Origin: Mesaphorura yosii
Taxonomy: Eukaryota; Arthropoda; Collembola; Poduromorpha; Tullbergiidae
Assembly: GCA_009869945.1 (NCBI GenBank)
Contig: WIXG01000346.1
Location: 16,901-80,900 of the forward strand
Length of the DNA stretch: 64,000 bases
Direction: 5' to 3'
Shown here: positions 1 through 64,000 of the stretch, piece after piece
How the letters are laid out: the number at the start of each line of letters is the position of its first letter
Numbering within the stretch: the first letter of the stretch is position 1
Position numbers and translations under genes: made by a program
The notes under the pieces: model-generated
The model's database searches: none
What the model was told of the DNA's origin: nothing
What the model saw: the letters and a program-made list of their open reading frames with translations, nothing else

Positions 1-396
1 GGACTCCTGTCACAGCCGACTAGATAATGATGCGATAAGTTGAATATTTTATTCACGTACGCTGATGATTATCGATTCCTAACCTCCTAACTTTCCGCTT
101 TCCAGAAAATGAAAAGTTGTTGATTGCCAAGTCTTGTCTTGTCTTTTGTGATTTGTGGTCGCACTTTTAAATTTTTATTTTTAATTCCTACCGACAGAGG
201 CAATGCGGGTTCCGAGTTCAATTAAGTGCGTTTGCTTGTCGTGGGCTAATGGCTTATAATATTTATACCGAAAGGTTCCGGTCTCGTTTCTGCCCTGCCC
301 ACCTGCCCATTCTTTGCCTGGGAAAAGAAGTAGCGTCGAGCCATTAACCCCCTTCAGTCGAGTGCGACGCGAGTCGAGTCGGGGATTAAAAGCAAA
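1..396. other. Upstream flank of the first receptor gene
   Basis: No supported gene. The short open frame on the minus strand at 181-459 overlaps the start of the receptor gene and has no family signature. The stretch presumably holds the promoter and 5' untranslated region of the gene starting at 397; no specific promoter motif is convincing. Confidence 0.5.
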
Positions 397-1674
397 ATGT
401 TGAATGAGCGAATGCAGTGGATTTTTAGCTCCGTGTTCGACTTGTCCACGAGAATTCACGCAATCCCTTGCGAATGGGTTCCCTCGGCGCCCGTCCTCAA
501 ACTGCGGCCAATCACGCGGTGGCGAGACAGGGCGCTGTACTGCTTGGCTTCGGGCCTGGAATTCGTCTTCGTGGTCGGGTCGGTGCTGGGCTACGCGACC
601 TACCTGAACGCCGCCACCCCGCTGGACAGCAAAATAATGCTCTCACTCTTTTTCGTCTGTTCTCTCCTCGGGCTCGGCTTCACGTACGTCAACCACGTGA
701 GTCAGCTGGGCATCGTGGAGTACACAAACAAACTGTGTCAGACGAATGCGCTCGTTCTTCGGCGACTGGGCGATGCTCAGGGCCAAGGAAGGGATGAACA
801 GGATAGGCAGGACGGGCGTGATGGTCGCCTTCACCATCGTCATCGCCATCGCGATGCCCATCGTCACAGCGTCTGGATGGAGTGGCTCGTTCAGATGTAT
901 TGCGTCGGGATGCTCTCCGTAGTCCCGATTATCTTCGGCATCCTCATGCGGCCAGACGGGGCAGAGAACCTCTACGCGCTGATGAACGGTGAGCCCGAAC
1001 ATGGATCAAATGGATCTTGGCACTTGCTGCCCGGCAAGGCGGCCTTCGCCCTCGCCGCCAGTCTCTGCTGGGCCTACGAGATGATCAAAGTCACGCCGTA
1101 CGTGATGCTTATCTTCTGCTCGGCAATCTTCATGCTTGACTGGATTCTTGCCACTGCTGCCGAATTCGAGTTCGAGCAGCAAGATTCGGGTCGGGCCGGT
1201 CTGCGCGCGCTCGCCGAGACGCGAGCCATGCACATTTTCGTGATAATGTTTGACCAGCATGTCTGCCGACTCGCCTACCCGGCCATGAACCTCTGGATCA
1301 TGATTCTGATGGTCGGCTGCTCCTCGGCGATGATTACGCTTCACGACCGCGTGACCCTGCTCTTCATCGTCTGCATGTTGGACGCGCTCGTCCTGTCGCT
1401 GACTGCGTTCCTGCTCCAGTTTCGGCTGATTGAGTCCATGACGAGCGAGCACGTGAGGCTCCTGCGGCTGGTGAACGAGAAACTGGTGGCCACGGCGACA
1501 GTGACGCTGATGGAGAGTGAGTTGAAGTTGCAGAAGAGGAGGGCGAGGAGCATGAGTGTTTTCCGAATTAAAATTGGGTGCCTTGTCGTGTACTCGGACA
1601 GAGGGCTCACCACGTGCGACTCGTTGGTCGACAAAATCATCACAACGCTGGTGGCCTTCAGGGAGACGCAGTGA
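397..1674 (+). CDS. Gustatory-receptor-like seven-helix protein 1
   Basis: A single-exon reading frame of 425 residues starting at an ATG shared in position and context with its neighbours (each starts ML-[SN/PE]-E, then about 20 residues later a P-[FC]-[DE]-W-x-P motif followed by a [VL]LKL box). Several hydrophobic segments typical of the insect gustatory/odorant receptor superfamily follow. These proteins normally have an intracellular N-terminus and act as ligand-gated ion channels for tastants; that is family knowledge, not visible here. A charged, histidine/aspartate/arginine-rich loop at about residues 125-155 interrupts the region between two helices. The canonical insect C-terminal TYhhhhhQF motif is not clear. 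An AATAAA lies at about 1744-1749. Best read as the first member of a local receptor cluster; ligand unknown. Confidence 0.72.
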   Translation: MLNERMQWIFSSVFDLSTRIHAIPCEWVPSAPVLKLRPITRWRDRALYCLASGLEFVFVVGSVLGYATYLNAATPLDSKIMLSLFFVCSLLGLGFTYVNHVSQLGIVEYTNKLCQTNALVLRRLGDAQGQGRDEQDRQDGRDGRLHHRHRHRDAHRHSVWMEWLVQMYCVGMLSVVPIIFGILMRPDGAENLYALMNGEPEHGSNGSWHLLPGKAAFALAASLCWAYEMIKVTPYVMLIFCSAIFMLDWILATAAEFEFEQQDSGRAGLRALAETRAMHIFVIMFDQHVCRLAYPAMNLWIMILMVGCSSAMITLHDRVTLLFIVCMLDALVLSLTAFLLQFRLIESMTSEHVRLLRLVNEKLVATATVTLMESELKLQKRRARSMSVFRIKIGCLVVYSDRGLTTCDSLVDKIITTLVAFRETQ

Positions 1675-1758
1675 TAGCAGTGAAGTGAAGGCTGTGAACA
1701 TAGACTCTTCGATTGTCTGACAGTTTAGTTCTTGATTGTACTCAAATAAAATCAGTAT

Positions 1759-2922
1759 TCAGTATTCTGCCCGGTACGTGATGACGATGGACGTTATTTG
1801 CTGCCCAATAAACAGAAACAAGTTGAGGGCGGTGCGTGGATTAGCCGTGAACATGAAACTGATTCGTAATGAAATCGTCCGCAGTGCCCGCAATTCTTTC
1901 AACTCGCCGGCGCCTGTATGCTGCTGCTGGAGGCATGCGCGGTGGAGGTTGGCTCGCAGCCCCTCCGTTCGATGGTAGAGGACCGTGTTCGTCTGGAAGA
2001 GAATCAGAATGCCGAAGGAAAGACCAACCGAAAGCTGACACATGATCAGGAGTCGAGCCGGGTCCAGCTGAGAGTGGGCGAGGACGAGTGCCGACGAGCA
2101 CGCCGTGACAAAGATCGCGGCGACGAGGAGCAGGGCGGGCGTGAAGAAGTCGGAGGCCGCCTTCTGCACGATCGCGTCAAGCACGAGCATCTGCCTGTAG
2201 ACACCGATCGCCTTCTCCGCCGACGATCGCCCAGCCTCCAGTGAGTCGAGCACCAGCTGAGCCCAGTCCTGCATTACCAGCAGACAGGCGAAACACGACA
2301 TTCCCGTCAAGCACAGGCGCGTTATCGCCCGGAATGCGAGGATGGCAAAGAAAGTGCTGTACAGGACCCGACCGGGGAGGGCAAGCCCAAAGTACTGCAG
2401 GTACAGGTTCTCGATTGTGGAGGGACTCAGTTGGACCAGGAAGCAGATTGCTGGGACGGTGAAGCACATGGAGCAGAAAGAGCCGTAGACGAGAACAAGT
2501 TTGAACTCGTCCAGATGCTGCTTCTCCGATGAAATGCTGCGAAGCATTATGTTTGTCTGATGTAGTTTATTGACGAGTCGAGCGAATTCTTCGTTGTACG
2601 CGTACCCGGCGTACATTATGCCCGACCCAGCGCCGAATCCCGTGCAGATGAGAAGGATGACCATTTGCTGTACGACATCAAGGGCGTGGGCACGGATGGC
2701 TCCCTGCTGCTGCAGGAAGTGAACGTACCAGCCGATGAGGAGCACAGTGCAAAGGAGGTCGAGAGCGGACACGGCACCACAAAGGAACCGTCTCATTCGA
2801 GTCTTGATGGAGGTCAGTTTCAGCACAGGCGCTGCCGGGTCCCAGTCGAAAGGAAGGGACCTGACCCTCGTCGCGACGAACCACAGGAAATTCAGGATGC
2901 AAGAAACTTTTTCTGGTAGCAT
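1759..2922 (-). CDS. Gustatory-receptor-like seven-helix protein 2
   Basis: Single-exon gene on the minus strand. The frame is open up to 3045, but the ATG at 2922 is preferred because it aligns with the starts of the neighbouring receptors (MLPEK, then LPFDWDPAAPVLKL), giving 387 residues. The C-terminal half, with ISFMFT, RTALNLFLF and an IGQQIT-x-IVITYR ending, is very close to the receptor at 3397-4638, indicating a recent tandem duplication. Multiple hydrophobic helices fit the gustatory/odorant receptor superfamily. It converges on receptor 1, with only about 85 bp between their stop codons. Assignment to the superfamily is from helix pattern and paralogy; there is no evidence for its ligand. 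Confidence 0.74.
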   Translation of the reverse strand: MLPEKVSCILNFLWFVATRVRSLPFDWDPAAPVLKLTSIKTRMRRFLCGAVSALDLLCTVLLIGWYVHFLQQQGAIRAHALDVVQQMVILLICTGFGAGSGIMYAGYAYNEEFARLVNKLHQTNIMLRSISSEKQHLDEFKLVLVYGSFCSMCFTVPAICFLVQLSPSTIENLYLQYFGLALPGRVLYSTFFAILAFRAITRLCLTGMSCFACLLVMQDWAQLVLDSLEAGRSSAEKAIGVYRQMLVLDAIVQKAASDFFTPALLLVAAIFVTACSSALVLAHSQLDPARLLIMCQLSVGLSFGILILFQTNTVLYHRTEGLRANLHRACLQQQHTGAGELKELRALRTISLRISFMFTANPRTALNLFLFIGQQITSIVITYRAEY

Positions 2923-3396
2923 CTTGACTGCTTGACGGGTGGAGTCTTTCCAGTCGTCTGTGTGCTTCTTCACTATGAGTGTCAATGATTTCAAGATGGC
3001 TGGTTGGCAAGCGAAATGCGACATACAATAGCAATAAATAGCCAAAACAGCGTTCCAATTAGGGTTGCTGCAATAAAGCGATAGAATGTCATGTAAAATG
3101 AATAAATGGCCAAGTGTTTCTTCGTGGAATACTTCGTTATCGTTAATTATTAATCAGAGCTTGTGAAATTCGATTCGGGGCTCACAACACTCCGAGTCGG
3201 TTCTTAGATATTTAATGTAGACTGCCTTTCTTATCCGGAAGAAGGGCATTGAAGAAGCGAAAACGAAAAGTGGTGCTCACTAAATTTTTAACGCCTCGAG
3301 AGTCGTGACTTTTTACGATTTGCGTCATGGTCGTAGCCTTGCCGAAATGACGAATTGGCATGTGTCGAAGCAAAACTGTTAGCAAACACATAAAAT
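2923..3396. other. Spacer between tandem receptors 2 and 3
   Basis: Presumed promoter of receptor 2 and 3' flank of receptor 3, both on the minus strand. AT-rich, with no gene, RNA or repeat that I can support. The frame of receptor 2 stays open to 3045 but the extra 41 residues do not match its paralogues. Confidence 0.4.
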
Positions 3397-4638
3397 TCAA
3401 ACGTTTCCCCGGTAGGTGATGACGATGGTCGTTATCTGCTGTCCGATGAAGAGAAACAAGTGCAGGGCAGTGCGAGGAGTGGCTGTGAACATGAAACTGA
3501 TTCGGGCGGATATCGTTTGCAGGGTTCGCACCTCCTTCAATCTGATTACGTATTGTTCCTGTTCCTGAAGGCAGGCTCGTCTCAGTGCAGTTCGCAGCCG
3601 CCGAGTTCGATGGTAGAGGACCGTGTTGACTTGGATGATGACGAGCATGCCGACTGCCATCACAATCGCGACTTGACTAAAGGCCAGAACGTAGACGGGG
3701 CCGAGCTTTGAGCGGGAAAGGATCAGGGCGGATGTGCAGACCGTCAGGATGAACGAGGCGCAACTGAACAGTGCGGGGATGAGGATCGGAGACGTGGCCT
3801 TCTCGAACAGGGCAGAAAACACCATCAATTGCTTGTAACTTCTCATATTTTTCCTGTCCTCCGACATTACGAAGTTGTCAAGCGCCTTTGCAGCCCAGGC
3901 TTGCATCAGAAGAAGGCTTCCGAAGCAGGTCAGCATTGGGATGCTTAGGCGCAGAGTCATGCGGAAGCTGATGACAGTTGAGAGGGCGCTGAACAAGAAT
4001 CTTCCGGGAAGGGCAGGGCCAAAGTATTGCAAGTACAGATTTTCGTAAGACGCAGCACTCAGGAGACGTAGGAATGTGACGGAGGGGACCATGCAGCAGA
4101 AGGCGGAGATGGACGCGTAGAAAGTTACGAGCAGGAACTCGTAAGGATTTGTTGTCCACTCTCGAAGGCGTGTACGAGCTCTAGCTCCGTTGGCCAATCT
4201 TTCGACGATTTTATTTCTTCGCCCTTGCTCTCGGATTCCGACAATGTTGGGTTTCTTGTAGCTTTTCTCGGGACCCAGCTGTTGGTTTATCTGAAAGAGT
4301 TGGCTGACCAACCTCGCGAGTTCTTCGTTACTCACGTATGCAGCGTACAGCATGCTGGACCCGAAAAGCATCACGGTGCAAATGAGTAGGATGACAATCT
4401 TCTGGACTACATCGAGCACGGCTACTCGTACGTAGTGTCCGTACCAGGCGACGAGGAGCAGGCAGTAAATCAACTCCGATGCGGAGGCGAAAGCGCATTG
4501 AAGCTTGTGACCACGAGTCTTGATCGATGCTAGCTTCAGTAAGGGTGCTGCCGGGTCCCAGTCAAAAGGCAGGCACTGCGTCAGGCTGGCGACGTGCCAG
4601 AGGAGCTCGTAGATTCGGATTATGGCTTCAGACAGCAT
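3397..4638 (-). CDS. Gustatory-receptor-like seven-helix protein 3
   Basis: A 413-residue single-exon frame from ATG at 4638. It shares with receptor 2 the N-terminal LPFDWDPAAPLLKL box, the paired LYLQYFGPALPGR loop motif and the ISFMFT-RTALHLFLF-IGQQITTIVITYR C-terminus, so the two are tandem paralogues in the same orientation. It carries an extra basic loop at about residues 155-185 that receptor 2 lacks. The hydrophobic profile fits seven helices and the gustatory/odorant receptor superfamily. Function (contact chemoreception, ion channel) is inferred from family; the ligand is unknown. Confidence 0.74.
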   Translation of the reverse strand: MLSEAIIRIYELLWHVASLTQCLPFDWDPAAPLLKLASIKTRGHKLQCAFASASELIYCLLLVAWYGHYVRVAVLDVVQKIVILLICTVMLFGSSMLYAAYVSNEELARLVSQLFQINQQLGPEKSYKKPNIVGIREQGRRNKIVERLANGARARTRLREWTTNPYEFLLVTFYASISAFCCMVPSVTFLRLLSAASYENLYLQYFGPALPGRFLFSALSTVISFRMTLRLSIPMLTCFGSLLLMQAWAAKALDNFVMSEDRKNMRSYKQLMVFSALFEKATSPILIPALFSCASFILTVCTSALILSRSKLGPVYVLAFSQVAIVMAVGMLVIIQVNTVLYHRTRRLRTALRRACLQEQEQYVIRLKEVRTLQTISARISFMFTATPRTALHLFLFIGQQITTIVITYRGNV

Positions 4639-5627
4639 CGCGACCGACTGACAAGGACGGAGTCAAGCAGATAAAAAAAAGCATATTCTAACGAGCTATT
4701 AAGCTCAGCGGGACGTGTACAACGAATTCTTAAATGCAATTTGTAAAATTGTGGATTGTAGCGTGTATCTTCATTGATTTCCTTGAAAATAATAGCGTTC
4801 TATTTTAATCCGTTCATGTATGATCGGATTTGCCATTCGCATTTCGGATTTCCAACTTGGCTCACGTTGTGTGGCCGTGACTTTGAGACTGGGAGCTTAG
4901 CTTTACGGATTATTTTGGCCACGCCAAATCCATGTTCATGTTCCTAATCGTTTGTCTTGTTATCATCAAGAGTCGCTTGCATTTTTGCGGGTAAGGACTT
5001 GTAAATGAAATTGCAAACGGGTAAACGTAATTGACACGATGAGGGCTAATTGTGGATTGTTTACGAATTCTATTGTGTAATACTTTGACAAACGAATAAA
5101 AATAGCTTGGCGAATTCCGAAAAACTATTGACCGTTTGCTTTTGTCTCACACAATTGTTGTATGAATCGAACATTAAACAAAATTCGGAATTTCATTTCG
5201 TAATGTGAGCAAGCAGTCGGGTTCAATTTCAATTCGACAGTTCATCAGTAATCATTAAAGCCGAGGTAGAGGAAAATCTCGGCCTTTTACTTAATTGAAC
5301 CTATTTCAAATTCATTTAATCAGCGCCTCGATGTGAAAAGGAAGAAGATATAAGCATTAAAATAGAATGGCCAAGCATGACCATCGGGGATTGATTTGAA
5401 CGGACAATCGTCCAAAGATCAAGAATTGGTAGTCCATTAGGTTTGCTAGTAAAATATTCAAATTTGTATTCACTTAAGGCAGTGCACATCACAGTTGCCT
5501 CCTAGCTGGGTCGTAAAGTAATGGCAAATTAAATTATTCAAATGCCCGGGGCCGGTGCCAGTGCGATAAAACCGAGGTTCATCTTGCTCAAGGCCACTCG
5601 TCTACGTGGAGTCTGGCGGGCGATGCG
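4639..5627. other. Intergenic region between divergent receptors 3 and 4
   Basis: About 1 kb, AT-rich, between two receptor genes transcribed away from each other, so it should contain both promoters. I see no coding exon, RNA gene or repeat in it. Confidence 0.45.
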
Positions 5628-6836
5628 ATGCTGTCCGAAAAGGTATTGCGCGTGTTTTCTCGCGTTTTCACCAGCGCCAGTCGGACGTTCTGCATTCCAT
5701 TCGAATGGAACCCGAACGCCAACTTGGCGAAATTGACACCGGCGGCTGCAAACGTCCGCATTTTGCATTTGATCGCCCTCACCGTCGACTCCTGCATCGC
5801 GATTGTCTTCACTGCGGCCTACACGCACTACGGAATCCGACTACAGCACAGGAAGAAGGTCGAAGTCAACCTGATCGCTTTCACATTCTGCACGTGCCTC
5901 GTGAACGGGGTTGTGTGCAAGCTGGCACTGTACGCAGGGCAGGAGGAGGTGGCTGGACTCGTCAACAAACTCTGGCGACAGAATCTACAGCTCCAGCTCC
6001 AGCGGAGAAGAGCGAAGGTCTCAAATAAAAAGTCGACGGGTAAGGTCACAGGCAGCAGCAGCTTGGAATCGGCCTGCATCGCCTTCTTCTGCATAATCAA
6101 CACCGTCCCGCTGTTTGGGTTCCTCGTCATGATGAAGCCTCACTCTCTCGCCAACCTATACATCTTCTACGCAGGGAGTGGCGACGGCTATCACCTGCCT
6201 GGCCGGTTCCTCTTCAGCGTCATCGTGGGCGTGGCCACCTGGCGCACTGGTCAGACGCTCACTTCGGTCGCCTTCATCGCGCTCGGCTGTGTTGAAGTGC
6301 TCAAGGCCTGGCTTCAAGAATTGCAGCTGGCGTGCCTGGACCAAAACACGCAGTCAACGCGAGGTCAGGGCAGTCAAGGGCAAGGGCAGGATACCCTTCG
6401 CTTCTGCTCGTACAGAGCCGTGCAGGTCTTCAATTCCATGGTGCAGGAGTGCCTCGGGCCCGTACTCCTTCCCGTGCTCCTGGCCGGCTTCGTGCCTGTG
6501 CTCGTCGCCTGCTCCTCGGTCCTGATTCTCTTTAACAGCCGAATGCACCTGATAACATGGCTGGCATGCGGAGAAATAGGGCTCGTCCTCGTCGGCACCA
6601 CCCTATCGGGCTTCGAGCTCGCTTCGGAGGTGACGCGCCGGTCGGAGCAGCTGCTGAGGGCAATGAAGCAACAAACGGCTACGGCTGGGATCGGGCAGCG
6701 GGAGCTGGCCACCTACACGCTGATCCGGTTCAGGTGCGGATTCGCGTTCGAGGTGGGCCCGCACACGGGCCTGGGCGCGGTGGAGTTGGTGCTGGACAAT
6801 GCGAGCGAGCTGGTGCTCATGTACAGAGAAGCCTAA
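5628..6836 (+). CDS. Gustatory-receptor-like seven-helix protein 4
   Basis: A 402-residue single-exon frame starting MLSEKVLRVFSRVF, followed by the family box PFEWNPNANLAKL. The order of hydrophobic helices, the N-L-Y loop with a L-P-G-R-[FV]-L-[FY]-S motif seen in receptors 2 and 3, and the position of the last helix place it in the same gustatory-like family, but it is more diverged than receptors 2 and 3 are from each other. It closes the left-hand receptor cluster. The end (VLMYREA) corresponds to the ITYR ending of receptors 2 and 3. Superfamily assignment is by pattern and paralogy only. Confidence 0.72.
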   Translation: MLSEKVLRVFSRVFTSASRTFCIPFEWNPNANLAKLTPAAANVRILHLIALTVDSCIAIVFTAAYTHYGIRLQHRKKVEVNLIAFTFCTCLVNGVVCKLALYAGQEEVAGLVNKLWRQNLQLQLQRRRAKVSNKKSTGKVTGSSSLESACIAFFCIINTVPLFGFLVMMKPHSLANLYIFYAGSGDGYHLPGRFLFSVIVGVATWRTGQTLTSVAFIALGCVEVLKAWLQELQLACLDQNTQSTRGQGSQGQGQDTLRFCSYRAVQVFNSMVQECLGPVLLPVLLAGFVPVLVACSSVLILFNSRMHLITWLACGEIGLVLVGTTLSGFELASEVTRRSEQLLRAMKQQTATAGIGQRELATYTLIRFRCGFAFEVGPHTGLGAVELVLDNASELVLMYREA

Positions 6837-7662
6837 TGTCTATGCTAATAATTAGCTAATAATTTAAATTTAAATTTAAATTACCATTACGCATTTTGCA
6901 ACTACTTCATGCCAATTAGTCAATTAGCAGTCGAGCAGAAGCAGGAAAATTCATTAGAGCATTAGTAATCAAGTCAGTAGTCAAAAATGTAAAGTCAATT
7001 AACATAATGGACCTTAATGTAATGTAATCAGCAAATTACCTCACCTGTCATGACATGCGTCGTGCACTTGAATCAAGTACACAAAGTGTACATGATAGTG
7101 TCAGGTATGAATCACGCCAAGCCACAGCTTCCGTGTTAGTGTTTGGATTTGTGGGGGTGGCTCGTGGCTTGGCTGCTGCTTCTTCTTGCTGGAGGTGGGG
7201 GGTTTGTTTTAAATGCAAATACTAAACAGAGCGTAGCGTTAGCTAAGTGTTCTGCGTCCTGCCGTCTTTGTGTGTATTTTGCATTGGAATTCATGTAGCT
7301 GTAGTTTGTGGTGCGTACATCCTGTACCTCACTTTACATGCAGTGTGAATGATGCTTGATGCTGATGCGATGATTCTTGGTGCTTGGTGTTTGATGCTTG
7401 GTGCGGGGCTACAAAGGAATTTCCATTTCATTCATCAGGCAGTGAATCAGTGCAAGTGAATGAACACTTAAACACACGTTACACGTACGTACACCAGAGA
7501 AGCTGCTCGGAGTCCAGTGCACAAGTGCAGCAGTCCAGCAGCAGAAGCAGCGCAGAGTGAAGGAAAGGAAGAAGAAAATGCGTGCTTGAACTGAAATCAG
7601 TGCAGAATTAGCAAGTAGAAGTAGTAAATTAATTAAAGAAGCGCCAAACTGCCTTCCACACC
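6837..7662. other. Intergenic region and 5' UTR of the SIPA1L-like gene
   Basis: Begins with a short AAATTT tandem run at about 6863-6886. The 3' part, with many short imperfect TGCTTG/GATGCT repeats around 7345-7410, leads into the ATG at 7663. No coding exon is supported. Confidence 0.4.
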
Positions 7663-10600
7663 ATGGATCCACTTGTCGGTATCCGAGAAATGTGCCTCAT
7701 CGACGCGGAGCGGTACAAATTGGAGCTGGGCCCAGACTCGAAGAACGCTTTCAATAACTACAGCCAAATTCACCCGAGGACCGCCGTGGCGCCAGCGCAG
7801 GCCAACAACAAACAGGCCCCTCGACTGGCACTGTACCGTAGCAATTCGACGCAGGACCTCCCGCGCCACCAGCCTTTGCAGGTTCAGAGACAGCCGACGC
7901 CCGTGCAGCCGGACCAAGATTTGGCGACTGTCGAAGTGAGTGGCTGTTTCCCGATGATCAGGCGCCAGTCTCGGCCCGAGTTCGGAAGCCAGTCTGCGAT
8001 CCAGACGACATATGCGCAGACCCATGCGGCGAAACCTCCTGCCAAGGACTCGATCTCCCTTAACCTGGCCAGCGCCAGTCCACGTCTCCGCGCCAAATTC
8101 CAGCGATTCTTTTCTATTTCGGCGTCCAATACTGCCACAAATACAAAGTCTGGGGCACTGACTGCACCTGCACCGTCGAATTCTCCTGCGGCGCCCGTCC
8201 GTTCCAAATTTCTGCACTACGACTGCCAGAGCCTCCTCTTCACCCTCAACAGTGCATCAGTATTATTGAACCATCGGAGGAGGACGATGACTCTGACTGG
8301 CGCTAGCGCGGCGCACAACGCAACACGATCAAACTCGGTCGGTGCCCTCGAATTGCACTCAACACGGCCCCCGACGACGACTCAGACTCAAGGCCAAGGC
8401 CCTCAGGCGCAGCCACAATCACAGGAATCCGATTTCGACCACGGAGACCGTGTAAGCAATCACCTCGTCTCCAGCTGCCCTCACTTTCGGAACGAAATCG
8501 GTGTTGAGTGTGAACTGAATGTGGCGCTCAATGCGCGAGTGTACAGTGAAGTGGGGATCCGGCCGATTCGAGCCAGCAGTTTGTCGGTGCTGCAGGAGAG
8601 CAACAGCAACGCCAATCAAATTGAAGTCTCCAGCAACCCCAGCTGTATTTACAAGCCCACTGCATCGACGGCGACACTGCTCGAGTCAGTCGACGGCGGC
8701 CACGATTACTACCGAACGCATTTTTACGGGAAGGACCACGAGTCGTGGCTGGGTTTCGACCCCGTGCATGGCCCCATCGTGGCCAACCTCTTGCGTGAGG
8801 ATGGGTCGAAGCTTTGGCGAGTTGTGGTGCGCACGACGCAGTTAACCAGCCTTCGGGGTTCGGTGCCAGACGCAGTGGCAGCGGCTGACAGAGCGCCACC
8901 AACGACGACGAAGTCCAAGCCCAAGATTGCGAGCGCAAAAGAAATCCTCGAAGCCATCCTTCCAGAAGTTCAAGTGCAATGCCTCCGCCAGGCCGAATCC
9001 ACCAAGATCCAAGACCAGCTTCTGAAGATCGACTCCCACTCCATTTCGTCCAAGTACAAAGTCGGGGTGCTGTACTGCAGGGCGGGGCAGTGCACGGAAG
9101 AGGAAATGTACGGAAATCAGTACGGGTCACCGGAATTTGAGCAGTTTCTCGACACGCTTGGCGAACGCGTAGGACTCCGAGGCTTCCAAGGCTACGCCGG
9201 CGGTCTGGACACAAAGGGTGACTCGACGGGCTACGAATCCGTGTACGGAGGGACGTACGGGGGCTGCGAAATCATGTACCATGTCAGCACGCTCCTACCG
9301 TTCACAGCGAGCAACAGGCAACAGGTAAAAAGAAGCAGATGGCAGATTTCTGCAAATTGAAAAAGTAAAATCGGCAAAGGCAAAGCAAGGCAAAAGCAAA
9401 GCAAAATGAATAGCAAGCAGGCATCTTCCGTTCTCATGGCCTGATTTCGAATTTCATATTTCGAGTCGACTTCGACTTTCGCATGCCTTACCTTGTCTTG
9501 TGTTGCAAAGTGTAAAATGCGGGCGGAAATGACACGGCACCAGCTCGGCTCTTGAACGGAAGCTGTCGCGTCGTGTCGTATCGTGCCTGAGAATGGGAGC
9601 AATTTGCCACGTTGCAAATTATTATACGGTAATTGTGAATTGTGCTTGTGAATGTGATTTCTAATTGCGTATTGCATTGTTGTCCTTGCTTGCGTGCATT
9701 GCAGTTGCTGCGTAAGCGCCACATCGGGAACGACGTCGTCACGATCGTGTACCAGGAGCCAGGGAGCAAGCCCTTCAGCCCAGCTTTCATCCGTTCCCAG
9801 TTCCAGCACGTGTTCATCATCGTCCAGCGCGCGTCGGCACTCGGCGTGGCCACGGCCGACCCCCGCGACGTACAGTACTCCGTCGCGGTCACACGAGCCA
9901 AGTCCACGCCGCTCTTCGGGCCACGCCTGCCCCCGCACGGCGCGACGCTGACGGGAAAGGAGCTGGCCGGCTTCCTCGCCGCCAAGTGCATCAACGGCGA
10001 ACGGGCCACCATTCAGAACACGGACAAATTCCTGGAAATGGCGACCCGAACCCGGTACGAGTACCTCAAGGATCTCATCGTCAGCAACTGCGCGGAAGCG
10101 ACGGAGCGACCGCGCTCGGGATCGGCCCAGCTTCACAGAGCCGGGCAGGGCGGGAAAGGCGGTGGCGGTGGCATGTTTGGAGTTTTTGGAATGAACAAAA
10201 GGAAGATGCAATCGTCCTTGGAATCAGCACAGGCACAGTCGCATTCAGATTCATCGTCAGCTTCAGCCTCAGCCTGCGACGGAGCGATGGCGTACGCCGT
10301 GCAGTGCCCGTTGCCGTGCATTCTGGCCATCAGCTCCAGCACACTCGCCATTGTCAGTTTGCAGCTGCGAGCCGCCATTTTCGCCGTGCCAACGAGTGCC
10401 GTGCTGGGCTGGAGCCTACAGAATCAGAACACACTGAGAATTTACTACCACGTCGGCGAGTGCATCGAAGTGCGTGTGAATCCCGCGTCTGCAACGCCCG
10501 AACGGATCATCGACCGACTGCAGACTGTCACGTCCGGAGTTCACGTCGAGTCGGGCAACGTCGCCGTCGGAGGGCTGTACGCGCTGCAGGCGAACGGGTG

Positions 10601-11954
10601 GCTGATCAGTCACGCGGACGAAGCGCCAGGAATCAAGCCGGGTTCGAGGGTCGTAGAAATCTCGGGCGTCGTCGCCGCAACTCTGACGCAAGCACCACAC
10701 TTGGCCGAACTGGTCGTGAATGGCAATGGCAATGGCGGGCCTGTTCGAGACACGGTATCGATCAAAGTCGTACCGCCAACGAAGTCGGGAGATCCTCATC
10801 TGGGTTGTGAACACGTGCAATGTCCACCACAATTGCGTGGTGCTGGTGTGAATGGTCTGCCGGACGTGCACCACCACCACCAACAGCAGCAGCATCGCCT
10901 GTACCAGCCCCTAAACTACTACGCGCCCGCTCCTCTGGCACCAATCAAGTACTCATCCTCCTCCGAGGGGTATGGCACCGGGAGTTCGAGCAACTCCATT
11001 GAAGGCGTGGCCAGGGCAACCCAGACGCATGCGCACAATGGCAACGGTAACGGACACAGGATTAACGGCAACGGCAATGGTAATGGCAATGGAAACTGGG
11101 GCAGTCCAATCAGGCAACCTTCGCCACGTCTGCTGACTCCAACGCGAATGAGCATGCCAATGACAATGACGACCGGTGGCGGCCCGTCCCTTCCTTCCGT
11201 GTCCTCGACATCGATGTCCATGTCGTTTATGGCGCGACCAAACACAAATGTCAATCACGTCTCAAATGTGGAATATCCTCTCTACACGACGATCACCTCT
11301 GCATTGGCAGCACCCAGCCCGAATCTGAACGAGCAGCGCCTGCAGAGGCTGAAATCGACGTACGGCATGGCGGGTGCGGGCGGCAGTGCAGGTGGCGGTG
11401 TTCAGCGTGGTGGCCGTAACTCAGCATCACCTCCGAATTTGAATTCGATGCAAGCGGTGAGGCTCCGGCCAAAAACGGCGCTGAACGGAGAACGAGAACG
11501 AGCGAATCGGTCGAGTACGCTGCAGGAGGAGCTTATCAGGCTGATTAATCCTGACAGCGGAGTTGGAGACGGAGATGCGAGTGAGGAGGCACCGACGGTG
11601 AAGGCAGCGGTGACGAAGCGCGGAGAAGACAGCAGCAGCGGTCGGCCGAGACGCGTGCGGCCCGTCAGCTGTGGCGAATGGAATACGAGCGCGGGCGTCG
11701 TCACAAATTCAAATACAGACACAAACACTTCTTCATTGGTTAACGATACGCTTAACAATAATTACAATCACAGCCACGGCAACCGGGATTCCGGGCCGCA
11801 GCCATTGCCCCTGGCCTCCCGTGTCCTGGAGCTGGAGAAGCGACTGCAACTCGAACGACAATCGAAACTGAGCTTGATCAATCAACTGGAGGAACTTCGA
11901 CTGGAAAACGAACGCCTAAAAGCCGAGTCTAATTCGGATAAGAGTTTTAGTTAA
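7663..11954 (+). CDS. SIPA1L: SIPA1-like RapGAP with PDZ and C-terminal coiled coil
   Basis: Two exons, 7663-9324 and 9705-11954, joined in phase 0 (CAG|gtaaaa ... tgcag|TTG), give about 1,303 residues. The N-terminal 440 residues are low-complexity. A RapGAP domain spans roughly 465-690: LDTKGDSTG and EIMYHVSTLLPF lie before the splice site and KRHIGNDVVTIVYQEPG just after it; the Asn in HIGND (about residue 563) corresponds to the catalytic asparagine thumb that stimulates GTP hydrolysis by Rap. A PDZ-like segment follows (PGIKPGSRVVEISG, then VSIKVVPP). After a long Asn/Gly/Ser-rich region, the last 40 residues form a leucine-rich coiled coil, as in SPAR-type proteins. In animals these proteins turn off Rap1/Rap2 at cell junctions and synapses. 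The splice junction bisecting the GAP domain is strong evidence for one gene. Confidence 0.92.
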
Positions 11955-12687
11955 AGTTAATCAACTACTTAATTAAATTAAATTAATTGTTACAGTGTTA
12001 GCTTGTTAGTGTTGTTTTAGTTTTAGCAAGAGACTGAATACTGAAAGGGCTTCCAGAACAAGAAAAGAACCAGACAATAATCTTATCTTACTAGTAGCTT
12101 AATCTTGTAGCGTTTTAGCGCCAATAATTTTAGTATTGTTTTAGCAATTTCTTAAAACTGTTTACTACTGCATGCATGCTGTTTTGCTGTTACGAATTTG
12201 TTACGTTCGCTCGTTTTTAGATGTTTGTCAATAAACCGGACACAAACCGGCATGATTTTGCAGTCGGCGTTTTGCCAAATTCGATTCAAGTCAAATTCAT
12301 TCATTCGTTTGCTCACACTGTTGATTTTATTACTCGGGTCGCTGGCTGGTCGAATGCCAGACACCAGAATCAGATCACAGTTGGCGTTTGGCGCATCGCG
12401 TTGTAATTAATTTCGAAAGAACGAGAAAGCAGATGTTTCCTGACTCCGGCTTGCTTATTTTCGGATTTTTGCACTCTGCGCACTAAAATCGCTCCGTCGC
12501 ACCCACGCCTTGCATATTCAAGCAGCCATGAGATTGTTCTATCGTCCTGAGTCCTGATCAGCTTCATTTGATCATCGCCAGTCGGTCAGTCAGTCAGTCC
12601 TGAGCTTCTGCTTCACTTCTGCCTTCCTCTTCGTTCTTCACTTCAAATACCGAGAAAAACTTCGATTTCGATTTTGGACGAGACAAG
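11955..12687. other. 3' UTR of SIPA1L-like gene and promoter side of the LIM gene
   Basis: Contains the likely poly(A) signal at 12230-12235. A GTCA/CAGT tandem run at about 12580-12600 precedes the LIM gene. No additional gene is supported. Confidence 0.4.
12230..12235 (+). terminator. Putative poly(A) signal AATAAA of the SIPA1L-like gene
   Basis: Canonical hexamer about 275 bp after the stop codon at 11954, the first clear one on this strand. Function is inferred from position. Confidence 0.5.
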
Positions 12688-13060
12688 ATGCCCAACTGTC
12701 CAAAGTGTAACAAGCCGGTCTATCACGGTAAGTCCATCATGACGGAGTCGATCATTTAAATCTCGTACCTGCTGGTTTCATGGTTTTGGTCAGCGGAGAA
12801 AAAGACGAGCATGGGGATGGACTGGCACGGGACCTGTCTGAAGTGCAGTAAATGCAACAAGACCCTCCAGCCAGGTGGACACGCAGTGCACGAGAACCAG
12901 CCGTACTGTCACAAACCGTGCTACGCCCAAGTTTTTGGGCCCACACGTAAGTAAATCGATTTAACTCTTCAGTACGTTGTGTGTCAGTGGTGGTAACTGG
13001 GCGGTGTAACTCATTGACTTCTTTGCTTGCTTGTTGTTCTTAACCGCAGTTGTAACGTGA
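12688..13060 (+). CDS. CRIP1: Cysteine-rich LIM protein, CRIP1 type
   Basis: Three small exons, 12688-12727, 12794-12946 and 13050-13060, close in phase to a 67-residue protein. The first exon reads [13 protein letters not shown], and the rest supplies the LIM ligands: CPKC, then H-G-T-C, CxKC, and C-H-K-P-C, ending in YAQVFGPT. This matches CRIP1 almost residue by residue over the single LIM zinc-binding domain. It is slightly shorter than the vertebrate protein because the last exon adds only LVT in place of the Gly-rich tail. CRIP proteins are small zinc proteins thought to act as adaptors; role in this organism unknown. The last exon is tiny and is the least certain boundary. Confidence 0.85.
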
Positions 13061-13390
13061 GGGGCAATCTTCCAGAAGATTCGTCAATTTGGCCGTTTCA
13101 CTCCACCTGAATCCAAATTCGATTCATGATTCGAATTACGTTTTGAATCGTAGGAAATTGCTAAATAAACGAGTCCTGACCAATAAATGATAATTACAGG
13201 TTCAATTATTGTCTGCAGAGAATCCGTGTGAACAATTTATTGCACGAACGAACAGAAAATGATAGTAATGACAAGAAAACAATTGGGAAAACTAAACATA
13301 AATCACAAAAAGTTACAATGGGATCAGAATATGTCGCCAGATCATGTGGGCGTTGCTTTCGTCCACGCCCACTCGACTTTCTCCTCACTT

Positions 13391-15441
13391 TCAGTTCTGT
13401 GTGAGCGCACTGGGGCCCGATTCCAGTCCCGTCTCTTTCAATTTCTCAAGAATCTTGAGGGAGGCCTCATTCCGAGCTTCTGTTAAAGTAGCGCCCAAAC
13501 CGTGCGCTACGTGCGGCGGATCCGTTGAGAGGCTGAGTACGCTGAGGTACTCGTCGTTCTGCAACAGAAATGGAACTGATTACTTTTCTTATTATTTAAT
13601 GTTTTGTAACGCTAAAAGTGAATGGCGAATGAATGTAAAAAAAACAAAAAGTCGTCCCTCACCTTTGGAAAGTCTGCAAAACTCAGTCGAAATCCAATCA
13701 AATCAGCTAAATAGGAGAGTTTATCAGTGTGCTCGTGGTCGTTTGGCTTGTTGAGCACAATCAGACCGGGTTTCAGCTGATGGCCAGTGACGAGAGAAGC
13801 AGCTGCTGTTGTTTGATGTGTAGGAGCAGGCGTGACGAATGGAGCTGGTGTCGCAGTTGAATTGGAGCTCGAATTGGAAGCCGTCTTGGGCATGGCTCCT
13901 TGCTGTTGAGGCTGGCCCGGATGGTGTAGGCCGCACAGCTGCTGTTGGTTCAAAGCTTGAACCAAGTTGGCGGCCGCCGAACTCTTGGCATCCTGCTTCC
14001 TGAACGCTTTTCCCACGGCCACGTAGCCTCCGGCGGCGCCAACTCTCGCCTGCACCACATAAACTTTCTTCTTGCTCAGCCCAGACACAGCCACAGCACC
14101 ACCACCGCCACGTCCTCCGACGGCAACAGCTACCGGATCCTCCTCCCAGCAGTCGTACTTGGGTTCTCCGAGCCCCGAATGCAGCGCAAACTCCGACAGC
14201 TTGTTGATTGGCGAGTCGGAGCCAGTCGTCGCCGCCCCACCGTCCTCCCTGATTATCTTCAGTCTGGGTTTTGGCTTCCTGTTGGCGCTCGGCCTTCCTC
14301 GACCCGCAACTGCTGCTCCTGCGCCATCAAGCTGTCCATCGACGGCGTCAGTTTGGCTGTGCCCCGCCCCAGCACCGGCCGCCGCCAATTCCGGAATCTG
14401 CTGCACCATTTCCTTGCTCGCCTCCGTCTTCGCCAACTGCTTGGTGCAGCCTTCGCCTTCGGTACTCAGCACGTCGTCCACCACGCATCGCATTCGGAAC
14501 ATTTTCGAATGCGCGGGACCACGTTCTTCGACCAGAGTGTACGACAATTTCTTCCTGTTCCGGGTGCAAAACTCGTTTAGAAGTGAGATCGGATTCTTTT
14601 CTACATGCACAGGCGGCACAGTGACTGTATTCGATGGTGCTATTGGAAGAGCGGCTGTTGCCACAGTTGTAACTACGCCAGCACCAGAATTCATTGCCAC
14701 TGTCATCGGCATCGGTGGTTCGTCCCCTCTTGCTCTTATGCCTGAGCCCCTTGGAAGCCTTGGTTTTCTCTCCGGCCCCGCTCCACGTCCGCCTCGAGCC
14801 GAAGCTCCTGGACTTCTGTACGCCAACTTCGGTGGTGGAAATGGCAAGGTAGTTATCTCGAGCAGAGCCTCAGCCGCTGCCACTGTCGCCCTCTTGATAC
14901 TTGGCCCCTTGGCAGTAGCAGAGCCGCCGTCGCCAATGCTGCACTGCACTGTGAACGTCGGGCAGTGTGGCGGGCCTTCAGTCTGGATCAGCTTGAACTC
15001 TGGGTTCAGTTTGTGGAACTTGGCCAGTTCGACGACAAGTGTTGTGGCTGTTTTGGGGTTGTACTCGAGATGTTGGGCTGGCCATGGTGCGACTGGGGCC
15101 GATGTAGCAGGAACCGAAGCAGACTGCATTTGAGTGACTGGCGGCGCTGTTGTTGGCTGAACTGGATTTCTGATAGGTGGGGGCTGCAGTTGGCGAGCAG
15201 GGTCGCCATTTGTTCCAGGATAAGAAATTCGATCCCCTCTCTTGAAAATTCGCACGGGAGCTGGTGCTGGCATGACGGGGCTAGGAACGTGGTTCTGATA
15301 AAGAGAAGTTGTCTGCGAGTGTGTGTGATTGTGATTGGCAGTGGCCAAGCCTGTGGCAGCGGAAGTTGGCGGCGAAGGAATCATGGCGATGGCACCGATG
15401 CACTTATCACGACCGAAATCAAATGAAGTATCCAACACCAA
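13391..15441 (-). CDS. stau: Staufen-like double-stranded RNA-binding protein
   Basis: Two exons on the minus strand, 13663-15441 and 13391-13558, joined in phase 0 exactly at the DFPK motif, giving about 648 residues. Four dsRNA-binding domains are visible: one near residues 140-205 (VELAKFHKLNPEFKLI, GPPHCPTFTV), one near 285-350 (ISLLNEFCTRNRKKLSY, ERGPAHSKMF), a third near 410-495 (KVYVVQARV), and a C-terminal one spanning the splice (LADLIGFRLSFADFPK then LSVLSLSTDPPHVAHGLG). The FPK plus LSLST-x-PP pattern is typical of the last Staufen domain. Linkers are Pro/Ala/Gly-rich. Staufen proteins bind structured mRNAs for localisation and decay. A PACT/Loquacious-type identity is the alternative, less favoured because of the C-terminal domain. 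Confidence 0.8.
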
Positions 15442-15796
15442 ATTTCACGAATTCTTACAGAAAAGAAATCACATGTGAGTTCAAATCGCATCGATCGACT
15501 TTCGTAAAGAAGCATGAGAAAAATTCAAGCACAGCTCGCGCGAACCAAAACACTTGCTTATAAGCGTGTGCCGAGCTGATATACTGGATCGATTAACTTC
15601 TACCGTGAATTCGACAACTAACTCTGCTTCATAATAACTATTCAGATAAGGTAAGTTTAAATCCTCGTTGTTTGTCGGTTCAATGACCAGATTTAAGTAT
15701 TAATTAACTGATCTTTGGCTTCTTAGGCCCCGTTTTGCTACAGCGGCAGCGAATAAAAGAGTAAAACCGACCATTACTCCATTGCTTGGCGTGACA
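15442..15796. other. Divergent promoter region of Staufen-like gene and PRORP
   Basis: About 350 bp between genes transcribed in opposite directions; it must hold both 5' ends. No further gene seen. Confidence 0.4.
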
Positions 15797-17428
15797 ATGC
15801 GAAGATTTTTGCTGCAGGCACCAAGGAACGCGCAAAGACTCCTCCAGCAACAGCACCCATTGCAGGTCAAGGCTAGGATCTCCACACTGACCCGAGTATG
15901 TGCCACTGCGCCCGGTCTCGGAACTAAGCTTCCGCTTCGCAACAATCAGCAAGGTCAAGGCAAGCTCCAGCCCCAAACTCACGACAGGAAGCAAACTCCG
16001 GGTCGTCAGCACCTGATCAACCTAATCACAGCGTTCACTGCCAATCCAGACCTGCTGCAGTCCCACTCTTGGGCAGAAACCCTCGCACATTGCAAGCAAC
16101 TCGACTTCTCGTTCAATGACGCCAATTTCGGTGGCCTCATCATGCAGCTGTGCCTCCGCGACCAGAATTTGACTGTCGGGTCGCATTACTTCGCTCAGAA
16201 TCCAAACCCGAACCTGACTGTACTGTCTTCGTATTTGCTCCTCCTAACTCGAGCTGAAACCGCACAACCTGCAAACGTTGACGTGGACCTCATAACACGG
16301 CTCTACAAGGATGTTCTGGCAAAGAACAAGGGCGTCTGGGACCTCGTCACCGCCGAGCGCGTGATTCCAGCCATTTGCAAGACCCCGGCGTGGAGAGACA
16401 GTCTCGGCATTCTGGAGGCGGTCAAGGTGGGCGGGTCGTCGGCTGGGATAGGGACGTACGACGCAGTCATCGCTGCAGCCTTCGACAATGGAGACAGTGC
16501 GCTAGGCTGGAGTCTCCTTGAACAGTTTGGACCGGCCAAACCCTCCGATGCAGCTCTGGTCGCTTGTTTGCGTACTGCAGAAGCTGGAAAGGAAGGCGAG
16601 CTGGAGCGCCTCTTCGACTACATGGACTACTACGAGATTTACCCCACGCAAAAGCTCGTCTACGCCCTTCAACAACAGCAGCATCTGCCCACCGCCAGCG
16701 CCAACATGCACGCACAAGAAACGAGCATCGCGCAGGGCGCCTGCGCCCGCTGCAAGACGAAGCTCGAACCCAACCTGCTGTCCAGGCAAGATTTCGACTC
16801 CCTCGCGCACGAATTTCTGAACCGCGTTCTGGAGACGACGGACGTCTTCATGAACACGACGCCCGAAGAGCTGGCTCGATACAAGCAGTTTATGGCGGGC
16901 CGGACATTCGACGTCGTCGTCGACGGGCTGAATGTGGCGTACTTCGGCCAGGGAGGTAAGCCGAGCGTCCGGCTCCTCCAGCAGACGGTTGACGGGTTCA
17001 CGAGCGGCGGGAGTCGAGTGCTCGTGATTGGGCGGAAGCACATGCGGCGATGGCCGGGCTTCCAGCAAGTCTTCGACCGGGACCGCGGCCTGGCGCAGGT
17101 TTACTTGATCAACGACCAGTCGGAGGACGATCCCTTCCTGATTTACGCCGCGCTCAAGTCCGGACCCGCCTGCCGCTTCGTGTCCAACGACCAGCTGCGC
17201 AATCACACATTCAGACTGAAGGACAGGGTCTTGGTTCGTCTCTTCAAGCGATGGAGGCTCTCCAGACAACTCTACCTCGACGAACGAAAGCGCGTCTGCC
17301 GGTTCGTTAATGTGTTGCCCGTTCCTCAGAAGCTGGAGTCCGGGATTTGGCACGTGCCCTTCAGCGAAGAGAGACTCAAGTCCTGCTACGAAGTTCCGGA
17401 CAAGTGGATTTGCTTTAAACCTAAATAG
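15797..17428 (+). CDS. PRORP: Protein-only RNase P, mitochondrial (PRORP/MRPP3)
   Basis: A 543-residue single-exon protein. The start at 15797 (MRRFLLQAPRN) gives an Arg/Gln-rich, acid-free N-terminus expected for a mitochondrial targeting peptide. A pentatricopeptide-like helical region precedes the CARC zinc pair, and the NYN metallonuclease domain carries the catalytic aspartates in VVVDGLNVAYF, in SEDDPFLIYAAL and in FVSNDQLRNH. The C-terminal zinc partners are in GIWHVP and the final WICF. In animals this subunit cleaves 5' leaders from mitochondrial tRNA precursors together with a methyltransferase and a dehydrogenase. All catalytic residues I can recognise are present, so it should be active. 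Confidence 0.93.
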   Translation: MRRFLLQAPRNAQRLLQQQHPLQVKARISTLTRVCATAPGLGTKLPLRNNQQGQGKLQPQTHDRKQTPGRQHLINLITAFTANPDLLQSHSWAETLAHCKQLDFSFNDANFGGLIMQLCLRDQNLTVGSHYFAQNPNPNLTVLSSYLLLLTRAETAQPANVDVDLITRLYKDVLAKNKGVWDLVTAERVIPAICKTPAWRDSLGILEAVKVGGSSAGIGTYDAVIAAAFDNGDSALGWSLLEQFGPAKPSDAALVACLRTAEAGKEGELERLFDYMDYYEIYPTQKLVYALQQQQHLPTASANMHAQETSIAQGACARCKTKLEPNLLSRQDFDSLAHEFLNRVLETTDVFMNTTPEELARYKQFMAGRTFDVVVDGLNVAYFGQGGKPSVRLLQQTVDGFTSGGSRVLVIGRKHMRRWPGFQQVFDRDRGLAQVYLINDQSEDDPFLIYAALKSGPACRFVSNDQLRNHTFRLKDRVLVRLFKRWRLSRQLYLDERKRVCRFVNVLPVPQKLESGIWHVPFSEERLKSCYEVPDKWICFKPK

Positions 17429-17721
17429 ATTAATGTAATGACTGGTTTAATAAATTGCATTTTGGCAAGGATTACGTTTGCGATTGAGATTGAAATTCGT
17501 GAGACATGTGAAGGCAACGTGCGATTGCCGAAAGAGAAACGCAAGGATTTTTCACTTACGAATATTGAACATGTGCTCAAACTCATTTGCAGAATAAATT
17601 CGTATGGAAGTAAGGAAGAGGACTTCACACTCTTAGATGTAATTATTTAACCAAATATTTCAATTAAAGTGCTAGATTCCTGGTGCTGAACTCTACCTAG
17701 AAGACGGTATAAACTTCCAAG

Positions 17722-19672
17722 ATGGTTCGGAGCAGCTACAAAGCCAAGGGTAAGTGAGTTAGAAGCGGATCTCTAATTAACCAGTTATTATGTCAATAAG
17801 TTCGTCATGCATGTTAATGTCCTACTGCTGATAGGACAGACAGCAGCTACTTTAACTTTAACTGCTGAATTTACTGATTTTTCATATCATTTTCCACGCA
17901 TTAATTTGGCATTTCAGTAGTAGTTATAAGACCAAGGCCATAAGTACGGCATGTAATGTCGGTGTCGATGATAGTAGAAATTAGAATTCCGTTGACCAAG
18001 TTTCATTGAATTTTAACTTGCAGATCCGACCTTGTTGGCCCTTCCCTCGCCCCAGCGCTCGATGCTCGCCATCGGAGAACTGATCCAAGAACTGCTGCAC
18101 GGTACAAACAAGGATGAGCCGCTGGCGAAGCGCAAAACCCGTATCTCCGCCAAGTACGGACTCGAGTCATCACCCCGTTTGACGGACATCATCGCCGCCG
18201 TGCCAATCGAGCATCGAAAGTTCCTGCTACCCAAGTTGAAGGCGAAACCCGTGCGTACCGCGAGTGGGATCGCAATCGTGGCGGTCATGTGCAAGCCACA
18301 TCGCTGTCCGCACATCAGCATGACGGGCAATATCTGCATTTACTGTCCAGGCGGTCCAGACTCGGACTTTGAGTACTCCACGCAGTCATACACGGGCTAC
18401 GAGCCAACGAGCATGCGTGCCATCCGCGCCCGCTACAATCCGTACCTGCAGACACGCCACCGAGTCGATCAGCTCAAGCAGCTGGGCCACAACGTGGACA
18501 AGGTCGAGTTTATCATCATGGGCGGGACGTTCATGAGCCTCCCCGAAGACTACCGCGACTACTTCATTCGCAACCTGCACGACGCGCTGTCGGGCCACAC
18601 GAGCGCCAACGTCGATGAGGCGGTCTACTACTCCGAGCGCTCCGTGACAAAGTGCATCGGCATCACGATCGAGACGAGGCCCGACTATTGCCTCAAGCGA
18701 CACCTCTCCGACATGCTCCTGTACGGCTGCACGAGGCTCGAGATCGGAGTGCAATCCGTCTACGAAGACATCGCTCGCGACACGAACCGCGGCCATACAG
18801 TGCGCGCAGTCTGCGAGAGTTTCCAGCTCGCGAAGGACTGCGGGTTCAAAGTCGTCACGCACATGATGCCCGATCTGCCGGGGGTGGGCTGGGAACGCGA
18901 CGTGGAGCAGTTTGACGAACTTTTCGAGAACCCCAACTTCAGGCCAGACGGAATGAAGCTCTACCCGACACTCGTCATTCGAGGCACGGGGCTCTACGAA
19001 CTTTGGAAGACGGGGCGCTACAAGTCATACCCTCCTTCGGCGTTGGTCGACCTTGTGAGCCACATCCTCTCACTCGTCCCGCCGTGGACTCGCGTGTACC
19101 GCGTGCAGCGTGATATTCCGATGCCACTCGTGAGCAGTGGCGTGGAACACGGCAACCTGAGAGAGCTCGCGCTCAGTCGCATGAAGGACCTCGGCCTTGA
19201 GTGCAGGGACATCCGTACGAGAGAAGTGGGCATCCAGGAGATTCACAATCGAATCCGGCCGTATGATGTGGAGCTGATTCGCCGGGATTACTACGCGAAC
19301 GGAGGCTGGGAGACGTTCCTCTCGTACGAAGATCCGCAGCAGGACATCCTCATCGGACTCCTTCGCCTCCGGCGTTGCTCGCCGCAGACTTTTCGCCCTG
19401 AACTCAAATTCCCTGTGGGCGCGGGCGGAGGGACAAGCATCGTTCGTGAACTCCACGTTTATGGGTCCGCCGTGCAGGTCTCGCGCAAGAACCCGCAGCT
19501 TTTCCAGCACCAAGGCTTCGGGACCCTGCTCATGGAGGAGGCGGAGCGCATCGCACGAATGGAGCATCGCAGTGGGAAAATCAGCGTGATTAGCGGAGTC
19601 GGCACGAGGAATTACTACAGGAAGCTCGGCTATGAGCTGGACGGTGTCTACATGAGCAAGAACCTTAACTAA
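17722..19672 (+). CDS. ELP3: Elongator acetyltransferase subunit ELP3
   Basis: Two exons, 17722-17749 and 18024-19672, phase 1 at the junction, give 558 residues. The first exon is only MVRSSYKAK plus one base. The radical-SAM iron-sulphur cluster ligands lie in C-KPHR-C ... NI-C-IY-C at about residues 97-117, followed by the highly conserved [16 protein letters not shown]. The C-terminal GNAT-type acetyltransferase part ends in [16 protein letters not shown]. The protein is almost colinear with vertebrate ELP3. It modifies wobble uridines of tRNAs (cm5U formation) as the catalytic Elongator subunit. No sign of decay. It starts 293 bp after the PRORP stop on the same strand. Confidence 0.96.
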
Positions 19673-20266
19673 TTCATATACTAATTATGTTAGTTACGCA
19701 ATAATTAATTTATTTATGCATGCGCGATTTTTGTTGAATAAAAAAGTCTTTTGCGTTTTGCAGTGGAAAGCGTTTTGCAGCGAGGCGCGAATTGTTTGCT
19801 TTGAAATGAAGTTCTGACTTTCTGGGATGGAGATTCGTAATTCTATTATCAAAGTGAAACGCTGCTTGCGTTGCCTACTCATGTAATTTGTGGAGTAAGG
19901 GGCCAGTAAAGTAGAAGGATGTGACGATCTCAATAACTATTAGTTCCTATTTCTATTAGTCCTAGTTTTTTATTAGTGAAAGACGAAAGAGCTCTCAAAA
20001 TGTTGCTGATTGTGATTTGACGATTTGGCAAAAACTTTTCCATTGATCGAGACTTCTGACAGTCCGGAGCTTAAATTAAGTAAGTTAATCAACACGATGG
20101 GCAACCTATCGAATCGAATCACTGATCCATCCGTCTTAAGTTAACAAGTTCCACTTTCCTGTTATTCCGTACTTTGTTTATACATTTTTACTGATTATAC
20201 TTAATTTATAGGCTCCAACACCCAAATCACATCATTTTTGGGGACTTTTGGACTGAACTATCAACT
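19673..20266. other. Spacer between ELP3 and ATRX
   Basis: About 590 bp, AT-rich, with AATAAA at about 19737 for ELP3. A TTATAG sequence near 20207-20212 could be a 3' splice site of a non-coding first exon of the downstream gene; this is not established. No other gene seen. Confidence 0.35.
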
Positions 20267-23200
20267 ATGAGGTTAAAGTTTGATGCTTGCGCATCGTCGT
20301 CCCACGGCGCCTCCCTATCCTTCGTCACGTCAACCGTGCTGCCTTCGCTCGCCGACGCAAAACGCGAAGTGAAGCGGCTTGCGACTAGCCTGAAGGTTCT
20401 TTATGATCTGATTGAGGAACGGGAGCGAGCGAAGTACGAAGACGGAAATGAGGACGACCCCGGACATGATCAACGACTGACTGAGAAGGCGATAAGGGGT
20501 TTGAAACAGGTGGTCAGTAATTTCACTGAGGAAATCAATGTGGTTGACGGCCGACTCCGCCAAGAGGCGTATCCCGTCTTTCCGACGCTCTTTCAGCCCC
20601 TACTGCCTTCCATACCAGTGTTGATTAACGAGGAAGAGGAAGAAGAACAAACTGATCGAGTGGTGAACAATCAAAATGGCATTAGAATCGCTGACAGTAT
20701 TTTGGAAGCTGAGGACGGAGACGAAGAGCTTGGAACCACCAGTGCCAGTACATCAAATCCTCATCCGCCGTTGACACAATCAAAGTCAAAGCCGGAATTA
20801 ATTGTAGTGTCATCAAAGAAAGCAGCACTTCATTCAGTGCATCGTAAGCGAAGTGAAATTATATCCGCTTCCGGATCCGCACAACCATCAGCAGCAACCG
20901 CAACACTGCCTGAAGCAGAAACACCTTCACATGTGCCTTCGGCTTCGTCTTCGCGTGCAGCTACAGCAAATGCCAGTGCTACGCCTACGCCCGTCTTCCT
21001 GACTCCGATACGAATTTCAACAAGTGAGACCAGCGACGGCGATAGCAATGACGGAGACGAAGTGGTAAATTTAATAACGAATTTCAGCTCGGACTCGGAT
21101 GATGGCCTGGAATGTCTAAATGCCCCTCTTCCGATCGAGATTGATGTGCAAAAATTCTTTGAGCAGGGGGAGGACCAAAAGGAGCTGGAGGAGAGACTGA
21201 CGGAGAATAAGACTGGAAGAGCTGCAGTTGCATCGACATCGGAGCCTACGACAAGATCGGCATCAATGGAATTAGCAGCAGCGGTGGAACCTCAACCAAC
21301 AACGTCCAAAAGCCTGCCAATGCCGGTTTCGATTCGATCAGAGCCTCAACCTGTTGTCTTTGGAGCAGCACAAACTGCTACTTCAACGACTCCAGCAGCT
21401 CCAATGCCTGAACCTCTGCAGGCGGTGCCAAATGACCCGTTGAAGGACCCGAAACTGTCCCCCAATGACGCCTACGTCCGCATTAAAAAATTATCCAAGG
21501 CCATCGAAAACCAACTGGAAGATTCCGGAGGCGGACTCTGGCGAGGTCGACTGACTGTATCCGACTGCGATGAGACCGAAGGACAGTCGCAGTCACTGCT
21601 CCAACCTCCGCTTGAGGACGAGGACGAAGAAGCGAGAGACTTGCGACTTCTCCGGGCAGCCATCCATAGCCTCAAGTATGATAGCAAAATTAAAGAAAAA
21701 ACGAACAATGAGGCGAGGCCCCGAGCGATGAGACGAGGAGCAGGTGTTCGCCGTCGAAGGAGACCGGGCATTAACGCACTTGAAGAGGATGAAAGCGATT
21801 TGGCCGAATCAGGTGAGCTTGACCAGGAAATCAAAATTCGGCAATTCGATGTTTGAATTTTTAATTAATTTTCCTTATTGACGACGATTTTGTGTAGAAG
21901 AAGGCAGTGAAGAATTTGCACTCATCCGTCAGCTTCCGAATGTAACTGCAGTTGCGAGTGTAGACGGACTTTCAAGTGCTCAGGCTCAAGCCTCAACCAA
22001 TCATGAAAATGAGGAAGACATGGACGTCGACGGAAGTCAGGGAAGCGTTCTCGACCTTCGTCCGTCGACCAACGCCAGCGAGTGCGAGACGAGCGACTCA
22101 GAAGAAGAGGCTAGAAGGAAGCTTTTGGGACTCGACAAATCAACTACTGCCGCTGAGAACGAGAACAAATCGTCTGAGGATGAAGATAAGCCCAGCGCCA
22201 ATAGCAATGCCGATGGCAACGCGTCGACGTCAACATCGACTGCCAAGAAACGCCCGCACGTGCGAGCTCTACCACTTCCAGCACTGGCTCGTTTAAGCGT
22301 TTTGAGTTCAAGCTCGGAGGAGGAGGATGAGCCCAGCACAAGTTTAAGGCGATACCCCAAAAGAAAGCCGACAGTGCCCGCGCCCGTTTCTACTTCTACT
22401 TCAGCTTTTAGTTCTTCAACTTCGAATCCCGTCTCATCTGATCCTACGCCATCTCAGCCTCAGCACACGACAAGACCTCACCTGCGAGTGAAGGTCATCA
22501 ACACGGACGACTCCAGTTCTGACGATGACGGCTCGGGCCCCTCCTCCAGAATCGTGCCTCCAACTTCAGCCAGACGCCAACGTTACATCTCTAGCGCGGA
22601 CTCGAGCATCGACACCGCTTCGTTAGACGGTGAAGACTCGTCAATCAGCGACGGGAGCTCCGACATCGAATGGATCACTCTGGGGCACGAATTCCCCAAG
22701 CCGATTGTGATGACTCCGCAAATCAAGCGTGAGATCCGTGACCTGGACGATGACGATGATGAGGACGTGGTCGAAGTCGCCGTGCCCACACGCCTACGCT
22801 CCTCCAAGAACTCTGCCGCTGCAATCGCGGGGCCAAGCAAGTCTACGTCAGTGATTGACTTAAGTCTCAGCCCCGTTAAGCCTGCTGCCGTTGCAGTGAC
22901 GACATTGGTGCCAAAAAGCCGCGAACCAAAATCGAAAGGCCGACGTGACATTCTGCCTATCATCCCCGACGAAGAGCTGCGGTTGGAGACAAGGCGTGCC
23001 GGGCAGGAAGAGGAGGCTCGCAAGAAGCGGAAAGAAGAGCGTGACCGGCTCATACTCGCAATGCCTCCGGTGCCCGGTTTTGTCCTGGATCCACAGCCCG
23101 AGACTGCTGTCGAAGTCGCGAACGGAATCGCCAAGTATCTGAAGCCGCACCAGAAGGAGGGGATCAAATTCATGTGGGACGCCTGCTTCGAGAGCCAAGC

Positions 23201-25712
23201 ACTGGCCCTCGACCACACCACGAATGGCGGAGGCTGCATCCTCGCCCACAGCATGGGACTCGGTAAGACGCTGCAGGTCATCGCGCTTCTGCACACGATT
23301 CTGCGGAACTCGGCGCTTGGGGCAAAGTTCAAGCGTGTACTCGTCGTCTGCCCGAAGGTGGTCGTTCGAAATTGGCGGGACGAGGTCAAACTCTGGCATC
23401 ACAACATCCTCAGCACGGAGACGGTGCCGCTTTTTGTGCTCAGCAAAGGAGACAAGAAGGACCGGGCAGACCAGCTTCAGCAGTGGAGACAGCAAGGCGG
23501 AATTGGTCTCGTGCATTACGAAATGCTTAAGGCACTCATTCCTCCCGAAAAGAATTCGGCCAAGAAGGCGGGGGCGGGCGCGGCCAATGCCAACGGCGCA
23601 GCTGCTGCGAGTTCGACGATGATGGAGGCCGAACCAGGCACAGACGCTGACGCTGCGAGCACGGAGCCCGTCTCGCCCCTGCACGAAGAACGCGCCCTTT
23701 ACGAAGAATGCCTTCGTCAGCCCGGCCCCGAAGTCGTCGTCCTCGACGAGGGCCACCGACTCAAGAACCGAGATACGAAAAATTACAAAGTGATTGCGAG
23801 TATCAAAACACAGCGCAAAATCATCCTCACCGGCACTCCGCTCCAAAACAACCTCCGCGAGTTTTACGTCATGATGAACCTCATCAAGCCCGATTTGCTC
23901 GGGACCTTGGCGGAATTCACCAACCGATTCATCAACCCCATCGAGAACGGGCAGTTTAAGGATTCTCTCCCGGAAGACGTCGATCGGATGCGAGAACGCG
24001 TGTACGTACTTACGCAGCTCGTCAGCGGCTGCGTTCATCGTCGCTCGGCAGCGGTACTCACTGAGCAGCTTGAGCCAAAGCTGGAGTACACGATCGGAGT
24101 GAATCTTACGCCGGAGCAGGCCACCCTGTACAATGCGTGCTTGAGCAATCGCCCGATCGAAGACGCGAGCACGAACAAGGGACTCATCGGTTCTTGGCAT
24201 TCTCTCTCGAAGATTATCGCCCATCCAAACATCCTAACGCGGCCTAACAGGAAGCAGGCGACCGAGCAGAGACGCCGACGCAAAGCCCGGCAGGAGAGTC
24301 GGAGTCTAGTCCACCTTGGTGACGAGGACCACGACGACGAGCATTCTGACACGAGCTCGGAGGAACTCGCTCGTCTGGAGAAGAATTGGTACTACAAAAT
24401 AATGAACGGGTCTCCTCCAGACAGGACCCCCGTCGTCAACGTCAAATCCCACGTCATCAGCGCCAAACTGCGCGTCCTCCGCACAATTCTCGAAATCTGT
24501 GAGTGCACGGGCGAGAAAGTGCTTGTCTTCAGCCAGTTCTTGACGTCACTTGACCAGATTGAGGCGCTGCTCGAAGAAATGCACCATGAACACGAGAAAG
24601 ACGTAGGCCCCCACGTCCACGCCCTGGAAGACAATGGCCAAGGGCCGAGACAAGGCAGTTGGCGCCTGGGCCTCGATTACCTTCGTCTGGACGGGAGTTC
24701 GCGCCCACAAGATCGTGAGAAAAGCATCGAGGCCGTGAATGCGCCTGGCTCGCGTATAAAAGCATTCCTTCTCTGCACGCTCGCCGGCTCACTGGGCATC
24801 AACCTCATCGGAGCCAACCGAGTCGTCGTCTTTGACGTGAGCTGGAATCCGTCCAACGACCTGCAGGCCATCCACCGCGTGTACCGCTATGGCCAAAAGC
24901 GGACGTGCTACGTCTACCGCCTCGTCGCCCAACACACGATGGAGGAAAAAGTCTACAACGGGCAGATCATAAAACTGAGCCTCGCCCAGCGCGTCGTCGA
25001 CGAGAAGTCGACCGAGCGAACGATCGCCAAGACGCATGAGACCGTCAACTCCTTGTACGAGCCGTACCCAGCGCAAGCCCACCCGCCACGTCCGCCCGTG
25101 CCTCCCGACGCCCACTTGCTTGAGGCGGATCGCGTGCTGAGCAAACTCGTGGCCGACCACCCGAACCTCATTCACTGCATTCGAGAACACAAGTCATTCC
25201 TGCAGGATGACGAGAATCTCACCGAAGAACAGCGGCGTAATGCTATGGCGGGTTACGAGAAGGATAAGAACAAGCCACGCGTGTTCACTCGATCGCAGAG
25301 CAACACGAACCCTGGCGGGCGAGGCGCGGGAGGGGCTTCGACCTCCGGAAGCCCAGCCAAGGGCAGGCAGCCGCGGGCGGGCGGGCCAGGGCCTGGGCGG
25401 CCGAGGAAGACGCAGCAGGGAAGAAACCCGATCCCGATGCCCATTTGGAAGAAAGTGTACTTTAACCTCACGCAGCTCCATCCGACAGACACCGCCAAGT
25501 GCCTCTCATGCGTGAACGAACTGCAGCAGAATATCACGACCGTTGGTATGTACTACCAAAAGGCAAAGGACACGGCGCAGGACCCCGTCAATCGACGCCT
25601 GGATTACGACAAGTTTCAAGAGCTCAAGCGAAATCTACAGCAAAGACTGGAAGCGATTAATGTGCATTACGATCTCAACCTTATCTTCTCAAGCATCAAT
25701 CTTGACCTCTGA
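20267..25712 (+). CDS. ATRX: ATRX/XNP chromatin-remodelling ATPase
   Basis: Exons 20267-21812 and 21898-25712 join in phase 1 (TCAG|gtgagc ... tgtag|AAG) to about 1,786 residues. The first 900 residues are acidic, Ser-rich and low-complexity. The SNF2 core begins with YLKPHQKEGIKFMWD; motif I is SMGLGKTLQV (about residue 967), motif II is VVLDEGHRLKN (DEGH, as in ATRX, about 1129), motif III LTGTPLQNN, and the helicase C-terminal motifs end with HRVYRYGQKRTCYVYRL. Basic, Gly/Pro-rich and QL-rich segments follow. ATRX deposits H3.3 with DAXX at repeats and telomeres. No ADD (PHD-like) cysteine module is visible in the N-terminus, a state also found in Drosophila XNP, where ADD sits in another gene. 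Confidence 0.94.
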
Positions 25713-26115
25713 AGTGTCTTAAGGTGTGGACTTTAGAATAGACCACCTAAGCAGCTCGCGGCTGATAAGGACATGAAGAATTCGACGGACAGAAGCCGCT
25801 ATGCAGTGCAATCAATTCAATACTCGCTTGTCAATACAATTTGGTGCTGAATTACTGTATTTAAATTATTCATTGATTAAAAGTAAAGGCACGTAATAAA
25901 TTACTTGGAATAAAAATGGCGATGTGTTCAAATAATTTCTACAGACTACAGACTCTATTACACATTTCGTCGATATTCATAAGTGATATGTGCTATCTGC
26001 GCACTGGACAAAGAAATCTGTGGAAAAGCATGCAGCTGTGGACTGCGCGGAGTTTGAATTCTGTAATTTGGCTATTTTGAATGCGACACGGGTTTGGGCA
26101 AAAAGCCACCGAGTC
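25713..26115. other. 3' UTR of ATRX and 5' side of LYRM2
   Basis: AATAAA at 25895-25900 is the likely ATRX poly(A) signal. No further gene. Confidence 0.4.
25895..25900 (+). terminator. Putative poly(A) signal AATAAA of ATRX
   Basis: About 180 bp downstream of the ATRX stop codon. Canonical hexamer; function inferred from position. Confidence 0.5.
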
Positions 26116-26576
26116 ATGAAGATTGCAAAGGTAAGTAAACTAAATAAATACCGATTAACCGATTAGATTCGTTATCCATGAATTCGAAAGCTCAACAAGC
26201 CAATTTCCATTGTTTTGGTTTTGATTTCAGGAGGCTCTTTCATTGAAAAGATTCATTCTCCGCGCCGAAGTCCTCAAACTCTACCGGAATTATATGAAGT
26301 AAGTTATTGGTCGTCAATTCCTTTTCAGTAATTCAAGATTCATAGAGTTCATTTAAGCAAGTGTCTTGGCACCGCAGGGTTGGCCGACTGATCGAAACCC
26401 TAAACAATTCAACTCCACACGCAAAGGCTCTCCGACAAGAGTGGACTGTTTGGGTGCGGGAGGAGTTCCAACTCCGGAAGGGCGAGACGGAGGAAGGTGC
26501 GATTAGGATGCTCCTTGCCCAAGGAAGCCGCCAGCTGTCTGAACTCGAGCGAAGTGTCCGTCTAGGTGCCAATTAA
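26116..26576 (+). CDS. LYRM2: LYR-motif protein LYRM2
   Basis: Three exons, 26116-26130, 26231-26298 and 26378-26576, close in phase to 93 residues. The first exon encodes only MKIAK. The second carries LKRFILRAEVLKLYRNYMK, containing the LYR tripeptide with its trailing Arg. The third has the WVREEFQLRK and IRMLLAQGSRQLSELE segments that match LYRM2 rather than other LYR proteins. LYRM proteins are small mitochondrial matrix proteins that bind acyl carrier protein and help assemble respiratory or Fe-S complexes; LYRM2 has been linked to complex I. The exon structure is inferred from splice consensus and family match. Confidence 0.88.
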
Positions 26577-26612
26577 ATTCGAAAGCCGCACTAATTCAAC
26601 AAATTAGTCAAA

Positions 26613-27341
26613 ATGCAGAGCGCTTGCTTTCACGCCTTCGGTCTCGCCTCAAACCGGAGCCCACGGCTGATTTCCAGAATAGTCAGAACCCAATCCTTGG
26701 CATCGACGTCCGTTCCCGCCCGCCAATTTTGGGGTTGGCTGAACTCAATCTTCAACTTGTACGATCCCAGCCGGGTCAAAGAAGTGGGGCCGGATCGTGC
26801 AGCGGCCGAGTGGCTGATACGCTGCGGGGCCGGAGTAAAATGGACTCGAGTGACGGCCGCTGGAGTGTCGGACCCTCCCTCGACTGATTGGTTCCGAGAC
26901 TACAACGCACTGCCCACGACGTACGACCGGACGCTCCGCATCTCTGAAATCGACGGCACCGATTCAGCGGTCATGTCGCATGGCTTTAAATACCTGGAAG
27001 GTCTCACGCATCTCCGCCGCATCGTCTTCCACAAAGCGACATACATTGAAGACGAGGCGCTGTCCAAACTGGAGGCTGTGGCGCAGTCGCTGAAGGACCT
27101 GCAAGTTTCTTCGTGTGGGAATGTCACTGTGAAGGGCGTTCACTCGCTCGGATGCCTTAAGAATCTGGAGAAGCTGCTCCTTTATGATTTGCCACAAGTC
27201 ACACCTGCAGCAAGAGTGGAATGTTTAGAATACCTGCAGGGGCAGCTGCCAAAGTGCCGGGTGGAGTTTCCGTACGCGCAGGCGTCGGAGAGGAAGGCAC
27301 AGCAGGAGAAAGAAAAGGAAAAGGAAAGCAATGGCGACTGA
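26613..27341 (+). CDS. DMAC2L: ATP synthase coupling factor B / subunit s (DMAC2L family)
   Basis: Single-exon, 242 residues, starting only 36 bp after the LYRM2 stop. An Arg/Ser-rich N-terminus suggests mitochondrial import. The diagnostic segment FWGWLNSIFN, then VGPDRAAAEWL-x-RCGA, is the ATP5S signature. It is followed by leucine-rich-repeat-like units (IDGTDSAVMSHGFKYLEGL, SSCGNVTVKGVHSLGCL, LLLYDLPQV). The tail is Lys/Glu-rich. Family members are needed for assembly of respiratory-chain or ATP synthase modules. The very close spacing to LYRM2, another mitochondrial assembly factor, raises the possibility of a shared transcript, but that cannot be decided here. Confidence 0.9.
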   Translation: MQSACFHAFGLASNRSPRLISRIVRTQSLASTSVPARQFWGWLNSIFNLYDPSRVKEVGPDRAAAEWLIRCGAGVKWTRVTAAGVSDPPSTDWFRDYNALPTTYDRTLRISEIDGTDSAVMSHGFKYLEGLTHLRRIVFHKATYIEDEALSKLEAVAQSLKDLQVSSCGNVTVKGVHSLGCLKNLEKLLLYDLPQVTPAARVECLEYLQGQLPKCRVEFPYAQASERKAQQEKEKEKESNGD

Positions 27342-27532
27342 TCGGAATTTAGCAGTAGAAAAATTTTGCATACTTGCAGTACGCATTTATTTACCAAAAG
27401 CCAATACGTTGCATTATTATAAATAAATTTATCGTGCAAAAGTTAGAATTCTTCATTCTTTGGGCCCGGGGTTGGCAATTAACTCAATTACTTAACTGGC
27501 TAAATAGGAACGAATTTAATCTACAAGTAAGA

Positions 27533-28486
27533 TCACAGCTCAGTCTTCACTGAATTCACTCCTCCGAGACCAGCTTCCATTTGTGCCTTGAAATTGAAAT
27601 TATCCCCGTGTATGAAAACGCCCTCCATTGTCTGCCAGTATGTGCTCGAGTCAGGCGAGTCGATGCCCGCAATCTCCATCTGGCCAGTGATTGGCCGACC
27701 GAACGTGTTCCCGGACGCTGCTAGAAATACGGACGTGTCTTCGTGCCGGAGTTGCACGTTCGCGTCCCTTCGCCAGACCTTTCCATTTGTAGGGCAGAGT
27801 ATATGCCAAATGTCGCCTGTATCACCTTCGCCTGGAATCATATAAATTCATACACTGATTGACTGATAGCATTGCAGCGGGTGATAAAAGAATTCCTGTA
27901 TTGCATTGCTGATATGCGTACCATTTTCTCCGTACGCGCTGATTTCCTGATTCGACGAAAGTGGTGATGTGAAAAGGTGCGAGTGGAGATTCCTCCCGGT
28001 CTCCATGTGCTCCAAGCGAAGTCTCGCTCCGCATGGAATCGCCTCACTACAATGTCAACACAAAGTATGGTTTGTCAGTGCTCACGGCGATTCGACGAGC
28101 AAAGCAAGGCGAGGAGGTAAAGACGCTTACCCTCGTGTGCACGGTGCTTTGGCGCTGGGTCCCTTAACAATCCAATTTGAGTTGGAGTCCTCCTTCAGCT
28201 CGCTTCCCGTCACCGACTGCTGCCCCGAGCCGGACCCGTACTTGATGTCGTGGGAGTGTAGTCGGATCTTGTACGCAGTGTTCATCAGCTTGAAAACGCT
28301 CCCGCAGGTGACATTCTGGAACGAAGATGACGACGAGGTGGAGCTGCCAGAGCCAGTGGCAGCGGCAAATTGTGGGCACAGCATCACGCAAAGCCAGGCA
28401 CAGCTGAGGAGTATCACAGAAAACCGGGGTGGGCGCGCCGGTGGCGATGAACTGAAAACACCCATATTATGTGACCTGGCCGTCAT
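27533..28486 (-). CDS. SDF2: Stromal cell-derived factor 2 (MIR-domain ER protein)
   Basis: Three exons on the minus strand, 28131-28486, 27922-28046 and 27533-27831, phases 2 and 1, give 259 residues. After a hydrophobic signal sequence (about residues 22-42) the mature part carries VTCGSVFKLMNT, then IRLHSHDIKYGSGSGQQSVTG, GRNLHSHLFTSPLS, and GRPITGQMEI, the three MIR repeats of SDF2. In animals SDF2 is an endoplasmic-reticulum partner of the Hsp40 ERdj3 in protein folding; in its mature part this protein closely matches human SDF2 from the first MIR repeat on. The N-terminus is longer than usual; a start at the internal MGVF (residue 8) is possible. No ER-retention tetrapeptide is obvious at the end (VKTEL is weakly similar). 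Confidence 0.92.
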
Positions 28487-29150
28487 TTTACGTCAAACCC
28501 ACTTTCTCACAGGTGTTGTGCTGTACTGCTTCCAGAATTTCAGTAATTTTGCAGTGGTTTTGCGTATTTTGTACTGACTGTCAATTTTTGCAATTAATCC
28601 ACGTATTTTAGCGAATTCAGTCAATTTTAGGATATTGCGCGATGTGGATTTGAATAGCGGCCGTGTAAAAGGGTAGGCAGGACCGTTCATATAATCTAGT
28701 AGTCTTACTTCAGTACTCACACGATTTTGAGCTAAGCACAAGCTAAGACCAAGCAAATGGTCACATTGTATTTATGAACAGCTCGACTCTCCTGTGTTTA
28801 TAAACTTGCATGCTACGTTACGTCACACAAAGAACAAGCACTTGTTATGAGTCGTGGAAAATCGCATCATGTGAGCAGAATGGAAGTCAACAAGTTACGT
28901 ACTGCATGCATCATGCATGGAATGGAATCGTACACTCAAGGTCGTGACTCTTTTATTCTGCGACGAAATAAAGTGAAAACAACAGCACTGAACTCATCAA
29001 ATCACAAATTCGCGAAAGCTGGACGGAAATCAAACGATTTCACGCTGCAATTCGTTAAGTTGCTAACGGGGCATTGAATTTTAACTAAAGTCAGTGAAAT
29101 CGAACGTAATTCAACGTGTTTTGGCGGTTTTTGGTGAATTATCAGAGAAA
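28487..29150. other. Divergent promoter region between SDF2 and CREBL2
   Basis: About 660 bp between oppositely oriented genes. A short open frame at 28847-29077 has no family resemblance and biased composition and is not called. No other feature seen. Confidence 0.4.
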
Positions 29151-29886
29151 ATGATGGACATCGACGACAACAACCTGCTGACTACGACGATCAAGGAGGA
29201 GAGGATCGACTTTGACGAGGTACGGTAAACGTGCAGTTTTAAAGTGAATTTACCATTAATTAACCTGTGTCGTCTTGCAGGACGTCGACAAGAAATTCGA
29301 GCCCAAGCCTCGCGGTCGAACTCGCTCCCTGTCCAAGAAGAAGGACGAAAAGGTCGACATCAAAGCGAAACTCGAGCGAAGTCGTCAGAGCGCCCGGGAA
29401 TGTCGGGCGCGGAAGAAACTGCGTTACCAATACTTGGAGGAAGTCATCAGCGAAACAGAAAAGGCCATCATTGCCTTACGTCGTGAGCTTGAGATGCTCA
29501 AAATCTGGAGCAAAGAGATGGACGACGGACGACTTCCCGAGAACCTCGTGCAGTACCGGACGTCCTGCGTCGAGAAGAAGCTGGCGAACCCATTCAAGCT
29601 CCAGCAACACCACCACGCACAGATTCAGCGGCAAAGAGCTGCGCAGGAGGCTCAGGACCAGGTTGCTGCTGCTGCAATGGGCGCAGGGGCCGTCGGAGGT
29701 GTTGGTGTTGCTATTCAGCAGAGTCCGAACACGCTGGGCTCAGGCGGGATCTGCATTTCACCGTCGACGTCATCGTTCACACACTCGATGCAGATGCACG
29801 GACTCCAGCCAAATCAGCAACTGAGCCCTTACATGAGGAGTAAGTACGGTGGCGCAGGGCAGAGCCCGTCGATTTCACCTTCGTAA
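29151..29886 (+). CDS. CREBL2: bZIP protein of the CREBL2 / REPTOR-BP family
   Basis: Exons 29151-29219 and 29281-29886 join in phase 0 to 224 residues. The basic region reads KLERSRQSARECRARKKLR, identical in style to CREBL2, followed by a short leucine zipper (YLEEVISE, then ALRRELEMLKIW). The Gln/Ala/Gly-rich C-terminus is longer than in the human protein. In Drosophila the orthologue REPTOR-BP partners REPTOR downstream of TORC1 to drive starvation responses. An alternative ATG lies one codon downstream. AATAAA at 30116-30121. Confidence 0.92.
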
Positions 29887-30115
29887 ACTGTAAACTCACC
29901 ACGTCTGGTCGATCCAGCGTTTGGCCCATTTTGGTGTTAACCTTCGGCTTTCTTTTTAAATTACGTGTCAACTATTTATATCACCTTTATTTTTATTCCA
30001 TAGTTAGCAAGTTAGCTTTTAGCATTCACTATCTAATCATGTCCCATGTGATCATGTCCTTGACACAAATTATAAAATTTTATCTTTATTTTAATGTTCT
30101 TGACTTCTCGATGTC

Positions 30116-30121
30116 AATAAA
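30116..30121 (+). terminator. Putative poly(A) signal AATAAA of CREBL2
   Basis: About 230 bp after the CREBL2 stop and 36 bp before the end of the convergent receptor kinase gene. Inferred from position. Confidence 0.5.
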
Positions 30122-30156
30122 GACTTAAAACGTACAAAATGCAGGAGTTATAAAAC

Positions 30157-32758
30157 TCAGCTTGTTGGGGTGTTTTCAGTCGCTGTCCCTTGCGGTGGCG
30201 CATCAGGCAAGTCAGGCTGAGGCTCAGTCACATTTGACAGGCATTCTTGGCCCATTTTCTCGAGGATTTCCCTCAGCGTCATAAAAGTTGGTCTGTCGGA
30301 AGGCCGAAGGCTCCAGCACCGCAGCATTTCTTCATACAACGCCTTCGGGGCAAATTCAGGCTTCGAGAGTCGGAGCCCCTCCTGCAGCTTGGCAATGAAC
30401 TCAATCGAGAACTGCGTGCCGGCCGTGTAGGGAATATCCCCGAGGCTGAATATTTCCCACAGCGTGACTCCAAACGACCAGACGTCTGATTGGGTACTGA
30501 AACTCATTTCTCGGAGCGACTCAATCGCGAGCGACCGCCACGGCAGCGGAGTCTCGTGGCTTTTGACGTAGTTTGTGTAATCGTACAGCTGCTTGGCGAG
30601 CCCAAAGTCTGTGACCTTGGCGCACGACTTATGCAGGAGGAGAATGTTGCGGGTGGCGAGGTCGCCGTGGATCACTTTCTTGGTGGCGAGGTATTCCATC
30701 GCCGAGCAGATTTGAGCACTCCACAGGTAAAGGTCGCAGGTGGCGATTGGGTCGTGGTCGTACACGTTGGCTTGGTACGTCGTGGCAGTGACTGCAACGA
30801 ACGGAGGCTCCACGCCAACGCCAGCGGCCGCTTTAGCATAGTGTCCACACCGTGCGCAGTCGGTGAAAGACTCCTTCCTCTTCCGCAAGTAATTTTCGAG
30901 GTCCCCCAGCGGGCAAAACTCAACAAACAGAAACACGACTCCTTCGCTCAGCTGTGCCGTCCGCGCCCCAATCAAATTCACGATGTGCGCGTGTTGCCCG
31001 AGGTAAATCAGGATCTTCAGCTCGCTGAGCAGTGCCTTGAGGTACAGTTTATTACAGCAGTGCGCCTGCACTGTCTTGACGGCGACGGGCGTCCCACTCG
31101 CGACTTCCACGCCCTGCAGCACGACGCCAAACTGGCCAGAGCCAAGCACTTTAAAACGGTCGATCACAATTTTGTTCTCGTCCAGCTCGAAAAGCCGATT
31201 ATATGGCTGGTAAATTATATTTTCGCGACAGACGTACAGTTCATTGACGAGTTTGTGCTGGAGTTCCGGGACTCCGTACTCAAACTCGTGGATTTCGGCG
31301 GCGGTGAGACCGGCAGTGCTTACTGTGCCGTCTTCACCGTAGTAACGATACTTGCCTCCTTTTCCTGAGGCGCTCGGCCATCGTATGCACCAGCGCCTAT
31401 AGACGTACGCGGTCCCCGTGGCGGTGAGGACTCCGACGAGGAGCGGCACGCCCACGGCGAGCGAATAGAACAAGGCCGGGTACTTTGTCTCGAAGAAATC
31501 GTTGTCGTCTTCGTCTTCTCCGCTCCCGTCATCCTTCTCGTCTTTACCCTTCCCTTTGCCCTCACCACTGCCCCTGCCCGTGTCCTTCTCGGGCCCTGGC
31601 CCTGGCCGTCCTTTATCCTTGACGGCCAGCGTGAAGACGGCTTCCGCTTCACCAGCGATATTCTCCGCGAAGCACGAGTACTCTCCCGCATATCGTCGGT
31701 CCATCTTTGGGAAGAAGAGCTTCAGGACCGACATGGGCCCAGACGGCGGTGGTGGTGGTGACTGGCCTTCGCCACGGTCGTGTTCGTGCCCAGGCTCCCG
31801 CCAGCGTCTGAAATCGCCCGGCTTGAGCCTCGTTTCCTCTGCACGCGTGAACAGCTCGGGAAACTCCGTCTTGTTGTACCGCCAGTAAAGATCTGGCGGG
31901 GGGTTGCCGATCGCCTCGCACGTCAAGTACTGATTTTCCTTCTCTGCGGTCATCATCTTCTTCCGCTTCTCCGGTGGAGTCATCATCCGTGGAGGGACCT
32001 GCCCCGGAATCACGCGGCAGTCCCGGAGGTAGCGCTTGACGTCCTTGTCCTTGCATTTGAGCCGCCAGTCAGACCACGCGTCAAACTGATTGTCGACAGT
32101 GTAAATCGTCTGCGCGCACTCGATCGATTTGCTGATGTCTTCGCCCACGAGCTCTGAAAATCGGATTTCAAAAATTAAATGCTAGCACCCATGTACCATG
32201 GCGGGCTTTATTTTAAATTACCGCTGCAATTTATCTCGCATTTGTTCTCCTTCTCGAATCCGTCATGGCACCAGTAAAGGTGGTGAATCTTTGAACGAGA
32301 AAACATAACCATAGCTTGATCGTTGGCGCGAACTTTCGAATTTTGAGGAACAAATTCCTGTCCGTACCCGAAATATTCCATAATTTGTATGGTTGGAACC
32401 TGGCGGCGAAACTTGAATGTAGGAAGAATTCAGGCCCGTGGCAGAGTCGGCGATGCAAATCCCTGGCAAGTGAGAAAAAGTTAACTGAGACTAAGATTTA
32501 CCTAAATTTTTGAGACGGTTTCGTCCAATTGCCGGCCCCAGAATATGACTTCAGTGAATTCCACTTACAATCGGGTATCAGCTTCCAGGAAATATTGTGT
32601 TTGACGTACAGCTCGACGGCGAGTTCACAGCGAGTGAAGATCCTGGAGCTGGCTGGAGCGGGGGCGCAAATGATCACGAAGACGATCACAAAGGCACTAA
32701 ACACAGCAGAGCTGATAAGAAAGACGGTGTTTTCAAATCTACGCGCCTTGACACACAT
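30157..32758 (-). CDS. Receptor tyrosine kinase with extracellular C-type lysozyme (pseudoenzyme) and Ig domains
   Basis: Four exons on the minus strand (32569-32758, 32368-32462, 32222-32288, 30157-32153), phases 1, 0, 1, total 782 residues. Residues 1-38: signal peptide. Residues 40-165: C-type lysozyme fold, starting RIFTRCEL, with all eight cysteines (about 44, 66, 102, 112, 116, 130, 151, 163) and the YGIF, YWCHDG and WSDWRLKC blocks. The catalytic Glu is Ala (about 71) and the catalytic Asp is Asn (about 90), so it should not cleave peptidoglycan. Residues 185-297: one Ig domain with cysteines at 196 and 278. Residues 300-340: Gly/Lys then acidic stalk. Residues 344-369: membrane helix. 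Residues 450-765: kinase with GSGQFG, VAVK (Lys 477), HGDLATRN (HRD Arg replaced by Gly) and DFG (Asp 633), most like the PDGFR/VEGFR class. The lysozyme end and the kinase share one exon. Confidence 0.9.
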
Positions 32759-33438
32759 TTTGTCCCAGATTCAAGACTTGACCCTGCCTCATTAATCAAA
32801 GAGTGCTTATTGACTGAATTCGAAGTGAGGCCACTCGGCGGTGGCACCACGCGTGGGTCGCCAGCTAACGGTAAACTGTGAATCTGTGAAACAAGTCAAG
32901 TCAGTTTAAGTTGACGTCTCTTCCTCGAAATGGAAACTGGAATGTACGATTAGTAGGATGTTCATTGAATGCGCTGTATGCAGAGAAAAGAGTAGAGCAG
33001 CTCGAACGCGGATCGCGGACAGAATTTACTTGGAACTAATTAAGTCAGAGTCAGGGATGATGTCAGCATCAGCACGCAGAACAGAAGCAATAATGCACCA
33101 GGCCGAGATTAGCGTAGTCGTTCGTTCAAGGTAATTGACGGAAACATTAAATCAGTCTTCAGTCTTTAAGCTTTTGGTACTGCTCTGCTTGCGTGCTGTG
33201 TAGTGCGGCCGTGCCATCACAAGTCCATACCAAGATAATTTAACTGGTTTCGTTTATTTGTTTGCTAGTCGCAGTCAATTTTAAACTTCATTTGTTAACT
33301 GCATTGCTGTTGCTGCTGCCGTACATTAACATTAACTGTCTTTATCTTCTTCTCTTCTTCTTTTCAGTGCCAACTTGCACTGCACTGCAGACGAGCCTCT
33401 TTCACGCACGCACGGGTCAAAGGTCAGTTCCATTTCCA
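32759..33438. other. Spacer between the lysozyme-kinase gene and receptor 5
   Basis: Holds the promoter of the kinase gene and the 3' flank of receptor 5, both transcribed on the minus strand. AT-rich with no supported gene or RNA. Confidence 0.4.
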
Positions 33439-34773
33439 TCACTCCAGGTCGTGATAGGCGATGATGGCCGACGCCACGTTGCTCAGCATGAAGGCGAGGA
33501 TCGTCAGCGGAGTGACGCGCTTCACGATGAAGAAAGAGCCGCATCGCGCATAGATTGGACGCAGCGCCCGAAGTTGGCGCTGTCGATGTCCGTAACTGCG
33601 GCTCGCAGGCGAGAGCCCCCGCAGCAGCGTGTCAAGGACATCGCTTGTATTCGCCGTGATGCCCTGCGTGAGTCTGAACCCAAATAGGAGGCCGAGGACC
33701 GTGGAGCCCAGGACGAGGAGTAGCGGACCCTTCAGCGTGAGGGGCATGGCGTGGTGGAAGACAATCGCTGACGAAGCGCTGAAGACGACGATGAACGCCG
33801 ACATACACGCGAGCAGAGGCATTAGTTCCGAAATGGACTCGCGATACACTGCAAAGTAGACGCAGAGGGCCTGGTAGTCGCTGATCGTACGACGCGGCCG
33901 CTGGCGCTCGCGCTTGGCGCTGACCAGTCCATGCAGAATATCCGTCCAGCTGCGCAGGACGAGCGTGGACCCGAGCATCAGAAACATGGCACAGATGATG
34001 CGAAGTGCGTTGAAGAAGGTCGTGGTCGCAGTTGCAGTCGAGTATGCAAGCCGCCAGAGGAGCTGGCAGGATCCGGAGCATAGATCATACATGAAAGGAG
34101 AATTTGGGGCGGCCAGCACGACGAAAGAGGCCAGAGGCACGAGAAGAATGATCCCAAGTAGGGATTTGCAGAGGAGTTCGAAGAACTCCTCGCCATTGGT
34201 CGGAATCCTTGGGCGGAAGAAGTCTGGGAAGCAATTGCAAGGGATGAATCCATGAATACAGAGAAAAGGCAAGGATTGCTCAGATTTCTTACCAATTACG
34301 TCTCGGATTGGAATTCCGGACAGCCTTTCAGGGAATGGCTGCGGAAGTGGCCGACCAGAGCGCTCCAGCAAATGGGTGTTGACCTGCCCCAATTTATTGA
34401 CCAAATCCACGATCTGGTCCTGGTACGAGAACGTTGAGGTACGGATTCCAAAGCCACACAGCGCCACACCGTACGCAATCGCTTGGATGAGGACTACCTC
34501 GGCGGGTTTGGGGATGAAGAAGAAGTGGGCCACGACGATCGAGACCAGGACGAATGTCCCGACGTCAGTCGCTTTGCAGAAGGCTGCGAATGCAGAGATA
34601 ATGAGCGGACGCAGACGGTACGCGTCCTGACTCGGGCCAGTTTCAAGCCGAGTTGACCGAGGCAAAAGTTTAACCACCGCAGCACGCGCATCGTAGACGA
34701 ATGGAACTGACTGCAGGATGGTGGCAAAGGTGAAGAGAATGTCGAAGGCTCGAAGTGTGTCAGGGGTCAACAT
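33439..34773 (-). CDS. Gustatory-receptor-like seven-helix protein 5
   Basis: Two exons, 34293-34773 and 33439-34223, around a 69-bp intron (G|gtaaga ... ttcccag|AC). The intron has no stop and is a multiple of three, so the frame reads through it, but the splice signals and its Cys/Phe/Ser-rich translation argue for removal. The result is 421 residues. The ATG at 34773 (MLTPDTLRAF) is chosen because it aligns with the other receptors; it is followed by the same SVPFVYDARAAVVKLLP box. Helix pattern and C-terminus (FMLSNVASAIIAYHDLE) place it in the same gustatory-like family as the 0.4-6.8 kb cluster, though isolated from it by 26 kb. Ligand unknown. Confidence 0.7.
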   Translation of the reverse strand: MLTPDTLRAFDILFTFATILQSVPFVYDARAAVVKLLPRSTRLETGPSQDAYRLRPLIISAFAAFCKATDVGTFVLVSIVVAHFFFIPKPAEVVLIQAIAYGVALCGFGIRTSTFSYQDQIVDLVNKLGQVNTHLLERSGRPLPQPFPERLSGIPIRDVIGKKSEQSLPFLCIHGFIPCNCFPDFFRPRIPTNGEEFFELLCKSLLGIILLVPLASFVVLAAPNSPFMYDLCSGSCQLLWRLAYSTATATTTFFNALRIICAMFLMLGSTLVLRSWTDILHGLVSAKRERQRPRRTISDYQALCVYFAVYRESISELMPLLACMSAFIVVFSASSAIVFHHAMPLTLKGPLLLVLGSTVLGLLFGFRLTQGITANTSDVLDTLLRGLSPASRSYGHRQRQLRALRPIYARCGSFFIVKRVTPLTILAFMLSNVASAIIAYHDLE

Positions 34774-35640
34774 GACTCGACTCGCAGCTTGCCAGCTTGC
34801 GTAAGAAAACTGGAGGAATTTCACGGAGCTACTAGTGCGACGTATTTCTCTATTTCTCAGGCGTGTCTTGCCATGTTCGTGCCAATTTGCGAATTGCTTG
34901 TTCCTGTCCAGAATTTTGAAGCGATTGAAGCCTGAATAATTTAATTGCTAGAGTTGTTGGCATGCATCTCGCTATACGAAGAATGCGTCATTAAAATGAA
35001 TAAGATTGCTTAAGTGCCTTACACGACACCCGAGTTGTCTCATGGGGCCATGACTTGACTCGGCTGACTCCAACTAATTAAGCTCAAAATATCAGCGAAG
35101 GCCGAAATAATCCGTAATTACATTCAAAATTGAGGAATTTACAATATGCCGAGTGAAGTGACGTGCAATGCGATTTTGCGTGTGAAGCGAACACTTCTTC
35201 GAGTTTCTGGAATTTTATCTTGCCTTTAATCTTCGATCAATTCAATCGATCTCCTCTTTGAAAATTGATCAGAATCGCTTGGGGTTGAATTTGTTCGATT
35301 CACAGATTCCAGGTGACCTGCTTACATTTCCAAGAAAATAGATCTGCGACGCGTGACGGGTGATCAAAGACGCAAATCAGCGTCAAAATCACTGAAAAAA
35401 TGTTTGAAAATTTATTATCCAGCCCTTATTGAAAATAACAACAATTAATAATTAAGACGTGATTAGTAATTACAGTTGTTTGGTTGCAATAAAATTGAGC
35501 TTTATTCCACCTCACATTTGAATAGCACTTTATCACAGTCAATTGACTCATCATACTAATTGTTAATTTTGATAAGGACAAGATGAGGTAGCTTAGTAAA
35601 TACATCTTGTTCCAGAAGTTGCCATACTTACACATTATAA
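34774..35640. other. AT-rich spacer upstream of receptor 5
   Basis: Promoter side of receptor 5 followed by AT-rich DNA that may include the undefined left part of the transposase remnant at 35641. I find no terminal inverted repeats or intact gene. Confidence 0.35.
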
Positions 35641-36065
35641 TTCTGTGAAACATAACAGATTTGAGATAACGCAGCGTAGATTTCCAAGAGTGAAACATTC
35701 CTCATATATTACAAGATTCAGAAGATACTTACAGCAAGAAGGAACAAAATTTGAGAAGCTGAAGGACCTCGAAAACTATGTATTACAGAAATCTCGCACT
35801 GTCCGGTCAAACTATCTTACAGTGCATTCCATTGACCTCCAACGCTAGGCTATGACCGAGGCAAAGTCTGCAAATCTGCAATTTGTCGCTAGTGCTGCGT
35901 GGTGCACATTGTTGAAGAAAAAGCATCGCATTGTTTCCAGAAAAATTACAAAATTCGTCACAAGCGTTCAAATAAAAAATCGTGGCGACATACAAGAAAG
36001 TGCTGCGAAATTTGTTGAGCAAATACAGGAAACTCTACCTAACTATGACCACTCACAGATTTATA
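35641..36065 (+). mobile_element. Decayed transposase fragment, Tc5/pogo-CENP-B-like
   Basis: A reading frame from about 35645 runs through a TAG at 35846-35848 and continues in the same frame from 35849. The two pieces together read like the DNA-binding half of a pogo/Tigger-type transposase: RFRRYLQQEGTKFEKL, then a Leu-x-x-Trp-type helix where the TAG replaces a probable Trp codon, then FVASAAWCTLLKKKHRIVSRKITKF and the LPNYDHSQIY end of the linker. It stops there; the catalytic DDE core is missing. The right edge abuts the 3' end of the ionotropic receptor gene. Family assignment is from pattern memory only, and element boundaries are unknown. Confidence 0.55.
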
Positions 36066-36067
36066 TA

Positions 36068-36073
36068 TTTATT
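36068..36073 (-). terminator. Poly(A) signal AATAAA overlapping the ionotropic receptor stop codon
   Basis: On the minus strand the receptor ends GAATAAATA, so the TAA stop lies inside an AATAAA hexamer. If used, the 3' UTR would lie within the adjoining transposase fragment. Confidence 0.4.
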
Positions 36074-38414
36074 CGAGAGAAAGTCGCACGGGATGAGATG
36101 AAGATGCGAAGGTCTTTGTTCTTGACTTCCGGCTTCTCGCGTTCGACACCAAGGAGTTGACCACTTCTATGGGCGGCCACTTTCTCGCTCGGCTAAACCA
36201 CCTTCGGCACTTGTCCACATTCGCGTACAGCAACGACTTGGCGGCACACAACAGCGCCCGAAGCCTTTCTCGGTTTCCAAGGAGGAGGAGGATTTCTATC
36301 AGGAGCGCCAAGCCGCACAAAGACACAAAGGCGCTATACACGATAATCGGAATGCGAATGACCTCCATTCCCATTCGCTTCGGGGGATCAGGAGGCGGTG
36401 AGAGCCCGAACAAGGTTGCAGCCAGGGGACGAGGCTTACGGGACCCGGTCACCCTTCGAATTGTCACCTGCCTTTCAAAGGCGACCTCCGTGAAAATAGT
36501 ATTCACCTGTTGCCAAACGCCATGCAGTCCGGACGCGGTCATGGCGCTGACGGCCCTCGCCATTCGCCTGTGGATCCAGTTGACTGACACCGCCTCGATG
36601 CCAATATCCACGAAGGGATTTGCTGCGCCATCGAACACGATTTTCTTTCGATCCCGGAGCGTTGTGCGAATCAGAGCTGCCGTCGAGGATGCGCTTGTAC
36701 CCTCGAGTATCGCAAAGTTCAGCGGCACCTTAATCTGCCCCCTGTTGGTGCTGTTGATGGGGTGTCCCTGGACAACTCCTCGCAAGAAGGGCGTATAGTA
36801 GCGACTGAGAGTGCTACCGTCACCTTCATTCTGAAAGTAGACGACGGAGCTCAGGAGTGTGGTACAAGTGTGGCATGCAGGAAGCTGGGGCAAGTACTCC
36901 AGGGCGGGGGTGAGTAAAGTTTGGTTCCTCGAGTTCACCATGACGAATGACATGGAGTATATTGGCAGCTGACTCTCCACCAGAGCCTGGAGTGTGTTGG
37001 GGACTGGTGGGACCACCCGCCTGGCCATGAGTGCTGTCACAAGCCCCGAGTACCCGTTCGAGATGACCACCGTCGCGAGGAGCCACAGAGTGAACACGAG
37101 GACGAACGCAGGCTTGACCAGTCGACCGCGGAATCCCTGGCCGAGAAGCGTGCCGAAAAGTGTTATGGCACAGGAAAGCATTTCGTCCGGGCCCGGGCGC
37201 AGTCCTCGCTGCAGGATCTTGTAGGAGGCCAAAACAGCGAGAAGAGAGGCCCACGTGAGGATCCAGGTGGGGAGGTCCATGGTTGTGAGGAGCGCGTTCA
37301 TGTTCGTGATCGCAATGTACTCGTTGTCCAGAACGATGAGGAACCGGAAGGGTGTGGTGGCCAGCCTCAGCACGTTGTACCCGCGTAACCCAAAATTATT
37401 CACACTATTGTCAAACATTGTGTACTGCGAGAAACCACCCACATTTGTGCTCCGCTGTCCGGCGTCAAGTCTTGGCCCGAATGTGACATTAAACTCACGC
37501 GCGAGTTGGAGCTGCAGGCACTCGTTCGCTGTCAAGAATGACAATTGCCTCACACGCACGTGAATCAAGTGGGTCCCACACAGTCGTCTGAACAGGCGTC
37601 GATGTGTCTCGAGTCGCTCAAAGATGTCGACATCGATGTACATGAAGGAGCCGCCGGCCCCCGCCGCCCTCTCGCCCACCAAGTTCAAAGTCCAGCTCCC
37701 ATTCCATTCCTCGGATTGAAGGCGCTTGATTGAGGCCTGTGGTCCTGGTCGGCTGGGTTCGCACACCAAATTCACAACACTCCCATTCTCCGCCACCTCC
37801 AAGGTGACTCCGTAGTAGCCTCGTACCCAGATCGAATGTGAGAGCGCCTTGAGTCGGTCGTCCAGCTCCAGTTCGTGTCCACGGAGCCGTGGCACCACTA
37901 TCGTAAAGTCAATAGTACCCTCGTTCTCGAGACTGTTGAGCATGAGTCGGTGAAAGGGGGCCCCAGGGAAGCCCAGATCGTAATTGCGTGGGCGGAGAGG
38001 TTTGGGGACCCACAGAGTCAGGACTCTGCAGCGGGCGTGCTTCAGGTGGTCACCCAATGGGAGGCGGGCTCCTTGCAGGCGGATGACTTGGAGCAGTCTC
38101 CGCACAGTCTCGTCGGCCGAGAATGGGAGCGTTGTAGGAATTCTCAGCTCGTTCAACAGCATCGCGTACTCCTGCAGGTCCTGACTTCGGAGCACCACAT
38201 TGTCATTGTCTATGACTCCGTCCAGTGCCACAACACAGTCACGGAGGGTGTGGCTGAAGAGGCGAACAAGGTTGGCTGGAAGTACAAAAGTCGTAGTAGG
38301 CTCGATCACGTCAGCGTAAACGTCGTCACAAGAAATTATGAAGACTTGCAATTGCAAAATATAAATCAAAGTCTGGAGGAGACTGAGGTTGCTTGAGGGA
38401 TTAACCCCCAACAT
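36069..38414 (-). CDS. Divergent ionotropic receptor (IR)
   Basis: A single-exon frame; from the ATG at 38414 it gives 781 residues with a clear signal sequence (LLQTLIYILQLQVFIISC). The frame stays open upstream, with another ATG at 38609. A long extracellular N-terminal half, then the ligand-binding S1 region, first pore helix TWILTWASLLAVLASYKIL, a pore-loop with LFGTLLGQGF, second helix VLVFTLWLLATVVISNGYSG leading into GLVTALM, and a last helix near the C-terminus (IPIIVYSAFVSLCGLALLIE) follow the ionotropic glutamate receptor topology. The SYTANL-type gating motif is degenerate (SNGYSGLVTAL), and glutamate-binding residues are not obvious, as expected for divergent IRs. These form chemosensory cation channels, usually with IR25a or IR76b. 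Ligand unknown. Confidence 0.8.
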   Translation of the reverse strand: MLGVNPSSNLSLLQTLIYILQLQVFIISCDDVYADVIEPTTTFVLPANLVRLFSHTLRDCVVALDGVIDNDNVVLRSQDLQEYAMLLNELRIPTTLPFSADETVRRLLQVIRLQGARLPLGDHLKHARCRVLTLWVPKPLRPRNYDLGFPGAPFHRLMLNSLENEGTIDFTIVVPRLRGHELELDDRLKALSHSIWVRGYYGVTLEVAENGSVVNLVCEPSRPGPQASIKRLQSEEWNGSWTLNLVGERAAGAGGSFMYIDVDIFERLETHRRLFRRLCGTHLIHVRVRQLSFLTANECLQLQLAREFNVTFGPRLDAGQRSTNVGGFSQYTMFDNSVNNFGLRGYNVLRLATTPFRFLIVLDNEYIAITNMNALLTTMDLPTWILTWASLLAVLASYKILQRGLRPGPDEMLSCAITLFGTLLGQGFRGRLVKPAFVLVFTLWLLATVVISNGYSGLVTALMARRVVPPVPNTLQALVESQLPIYSMSFVMVNSRNQTLLTPALEYLPQLPACHTCTTLLSSVVYFQNEGDGSTLSRYYTPFLRGVVQGHPINSTNRGQIKVPLNFAILEGTSASSTAALIRTTLRDRKKIVFDGAANPFVDIGIEAVSVNWIHRRMARAVSAMTASGLHGVWQQVNTIFTEVAFERQVTIRRVTGSRKPRPLAATLFGLSPPPDPPKRMGMEVIRIPIIVYSAFVSLCGLALLIEILLLLGNRERLRALLCAAKSLLYANVDKCRRWFSRARKWPPIEVVNSLVSNARSRKSRTKTFASSSHPVRLSLE

Positions 38415-39008
38415 TTTGGGAGGAAATCTGGCGTGAACTGGTGGTTTGTAAATAATTGAAACTCGGGGCAATAATCCAACCTCAAGATCTTTACACGTAC
38501 TGCGTGGAGAAAGGGAAAAGTTGGCAAATGGCGTGTGAGTTCCAAGGCTGTCGTTGGAAAATAACAAAATCCTGCTCCCTCGAGGGGTTCTATAGCTGGA
38601 CACAATCATGTTGACCTTGAACAAGGCTCCCAGTGGAGTCGGACAATGTGACCGTGTGAGTTTCGCTACTCTGCTCGCGAAGTTGACATGCAATCACACT
38701 CTCCTTCCTCATCGATCCTGCTGCAACTCTCTATCCGCGACTCCAGCAATTTGCACATTTTCGCAACTCATTTTAAAACGTGTGTAATTTTGCAATTTTA
38801 TTCAGTCGCAGTGTTGGGCTCGTGACTCGTGAAGGAGCTCAAGAGCAAGAGCTTTACTTACGTGGATTGAAACTGTGAAATTGGGATTACAGAAGTCGAC
38901 TACACGCTCTGCATTCTGCATCTGGGATCATTTTAATGAAAGTACACAAAGTTTGTGCTATTTTGACTCTTGCAAATAACGTGTGACGATGACGATATAT
39001 GATCCAAC
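38415..39008. other. Upstream region of the ionotropic receptor
   Basis: The first 280 bp are open in the receptor frame but precede the preferred start. The remainder is AT-rich without a supported gene. Confidence 0.35.
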
Positions 39009-39269
39009 TTAGCCTGATGATCCAAACAGCATACCGAGCAGGGCATTTCCAGCGCAGAAGTAGAGACAGAAGCACACGAGGAGTCCGAATGCGAGAAGAA
39101 TCCCAAGAATGATGAGAGGGACCGTCAGGAGCCAGAATGCGTAGCGGTAGGCCACTGGATGACAGTAGTGGTTCTCGATCTTTGACTCAACAGCCCCGCT
39201 CAGGGCGTCGTCGTCGGGAGTGTAGGACACCTCCTTGAACACTCCGTAGACGAGCACACACATGTACAT
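39009..39269 (-). CDS. Small two-segment membrane protein, family not recognised
   Basis: An 86-residue frame with a short polar part (FKEVSYTPDDDALSG), then CHPVAYRYAFW and a long hydrophobic stretch (LLTVPLIILGILLAFGLL) continuing into a Cys-rich segment, consistent with a hairpin or single membrane helix. The frame is open further upstream to about 39300 (QLINGQGDLFMYM). It lies 24 bp downstream of an acidic 57-residue frame in another phase. A weak similarity in layout to caveolin (aromatic-K-x-SYT, then Cys-Tyr-Arg-like, then hairpin) was considered but is not enough to name it. Confidence 0.4.
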   Translation of the reverse strand: MYMCVLVYGVFKEVSYTPDDDALSGAVESKIENHYCHPVAYRYAFWLLTVPLIILGILLAFGLLVCFCLYFCAGNALLGMLFGSSG

Positions 39270-39292
39270 GAACAGGTCGCCTTGACCGTTGA

Positions 39293-39466
39293 TTAGTTGC
39301 TGGCGCCGGCTCTCTCGCCCTCGTCGTTGTCACTGTCATTATCGCTCTCGTCACTCAAGACCTTGCTGATATTGATATTGTCCATGACCACCTGCATTTC
39401 CTCGTCCAAATCGACTGGCTCCAGTTTGGGTTCAACCAAGCTGAATGAATTGGAGAACTCTGACAT
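39293..39466 (-). CDS. Acidic 57-residue ORF immediately upstream of the small membrane protein
   Basis: Starts MSEFSNSFSLVEPKLEP and ends in a highly acidic Asp/Ser/Glu stretch (DESDNDSDNDEGE). The composition resembles a cytosolic, phosphorylatable N-terminus. Its stop codon lies 24 bp before the ATG of the membrane-protein frame at 39269. It may be the N-terminal part of that protein disrupted by a frameshift, a first cistron, or chance. I could not find a convincing intron that would join the two. Confidence 0.35.
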   Translation of the reverse strand: MSEFSNSFSLVEPKLEPVDLDEEMQVVMDNINISKVLSDESDNDSDNDEGERAGASN

Positions 39467-40844
39467 TATTGGCTTTAATTATAAATGAGTGGAGACATGA
39501 GATGACAGATGCGTGACAATTGACAATTACGAAAGATTCCTTTTAATGCTCTTTCCGTGCAAAAGACAACAAAATTCGAATCCTGTGCTTTTGCGTGTGT
39601 GCTAGTATGCTTCATCTCTCTTTCTCTTCGAAAATTCGCAGCACGCACGCCTCCGAAATTCGGATCCGGACCTTTTGTCTTTGTCCTTTGATTTGACTTT
39701 TTGATGACCGATTTCATTTCTCTGGAACCAAGTAACTTGACTTGGGATTTGGACGATGCTGCAATGACACACTGCAAATTATGTTGAAATGATCCTTCTG
39801 TCAGTGAGAATGCTCAATGAGATAACCGGTTGGCGAATCTGCAGAGCACACACTTACGGAGAATTGAGTGCAGGATGAGGCTTAAAGATGAGGCATGATG
39901 ACCACACTTGTCCACGTGCTGTACGTATTACGAAGGTATACTATTACCTGCATTACCCTTTGACTTTGAGCAGAAGAATTTCTCTAGAAGCAGAAAATGC
40001 GATGAGTCGTGCGAATCTGCGAAAGGTGCAGTTGTAATGTGACTAATTTAACAGCATTTGTCACCGTTTTAAGATACTCACCAGAAATGCATCATTCAGA
40101 AATTGTGCTTCAATCAAGTCACAACCGTTGTAATGATGGTTGGGCGTTGTGGAGTGATTCTTGTGGCTCTGCTAGGCACTTGTGCATGGCTAAGTGTTTG
40201 CTTGTGTCATGAAGGAGATTAAGGGAACTCGCTGGACGGGCTCGCAAGCGGAGAGACACGCGCAAGTCTTCACTCGATATGTGTGCGTCACCGCTGACTG
40301 GTGGCCTTGTAACGGCAAAAGTAATGCTCATATGGATGTTACACTTCTTACTTACACTTGAGTCAGTTAAATTTCGATTTTGCTGATGGGAACCTTGGTA
40401 ATTTAAAACATTTCTAACAGATCTCAAGTGAACTGCAGCGGAAGGCAGAGGAACTCACCTGTAGAAGATTCAAAGGTGTTCATTCGTATGATAGAGTTGC
40501 TGTTCTGCTGATCGAAGTTTTTGAAGAGTACGACATTCCGCTAGGGTCCATCACCTTTTTGGTTAGGTTAGGTTATGTTTTAGGTTAATCTAAAAATGAA
40601 TCACAGTCTCGTCGGTCACGGCCAGTCATTGGTAGCAGAAAAATGGGATCTTGATTGACACTTCATTTCATAATCTTATGAAAGCGGGCGTTCAGAATGG
40701 ATCAAATACTTTTCACCACCCGGAAACAGACCTGCGCCAACTCGCCTGCCACCACAACCAGGAGACTTGTGCCCCCAAAATAAGTGCCTACGTCTCCGAT
40801 AGCTTTGGATTAGTAGAAACTGATTTTATTAAAATCCTGAAGAA
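39467..40844. other. Intergenic region with no supported gene
   Basis: About 1.4 kb. A 102-residue frame on the minus strand (40119-40427) lacks recognisable features. A short (TTAGG)2-3 run, the arthropod telomere unit, occurs at 40563-40575 and is probably chance. No RNA gene seen. Confidence 0.35.
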
Positions 40845-41682
40845 TTATTTCTTCCCCGCCCCCGAAGCTGATGATGAAGACGACGCAGAGCCTCCACTTC
40901 GAACTCCAGTAAATCTGACTAGATTGGGGCTAAAATTTACGGTATAACGTCAATAGTTATCAGAAAGACAGTACTAGAAGTCCTCTTAAGTTTAGATTTA
41001 CCGAAATTCTTTCCTTACTGTTCTCCGAGCCAGTCCAAGAACTTTTGCAATTCAAGTGGGAATGGAATCGAGAGGACTGGACATGCGTCCTTCAGGAAGT
41101 TGACGCAATTATTGCAAGCCTTGTCGTATGTGTCCCTGATCAAGGATTAAACAATGGAATGAAAGGTTGTCATTTCTTTGAAAAAGTCAAGGAGCTCACC
41201 GGTTGTACTTGGTCTGGACATTGGAAGACTTCATCCACTCAATAAATCCTTCCACTTCCGGCTGAGACTTTTCGTAGGAACAGTTTTCGAATAGTTGGTA
41301 TCCATCCGCAATCTAAACGAACACGGATTTAATCGGGCTGAAAGAGTTCAATTGGGACGTTATCGATTTAATCGACTCACCAGCTGTTGGTTTACAACTT
41401 TGGCTTCAATTCCTCCTTCCGTGAATTCGTAGTCGTCGATCGTCGATCCGAACCCCCACATGGTACAGGACCTTGGGCATTTCGTCCATGTGTCCCGGAT
41501 CAATCCTTTCCGCGATGAATGTTCCAATTTTGTAGTAGAATGGCAGATTTTCGTAGTCTTCATGATACTGTCTTGCCTTGCCTCGGCTCACATCTTGCAT
41601 TAAAATCTCCACCTGGTAATTAAAGGGCGGGGGTCAACACCCTTCAGCTTGTACGGTACTTCTTTCTACTCACCTTGACCAT
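40845..41682 (-). pseudogene. PPPDE/DeSI-type thiol peptidase, frame broken by a 7-bp tandem duplication
   Basis: Five exons on the minus strand: 41674-41682 (MVK only), 41381-41612, 41200-41312, 41019-41135, 40845-40929. All junctions have GT-AG signals and all phases close except that exon 2 is 232 bp, 7 bp too long, because GATCGAC occurs twice in tandem (41435-41448, minus-strand reading). With one copy the product is 182 residues: VSRGKARQY, then YHVGVRIDDYEF-TEGGI with the catalytic-type His, and TYDKACNNCVNF with the catalytic-type Cys, in the order of DeSI desumoylating isopeptidases. As written, translation stops soon after the duplication. It could be a recent pseudogene, a polymorphism or an assembly error. 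Confidence 0.7.
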
Positions 41683-41855
41683 CTTCGAAATGAATTGTTC
41701 GACTGTCCACTCAAGAAATGAAACTGACCGAGGTTTGTGACTCTGACTAACTAGAAAAGCTTGTCTGGTGGTCGAAGGTATTCACGATTGTTTGCCCTGA
41801 ACTGTAAAAACTGAAGACTGATGAGGAGTATCAATAATACTAAACCATCACAAAC

Positions 41856-42465
41856 ATGAGTGATAGCTTGCGAGCTGTGAAGCGAAATGTGCAAAATGTC
41901 ATATCACAACCAAACAAGGTAGGTTAATTTTGTTGGTTTGGCTGAAAAATTTCTGCGAAAGGATATTGACTTACTTGAGTTCATTTTACGCAACCTCAAG
42001 TATCCTACCCGACTATGGCCAGATCAGAAGAGCGCAATTCCCGTAGAGTACCAATTTGGGGACTCGTGAGTTTAATGAATTGTGACAAGTGTGCCATAAC
42101 AAACGGGACAAAACCTTGCCCCAATAAACACCTCAGCAACTTATTGCAACTCTGCCAAATTCGCCATGGGAAGCGCGGAAAGCAAATCGTCGTCCACGTC
42201 TAGTGGAAATCAGATTGGTAAGTCCAGGGACATGGGCAGCGCAATTTACGTTAACAGTACTGCTATGTACTTTTATGGGCAGCTGTTCCTGTCACGGCAA
42301 ACTACAAACCCGGAGAAAAGTCTGGCTCGACAGCGCCCATTGAGTTTCCCAAATTTTCACCCAACAGGTAATTTTCGCAACTTCTTCAGGCTATTTACAT
42401 AGTGAAGCAGTAAGTCGCATCATTGTACTCCTTACAGCAGTACTGACAATACAAAGAAGAAATGA
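41856..42465 (+). CDS. Small multi-exon gene candidate, unknown function
   Basis: A tentative chain of exons, 41856-41918, 42001-42065, 42176-42217, 42283-42367 and 42438-42465, closes in phase to a protein of about 93 residues starting MSDSLRAVKRNVQNVISQPNK and continuing YPTRLWPDQKSAIPVEYQF, then a Ser-rich part and VPVTANYKPGEKSG, ending NTKKK. Alternatively, the ATG at 42168 (MGSAESKSSS, a possible myristoylation start) begins a separate shorter protein using the last three exons. It is divergent from the peptidase gene, with about 170 bp between their start codons. I do not recognise a family. The third exon's acceptor is weak, so this is a candidate only. Confidence 0.35.
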
Positions 42466-44228
42466 AGAACAGACGCTCATTGCCCGAACCGCAGCGGACA
42501 AAGAAAAACGCTGTACCTGGGTTCTTTAGCTAATTGAGCGCCAGCTCATTTGTATACCTAATGATTTTTGTTTCCTTTGTCCGGCTAGCCGAGAATTTGT
42601 ACTGCAAACTGTGCATTCGTAGAACCTATAAAAAGGAACTACAGTCAAGGTTATGTAGTAAATTGGTCTTTGCTTCTCGTAGTTCTGATTTGTTTAAATA
42701 AACGCTCTCGTTTATTCAGTAACTTTATTAAGTCTCACATTTATTGGTTCCCACGATCTAACTCAGTCCTATAGTTGACTACAATGATCCGTTTCAGTCC
42801 TTTCAGCTTTTCACGGATTTCGACCGGAAAATAAAGGCATACGCACATTGTCGAAACACAATTTACAATGGATGCAAGTTGTTGAAATTATGCAAATCGA
42901 CAAAGCACAATCAAATTGTGCATAACAGAATGTAAATATCCATACAAAAACCATCCCATCCCGTTTAGTTAATCTTGTACCTCGGAATTTGTTCACTCCT
43001 GTCGCAATGAGCGACGACTTCCACTGGGGGATGCAAAAGTATTTGGATGACGAGAGGAAGTGCGAGAAGGAGCGAAGAGCGAGGAAGACGGAGAAAAGGA
43101 AGAAAAGCCAGCGCCAACGACATTGAAGAGTGTTGCCGGGGAAATCCCACAACTGGTACCGGGAGATCCTCCGCCAGTGCCGCTGCTGTTCCACTCAATC
43201 CGGGAGTTTAAATCCATGCCCATCCCCCGGCAATCGAGGACGCGCCCAGGGAGTCTCAGCCACGGGTTCAACCCAATGGGTATGGGCACCCCGTCAGCTG
43301 CAGGTCCGAGGACGCATCCACTGAAACTGAGCAACGGGCCGACTCAAGGCTACTGTACTGAAGTCCACGTTCCCTGCTTCATGAACGTGACACTGGGCAA
43401 AGGAGGGATCGTCCCATCCGAGCATTCAGGGCCTTCTCGCTCCCGATGGCCATCAACCCTGGTGAGGAGATCTTCATCCTCAGCCTGGTACCCCGGACGG
43501 CAGCTGCCTTTCGGAGCCAATCCAGCACATGGCGGTCAAGTACGGGACTAGTGGGCAACTCCACGCTGTCAAAATTCCCTCCCCATTCCTCTTCGCGTCT
43601 CCGACACATCCAGTCCTCATTCACGACGGGGTCCGCGGTGCCCTCACTCTGCCAGTCAGCGCCGGCCACTGGCACCACTGCAGGCGCAGGTCGGGCCTGG
43701 CAGGGTTGAGAATGAACATTACTCATCATCGCAGGCAGAAATAATTATAAGTAAATTTGCAAAAGATTCTCAGCTTCGCTACACTTCGATTTTGCAGGAT
43801 TTGCACCCAGCGTCTTTTTCATGCTCGAATCTTCAATTTCCTGAATAATTAAAATGTTCTGACAGCTTTATTCTTGATGTGAAAAGAACTTTTGATGTGC
43901 TTGAATCAAGAATCACGGGTATTTTGCCATATAGGCATTTTATTAAATTACGCCGCAACATGCCAAGCATTCCAAGATTTGTATTTACACAGCAATTCAA
44001 TCACTCGAACGACAAATTCGGCAAGCCAGAATTGACTTGTATATGTTACGATTTTAAAACTACGTCACATCATTAGAGCTTAACGGATTCTTCGCCTAAA
44101 TGCTAAATCAGGTAAAATAGGTATTAAACGCCATATTGAGATGACTGACTAATGAGGATACCGACTTCCTAGACGACTATTCTGGACTACTATTGTGATC
44201 TAACTCCCGATCGGCTATGGTATTCAGT
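42466..44228. other. Region with fragmentary coding-like sequence
   Basis: Includes a 39-residue Lys/Arg-rich frame at 43007-43126 (MSDDFHWGMQKYLDDERK) and, downstream on the same strand, protein-like stretches in all three frames (43060-43551, 43446-43709, 43529-43744). No intron set joins them. It could be a frame-damaged gene. The rest, 43745-44228, shows nothing. Confidence 0.3.
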
Positions 44229-44560
44229 CTAAATGTTAAATCCCATGTCCCGCATGCATTTCTTGTGAGCTTCGATCAGGTCACCGCAGTTCTCCTCTCC
44301 CATCTCCATAATACTGAAAGGATTACGTTAATCAGTTATTACTCAACACGAAAGATAAGATCACACAATAAAACTTAAACTCACCACGCGTCTCTAGCCT
44401 TCTTAGTCTCGGGGCATGCACAGCACGCCTTACAAGCGGGTTTCTTCGCGGAAGGGTCGCTGGAGGACTCGGACGTGTTTCCAGCGGGCAAGACGGATGA
44501 ACCTCCGCTCCTGCTGTTTGATTCTGAATCTGAACTAGGCTTTGAGTCTGATTGGCCCAT
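44229..44560 (-). CDS. COX17: COX17, copper chaperone for cytochrome c oxidase
   Basis: Two exons, 44385-44560 and 44229-44313, joined in phase 2, give 86 residues. The conserved core is [17 protein letters not shown], containing the adjacent-cysteine copper site, followed by the twin CX9C partner cysteines ([15 protein letters not shown]) and the end MRDMGFNI. This is nearly identical to animal COX17, which delivers copper to SCO1 and COX11 in the mitochondrial intermembrane space. The N-terminal 40 residues are an unusual Ser-rich extension beginning MGQSDSK; the first seven residues could be a myristoylation context. Confidence 0.95.
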
Positions 44561-44712
44561 CTTCCTCAGTATCGGTGTCGAGTTTTGCCCTTATCAGCTG
44601 AACTTCCAATGGCACTTCTTGAAAAGGAATTCATTCGCCGTAAGAAATCTTTTGAAAGCCGAATAGTGAAGCGAACCCGCCAGGAACGGAAATTCTCTAT
44701 CAGCTGACTTAC

Positions 44713-44874
44713 CTTATAATTCTGCTGATTACAGGATATCGTAATTATTCCATGCAGATCCAAATTAGACGTATCGTGTGCATTTTCAGTGATTCCAACA
44801 ATCAGAATCGAATCGGCAAGGCTTTCGAAAATCGTGTAATGTGTTCGGATTTGAATGATGAAATCACTGGGCAT
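44713..44874 (-). CDS. Possible short coding exon upstream of COX17
   Basis: A 54-codon frame starting MPSDFIIQIRTHYTIFE and ending NQQNYK exactly at a consensus donor (AAG|gtaagt). A candidate acceptor lies about 95 bp further on (ccttttcaag), 58 bp before the COX17 ATG. In a frame that is not phase-compatible without adjustment, the following sequence reads VPLEVQLIRAKLD and stops inside the COX17 start region. It may be a 5' exon or a small upstream cistron. Family unknown. Confidence 0.35.
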
Positions 44875-45228
44875 GACATTACATTAAGATTCACGTGTTC
44901 GTGTTCGCGGGTTTCGGCATAGTAAAAGTCGATTGCTATTTTCATGTTTTGTCGTGTTCTGTCTTTCTTTCTTGTCAGCTCGAAGCTGTCTTTGTGATCG
45001 TGGTACCTAGGAAGTTAATGTATTAATTTATTATTTAGAAATTTTTCACTGATTTCGAATTCTTGTTCTGTTTCTTGAATTTTAACGTAGTACAGATTTT
45101 CAGTTAGCGTTTCTGTCATTAATTATTATATCAGTACCAGTGACGCTCAGCGGTGGCTTTGAGCCACAGGCAAGAAACTTGGGAGAAGATAGTTGCTGTT
45201 TACCAGTGAAGCCATATCAGTGATCGCC
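44875..45228. other. Divergent promoter region upstream of MRE11
   Basis: About 350 bp between the minus-strand COX17 side and MRE11. AT-rich; no other gene. Confidence 0.4.
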
Positions 45229-48200
45229 ATGGATGAGAGTATTGACAGCGTTATGAATGGCTCCGGGACCTACACTTCCTCGACAAACGACCCACCGGAC
45301 GAGGACACGTTTCGTATCTTGGTCGCCACCGATAATCATCTGGGCTTTTCCGATATGAACCCAGCAAGAGGTAATTCTTATCAAGTGTTCATTCGTATCA
45401 TCAAATACGTTATACGAGGGTCTAAAATGCATGCACTCTGTATTTTTTAACAGAGGACGACAGCTTCACGACGTTCGAAGAGATTCTGGAGCTGGCCAAG
45501 ACATTGAACGTCGACTTCTTACTGCTTGGTGGTGATTTGTTCCATGAAAACAAACCAAAGCCCGGCACATTCCAGCGCACCATCGACCTACTCCAGCGCT
45601 ACGTGCTCGGAGACAAGCCAGTGCAGTTTGAGTACCTCGGCGACCCCGCAGTGGATTTTCGCACAACGTCAAAGGAACCGGAAGTTAATTACATGAATCC
45701 CAACATGAACATTGGGCTACCCATCTTCACAATTCACGGCAATCACGACGATCCAATCGGCGGACATCGCACAAGCGTGATTGATCATCTGGCGGCAGCC
45801 AACCTCGTAAATCACTTTGGTCAATGGAGTGCCTTGGAAGGATTCGAAGTCACGCCAGTGTGTCTGCGCAAAGGAGAAACTCTGCTTGCTTTGTACGGGC
45901 TGGGGCACATGAAGGACGAGCGACTGTTCAGACTCATGCGGAATGACAAGGTGACATTCCTCCGTCCGGACGAAGACCACGAGAATTGGTTCGGCTTATT
46001 TGTGCTCCATCAAAACCGTGTAAAGCACGGACCGAAGAATTACTTCCCCGAGTCGGCTCTGCCGCCCTTCCTGGACTTTGTAATTTGGGGTCACGAACAC
46101 GAGTGCATGCAGAGAGAAGAAGAGAATCCGTTCTCCAACGATGCTGAGGGCCACACGCAGTTCATCCTTCAGCCAGGTTCATCGGTGGCCACTTCACTTT
46201 GTGAGGGCGAGGCGAGAGAGAAGCTTGTGTTTCTGCTCGAGATTAACAGACGTCAGTTCAGATGCGCAAGTCAAAAGCTCAAAACTGTCCGACCCTTCGT
46301 TTGGCACAATTTACGCATGGCTGAAATTCTGGAAGAGTACAGAGGGAAGGATGCCTCCGCTAGAAAGAAGATGACAAAGATGAACGAAGCTTCCAAGTAC
46401 GTCGAGTCGTACGTCACTACGCAGATTAACACCATGATCGAGGAGGCAACGAGGCAGCTGACCGGTCACGAGCGCCAACCGACGCAGCCGCTCATTCGCC
46501 TTCGTATCGAGTACGACAACGAAGAAGAGCAATTCAACACGCTCCGCATTGTGCAGCAGTTCAAGGAGACGGTGGCCAATGATGACATCATCGTATTCAA
46601 GAAGAGTGGCCGTGGAGTCAAGACGGAGGACGACGCAGCCGAAATGAGTATTGGCGCCATACGGGAGATGATCAACCAACTGGACGACCAGAATCTGGCC
46701 GATTTGGGGGCGCACGTCGAGGAGATTGTCGAGCAGCATTTTGCGAAGGAATACGAGAAGCCTGATGGCCAGATTTTGGAGGTGCTTTCGGACAAAGGAT
46801 TGAGTGAAGCCATTCGCTGCTGTGTGGATAAAGACGATAAGGAGTCGATTGGGCTCATTGTCGAGTAAGTTGCCTTGCTCTTATCTTTTTATCAAGCATA
46901 GCTTTCATTGTTTAATTGTAATTGCTTTTTCTGTTTGCTTTTTCTGCTGCTTTCGTCATCAGTGCTCAGATTCAAGGAACCGTAGAATGGCTCATGACAA
47001 AGAAGGTCACACCAGACAGCATCGATGATCAAATCAAAGAATTTCGTAGTTTGCGATCCACTGGAGGGGATGTTGAACAGGTAATGGCAGATCTAATCTA
47101 ATTCTAGTTAGACATCGCGCTTCTTGTTTCTTGTACTGATATGATAAGTAAGTGATAGGGATTTCGCACAGGGCACAGGCAAATACGGCATTCTGCAGGC
47201 GCTTTTCTTTGTTCACGTCAACTTGTCTCATTTTTGCTCACTAAAACACGCGCGTACTGCACGAGAAGGAAAGGACCAAGTTGAAAGACGGTGTAGAGCG
47301 TTCGTGGTTTTATCGCTAATGTTTCCGTGATTTCTACTGTTAAAGTGGTTACTTTCCATAAATCAGTGCCATATCAGTTAAATTATTAAAATCATGCGTA
47401 TTCGCGTGCGAAATCCGGAAATTGAACCCGAGCCCGACGAATCCGTGCCTCAGCCAGCGCCAGACGATGAAGAAATTGTGATTGATCAGTCTGAAGTTCA
47501 TGCGTTGCTCGAGGCAGCAGCCTCTGCTTCAGCTTCAGCTTCGACATCCAACCGGACGTCGACGCCGACGGCAGCGACAACTCCGACTCAGGCAACCGTC
47601 TCAGAAGCAAATTACTACCAAATAGCAGAAGATTCTGAAGATCAATACCAAAACCAAAGGCTTCAGTACCATCAACCTGCAGAAGCAGAGGGAGAAATTG
47701 GCTTCCAGACTGTCTGCATAATTGATCCAGAGACCGGGGAACCCGTCGAACACCAGGTCGAAGTTTATCAGCAGCTACAGCTACAGCATGGGTCAATGGA
47801 AATGGAGGGCGGCTACTACACCGACGAAGGAGCTCCGTACTCCTACGCACATGCCGACTATGCCTACAGCCACGCCGACGGTGACAATTCAGATATTGGA
47901 GTGGAAATGGATGGCGCTGTTTTCTACGTGCAAGATCAACCCACCATCACCACCGAGTCTATCAACACTACGACGACCACGATTCAGTCAACCCCACAAA
48001 TACAGTCACAGGCACAATCGGTGCCAGTATCTCGAGCTCCTTCTACTCTAAGCTCCGTGCCCGTGCCCATCATCGCGAACGTCGACTCGCTTCCATTCGG
48101 CTTCCAAGGGCAACGTCTGAGTCTGCAGGCCAAGAAGCTTGTGCTGAACGTCTGGCGTTACTTCAAGTACCTGAAGAAACACCCGCGGCTCCTGCTAGAG

Positions 48201-48931
48201 AAACCCGCCCAAACGCTGGCGGCTGAGGCACTCAACATAGGAAGGAAGACGATCGGGCGCCTTGGGCAAAAGTACCGGGCTGGACGAATGAGAGACGATC
48301 CGCCTCCGTCGCTTCGTGTGCCGATGCCCGGCGGAAGCTTGGCTCGGGTCCCTTTGATGGACGTGGCTTTAACGGCGCAAATTATGCAGGAAAATGTACG
48401 GCGCGCCGACCAAATATTTTTAATTATTAATTATGTCCTGTTTGTGCCCTGCAGGCTCGAAGCGTACTGGCTGGTCGTAAAAATCGCCGCAAGGGTGACA
48501 AGTCTTTGGTTGGGGATGACGACTCGAGTTCAAATGAGGAGTCGCAGATTGAGGATGATGAGGACATGAACGGGGATTCTGATGCAGCACCGGCTCCTGT
48601 CCCAGCAAGAGGACGAGGACGTGGCAGAGGTCGTGGCGCGGCCCCGGCGAATACCAGCAGTAGTAATGGCGGTGGACGGGGAAGAGGCGGCCGTGGACGA
48701 GGCGCCAAAGCTGGGACCAGCAAAAGCTCAGCTGCTCCGGTCATTATTCAGGTAGCTGGCTAGTTAAAATTTCCAATCTTGATCATGTGCGGACGTTGGA
48801 CGTTCACTACTTTTCTTTTGGACAATTTACAGCAAAAACTGCCATTTCGTTCAGTCATCACCACTTCGACCAGCGGTGGCAGAGATGCAAATTCGTCGTC
48901 AGCGGTGCAGTTTGATGACGACAGTGATTAA
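45229..48931 (+). CDS. MRE11: MRE11 double-strand-break repair nuclease
   Basis: Exons 45229-45370, 45454-46864, 46963-47080, 48455-48751 and 48833-48931 close in phase to 688 residues. The phosphodiesterase motifs are all present: ATDNHLG, GGDLFHENKP, HGNHDDP, GLGHMKDERL and WGHEHE, followed by the capping domain with LIRLRIEYDN. The last two exons add ARSVLAGRKNRRKG, an acidic stretch and an arginine-glycine tail (ARGRGRGRGRG), which matches the methylated GAR motif of animal MRE11, ending QFDDDSD. MRE11 works with RAD50 and NBS1 in end resection. The 1.4-kb intron before the tail contains another gene (47394). If the tail exons are not used, translation would end shortly after 47080. Confidence 0.88.
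47394..48569 (+). CDS. Nested gene in an MRE11 intron: helix-turn-helix-like protein, unknown
   Basis: A frame of 391 codons, starting MRIRVRNPEIEPEPDE, lying wholly between MRE11 exons 3 and 4 except for its last part. Residues 1-225 are Gln/Ser/Thr-rich with acidic and Tyr-rich patches. Residues 240-300 form a compact basic helical region (LSLQAKKLVLNVWRYFKYL, then TLAAEALNIGRKTIGRLGQKYR) resembling a helix-turn-helix DNA-binding domain. A consensus donor at 48396 (AAT|gtacgg, phase 0) would let it splice in phase to the same GAR exon at 48455 used by MRE11. Otherwise it reads on to a stop at 48569 through sequence that looks intronic. No family recognised. Confidence 0.55.
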   Translation: MRIRVRNPEIEPEPDESVPQPAPDDEEIVIDQSEVHALLEAAASASASASTSNRTSTPTAATTPTQATVSEANYYQIAEDSEDQYQNQRLQYHQPAEAEGEIGFQTVCIIDPETGEPVEHQVEVYQQLQLQHGSMEMEGGYYTDEGAPYSYAHADYAYSHADGDNSDIGVEMDGAVFYVQDQPTITTESINTTTTTIQSTPQIQSQAQSVPVSRAPSTLSSVPVPIIANVDSLPFGFQGQRLSLQAKKLVLNVWRYFKYLKKHPRLLLEKPAQTLAAEALNIGRKTIGRLGQKYRAGRMRDDPPPSLRVPMPGGSLARVPLMDVALTAQIMQENVRRADQIFLIINYVLFVPCRLEAYWLVVKIAARVTSLWLGMTTRVQMRSRRLRMMRT

Positions 48932-49256
48932 CTATCACCTTCGGCTTCGCACATATTCGGGTATTAAAAGCGTTCGTGAGCCGTTAAAATACGCTGATAC
49001 GAAACACTTGTTTTCTTGTTAATTAAATAAGACGCATCACGCGCACGTGTCATTTTCCATATATTCAGTATTTTTCCATAAAATATTTCGTACAATTTAC
49101 GTTACGGATTTTTACGAGTAAAAAATATACTAAGCTAAAAGAAATGCAAGTCTAGAGTTATCGACATTAGCGAAGGCGGAGGCACGAATTCCTCTATGCC
49201 ATTATTGCACGAGGCTACAGCAAACGATGGCGGCGAGACGGTGGCGGTGGTTTCAT
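48932..49256. other. Convergent 3' ends of MRE11 and SLC25A38
   Basis: About 325 bp, AT-rich, containing both 3' UTRs. No other feature. Confidence 0.4.
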
Positions 49257-51012
49257 TCATTTGAGTCCGATGCTGTTCATGAGTTGTTCGTAGATTGTCC
49301 ACGACATGGCTGCGACGAGGGTCCTTCTGACCATACGGGGGACCAGCCCCTTGAAGTAGCCCTGCAGTCCGTACTTGCGGTAGATGTACGCTGTCGTGGA
49401 GCCCAGTCCCTGGAAGCGGTCGGGATACAGCTGCATCTTTGTCTTGATGACGTCGGCGGGCTGCGTGATGACAGACGCGCCCAGTCCAGCAAGAATCCCG
49501 CACGAGAAGCGAAGGTACGGCGTGGCTGCCGACACGGACTGCTGTCCGTTGACGCTAACGGCGCTGCCGCTGCTGCTGCTGCTTCCTTGCCAGTACTGCT
49601 CGGGCACGAGGCGCTTAATACTTGTGTACAGCATGAGGTACAGGCCGGAGAACGGCGCGTCGCGTGCGAGGGTAGCCATCAGCCCGGACGTGAGCCCTCG
49701 ATACCCTTCCTGTGTGTAGATCGTCGTCAGCGCCGATCTCATCGACTTGTACTGGTAGTGCTGGCTCTGGAAGGTAAACAGAAAACAAAATCGTTCAGCA
49801 ATGCGTATCGCGAAAGCATAAACATGTAAATAAAATTGTGAAATCTTCCATAAAATACAAAAACACTGAACATGACCACAAACACGGGATTTTTGCAAAC
49901 GGGAGCACATCGCTGATAAGGCAAGGGAAAGTGTGAAATACGCGCGTCGCGCGTGATTACATCACGTCTGCGAGGAACCTTCGGGGTGAGAAGGTCAAAA
50001 GGTTAAAATGGTGAGTCGATAAATGCGACTTGCGACATGCGAATTAATTTACTGCCTGCCTGCCCTCCGGGCCTTCCGTCCTCGTCATTAATCTCGTTAC
50101 TCGTTAACCTGAATAGAGTTCATGATTGCATCAGTAAATCAGCATCTGAGTATTCAGCATTTTACTAAGCAACGCATTTGGCTTTGGGCTGGCTTGTCTG
50201 TTCAGCATCGTACCATGCCATTGCCATTGCGTATTGATTGAGTATTGAGCAAGCAAAGAAAGAAGAGGTCAGGCAAAGGTCAAGTCATTCAATTATCGTT
50301 GCCTTGCTCGAGTTGCGTTGTTCGCTGTTGCTACACAGAAGACGGAATCGCCTATTCACTGATAACCTGCGGTATGACGGCATCCGCGTGACTTTCGCCT
50401 CTCAGCTCGCCCTGAACTCGAACCTGCCTGCCTGCTCTTAACGTCTTAACTCAAGTCTTAACTCACCTCAAATCGAGTCTTGACGACCGTAAAAGGAATC
50501 AGTGCCATTCCGCTCAATGCCCGACTCGTCACCCCCAAGCACACGCCCTCCAGCGCCGTCGGCTCCCGACCGCTGATGCCCGTCGCCATCTTCAGCCCGT
50601 GAATGGACGCAAAGTAGAGACCGACCCCCGGCACGCAGCGACTCAGTGCCGGAGTCATGCCCTTCCAGAGACCAGACAGCTTCTCATCGCGCACGATGTG
50701 GCCAACCACAGTGATTATGCCATTCCCATTGTAGTGGTAGCGAACTGCGGCAACGGCGGCGGGCGCTGGAGCGGGTGCGGGCGCAGCCACAGCTACTACT
50801 GGACGCTGCTGAAGTCTGGTTTTGACTAGATCGAGAGGCTGAAAGAGAATTGTTGAACATGTTCCCGAGATGGAGCCAACTAGAAATGATTTGAGAACTG
50901 GATGCTGGGGCGGGCAGAAAGAAAAATTCATATAATTAGATCGATAAATCACTGGTCTCCACGCCTCCAAGCGAAAATTCTGTAATTCACTTACCAAAGA
51001 CTGAATATCCAT
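49257..51012 (-). CDS. SLC25A38: Mitochondrial glycine carrier SLC25A38
   Basis: Exons 50995-51012, 50467-50904 and 49257-49766 give 321 residues. The first intron (50905-50994, 90 bp, gtaagt ... cgccccag) is stop-free and a multiple of three; its removal restores the family start MDIQSL-HPVLKSFLVGS. Three mitochondrial-carrier repeats are seen, with signatures PLDLVKTRLQ, PFTVVKTRFE and PADVIKTKMQ, and the segments GLWKGMTPALSRCVPGVGLYF and LARDAPFSGLYLM typical of SLC25A38. The protein imports glycine for haem synthesis. The frame stays open upstream to about 51480 with a Ser/Pro/Gln-rich, carrier-unlike extension; the start at 51012 is preferred. Confidence 0.93.
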
Positions 51013-52016
51013 AAAAATAGCCGACGTCGGTGGCGGAGATGTTTCTGCTGCTGCTGCGACTGCGCTGGCGATGGGCACGGGCACAGACACTTGGGCGGCT
51101 TGAGCTTGTTCTGCCGTTCTTGTGCTTGCACTTGGTCTTGTTCTTGATGGCTGAGGAGCAGAAGACGAAGATGTTGGTGAGCTGGAAGCTTTAACTGAAT
51201 TGCGGTCGATGATGTCGATCGTCGAACTAATATAAAGAACGCGACTAGAACGAGGCTGAGATTGAGTTGATGACGATGACGTCGACTGAATAATTATGCT
51301 GCTGCCACCTCTGCCCTCCTTAGTAATCAGTTGTTTTTCTCGCTGTTGTTGCGGTGGTGCGTCGTTGCCTGGGTCTGAGGTGAGCGACGACGATGACGAA
51401 GACGAAGTGGGCGAGTTCGATGGAGCAGCAATTAAGAACACGAGCCAACTGCAGCAGCACAATGAACCACTGTTTCTCATCCCAGCCCACTGTAGCAGCT
51501 ACAAGAAGACAAAGATAAATCTATTTAAAGCATTCTTATCTGCATTGACCTTTGACCTTGCCCCTGAAACATGAAACTAAGTCATGAGCATGAACTCTCT
51601 TTTTTTGTCGGTGTTCTTACCTTTAAGGCTCGGCACACGGCTGATGGCTACAGCAGCAAGTGGGACAAGGCTCTTTTTCACAGTGGTGGCTCAATGTCAA
51701 CCGCCAAACACGCACTTTGGAGGGTATGGCACCATAAACTGTGAACTGCGATGTTGAGAGCTGATTACGTAATCAGCAGTTGTTAATTATGTCGTAATTG
51801 TCTTGGCTGGGAGGACTCTCGACTCACGGCTCACGTGCCTCAGATTTTGAAACTTGAATCCTTTTCCTTGCATCGCGTCAATGCACGAATCGATCGTCGA
51901 AACTTTCTTTTCGCTTTTGCTGCTGATTTGTGTAACACAAGCGTAAATGCAGCTTCTCAGTTTTTCGGTATATAATCAGTGAATTTTGTGAATTCGGATT
52001 TTTGAGTGCCACAGCC
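51013..52016. other. Divergent promoter region of SLC25A38 and the G-patch gene
   Basis: 51013-51480 is open in the SLC25A38 frame with Ser-rich low-complexity content, probably untranslated. The rest has no supported gene. Confidence 0.4.
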
Positions 52017-52769
52017 ATGTCGCTATCGTTCAGTTTCAACAAGACAGTCAAGCGCAAGCTCACCACGGCCCCTTCGGCGGCGTTGGCGGAGAAAAAGAAG
52101 AAGGAAGACGAGGAAGATGGCAAGATTGAATTTATACAATCTATCGGGACACAAGGCGTCGCCACCACGCCAAAGCTCGAGCCCGACGAGCTCGTGATTC
52201 CGCTGATAATGACGAATCGCTGGCATTTTCCGAAGGATGGGCCCAGAAAGGATCGCAAACTGCTGCAAAAGACGGACACAGTGGTCAACGGCGCAAATGC
52301 AGATAAGGACAAGGGCGCCAATGCAAATCAGGACCTCGATCTGGAACAGCAGGCAGTGCGGGAGATACTCAACGACACGCGAGAGAACGGGGACAAGGAG
52401 ATGATCTTGAACATTCCGCTGCTCGTACAAAACCGGATTCCAGAAGGGTTCGAGACGGACGAGAGTCTCGACGTCGCGCTTCGACCACCCGAGCCCACGT
52501 TAGACGACTACGAGCGGATCCCCGTAGAAGAATTTGGGCTGGCCATGCTGAGAGGCATGGGCTGGAAGAAGGGCGAGGGCATCGGACTTCGGAACAAGGC
52601 TCTTGTCGAAATGAAGGAACCCGAACTTCGACCGAGGGGCTTAGGCCTGGGTGCGACAAGGCCAAACACGGACGCCAACAATGGTGACAAGAAGAGCAGT
52701 CACAGTCACAAACCGAAGCCGCCCTCATCGCCTCCGCCGATGGGCCTCCGGGTGAAACACAAGAAGTAA
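52017..52769 (+). CDS. G-patch splicing-factor protein, GPKOW/Spp2 type
   Basis: A 250-residue single-exon protein starting MSLSFSFNKTVKRKL. It carries a PVEEFGLAMLRGMGWKKGEG-type G-patch with a following RPRGLGLGA, matching GPKOW and yeast Spp2, which activate the DEAH helicase Prp2/DHX16 in the spliceosome. The upstream VPLI-like segment (LVIPLIMTNRWH) and IPVEEFG are in the order of GPKOW. The gene ends about 65 residues after the G-patch with a Lys/Ser/Pro-rich tail, so the two KOW domains of animal GPKOW (about 476 residues) are absent. Length is closer to Spp2. Downstream sequence to 52987 has no KOW-coding exon. AATAAA at 52851. Confidence 0.82.
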   Translation: MSLSFSFNKTVKRKLTTAPSAALAEKKKKEDEEDGKIEFIQSIGTQGVATTPKLEPDELVIPLIMTNRWHFPKDGPRKDRKLLQKTDTVVNGANADKDKGANANQDLDLEQQAVREILNDTRENGDKEMILNIPLLVQNRIPEGFETDESLDVALRPPEPTLDDYERIPVEEFGLAMLRGMGWKKGEGIGLRNKALVEMKEPELRPRGLGLGATRPNTDANNGDKKSSHSHKPKPPSSPPPMGLRVKHKK

Positions 52770-52850
52770 CCCACTCACTTGTTATTCAGTTAACCGTAAT
52801 TTTTATGGATTTAATTTATGGCATTTTGGCATTGGCTTCTCGTACTTGTA

Positions 52851-52856
52851 AATAAA
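52851..52856 (+). terminator. Putative poly(A) signal AATAAA of the G-patch gene
   Basis: About 80 bp after the stop codon, supporting that the gene really ends at 52769. Confidence 0.5.
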
Positions 52857-52987
52857 TCCACACAATCGTTCGATTACCAGAATTAAAGCACCAAGATTAA
52901 TTACTTTTATTAATCACTTATCGACTTATCGCATTTTTGATATTTTGAAATGATTTTGATATCAAATTCAAGTTCACAATTTCAATT

Positions 52988-55445
52988 TCACAAATCGGTT
53001 GATTCATTTTTCGCCAGCGGCGCCCCAACAGACTGCTGCTGCATGGTGACGCTTGGCGGAGGTGGCGGACGCCCCGGTCCTCCGCCGGTACCGCCTCCGG
53101 GCTTGGCTCCGATGGCCGGTTTCTTTGTGGCGACGGGCGGCTTGCTCGCGTTACTGTTGTTTAGGAGGCTCGAGCGAGGGGCCGGGACGGGACGTGGAAG
53201 ACTGTAATAATTCGGCTCCTGTGACTGTGGTGGGCCGGTGCTGTCAATACTATTGCTTTTGCCGGCGCTAATGCTGTTGCTGTTGCTCGTCGGCGGTTCT
53301 CGAAACGATCGTGAGGAAATGACCGCGGCTTCGCGGTGATTCACTTCTAGATCGTCACGAGACGGGGTTCTCGAGTGCTGAGGCGCTGGCGCTTCGTGCT
53401 GCTGGACGCGTGACTCCGCCTTGTCTCGACACCAATCCGCCAGCAGTTCTTTAATGGCGGTCTTGTCGGTTCCAGCGCCTGTGCTTTGCTGTTGCTGCTG
53501 GGGCTCAGCATGCATTCTGCCACTGCCACCGTCTCCTTCGCCTTCGCCTGACTCTTCATCCGCCTCTGACTCGGTGGTGTCAAAACTCGACTGTGTTCGT
53601 GGGAGTCGTGGCTGTGGCTGCTGCTGCTGCGCGTACGCTTGCGCTTGCACGGGCACCTGCGGCGGTGGTGGAGGACGCTTGTATTCGCTGTGTGGTCGTG
53701 CCTGTGGTAGTGGCGACAGCGCAGGTTGCAGGTCCTGCTGAGGCGGTGTGGCTGTGGGTGCACTGGTCTCAATAAATGCGTCTCGGTCTCGATTCCCAAA
53801 AACAGGCGGTGGTGGCACGGTGGGCGCCGGGCGTGACTTGTGGCGTCGCTGAACAGGTTTCGGAGACGACGACGATTCCGGGCGAATGCAAGTAACATAA
53901 AAGTCGGCTTCTGAAAATGCAGAAATCAAAAACGGAAAGCGGTTAAGAACTTTTGTGAAAAGCCTCATTTTAAAGAAATTGTTACCTTTCCATTCTCCAT
54001 TCCAAATCTCAGATTTGTACCGCAGAAGCCAGTCGACAACGGACGCCCCTCTCGCCATTGACCCACCAACGCCGTCAATGCTCTGATTCTCCATGATCAA
54101 ATTGGGTCCAATCACAATCGCGATGTTGCTCGCACTCATTTTATTCACCTCACTTCGCGCCTCGAGTCGACTAAGAAACTCGATGAGATACCTCAAATTG
54201 TGCTGGTTTGACTCCGGAAGACTGTTGACTAAATCACGCATCGTGACGGGCGTCTGCTCTGTCGGCAGATAACTGCTCGCGATGATTGGCGTGGGCAGAG
54301 AGCGAAGGTAAGACTTGAGGCAGCTGGCGATCGAGTGCGGGTCGTACTGCTGGAGGAGGATCGGGAGCGTGATGAGGTGGGCGTCGAATGCCGATTTCAG
54401 CTTGCGCACACGCGACGAGCCTCCACCGACACGGAGCAGGCCTTCTTCGTCCAGGCTCTCCAGCAATGCGCAGACGCACTGTTCAATCACGTACGCGACA
54501 CGCCGTCCGCCAGACACAGACTTTAAATGCTCGTCCAATTCTACGCCAAATACTGGGAACTGCTCGTTCTGAAGCAGGATTTCGATTTCGGGGCAAAGTA
54601 ACTCGAGACTTTTGTTGATGCTGGAGTAATAACAATGCTGGTACTTCAGGAAGTTTACGGTCAGCGTGGAGAGCTCCGATTCACGTGAAAGTAGGGTGTA
54701 ATGGAGCGAGGTCAGCGTATCCTGAAGGGAAAGACACTAATTAGACGACTATTCTATTTGAAGCTGGAGAGCATTTTACTTACCCTCGCCTGGTCGACCT
54801 TCCCCACAATTTCGTCCAGTTCATCTTGTCCGCTGCTTGCTCCTCCGCCGCCAGCACCGCCCTCAATCATGGATTGTCGCTGCACTTTGGCCTTGACTCC
54901 TTCCATCTGCTCACATAATTTAACCAATTGTCGCTTGCATTTGTGGTAGGCAGGCAGTTCGACGTTCAGAATCTGCTGAATCGGGTGCAAGATGAGTTTC
55001 TCAATCTTATCTTGGTACTCAATCAGATCGGAGCCGAGTTTCATCTCGAGCCTCCCCGTCTGTTCGAGAATTTCACCCAGGCAGGATCCAGCACCGAATC
55101 GGGAGCCCAGCTCCACCATGTTGGAACCAAGCACAAATTCAGGCACTTTCTTGATTCGTTTCTCGATCGCGACGACTTCGCTGTTCTTCGAATTGTTATT
55201 CTGTATCGACCCAAATCGCTTCAGCAAAACCTCGCATGTCTGTTTGATGAGGTCGATTCGGTGCTCAGAGTCGTTGAGGTCGTCAGAGAGGAAGGTGGAG
55301 TTGGCGGTGGAGGACGAGTTGGCATTTGGGATGGGCCTGCATAAAAAGTACACAAAAGCACACAAATTAGTACTGCACGAGCAATCACTCCGAGTTTTCC
55401 TTACCTGAAGCCCTTGTCTGACACAAACTGTCGAATTTTCTTCAT
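52988..55445 (-). CDS. BAR-RhoGAP of the ARHGAP17/44 (RICH, RhoGAP92B) family
   Basis: Four exons, 55405-55445, 54784-55336, 53986-54721 and 52988-53910, close in phase to 750 residues. The first exon encodes MKKIRQFVSDKGF. A BAR-type helical domain follows (about 20-260), then a RhoGAP domain (about 275-450) with GLLRVGGGSSRVRKL, containing the arginine finger, SYLRSLPTPII and NKMSASNIAIVIGPNL. The C-terminal 270 residues are Pro/Gln/Ser-rich with several PPPP stretches for SH3 partners. The intron at 53911-53985 is 75 bp, stop-free and a multiple of three; removal places EADFYVT directly after the GAP domain, as in the mammalian proteins. These proteins inactivate Rac/Cdc42 at membranes and synapses. 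Confidence 0.9.
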
Positions 55446-56578
55446 GTTCACTACTGACGCGTAGTATCGTTGGGGTTGGGCTGCGAATGCAGGTCGCAGG
55501 GCAGGTGTGGAGGGTCGGAGTTAGCAGAAATTTGGTGATGATCTCATTTCGTGTGTATTTATGTGGTAGTGTGGGAGTTTTCCTGCACTTCGAAACGTGG
55601 CGCTGTGATGGCGAATAAATCTCTTTGTCAAAACCCACTTGAAACACCTGCAACAAGGCCGAGAAGACCATTACTAATGCGAGCTGCTTGCCTACTGCCT
55701 TGCCTTATCAGGCTTATCATGTCGGTCAACTTCATTGTCCTTAATCCCAAGCCAATCCAATCTCAGCTCTCAGCATTAACATTCCAGCAGACACATCTGA
55801 AAAATGCAAGAAATTCGAGCCAAAGCCAACGCTTTACAAAATTGCGACGAATTTAATGACTTTTCAGTAATTTGTCAAGTTCTGGGCTCGAATTGTCCAA
55901 TTTTTCGTGCCTTGAGATTTTAATGGGTCAGGCACCTGAGCCTCAGAATTCATTTGGGCTCGGCATTGGCATTTGGTAAAAGCATCAACATTCAACAATC
56001 AACACGTCATCTGCAGTCTGCAGTGGCTGGACAGGATTCTGCTTTTGCTGCTCTCATCCTTGCCTGCTTGGGTCGGTCGCCGTCGCATCCGCCGCAGCTG
56101 CAAGCCAGCCAGCCGAGCATCCGAGAGAAAGTGTTGCTTGACTCTAAATTCTTGTTATGCTTGCTTGGGTTGGGAGATGGCGAATTCAAGTCCAGCATAG
56201 AACCAATCACAGCCTATGCATCAGCATTCACTTTTCACTTACCAATTAATTTTTAATTGTCCCCTTAATTAATAACGCTCTGTGTATAGTTTTATTAGTG
56301 GCTCCAGCTGTCCAGCTGTATATGGAAAATGTCCAGTGAACCCGGCTCCCGTCACCGCTTAATTACTCCTGATTAATTGCTGGCTGTCGCTGTCACCGTC
56401 AGCATCAGCAGGTAATTGACCTTTGACCAATGTCCATTAATTTCGCACACATCACACATGCGCAAGGTTAATTGCTCAGGTGGTGATTTGGCAATTGCAG
56501 GTGAATTTGTACGTGAATTTGAAAACGTGTGGCTTATGAAAGAGGACTGACCGACAGACGCAAAGACTACGGCAAGCA
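55446..56578. other. Divergent upstream region of the BAR-RhoGAP and zinc-finger genes
   Basis: About 1.1 kb between oppositely transcribed genes. Open frames at 55551-55856 and 55954-56256 lack any family signature and are not called. No RNA gene or repeat seen. Confidence 0.4.
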
Positions 56579-59500
56579 ATGGAATTTGTTGGCAATAATC
56601 ATGATCAAGGCTTCCTTAATTGCAAAGGTGATGGTAATGGCAATGGCGATGGGATGGAGCTTGAAATCTACAGTTGCGGACAGTGCTACAAGGTTTTCGT
56701 GCAGAAGAACCTCCTCGACCTCCACCTTGTCGAGCAACATCAACAGCAGTTACAGCAGGCGCAGAAACCGGATACGACGCCAGAAACTCTCCCCACAGTT
56801 GAAGAAGAAGAATTCATACTTGGATTCGGCAACGAGGCAGACCAATTCTTCGACCAAATACTGCAGGAAGTCCAGTTGGGAGCGGAAAACGGCGACAATG
56901 CCTGCACTTGGTTCGATGAAGAGATTATTAATGGGATTGTCCTCAGCGAGTCGGATCCAAGCACGTCCACACTGCAAGTGGCCAGCGACACGCGTGTCAG
57001 AGATAACCATAATGAACTCAGCAAGACGAAGGCGCCACCGATCGAGGATGTCAAGGAGCTTACCAAAGAAGAGGTCGACCGAATTGCACGGGCGAAAATT
57101 TACCAAGAAGCAAGGCAGCGAGTGCTCCGAGTTTGCTTGGAAGATGTCGGGCGTTCGTTACGGGTCAGGTGTGAATTCTGCAACCGAAGAGTCCCGCTCG
57201 CCAAGCTTAACGAGCACGAGCGAACGGAGCACGCAGTGTCCAGAACGAGACCAACTCCTGCTCCAAAATCCAGGCAAAGAGAAAGACTGAACGGAACCAC
57301 CGTCAAGACACCGAGGAAGTCTTACAAATGCAGTTTTTGTGAGAAGGCTTTCGTCGTTCCGAGCCAGTGCAGATCGCATGAAAATACTCATCGGACGGAG
57401 GAGGCGGACAAGAGCGAGATTGCGCTTTCTGTGGCGGGGGTCTCAATGGAAGAAGCGGCGCTTCGGATAAAGTTGGAACCTGAAATTGAGATTAATGCAA
57501 CTGAAAATACGAGCCAAAGTCAAAGGGGTTTCGAGGGATCTGAATCTAGTCGTCAGAATTGTACTGCAACCGAATCCGAAGTCGAAAGCGAATTTAAGAA
57601 ACCAGCTCCCGTTGCAAAGCCGCTAGACTCATCAAAGGAGGATCCACTTCCTTCCAGCACTCCCTCGCCAAAGAAGAAATCCATCACTCTAGGCGCACAA
57701 ACCCGCCGCCCGTCTAAAGACCATAAACTCGGGCCGATGAAGGAGAATTTCATCGCCACATCCAGTGTCGAAGGGCCGAATCCTCTGCAAACGTGTCTCG
57801 AGTGCGGAGAGGAGGTTCCCATGTCGGAATTCGTGGCTCACATTTACCAGCACATCATCAAGAATCAGCGGCAGTGTCCCCTGTGCGAGCATCGAGCCTA
57901 CACGCTGTACGACCTCAAAGATCACATCACCGGCAAGCACTACGGACTCAAACCCCACATTTGCTCAATGTGCGGGTCGGGCTTCTCGTGGCGGAGCGGA
58001 CTGCGGGGACACGAGGAGAATTGTCCTGCGAATGGAAGGCCGAAGGTGTTCAAGTGCAGCGGATGCAAGGCGAGGTTCGGGACGAATAGAGAACGGAGAC
58101 GTCATGAGCTTGTGCATAAAAGCCTGACTGCGCCAATCCCAGGCGAAAAGACGTCCCGCCCTGTCGCTGGTGAGGGTCCTCGTCTGCGACTCAACGGAGG
58201 CGGTGTACTCAAGACGAAGCACAACATTCTGAGCAAGAAGCCGAGCGAGAAAGGGAAGAACGGCCACGGCTCGGGCTGGGAGGCTCAAGCCGGTGGCGGT
58301 TCCCCGGAACTGACTTCCCTGCTCGAGAATTACGTCAAAGACCCACGTGAAGAGCACCTCATCGAACTGGACCCGATGACCGAGCGGTATAGCGAGAGTT
58401 TCTTGCAGTCACTCACAAGGCCAGGGGCGGACTCGACCTCGTTTGGGGGGCGTGAGGAAACGGTCGCCGTCGCATTTGCAAGCATGAATTCGTCGGCGTC
58501 GGCGGGCGCCGCCACGAACGGAGGCGTAGGCATAGTCGATGGAGGCACCTCACCGGTGTCGGCAGGCTACGGAATGGGAATGCAAACTGGGCAGAATTGG
58601 GCCGGTCCCACTCCCGCTGGCGGTATCCCGAATCATTCGCACCATGCTCTGAGCAACAGCAGTTTTGTGGCTCCGAGTCTTATTCAGCAGCCCCTTCACC
58701 ACCAGAATCAGGCTCCAATGGAAGTGCAGCAGGTTCAACCACCGTTTCATGCCAACCAACAGCACCGCCAGCTGCAGGGAGCTCAGCCAGGCCAACCGGG
58801 TCCCAGTGCGCCGATGACGACGTACAACAACTTCGCGATGGTAATAAAGCCGGACCCCGACGCCGACGGAAGTCGAAGTGGTAGCGGCAGCGTTCTTGAC
58901 GACGGCGAAGAAGACGACGACGAGGAAGACGAATACTACCGCGAAGAGGATAAGCGTTACACGGAGCCGCCAGACACTCGCACGAGCGAGACGTGCAAAA
59001 CCTGCAATCAGATAGTGCCCATGTCGAGCCTCCGCGAGCACATTCAGTCACACGTCCCAAAAGGCCAGCTGGAGTGCTCGATCTGCAACTACAAAGCGTT
59101 CAACGGAAAGTACCTGCTCGACCACCTCAACATCCACTACGCGCTCAAGCCGTACGAGTGCGAACGGTGCGGGCGCCATTTCACGTTCCACGGATATTTG
59201 CGGTCGCACATCAAGCAGGTGCACATGCAGAGCAAAAATCGGCCGCACGAGTGCCGATTCTGCGACAAGAAGTTTGTACGACCTTGCCACAGGCGGACGC
59301 ATGAGAGGAACCACAAGGGTGAGGTGCCCAAAGATAAGAGACTGCCATCCTTGAACAATACGCCTGCACCTACGCCCACACCGCCCGGGCTTTCACCTGC
59401 GCAATCGCCTGCGCCAGGCACCGGCTTCCGGACGCCAGTGAAGCGGGAGTCCTTCGACATGACTGCTGAACTCCTGTCGTCGCCATCGCCTACGGCGTCT

Positions 59501-62442
59501 GTATCGAGAATGACGGCGAGCTGGCCTCCCATCGCCCCTCAACACCAGGATCCGTGGCTCAACCCCATCCACCACTCCAATGCGCACGCGAACCAGACAC
59601 AGGCACCGCAAATGCAGTCACACCAGCATCAACAGCCGTCAGTCCTCCAACAAACCCTTCAGTATTCATCATCATCGCCGTCAGGCCCGCAGCCGCCGCC
59701 GCCACCGAATCAGAATCCTTTCTTCCAGCAACAGCCTCAGCATCCAAGGTCCGACCCTGGGTCAGTGTATCACCAACAGCAGCAGCAGCAGTCTGTGTAT
59801 GGCCAAAGTCAAGGCCCGCTTCCACCGCAGCCGCAGCAAAGGTTACCAACGCCATCACAGTCGCAGGGTCCACTGCCGTCTTTCGGGTCGACGTACGCAC
59901 ACGCTGCGCCAGCGCAGGCACAGTTCTCGTCTCAGCAGCAGCAGAGACTCCCACAGGCGCCAGGTTCTTGGGGATCTCTTGTACAGGCGCAGCAGCAGCA
60001 TGAGGTGCCTCCAACTCGTTATATGCAACCCAACGCTAATCCTAATGTCAATGTTGGGCCGCCTCCGCCTGGAAGTTACATGCAGTCACAATCGCAGGTT
60101 CACGCTCCTGGAGCAGGCACCTCCAACCCTTATTACAACTCCAACGCTTACGCTCAGCAACAGCCACAAACGCAGTCTCCTTCGGTGTACCCAGCGCCAG
60201 TGTTCAACCAAGGCCCGCCAAACACTATTGCCCCAATGCAGCATGCGCATGCAGGGTACGGAAATAACAGTAACAATAACGCCAATGGCCTCAGATTTCC
60301 TCAGCCAACGCCGATCCCACCGCAACCGGCTGCGTACACGCAACAAGACTTTAGCTACTCGCAGCAGCCACCGCCCGACTACTCCATTTCCGCCCCTTCC
60401 ACGTCGACTTTCGATCTTTGGGCCGAGCTGCGAGACGAAGAAATGCGGCTTTTCCCGGAGACAAACAACTTGTACTCCAGCATGGACCCCTTCGCCAGCC
60501 CGAGTCACGCCAGCTCCTTCCTCCGGAACGACACGGACCCCATGCTTGGGTCGACGTCCTTCTACGGTGATCCGCCCGCGGCCGCGCCATTACAGCAGCA
60601 GCACAGCCACGGCATTCCTGCCCCTCAAGCACAGCAACAGTTCAATAATTATTACGCCCAGGATCCGTTCGCAAATCCAACGGTGACGCCCACGCCGATG
60701 GCGACGGCTAAGGCGGCGACAAGCTACGCTCCGCCTGCACCCAACGCTAACTCAATCCATCCGACGCCAGCGAGCCACCATCTTCAGCACGTGCCCCGTG
60801 TCAAAGTGAAGATTCGACGACGGAACGGGCAGGCGATTCTCCTCAAGGCGCCGGCAGCCGTTCTGCATCCACAAATCAAACAGGAGCCTGGAACCACGCC
60901 CGCATCCGCCTCCAGAGAACTGATTCCCGCGGGCGGTCGCCGCCTCTCATCCGACGACCTGGAAGACCTGCAGCTGACCAACTCCAAATGCCTAGTCTGC
61001 AGCGCGGCACTCTCGGGCGGCCAGGACATCCTCGAGCACATCGCCTCGCACCTGCCCCGTGGCGGGACGCACTGTTCCATCTGCGACCGGAACTTTGCCC
61101 ACTCGTGGTACCTCAAAGTCCACACGTACAAGCACTACGGGATCAAACTGTACGAGTGCACACACTGCCAGCGAAAATTCTCGAAGCGGCACTCGCTCAC
61201 GGCACACATCGAGCAGACGCATACAAATTCATCGGGAGCCTCAGCGACTGTGACTGCAGGTGCTGGCGACACCGTCTGCGGAGTATGCAAGAAGACGATG
61301 TCGTCTCGCTTCGCCCTGCGCCGCCACCAGAAATGCGTCCATGGCGCAGTGCTCACACCAGACGTCGACGTCGTCACTACCCCCGCCACTTCCACAGCCG
61401 CAGCCACGGCCGTGCCCTGGGCGCCTGAAGCCAATGAATTGCAGCGCTACATTCCAGCACATAAACGAGAAGAGGCGGAAGGCGGCGGCATCGGCGCGCT
61501 GGCCAGCTTAGGCGGAGGTGGCGTCGACGAAGAGCTGGACATCCGAGTGCAGGGCGCGCATCTGAACGTTTTTCTCCGCGGGTGGACAGTCCGCCTGGAG
61601 GACATCGGAGATCAGACCCGCCAGTGTCCGATCTGCAAAGAGGCCGTGCCCATCCGGAAGCTCCTGACCCACAAGACTGAACACACGGAAACCTGCCACA
61701 TCTGCGGGAAGGAAGTGCCGGCGAGCGAAATCATCTCGCACGGGTCTACGCACGTCAGTTCGCTGTACTGCGAGCTCTGCAACTGGAAAGGCAAGCAAAA
61801 GTCACAGATTTGGGAGCACATGAACGGGCATCTCGCGCATAAGCCTCTGAAGGTGAGTTCCGTTCCAACCTAGGAAGCCTTGCCGTAGCTTTCCAGCTTG
61901 AATAACACCTCTTTTCTTTCTAGTGTGAGTATTGTGGAGTCGGATTTGCGTCGCGTTCCTCAGTTCGCCTGCACACGATCGCCAGGCACACAAATATCAG
62001 GTAATTTGTCAATTTACCATGTCGCCAGCTCCAAATCTGAAACTTCTGGTCTCACATCGCTGATTTCATTGATTTCAGGCTTCACAAATGCGACTTTTGT
62101 GACGCACGTTTCGTGACCCCACAAGTGAAGCGGATGCATCAGCTACAGCACTACGACACGAATTGCCCGTACTGCAACAAGTACTTTGCCCTCAAAAAGG
62201 ACCTCGCCGTGCATATTCGGAGGCATTACAAAATGGCGGGGCAGAAACTCGTGCTGAAGGAGGTCGGCGAAGGCGATGTGGACGACGAGGAGGAAAACAA
62301 GCAGAACGAAACTGCTGGAGGCGGCAGCGGGAATGCGGGTCTGCCACCCACGGCGTCGTTCACGGACTGCGACACGAGCAGCAACACAAGCACGAGCAAT
62401 GCGGGCAGTTCGAGCATGATGAGCCTCCCAATAATGCCATGA
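56579..62442 (+). CDS. Large C2H2 zinc-finger protein with a repeated four-finger module
   Basis: Exons 56579-61852, 61924-62000 and 62079-62442 close in phase to 1,904 residues. Both short introns interrupt zinc fingers that are restored by splicing. Fingers occur in several blocks: single fingers near residues 20, 200 and 245, then four related modules, each opening with a C-x2-C-x-x-x-VP finger, a second C-x2-C finger, and a Y-[AG]-[LI]-K-[PL]-Y/H-x-C finger: about 400-480, 800-910, 1470-1560 and 1680-1810. Between them are long Gln/Pro/Ser-rich regions. This is probably a nuclear DNA-binding regulator, but I cannot assign an orthologue. AATAAA at 62778-62783. Confidence 0.85.
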
Positions 62443-62933
62443 GCCCGTGAGTTCGTGACCTTTGACTTGGATCTTTGATCTGAAATCTCGGGCGGGCCGA
62501 ACGCCCAAGCAGCCCAACATACGCACACAAAAATGATGATATTGTAATTGACATATGCAGTTAGGATACGATTTTAGCGTACTTACTAGAATTAAGTACT
62601 TTATAGTAATTTATTATGTTTGCCCTGTGAAGTTGTCGGCATCGGCGTGTTGACTACTTAACCATTAACCTAACCAAGTTATTAAACCTGTAGTTTAGAC
62701 CGTAACCACTGCACTGACCCTAACAGTAATTTGTAACTCTGTATTCAGTTAACTCCTGACTGCAATTTGCAACTTGCAATAAAAATCGATGCGCATACTC
62801 AAAACGCCAACCATGCACCGAACGGGAAAGAGACAATTATTTAATAATTAAGTTAGGCATTTTTAACGATAATTTTACACGGCGCCGTCTCAACCTTGAA
62901 CAACGATATCAAGAAATAAAAATACTCTCGTAT
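62443..62933. other. 3' UTR of the zinc-finger gene and convergent receptor 6
   Basis: About 490 bp, AT-rich, between convergent genes, with the zinc-finger poly(A) signal at 62778-62783. No other gene. Confidence 0.4.
62778..62783 (+). terminator. Putative poly(A) signal AATAAA of the zinc-finger gene
   Basis: About 340 bp after the stop codon; inferred from position. Confidence 0.45.
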
Positions 62934-63998
62934 CTAAGCACTGTCCAGAAGAATCAGCAGATCCAGCACCCCTGCTATTATGACGGAATCCAATATGGTC
63001 ACGAACAATGTTTCCGTTACCGGGACAAAGACAATTTTCCATTTCAATGATTGACATGACTTGTAGAATTTGATATCGACGAGTCTACGTTTTTCCACAG
63101 CTGCTGCCTTTCCTTGTTTGATGTACTCTTCGCTAACACGTCTAAATCGATTTGCCATTTCTATGGCAACCTGTTGTGCTCCCATGGACACAATAGTTGC
63201 TACTACCATCAGGAACAGCACCACTGGACCAAGTCGATGTCCGAATTTGATCATACCGGTGAAACCAGTTATTGTCATAAAGCATGTACTGATGACCATT
63301 GGCGGTATGATGGGTCCTCCATATTCTTGTACGAAACGGAACCAGATTTGATGAGCTCTGTACAGGATCTGAAGCCGCCTCTCGTTGTTATGGTTTCCTG
63401 CGCCGTTGCCATGGTCACCAGCAGCATCAGGAGCTCGGGCATGGATTTCTAACCATTTATGCATGAAATTTGCCCCAATAAATATGTTGAGTATGTTCAG
63501 TATGTTGATGGCAATATCCAAAATACCCATATACAATCCACCGATGAGCATTACACTCACAGGGATCCATCGTGACGCCGTCAGCCATGTCCCCAGCGTC
63601 ACAGCGTCTTTCATGGCTGTGACTCTTCCTCCGATTCCTACCATTTGATATAATGGTACATTTGCAATGGCAAGGCATCCACCATACCTCAAGAGCCATA
63701 GAATTGGTTCCAGACCATCACGATCCACATGCTCAGATGTTCCGAAATGTGCTGCTAGGCGACGGTTGAAGAGATACATTCCATTCATGAATGAAATGAC
63801 ATTCTGGAATACTGACGGCACAACAATGGTTGTGAGTATTCCAATTGTAAGTAGATTCACACCGGTGAAGACCCCACGTTCAACTATTTCATTATATTTG
63901 ACTCCAGCAGCAGGGAAATTCAAGACACCTGCTGCGATGTGAACCCAACAGAATGTGATGAGCCGGGCTACGATGTTGACAATGCAGCTTGCTACCAT
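62934..63998 (-). CDS. Gustatory-receptor-like seven-helix protein 6 (at window edge)
   Basis: A 354-residue frame with an ATG at 63998, two bases from the window end, so an upstream continuation cannot be excluded. Seven to eight hydrophobic segments, a polar loop (about residues 180-205), and the ending WKIVFVPVTETLFVTILDS, then LDLLIL, resemble the C-terminal two helices of gustatory/odorant receptors. It belongs to a different subfamily from receptors 1-5: the PFDWDP and LKL boxes are missing. Ligand and exact family unknown. Confidence 0.6.
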   Translation of the reverse strand: MVASCIVNIVARLITFCWVHIAAGVLNFPAAGVKYNEIVERGVFTGVNLLTIGILTTIVVPSVFQNVISFMNGMYLFNRRLAAHFGTSEHVDRDGLEPILWLLRYGGCLAIANVPLYQMVGIGGRVTAMKDAVTLGTWLTASRWIPVSVMLIGGLYMGILDIAINILNILNIFIGANFMHKWLEIHARAPDAAGDHGNGAGNHNNERRLQILYRAHQIWFRFVQEYGGPIIPPMVISTCFMTITGFTGMIKFGHRLGPVVLFLMVVATIVSMGAQQVAIEMANRFRRVSEEYIKQGKAAAVEKRRLVDIKFYKSCQSLKWKIVFVPVTETLFVTILDSVIIAGVLDLLILLDSA

Positions 63999-64000
63999 GG

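Follow-up and report, generated by a model that had tools for sequence, protein, structure and literature searches.

Receptor tyrosine kinases (RTKs) of the VEGFR, PDGFR, KIT and CSF1R type are the closest known counterparts of the kinase encoded by the gene reported here, which lies in a 64,000-nucleotide stretch of the springtail Mesaphorura yosii (contig WIXG01000346.1 of assembly GCA_009869945.1; the whole stretch is called the window). In a pairwise phmmer comparison, the nearest solved kinases were VEGFR1/2, PDGFRA, KIT and CSF1R among the best 60 of 2389 PDB matches, the top match being an EGFR construct with two kinase copies, the scores of which are summed. The window gene resembles these RTKs in its insert-split kinase, its single transmembrane (TM) helix and its one immunoglobulin (Ig) domain, which has a similar counterpart in an Ig-RTK of this genome, but it differs from them in bearing an N-terminal lysozyme domain and HGD where HRD is expected; moreover, VEGFR/PDGFR-type RTKs carry an Ig array, whereas one Ig or none was found in the lysozyme receptors. 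With the C-type lysozymes (GH22) the gene shares a whole-domain match, eight cysteines, Trp28, Trp108 and the intron positions of stand-alone genes, whereas Glu35 and Asp52 are lost and the domain is joined to a kinase receptor. Plant LysM receptor-like kinases, in which an extracellular cell-wall recognition head is coupled to a kinase, are similar in outline, but their ectodomain is unrelated and their kinase is of another type, and the window receptor is not a member of that family. A lysozyme fold that has no catalytic pair and works by binding is known from SLLP1/SPACA3 and other LYZL proteins, and the window lysozyme shares this loss: according to PMC5104373, buffalo SLLP1, a sperm protein thought to be inactive, carries Glu35Ala/Asp52Asn, and SLLP1 binds the oocyte receptor SAS1B. 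These proteins are vertebrate and, in the passages of PMC5104373 consulted, appear without a kinase fusion.

Shuffling of ectodomains onto conserved RTK kinases has been described across holozoans (PMC8662651). The words 'lysozyme' and 'kelch' have 0 occurrences each in the main text of PMC8662651, as do 'kinase' and 'lysozyme' in that of the Folsomia candida genome paper (PMC5490193). A passage of PMC10051947 indicates that lysozymes were not covered in its survey of antimicrobial genes from springtails, and a springtail STK40 sequence is named in PMC7586955. The first-pass annotation of the window, made from its letters, had known of no described receptor kinase with a lysozyme ectodomain, and no lysozyme-kinase receptor was present among the literature matches listed, which come from the open-access literature (most subscription papers lie outside it), and among those matches we found no report of such a head for any RTK. 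The genome presents an antibacterial enzyme fold, here dead, as the head of RTKs at six loci, together with related kinases that bear other heads.

The window gene consists of four minus-strand exons encoding 782 amino acids and a stop. All three introns are GT-AG and the phases close, as reproduced by splicing. Its features are as follows.

32569..32758, minus strand: exon 1, signal segment and N-terminal part of the lysozyme; GT donor; ends in the Trp28 codon, phase 1
32645..32758, minus strand: probable signal peptide region, aa 1-38 (hydrophobic aa 12-30); hydropathy peak 2.91
32368..32462, minus strand: exon 2, lysozyme active-site region, by translation and hen lysozyme alignment
32440-32442, minus strand: Glu35 position in exon 2, Ala
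32383-32385, minus strand: Asp52 position in exon 2, Asn
32222..32288, minus strand: exon 3, middle part of the lysozyme (WCHDG...CEINC), by translation
30157..32153, minus strand: exon 4, C-terminal part of the lysozyme, Ig, TM, juxtamembrane region, tyrosine kinase and stop in a single 674-aa open frame
32017..32641, minus strand: C-type lysozyme-like domain, aa 40-163, broken by three introns; PF00062, E 8.5e-21
31660..31995, minus strand: immunoglobulin domain, aa 171-282; Ig_3 PF13927, 2.2e-7
31420..31476, minus strand: transmembrane helix, aa 344-362; hydropathy peak 2.04
30265..31152, minus strand: insert-split tyrosine kinase domain, aa 452-747, with VAVK, HGDLATRN and DFG; PK_Tyr_Ser-Thr PF07714, 4e-70
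30085..30090, minus strand: AATAAA, possible polyadenylation signal judged by its letters, 66 bases past the stop

Pfam and hydropathy analyses of the spliced protein agreed with the first-pass annotation, which had read one gene for a signal segment, C-type lysozyme, Ig, TM helix and kinase and had proposed profile checks of residues 40-165 and 450-765, the ranges within which the lysozyme and kinase matches fell. PF00062 was matched over profile positions 2-123 of 123, and a phmmer search of PDB sequences with the 126-aa window lysozyme matched lysozymes (2e-22) from aa 3 to aa 126 of the query. The leader and the TM helix were called from hydropathy alone (19-residue span, mean >= 1.6), which gave two peaks, at aa 12-30 and 344-362, consistent with an N-terminal signal-like segment and one TM. 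When compared once with the Ig-RTK at C328:6284-7129, the Ig resembled one of its Ig domains (E 3e-7). Catalytic Lys and Asp and the DFG motif are present, and with an N-terminal signal, TM and extracellular domain by hydropathy the protein falls among the RTKs; its head belongs to the PF00062 fold family by profile and by 8/8 cysteines and lacks the catalytic pair of GH22. It had also been argued that exon 4 alone establishes the fusion. This stood for the Ig (1.7e-7) and the kinase (2.9e-70), both significant in the 674-aa frame by itself, but not for the lysozyme piece, which scored 3.1e-4 (21.4 bits), under the Pfam cut-off of 27; the window exons were not matched in the exon-wise PF00062 search of the genome. 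With a custom profile that included the window sequence itself, and whose C535 row has Trp in place of Phe at position 28, the piece reached 2.6e-17. Since the lysozyme piece lies below the Pfam cut-off, the argument from exon 4 alone is weak, and the fusion is proved instead by the spliced protein and its paralogues.

The assembly holding the window comprises 93 Mb in 1127 contigs, C346 being the window contig. Searching it with PF00062 gave 10 matches, and with the window lysozyme as query 17 matches at E up to 1; merged by place and without C604 (E 0.35), these made 11 lysozyme loci, which were compared with 110 of the 137 kinase places (E <= 1e-10), the remaining 27 being mostly additional pieces from contigs already included. 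Six of the 11 have a same-strand kinase 0-2.5 kb downstream, namely C346 (window), C535, C328, C297, C313 and C1:657953-659628 (hereafter C1), and the controls (opposite strand; kinase upstream) gave 0 and 0. At C1114, C167, C118, C1:552k and C549, no same-strand kinase was found 0-2.5 kb downstream among the 110 of 137 places.

C328 (441 aa) and C297 (449 aa) each hold a leader, a complete lysozyme (5e-23 and 1e-22, respectively), Ig, TM and kinase start in a single unbroken frame. Both read through all three window splice positions and align without gaps, which confirms the three joins of the window independently and, together with the reproduced model, bears out the earlier statement that the three upstream exons complete the lysozyme with closing phases. 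At C535, lysozyme (1.1e-12), TM and kinase share one 500-aa frame; a counterpart of exon 1 with an identical boundary is present, and introns 1 and 2 match those of the window in position and phase. One 390-aa frame of C313 carries the C-terminal part of the lysozyme, a TM (hydropathy 3.09) and the kinase; by itself this frame gave no Pfam lysozyme match, and the joined lysozyme scored 3.6e-22. At C1, lysozyme exons, a TM segment and kinase pieces lie in order in differing frames, so that the fusion is read from exon order; the joined partial lysozyme domain scored 9.9e-18, and Pfam matched nothing in the 71-aa lysozyme exon on its own. An N-terminal hydropathy peak above threshold was not found in C535 and C297. 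One Ig each is present in the window, C328 and C297, and Pfam gave no Ig match in the frames of C535 and C313. The kinase motifs VA[VF]K, HGDLA[AT]RN and DFG occur at 6/6 receptor loci. The fused architecture is shown, at the level of sequence, for the window, C535, C328, C297 and C313, with the same order at C1, and the reading of the window gene as an RTK with a C-type lysozyme ectodomain is strengthened by these five further loci of the same genome. A lysozyme and a partial Ig, followed by stops, were also observed at C549:16708-17421; the 1.27 kb that follow revealed no kinase, and C549 looks like a decayed or truncated relative.

The introns at Trp28 (phase 1) and 81/82 (phase 1) announced in the first-pass annotation were seen in the window gene, at positions that we take to correspond to those of the chicken lysozyme gene (Trp28 and residue 82). 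The codon-28 intron (phase 1) is present in the window, C535, C313, C1, C1114, C167 and C1:552k, the 57/58 intron (phase 0) in the window, C535, C1 and C167, and the 81/82 intron (phase 1) in the window, C313, C1, C1:552k and C167. These positions are common to stand-alone lysozyme genes of the genome, indicating that the receptor lysozymes derive from ordinary lysozyme genes, as had been proposed for the window. Comparison of C346 with C535 revealed 83/124 identical amino acids in the lysozyme and 200/314 in the kinase. Third codon positions differ at 75/124 and 182/314, respectively, and in the lysozyme the first and second positions differ at 30 and 26 of 124. The many third-position changes relative to amino-acid identity suggest that both lysozyme and kinase are under selection against amino-acid change; no dS value is given, synonymous sites being saturated. 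In the C328-C297 pair, the lysozyme (67/132 amino acids identical) changed more than the kinase start (69/85).

Alignment with hen lysozyme revealed that the Glu35/Asp52 pair is missing in 6/6 receptor lysozymes and present in 3/3 intact stand-alone ones (C1114, C1:552k and C167), C118 being outside this comparison with one exon seen. At position 35 there is Ala in C346, C535 and C313, Ser in C328, Leu in C297 and Gly in C1; at position 52, Asn in C346 and C535, Ser in C328 and C297, Glu in C313 and Leu in C1. C549, for which no kinase was found, has His and Ser at the two positions, so loss of both catalytic residues is not limited to kinase-bearing loci. The exact probability of 6/6 lost versus 0/3, calculated by hand, is 1/84 (1/30 with C549 counted as stand-alone), a figure that describes the pattern and does not test it because the copies are related. 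The cysteines are kept, 8/8 in five receptor lysozymes including the window and 7/7 of those visible in C1, as are Trp108 (6/6) and Trp63 (5/6), and position 62 is aromatic (Trp, Tyr or Phe) in 5/6. The sugar site is mostly lost, with Asp101 in 0/6, Asn59 in 2/6 and Ala107 in 4/6. An active lysozyme was rejected on the residues at positions 35 and 52, and the loss of the pair, which the first-pass annotation had not noted, suggests that the head should bind rather than cut.

Taken together, the window gene very probably encodes a single-pass, ligand-sensing RTK of the split-kinase VEGFR/PDGFR/KIT type with a catalytically dead C-type lysozyme as its head. Judging from introns and domain order, the leader and exons of a lysozyme gene would have been placed before an Ig-TM-kinase gene, and loss of Glu35 and Asp52 would have made a ligand-binding module of the enzyme fold. 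We infer that the receptor is displayed on the cell surface, where its lysozyme head would bind glycan fragments or a protein, and that such binding would dimerise it, start trans-phosphorylation and lead to signalling. HGD in place of HRD, an arginine-to-glycine change at 6/6 loci, implies that control of the activation loop may differ from that of standard RTKs.

Could the gene model have wrongly joined a lysozyme gene to a neighbouring Ig-RTK gene? The window lysozyme is indeed complete only after three splices, and its exon 4 piece lies below the Pfam cut-off. However, the ectodomains of C328 and C297 are splice-free, C535 has a significant lysozyme part and its kinase in one frame, and the order is identical at six loci and reversed at none; the adjacent-gene artefact is contradicted by the uninterrupted paralogues C328 and C297, was rejected on that account, and retains a negligible likelihood. 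It is very improbable that glycans are still cleaved by the receptor lysozymes through some other mechanism, which would make the protein a kinase-tethered enzyme: the Glu that C313 has at position 52 and the mostly kept groove tryptophans would fit, but the assortment of residues at positions 35 and 52 speaks against it.

A binding head is favoured by the missing catalytic pair, and the sensing role that the first-pass annotation suggested for it is plausible. One candidate ligand is a protein: the head may bind a secreted factor of the animal itself or a partner protein when cells or gametes recognise each other, on the model of the SLLP1-SAS1B pair; this is quite possible, if somewhat short of an even prospect. 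The drift of the sugar-site residues favours it, as do the Kelch propellers on sister kinases, the Kelch propeller being a fold often used in protein binding, and the Glu35Ala/Asp52Asn pair of the window is that of buffalo SLLP1. A tentative alternative, somewhat less well placed, is a glycan pattern-recognition module that binds peptidoglycan or chitin fragments uncut and alerts the cell to the presence of microbes or food fungi. Retention of Trp108, Trp63 and an aromatic position 62 fits such a module, and according to PMC5104373, mouse SLLP1 retains a lysozyme-like groove and buffalo LYZL models bound (NAG)3. The same paper, however, gives no significant binding of chitin or arrayed glycans by mouse and human SLLP1, and little variation of Trp63 and Trp108 in LYZL proteins too, and in the receptor lysozymes Asp101, Asn59 and Ala107 are absent or incompletely kept. 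In view of this drift we lean slightly towards a protein ligand over a glycan. If the heads sense self proteins, they would be a clear case of a pseudoenzyme turned receptor; if they detect microbes, recognition by a repertoire of kinases, much as in plants, would have evolved in an animal; under either reading, a single purified domain would be enough to test for the ligand.

Trees of kinases and lysozymes bear on how the receptors arose. The kinase tree contained 30 kinases, that is, 28/30 loci (the fragments L031 and L035 left out) plus C313 and C1 (182 aa only), and placed the lysozyme kinases in three places: C313 with C1, C297 with C328, and C346 and C535 among the Kelch kinases. The group holding C346, C535 and the Kelch kinases was supported at 93/89, and within it C346 and C535 were not sisters, at low support. 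A single clade of all six lysozyme kinases was rejected (AU p 0.0005, the long branches of C313 and C1 included), as was one kinase clade of C346, C535, C328 and C297 (AU p 0.0016, without C313 and C1); neither a C346+C535 kinase clade (p 0.28) nor a clade of the five Kelch kinases (p 0.09) was rejected. In the lysozyme tree, in which the C167 row carries a surplus Gly at the 81/82 join, a branch (77/83) set all receptor lysozymes and C549 on one side, C346 and C535 grouped together (96/95), and these two grouped with C328 and C297 at 79/78 (92/94 in the first lysozyme tree). Simple duplication of one fused gene was considered as the origin of all six; the kinase tree rejects the one clade that it calls for, whereas the lysozyme tree does not. 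The disagreement between the trees indicates that heads were swapped or replaced, and heads and kinases seem to have had different histories, in which an old lysozyme head may have been replaced in some lines or heads may have moved between kinases.

Many tyrosine kinase matches (137 places at E <= 1e-10) were observed in the genome. In the kinases read, HGD, HAD or HSD replaces HRD, variants that recall the non-RD kinases of plant immunity. Among the kinases closest to that of the window, Kelch matches are in frame with four, C578 (L039), C654 (L042), C732 (L043) and C539 (L044), and lie upstream of the kinase at C1099 (L041); these five Kelch-headed kinases are 56-65% identical to the window kinase. 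Kelch matches were located upstream of 8 kinases (81 of 115 Kelch places compared; controls 1 and 1) and subtilase matches upstream of 5 (39 of 72 subtilase places compared; controls 0 and 0). The fifth subtilase pair is C793, and the other four, scored at motif positions that we take to mark the catalytic triad, are listed below.

C789:16752-18893 (L056): subtilase-like head and kinase, both in one 858-aa frame; without His and Ser
C981:8102-10318 (L047): subtilase-like head and kinase in separate frames; without His
C646b:16412-18741 (L057), plus strand: subtilase-like head and kinase in separate frames; without Ser
C646a:14808-12444 (L057), minus strand: subtilase-like head and kinase in separate frames; without Asp and His

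The triad is incomplete in 4/4 of these heads, and the joins at C981 and C646 were rated by position because subtilase and kinase occupy separate frames. On the predicted domains, the VEGFR/PDGFR-like kinases belong to a large expansion whose related members carry Kelch, Ig or subtilase-like domains, that is, a case of ectodomain swapping. A broader and rather unlikely reading would see in this genome an animal equivalent of the receptor kinases of plants, with one kinase lineage expanded and repeatedly re-headed and the dead enzymes possibly serving as decoys. The new heads would then include Kelch propellers and two kinds of dead enzyme, lysozymes that have lost Glu35/Asp52 and subtilases with an incomplete triad. 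As decoys, the dead enzymes may bind whatever pathogens or food microbes direct at the functional ones, be it substrates or secreted inhibitors, and a decoy head may pass the alarm to its kinase.

Several minor observations were made alongside. A 929-aa frame at C727:5478-8264 (L049 979-3765) combines a cysteine-rich extracellular part, EGF-like by eye, with a tyrosine kinase, and its Pfam matches are to kinase families only. Within the window, the minus-strand frames 33442-34947 and 36072-38693 appear by eye to be gustatory- and ionotropic-receptor-like, and neither had a Pfam match at 0.001; positions 1762-3153 gave a weak 7tm_7 match (0.00099), below the cut-off. Elsewhere in the genome, three NRPS condensation matches were observed in the 3156-aa open frame C420:24688-32376, which is perhaps of the kind that springtails have in their beta-lactam pathway, or else a contaminant.
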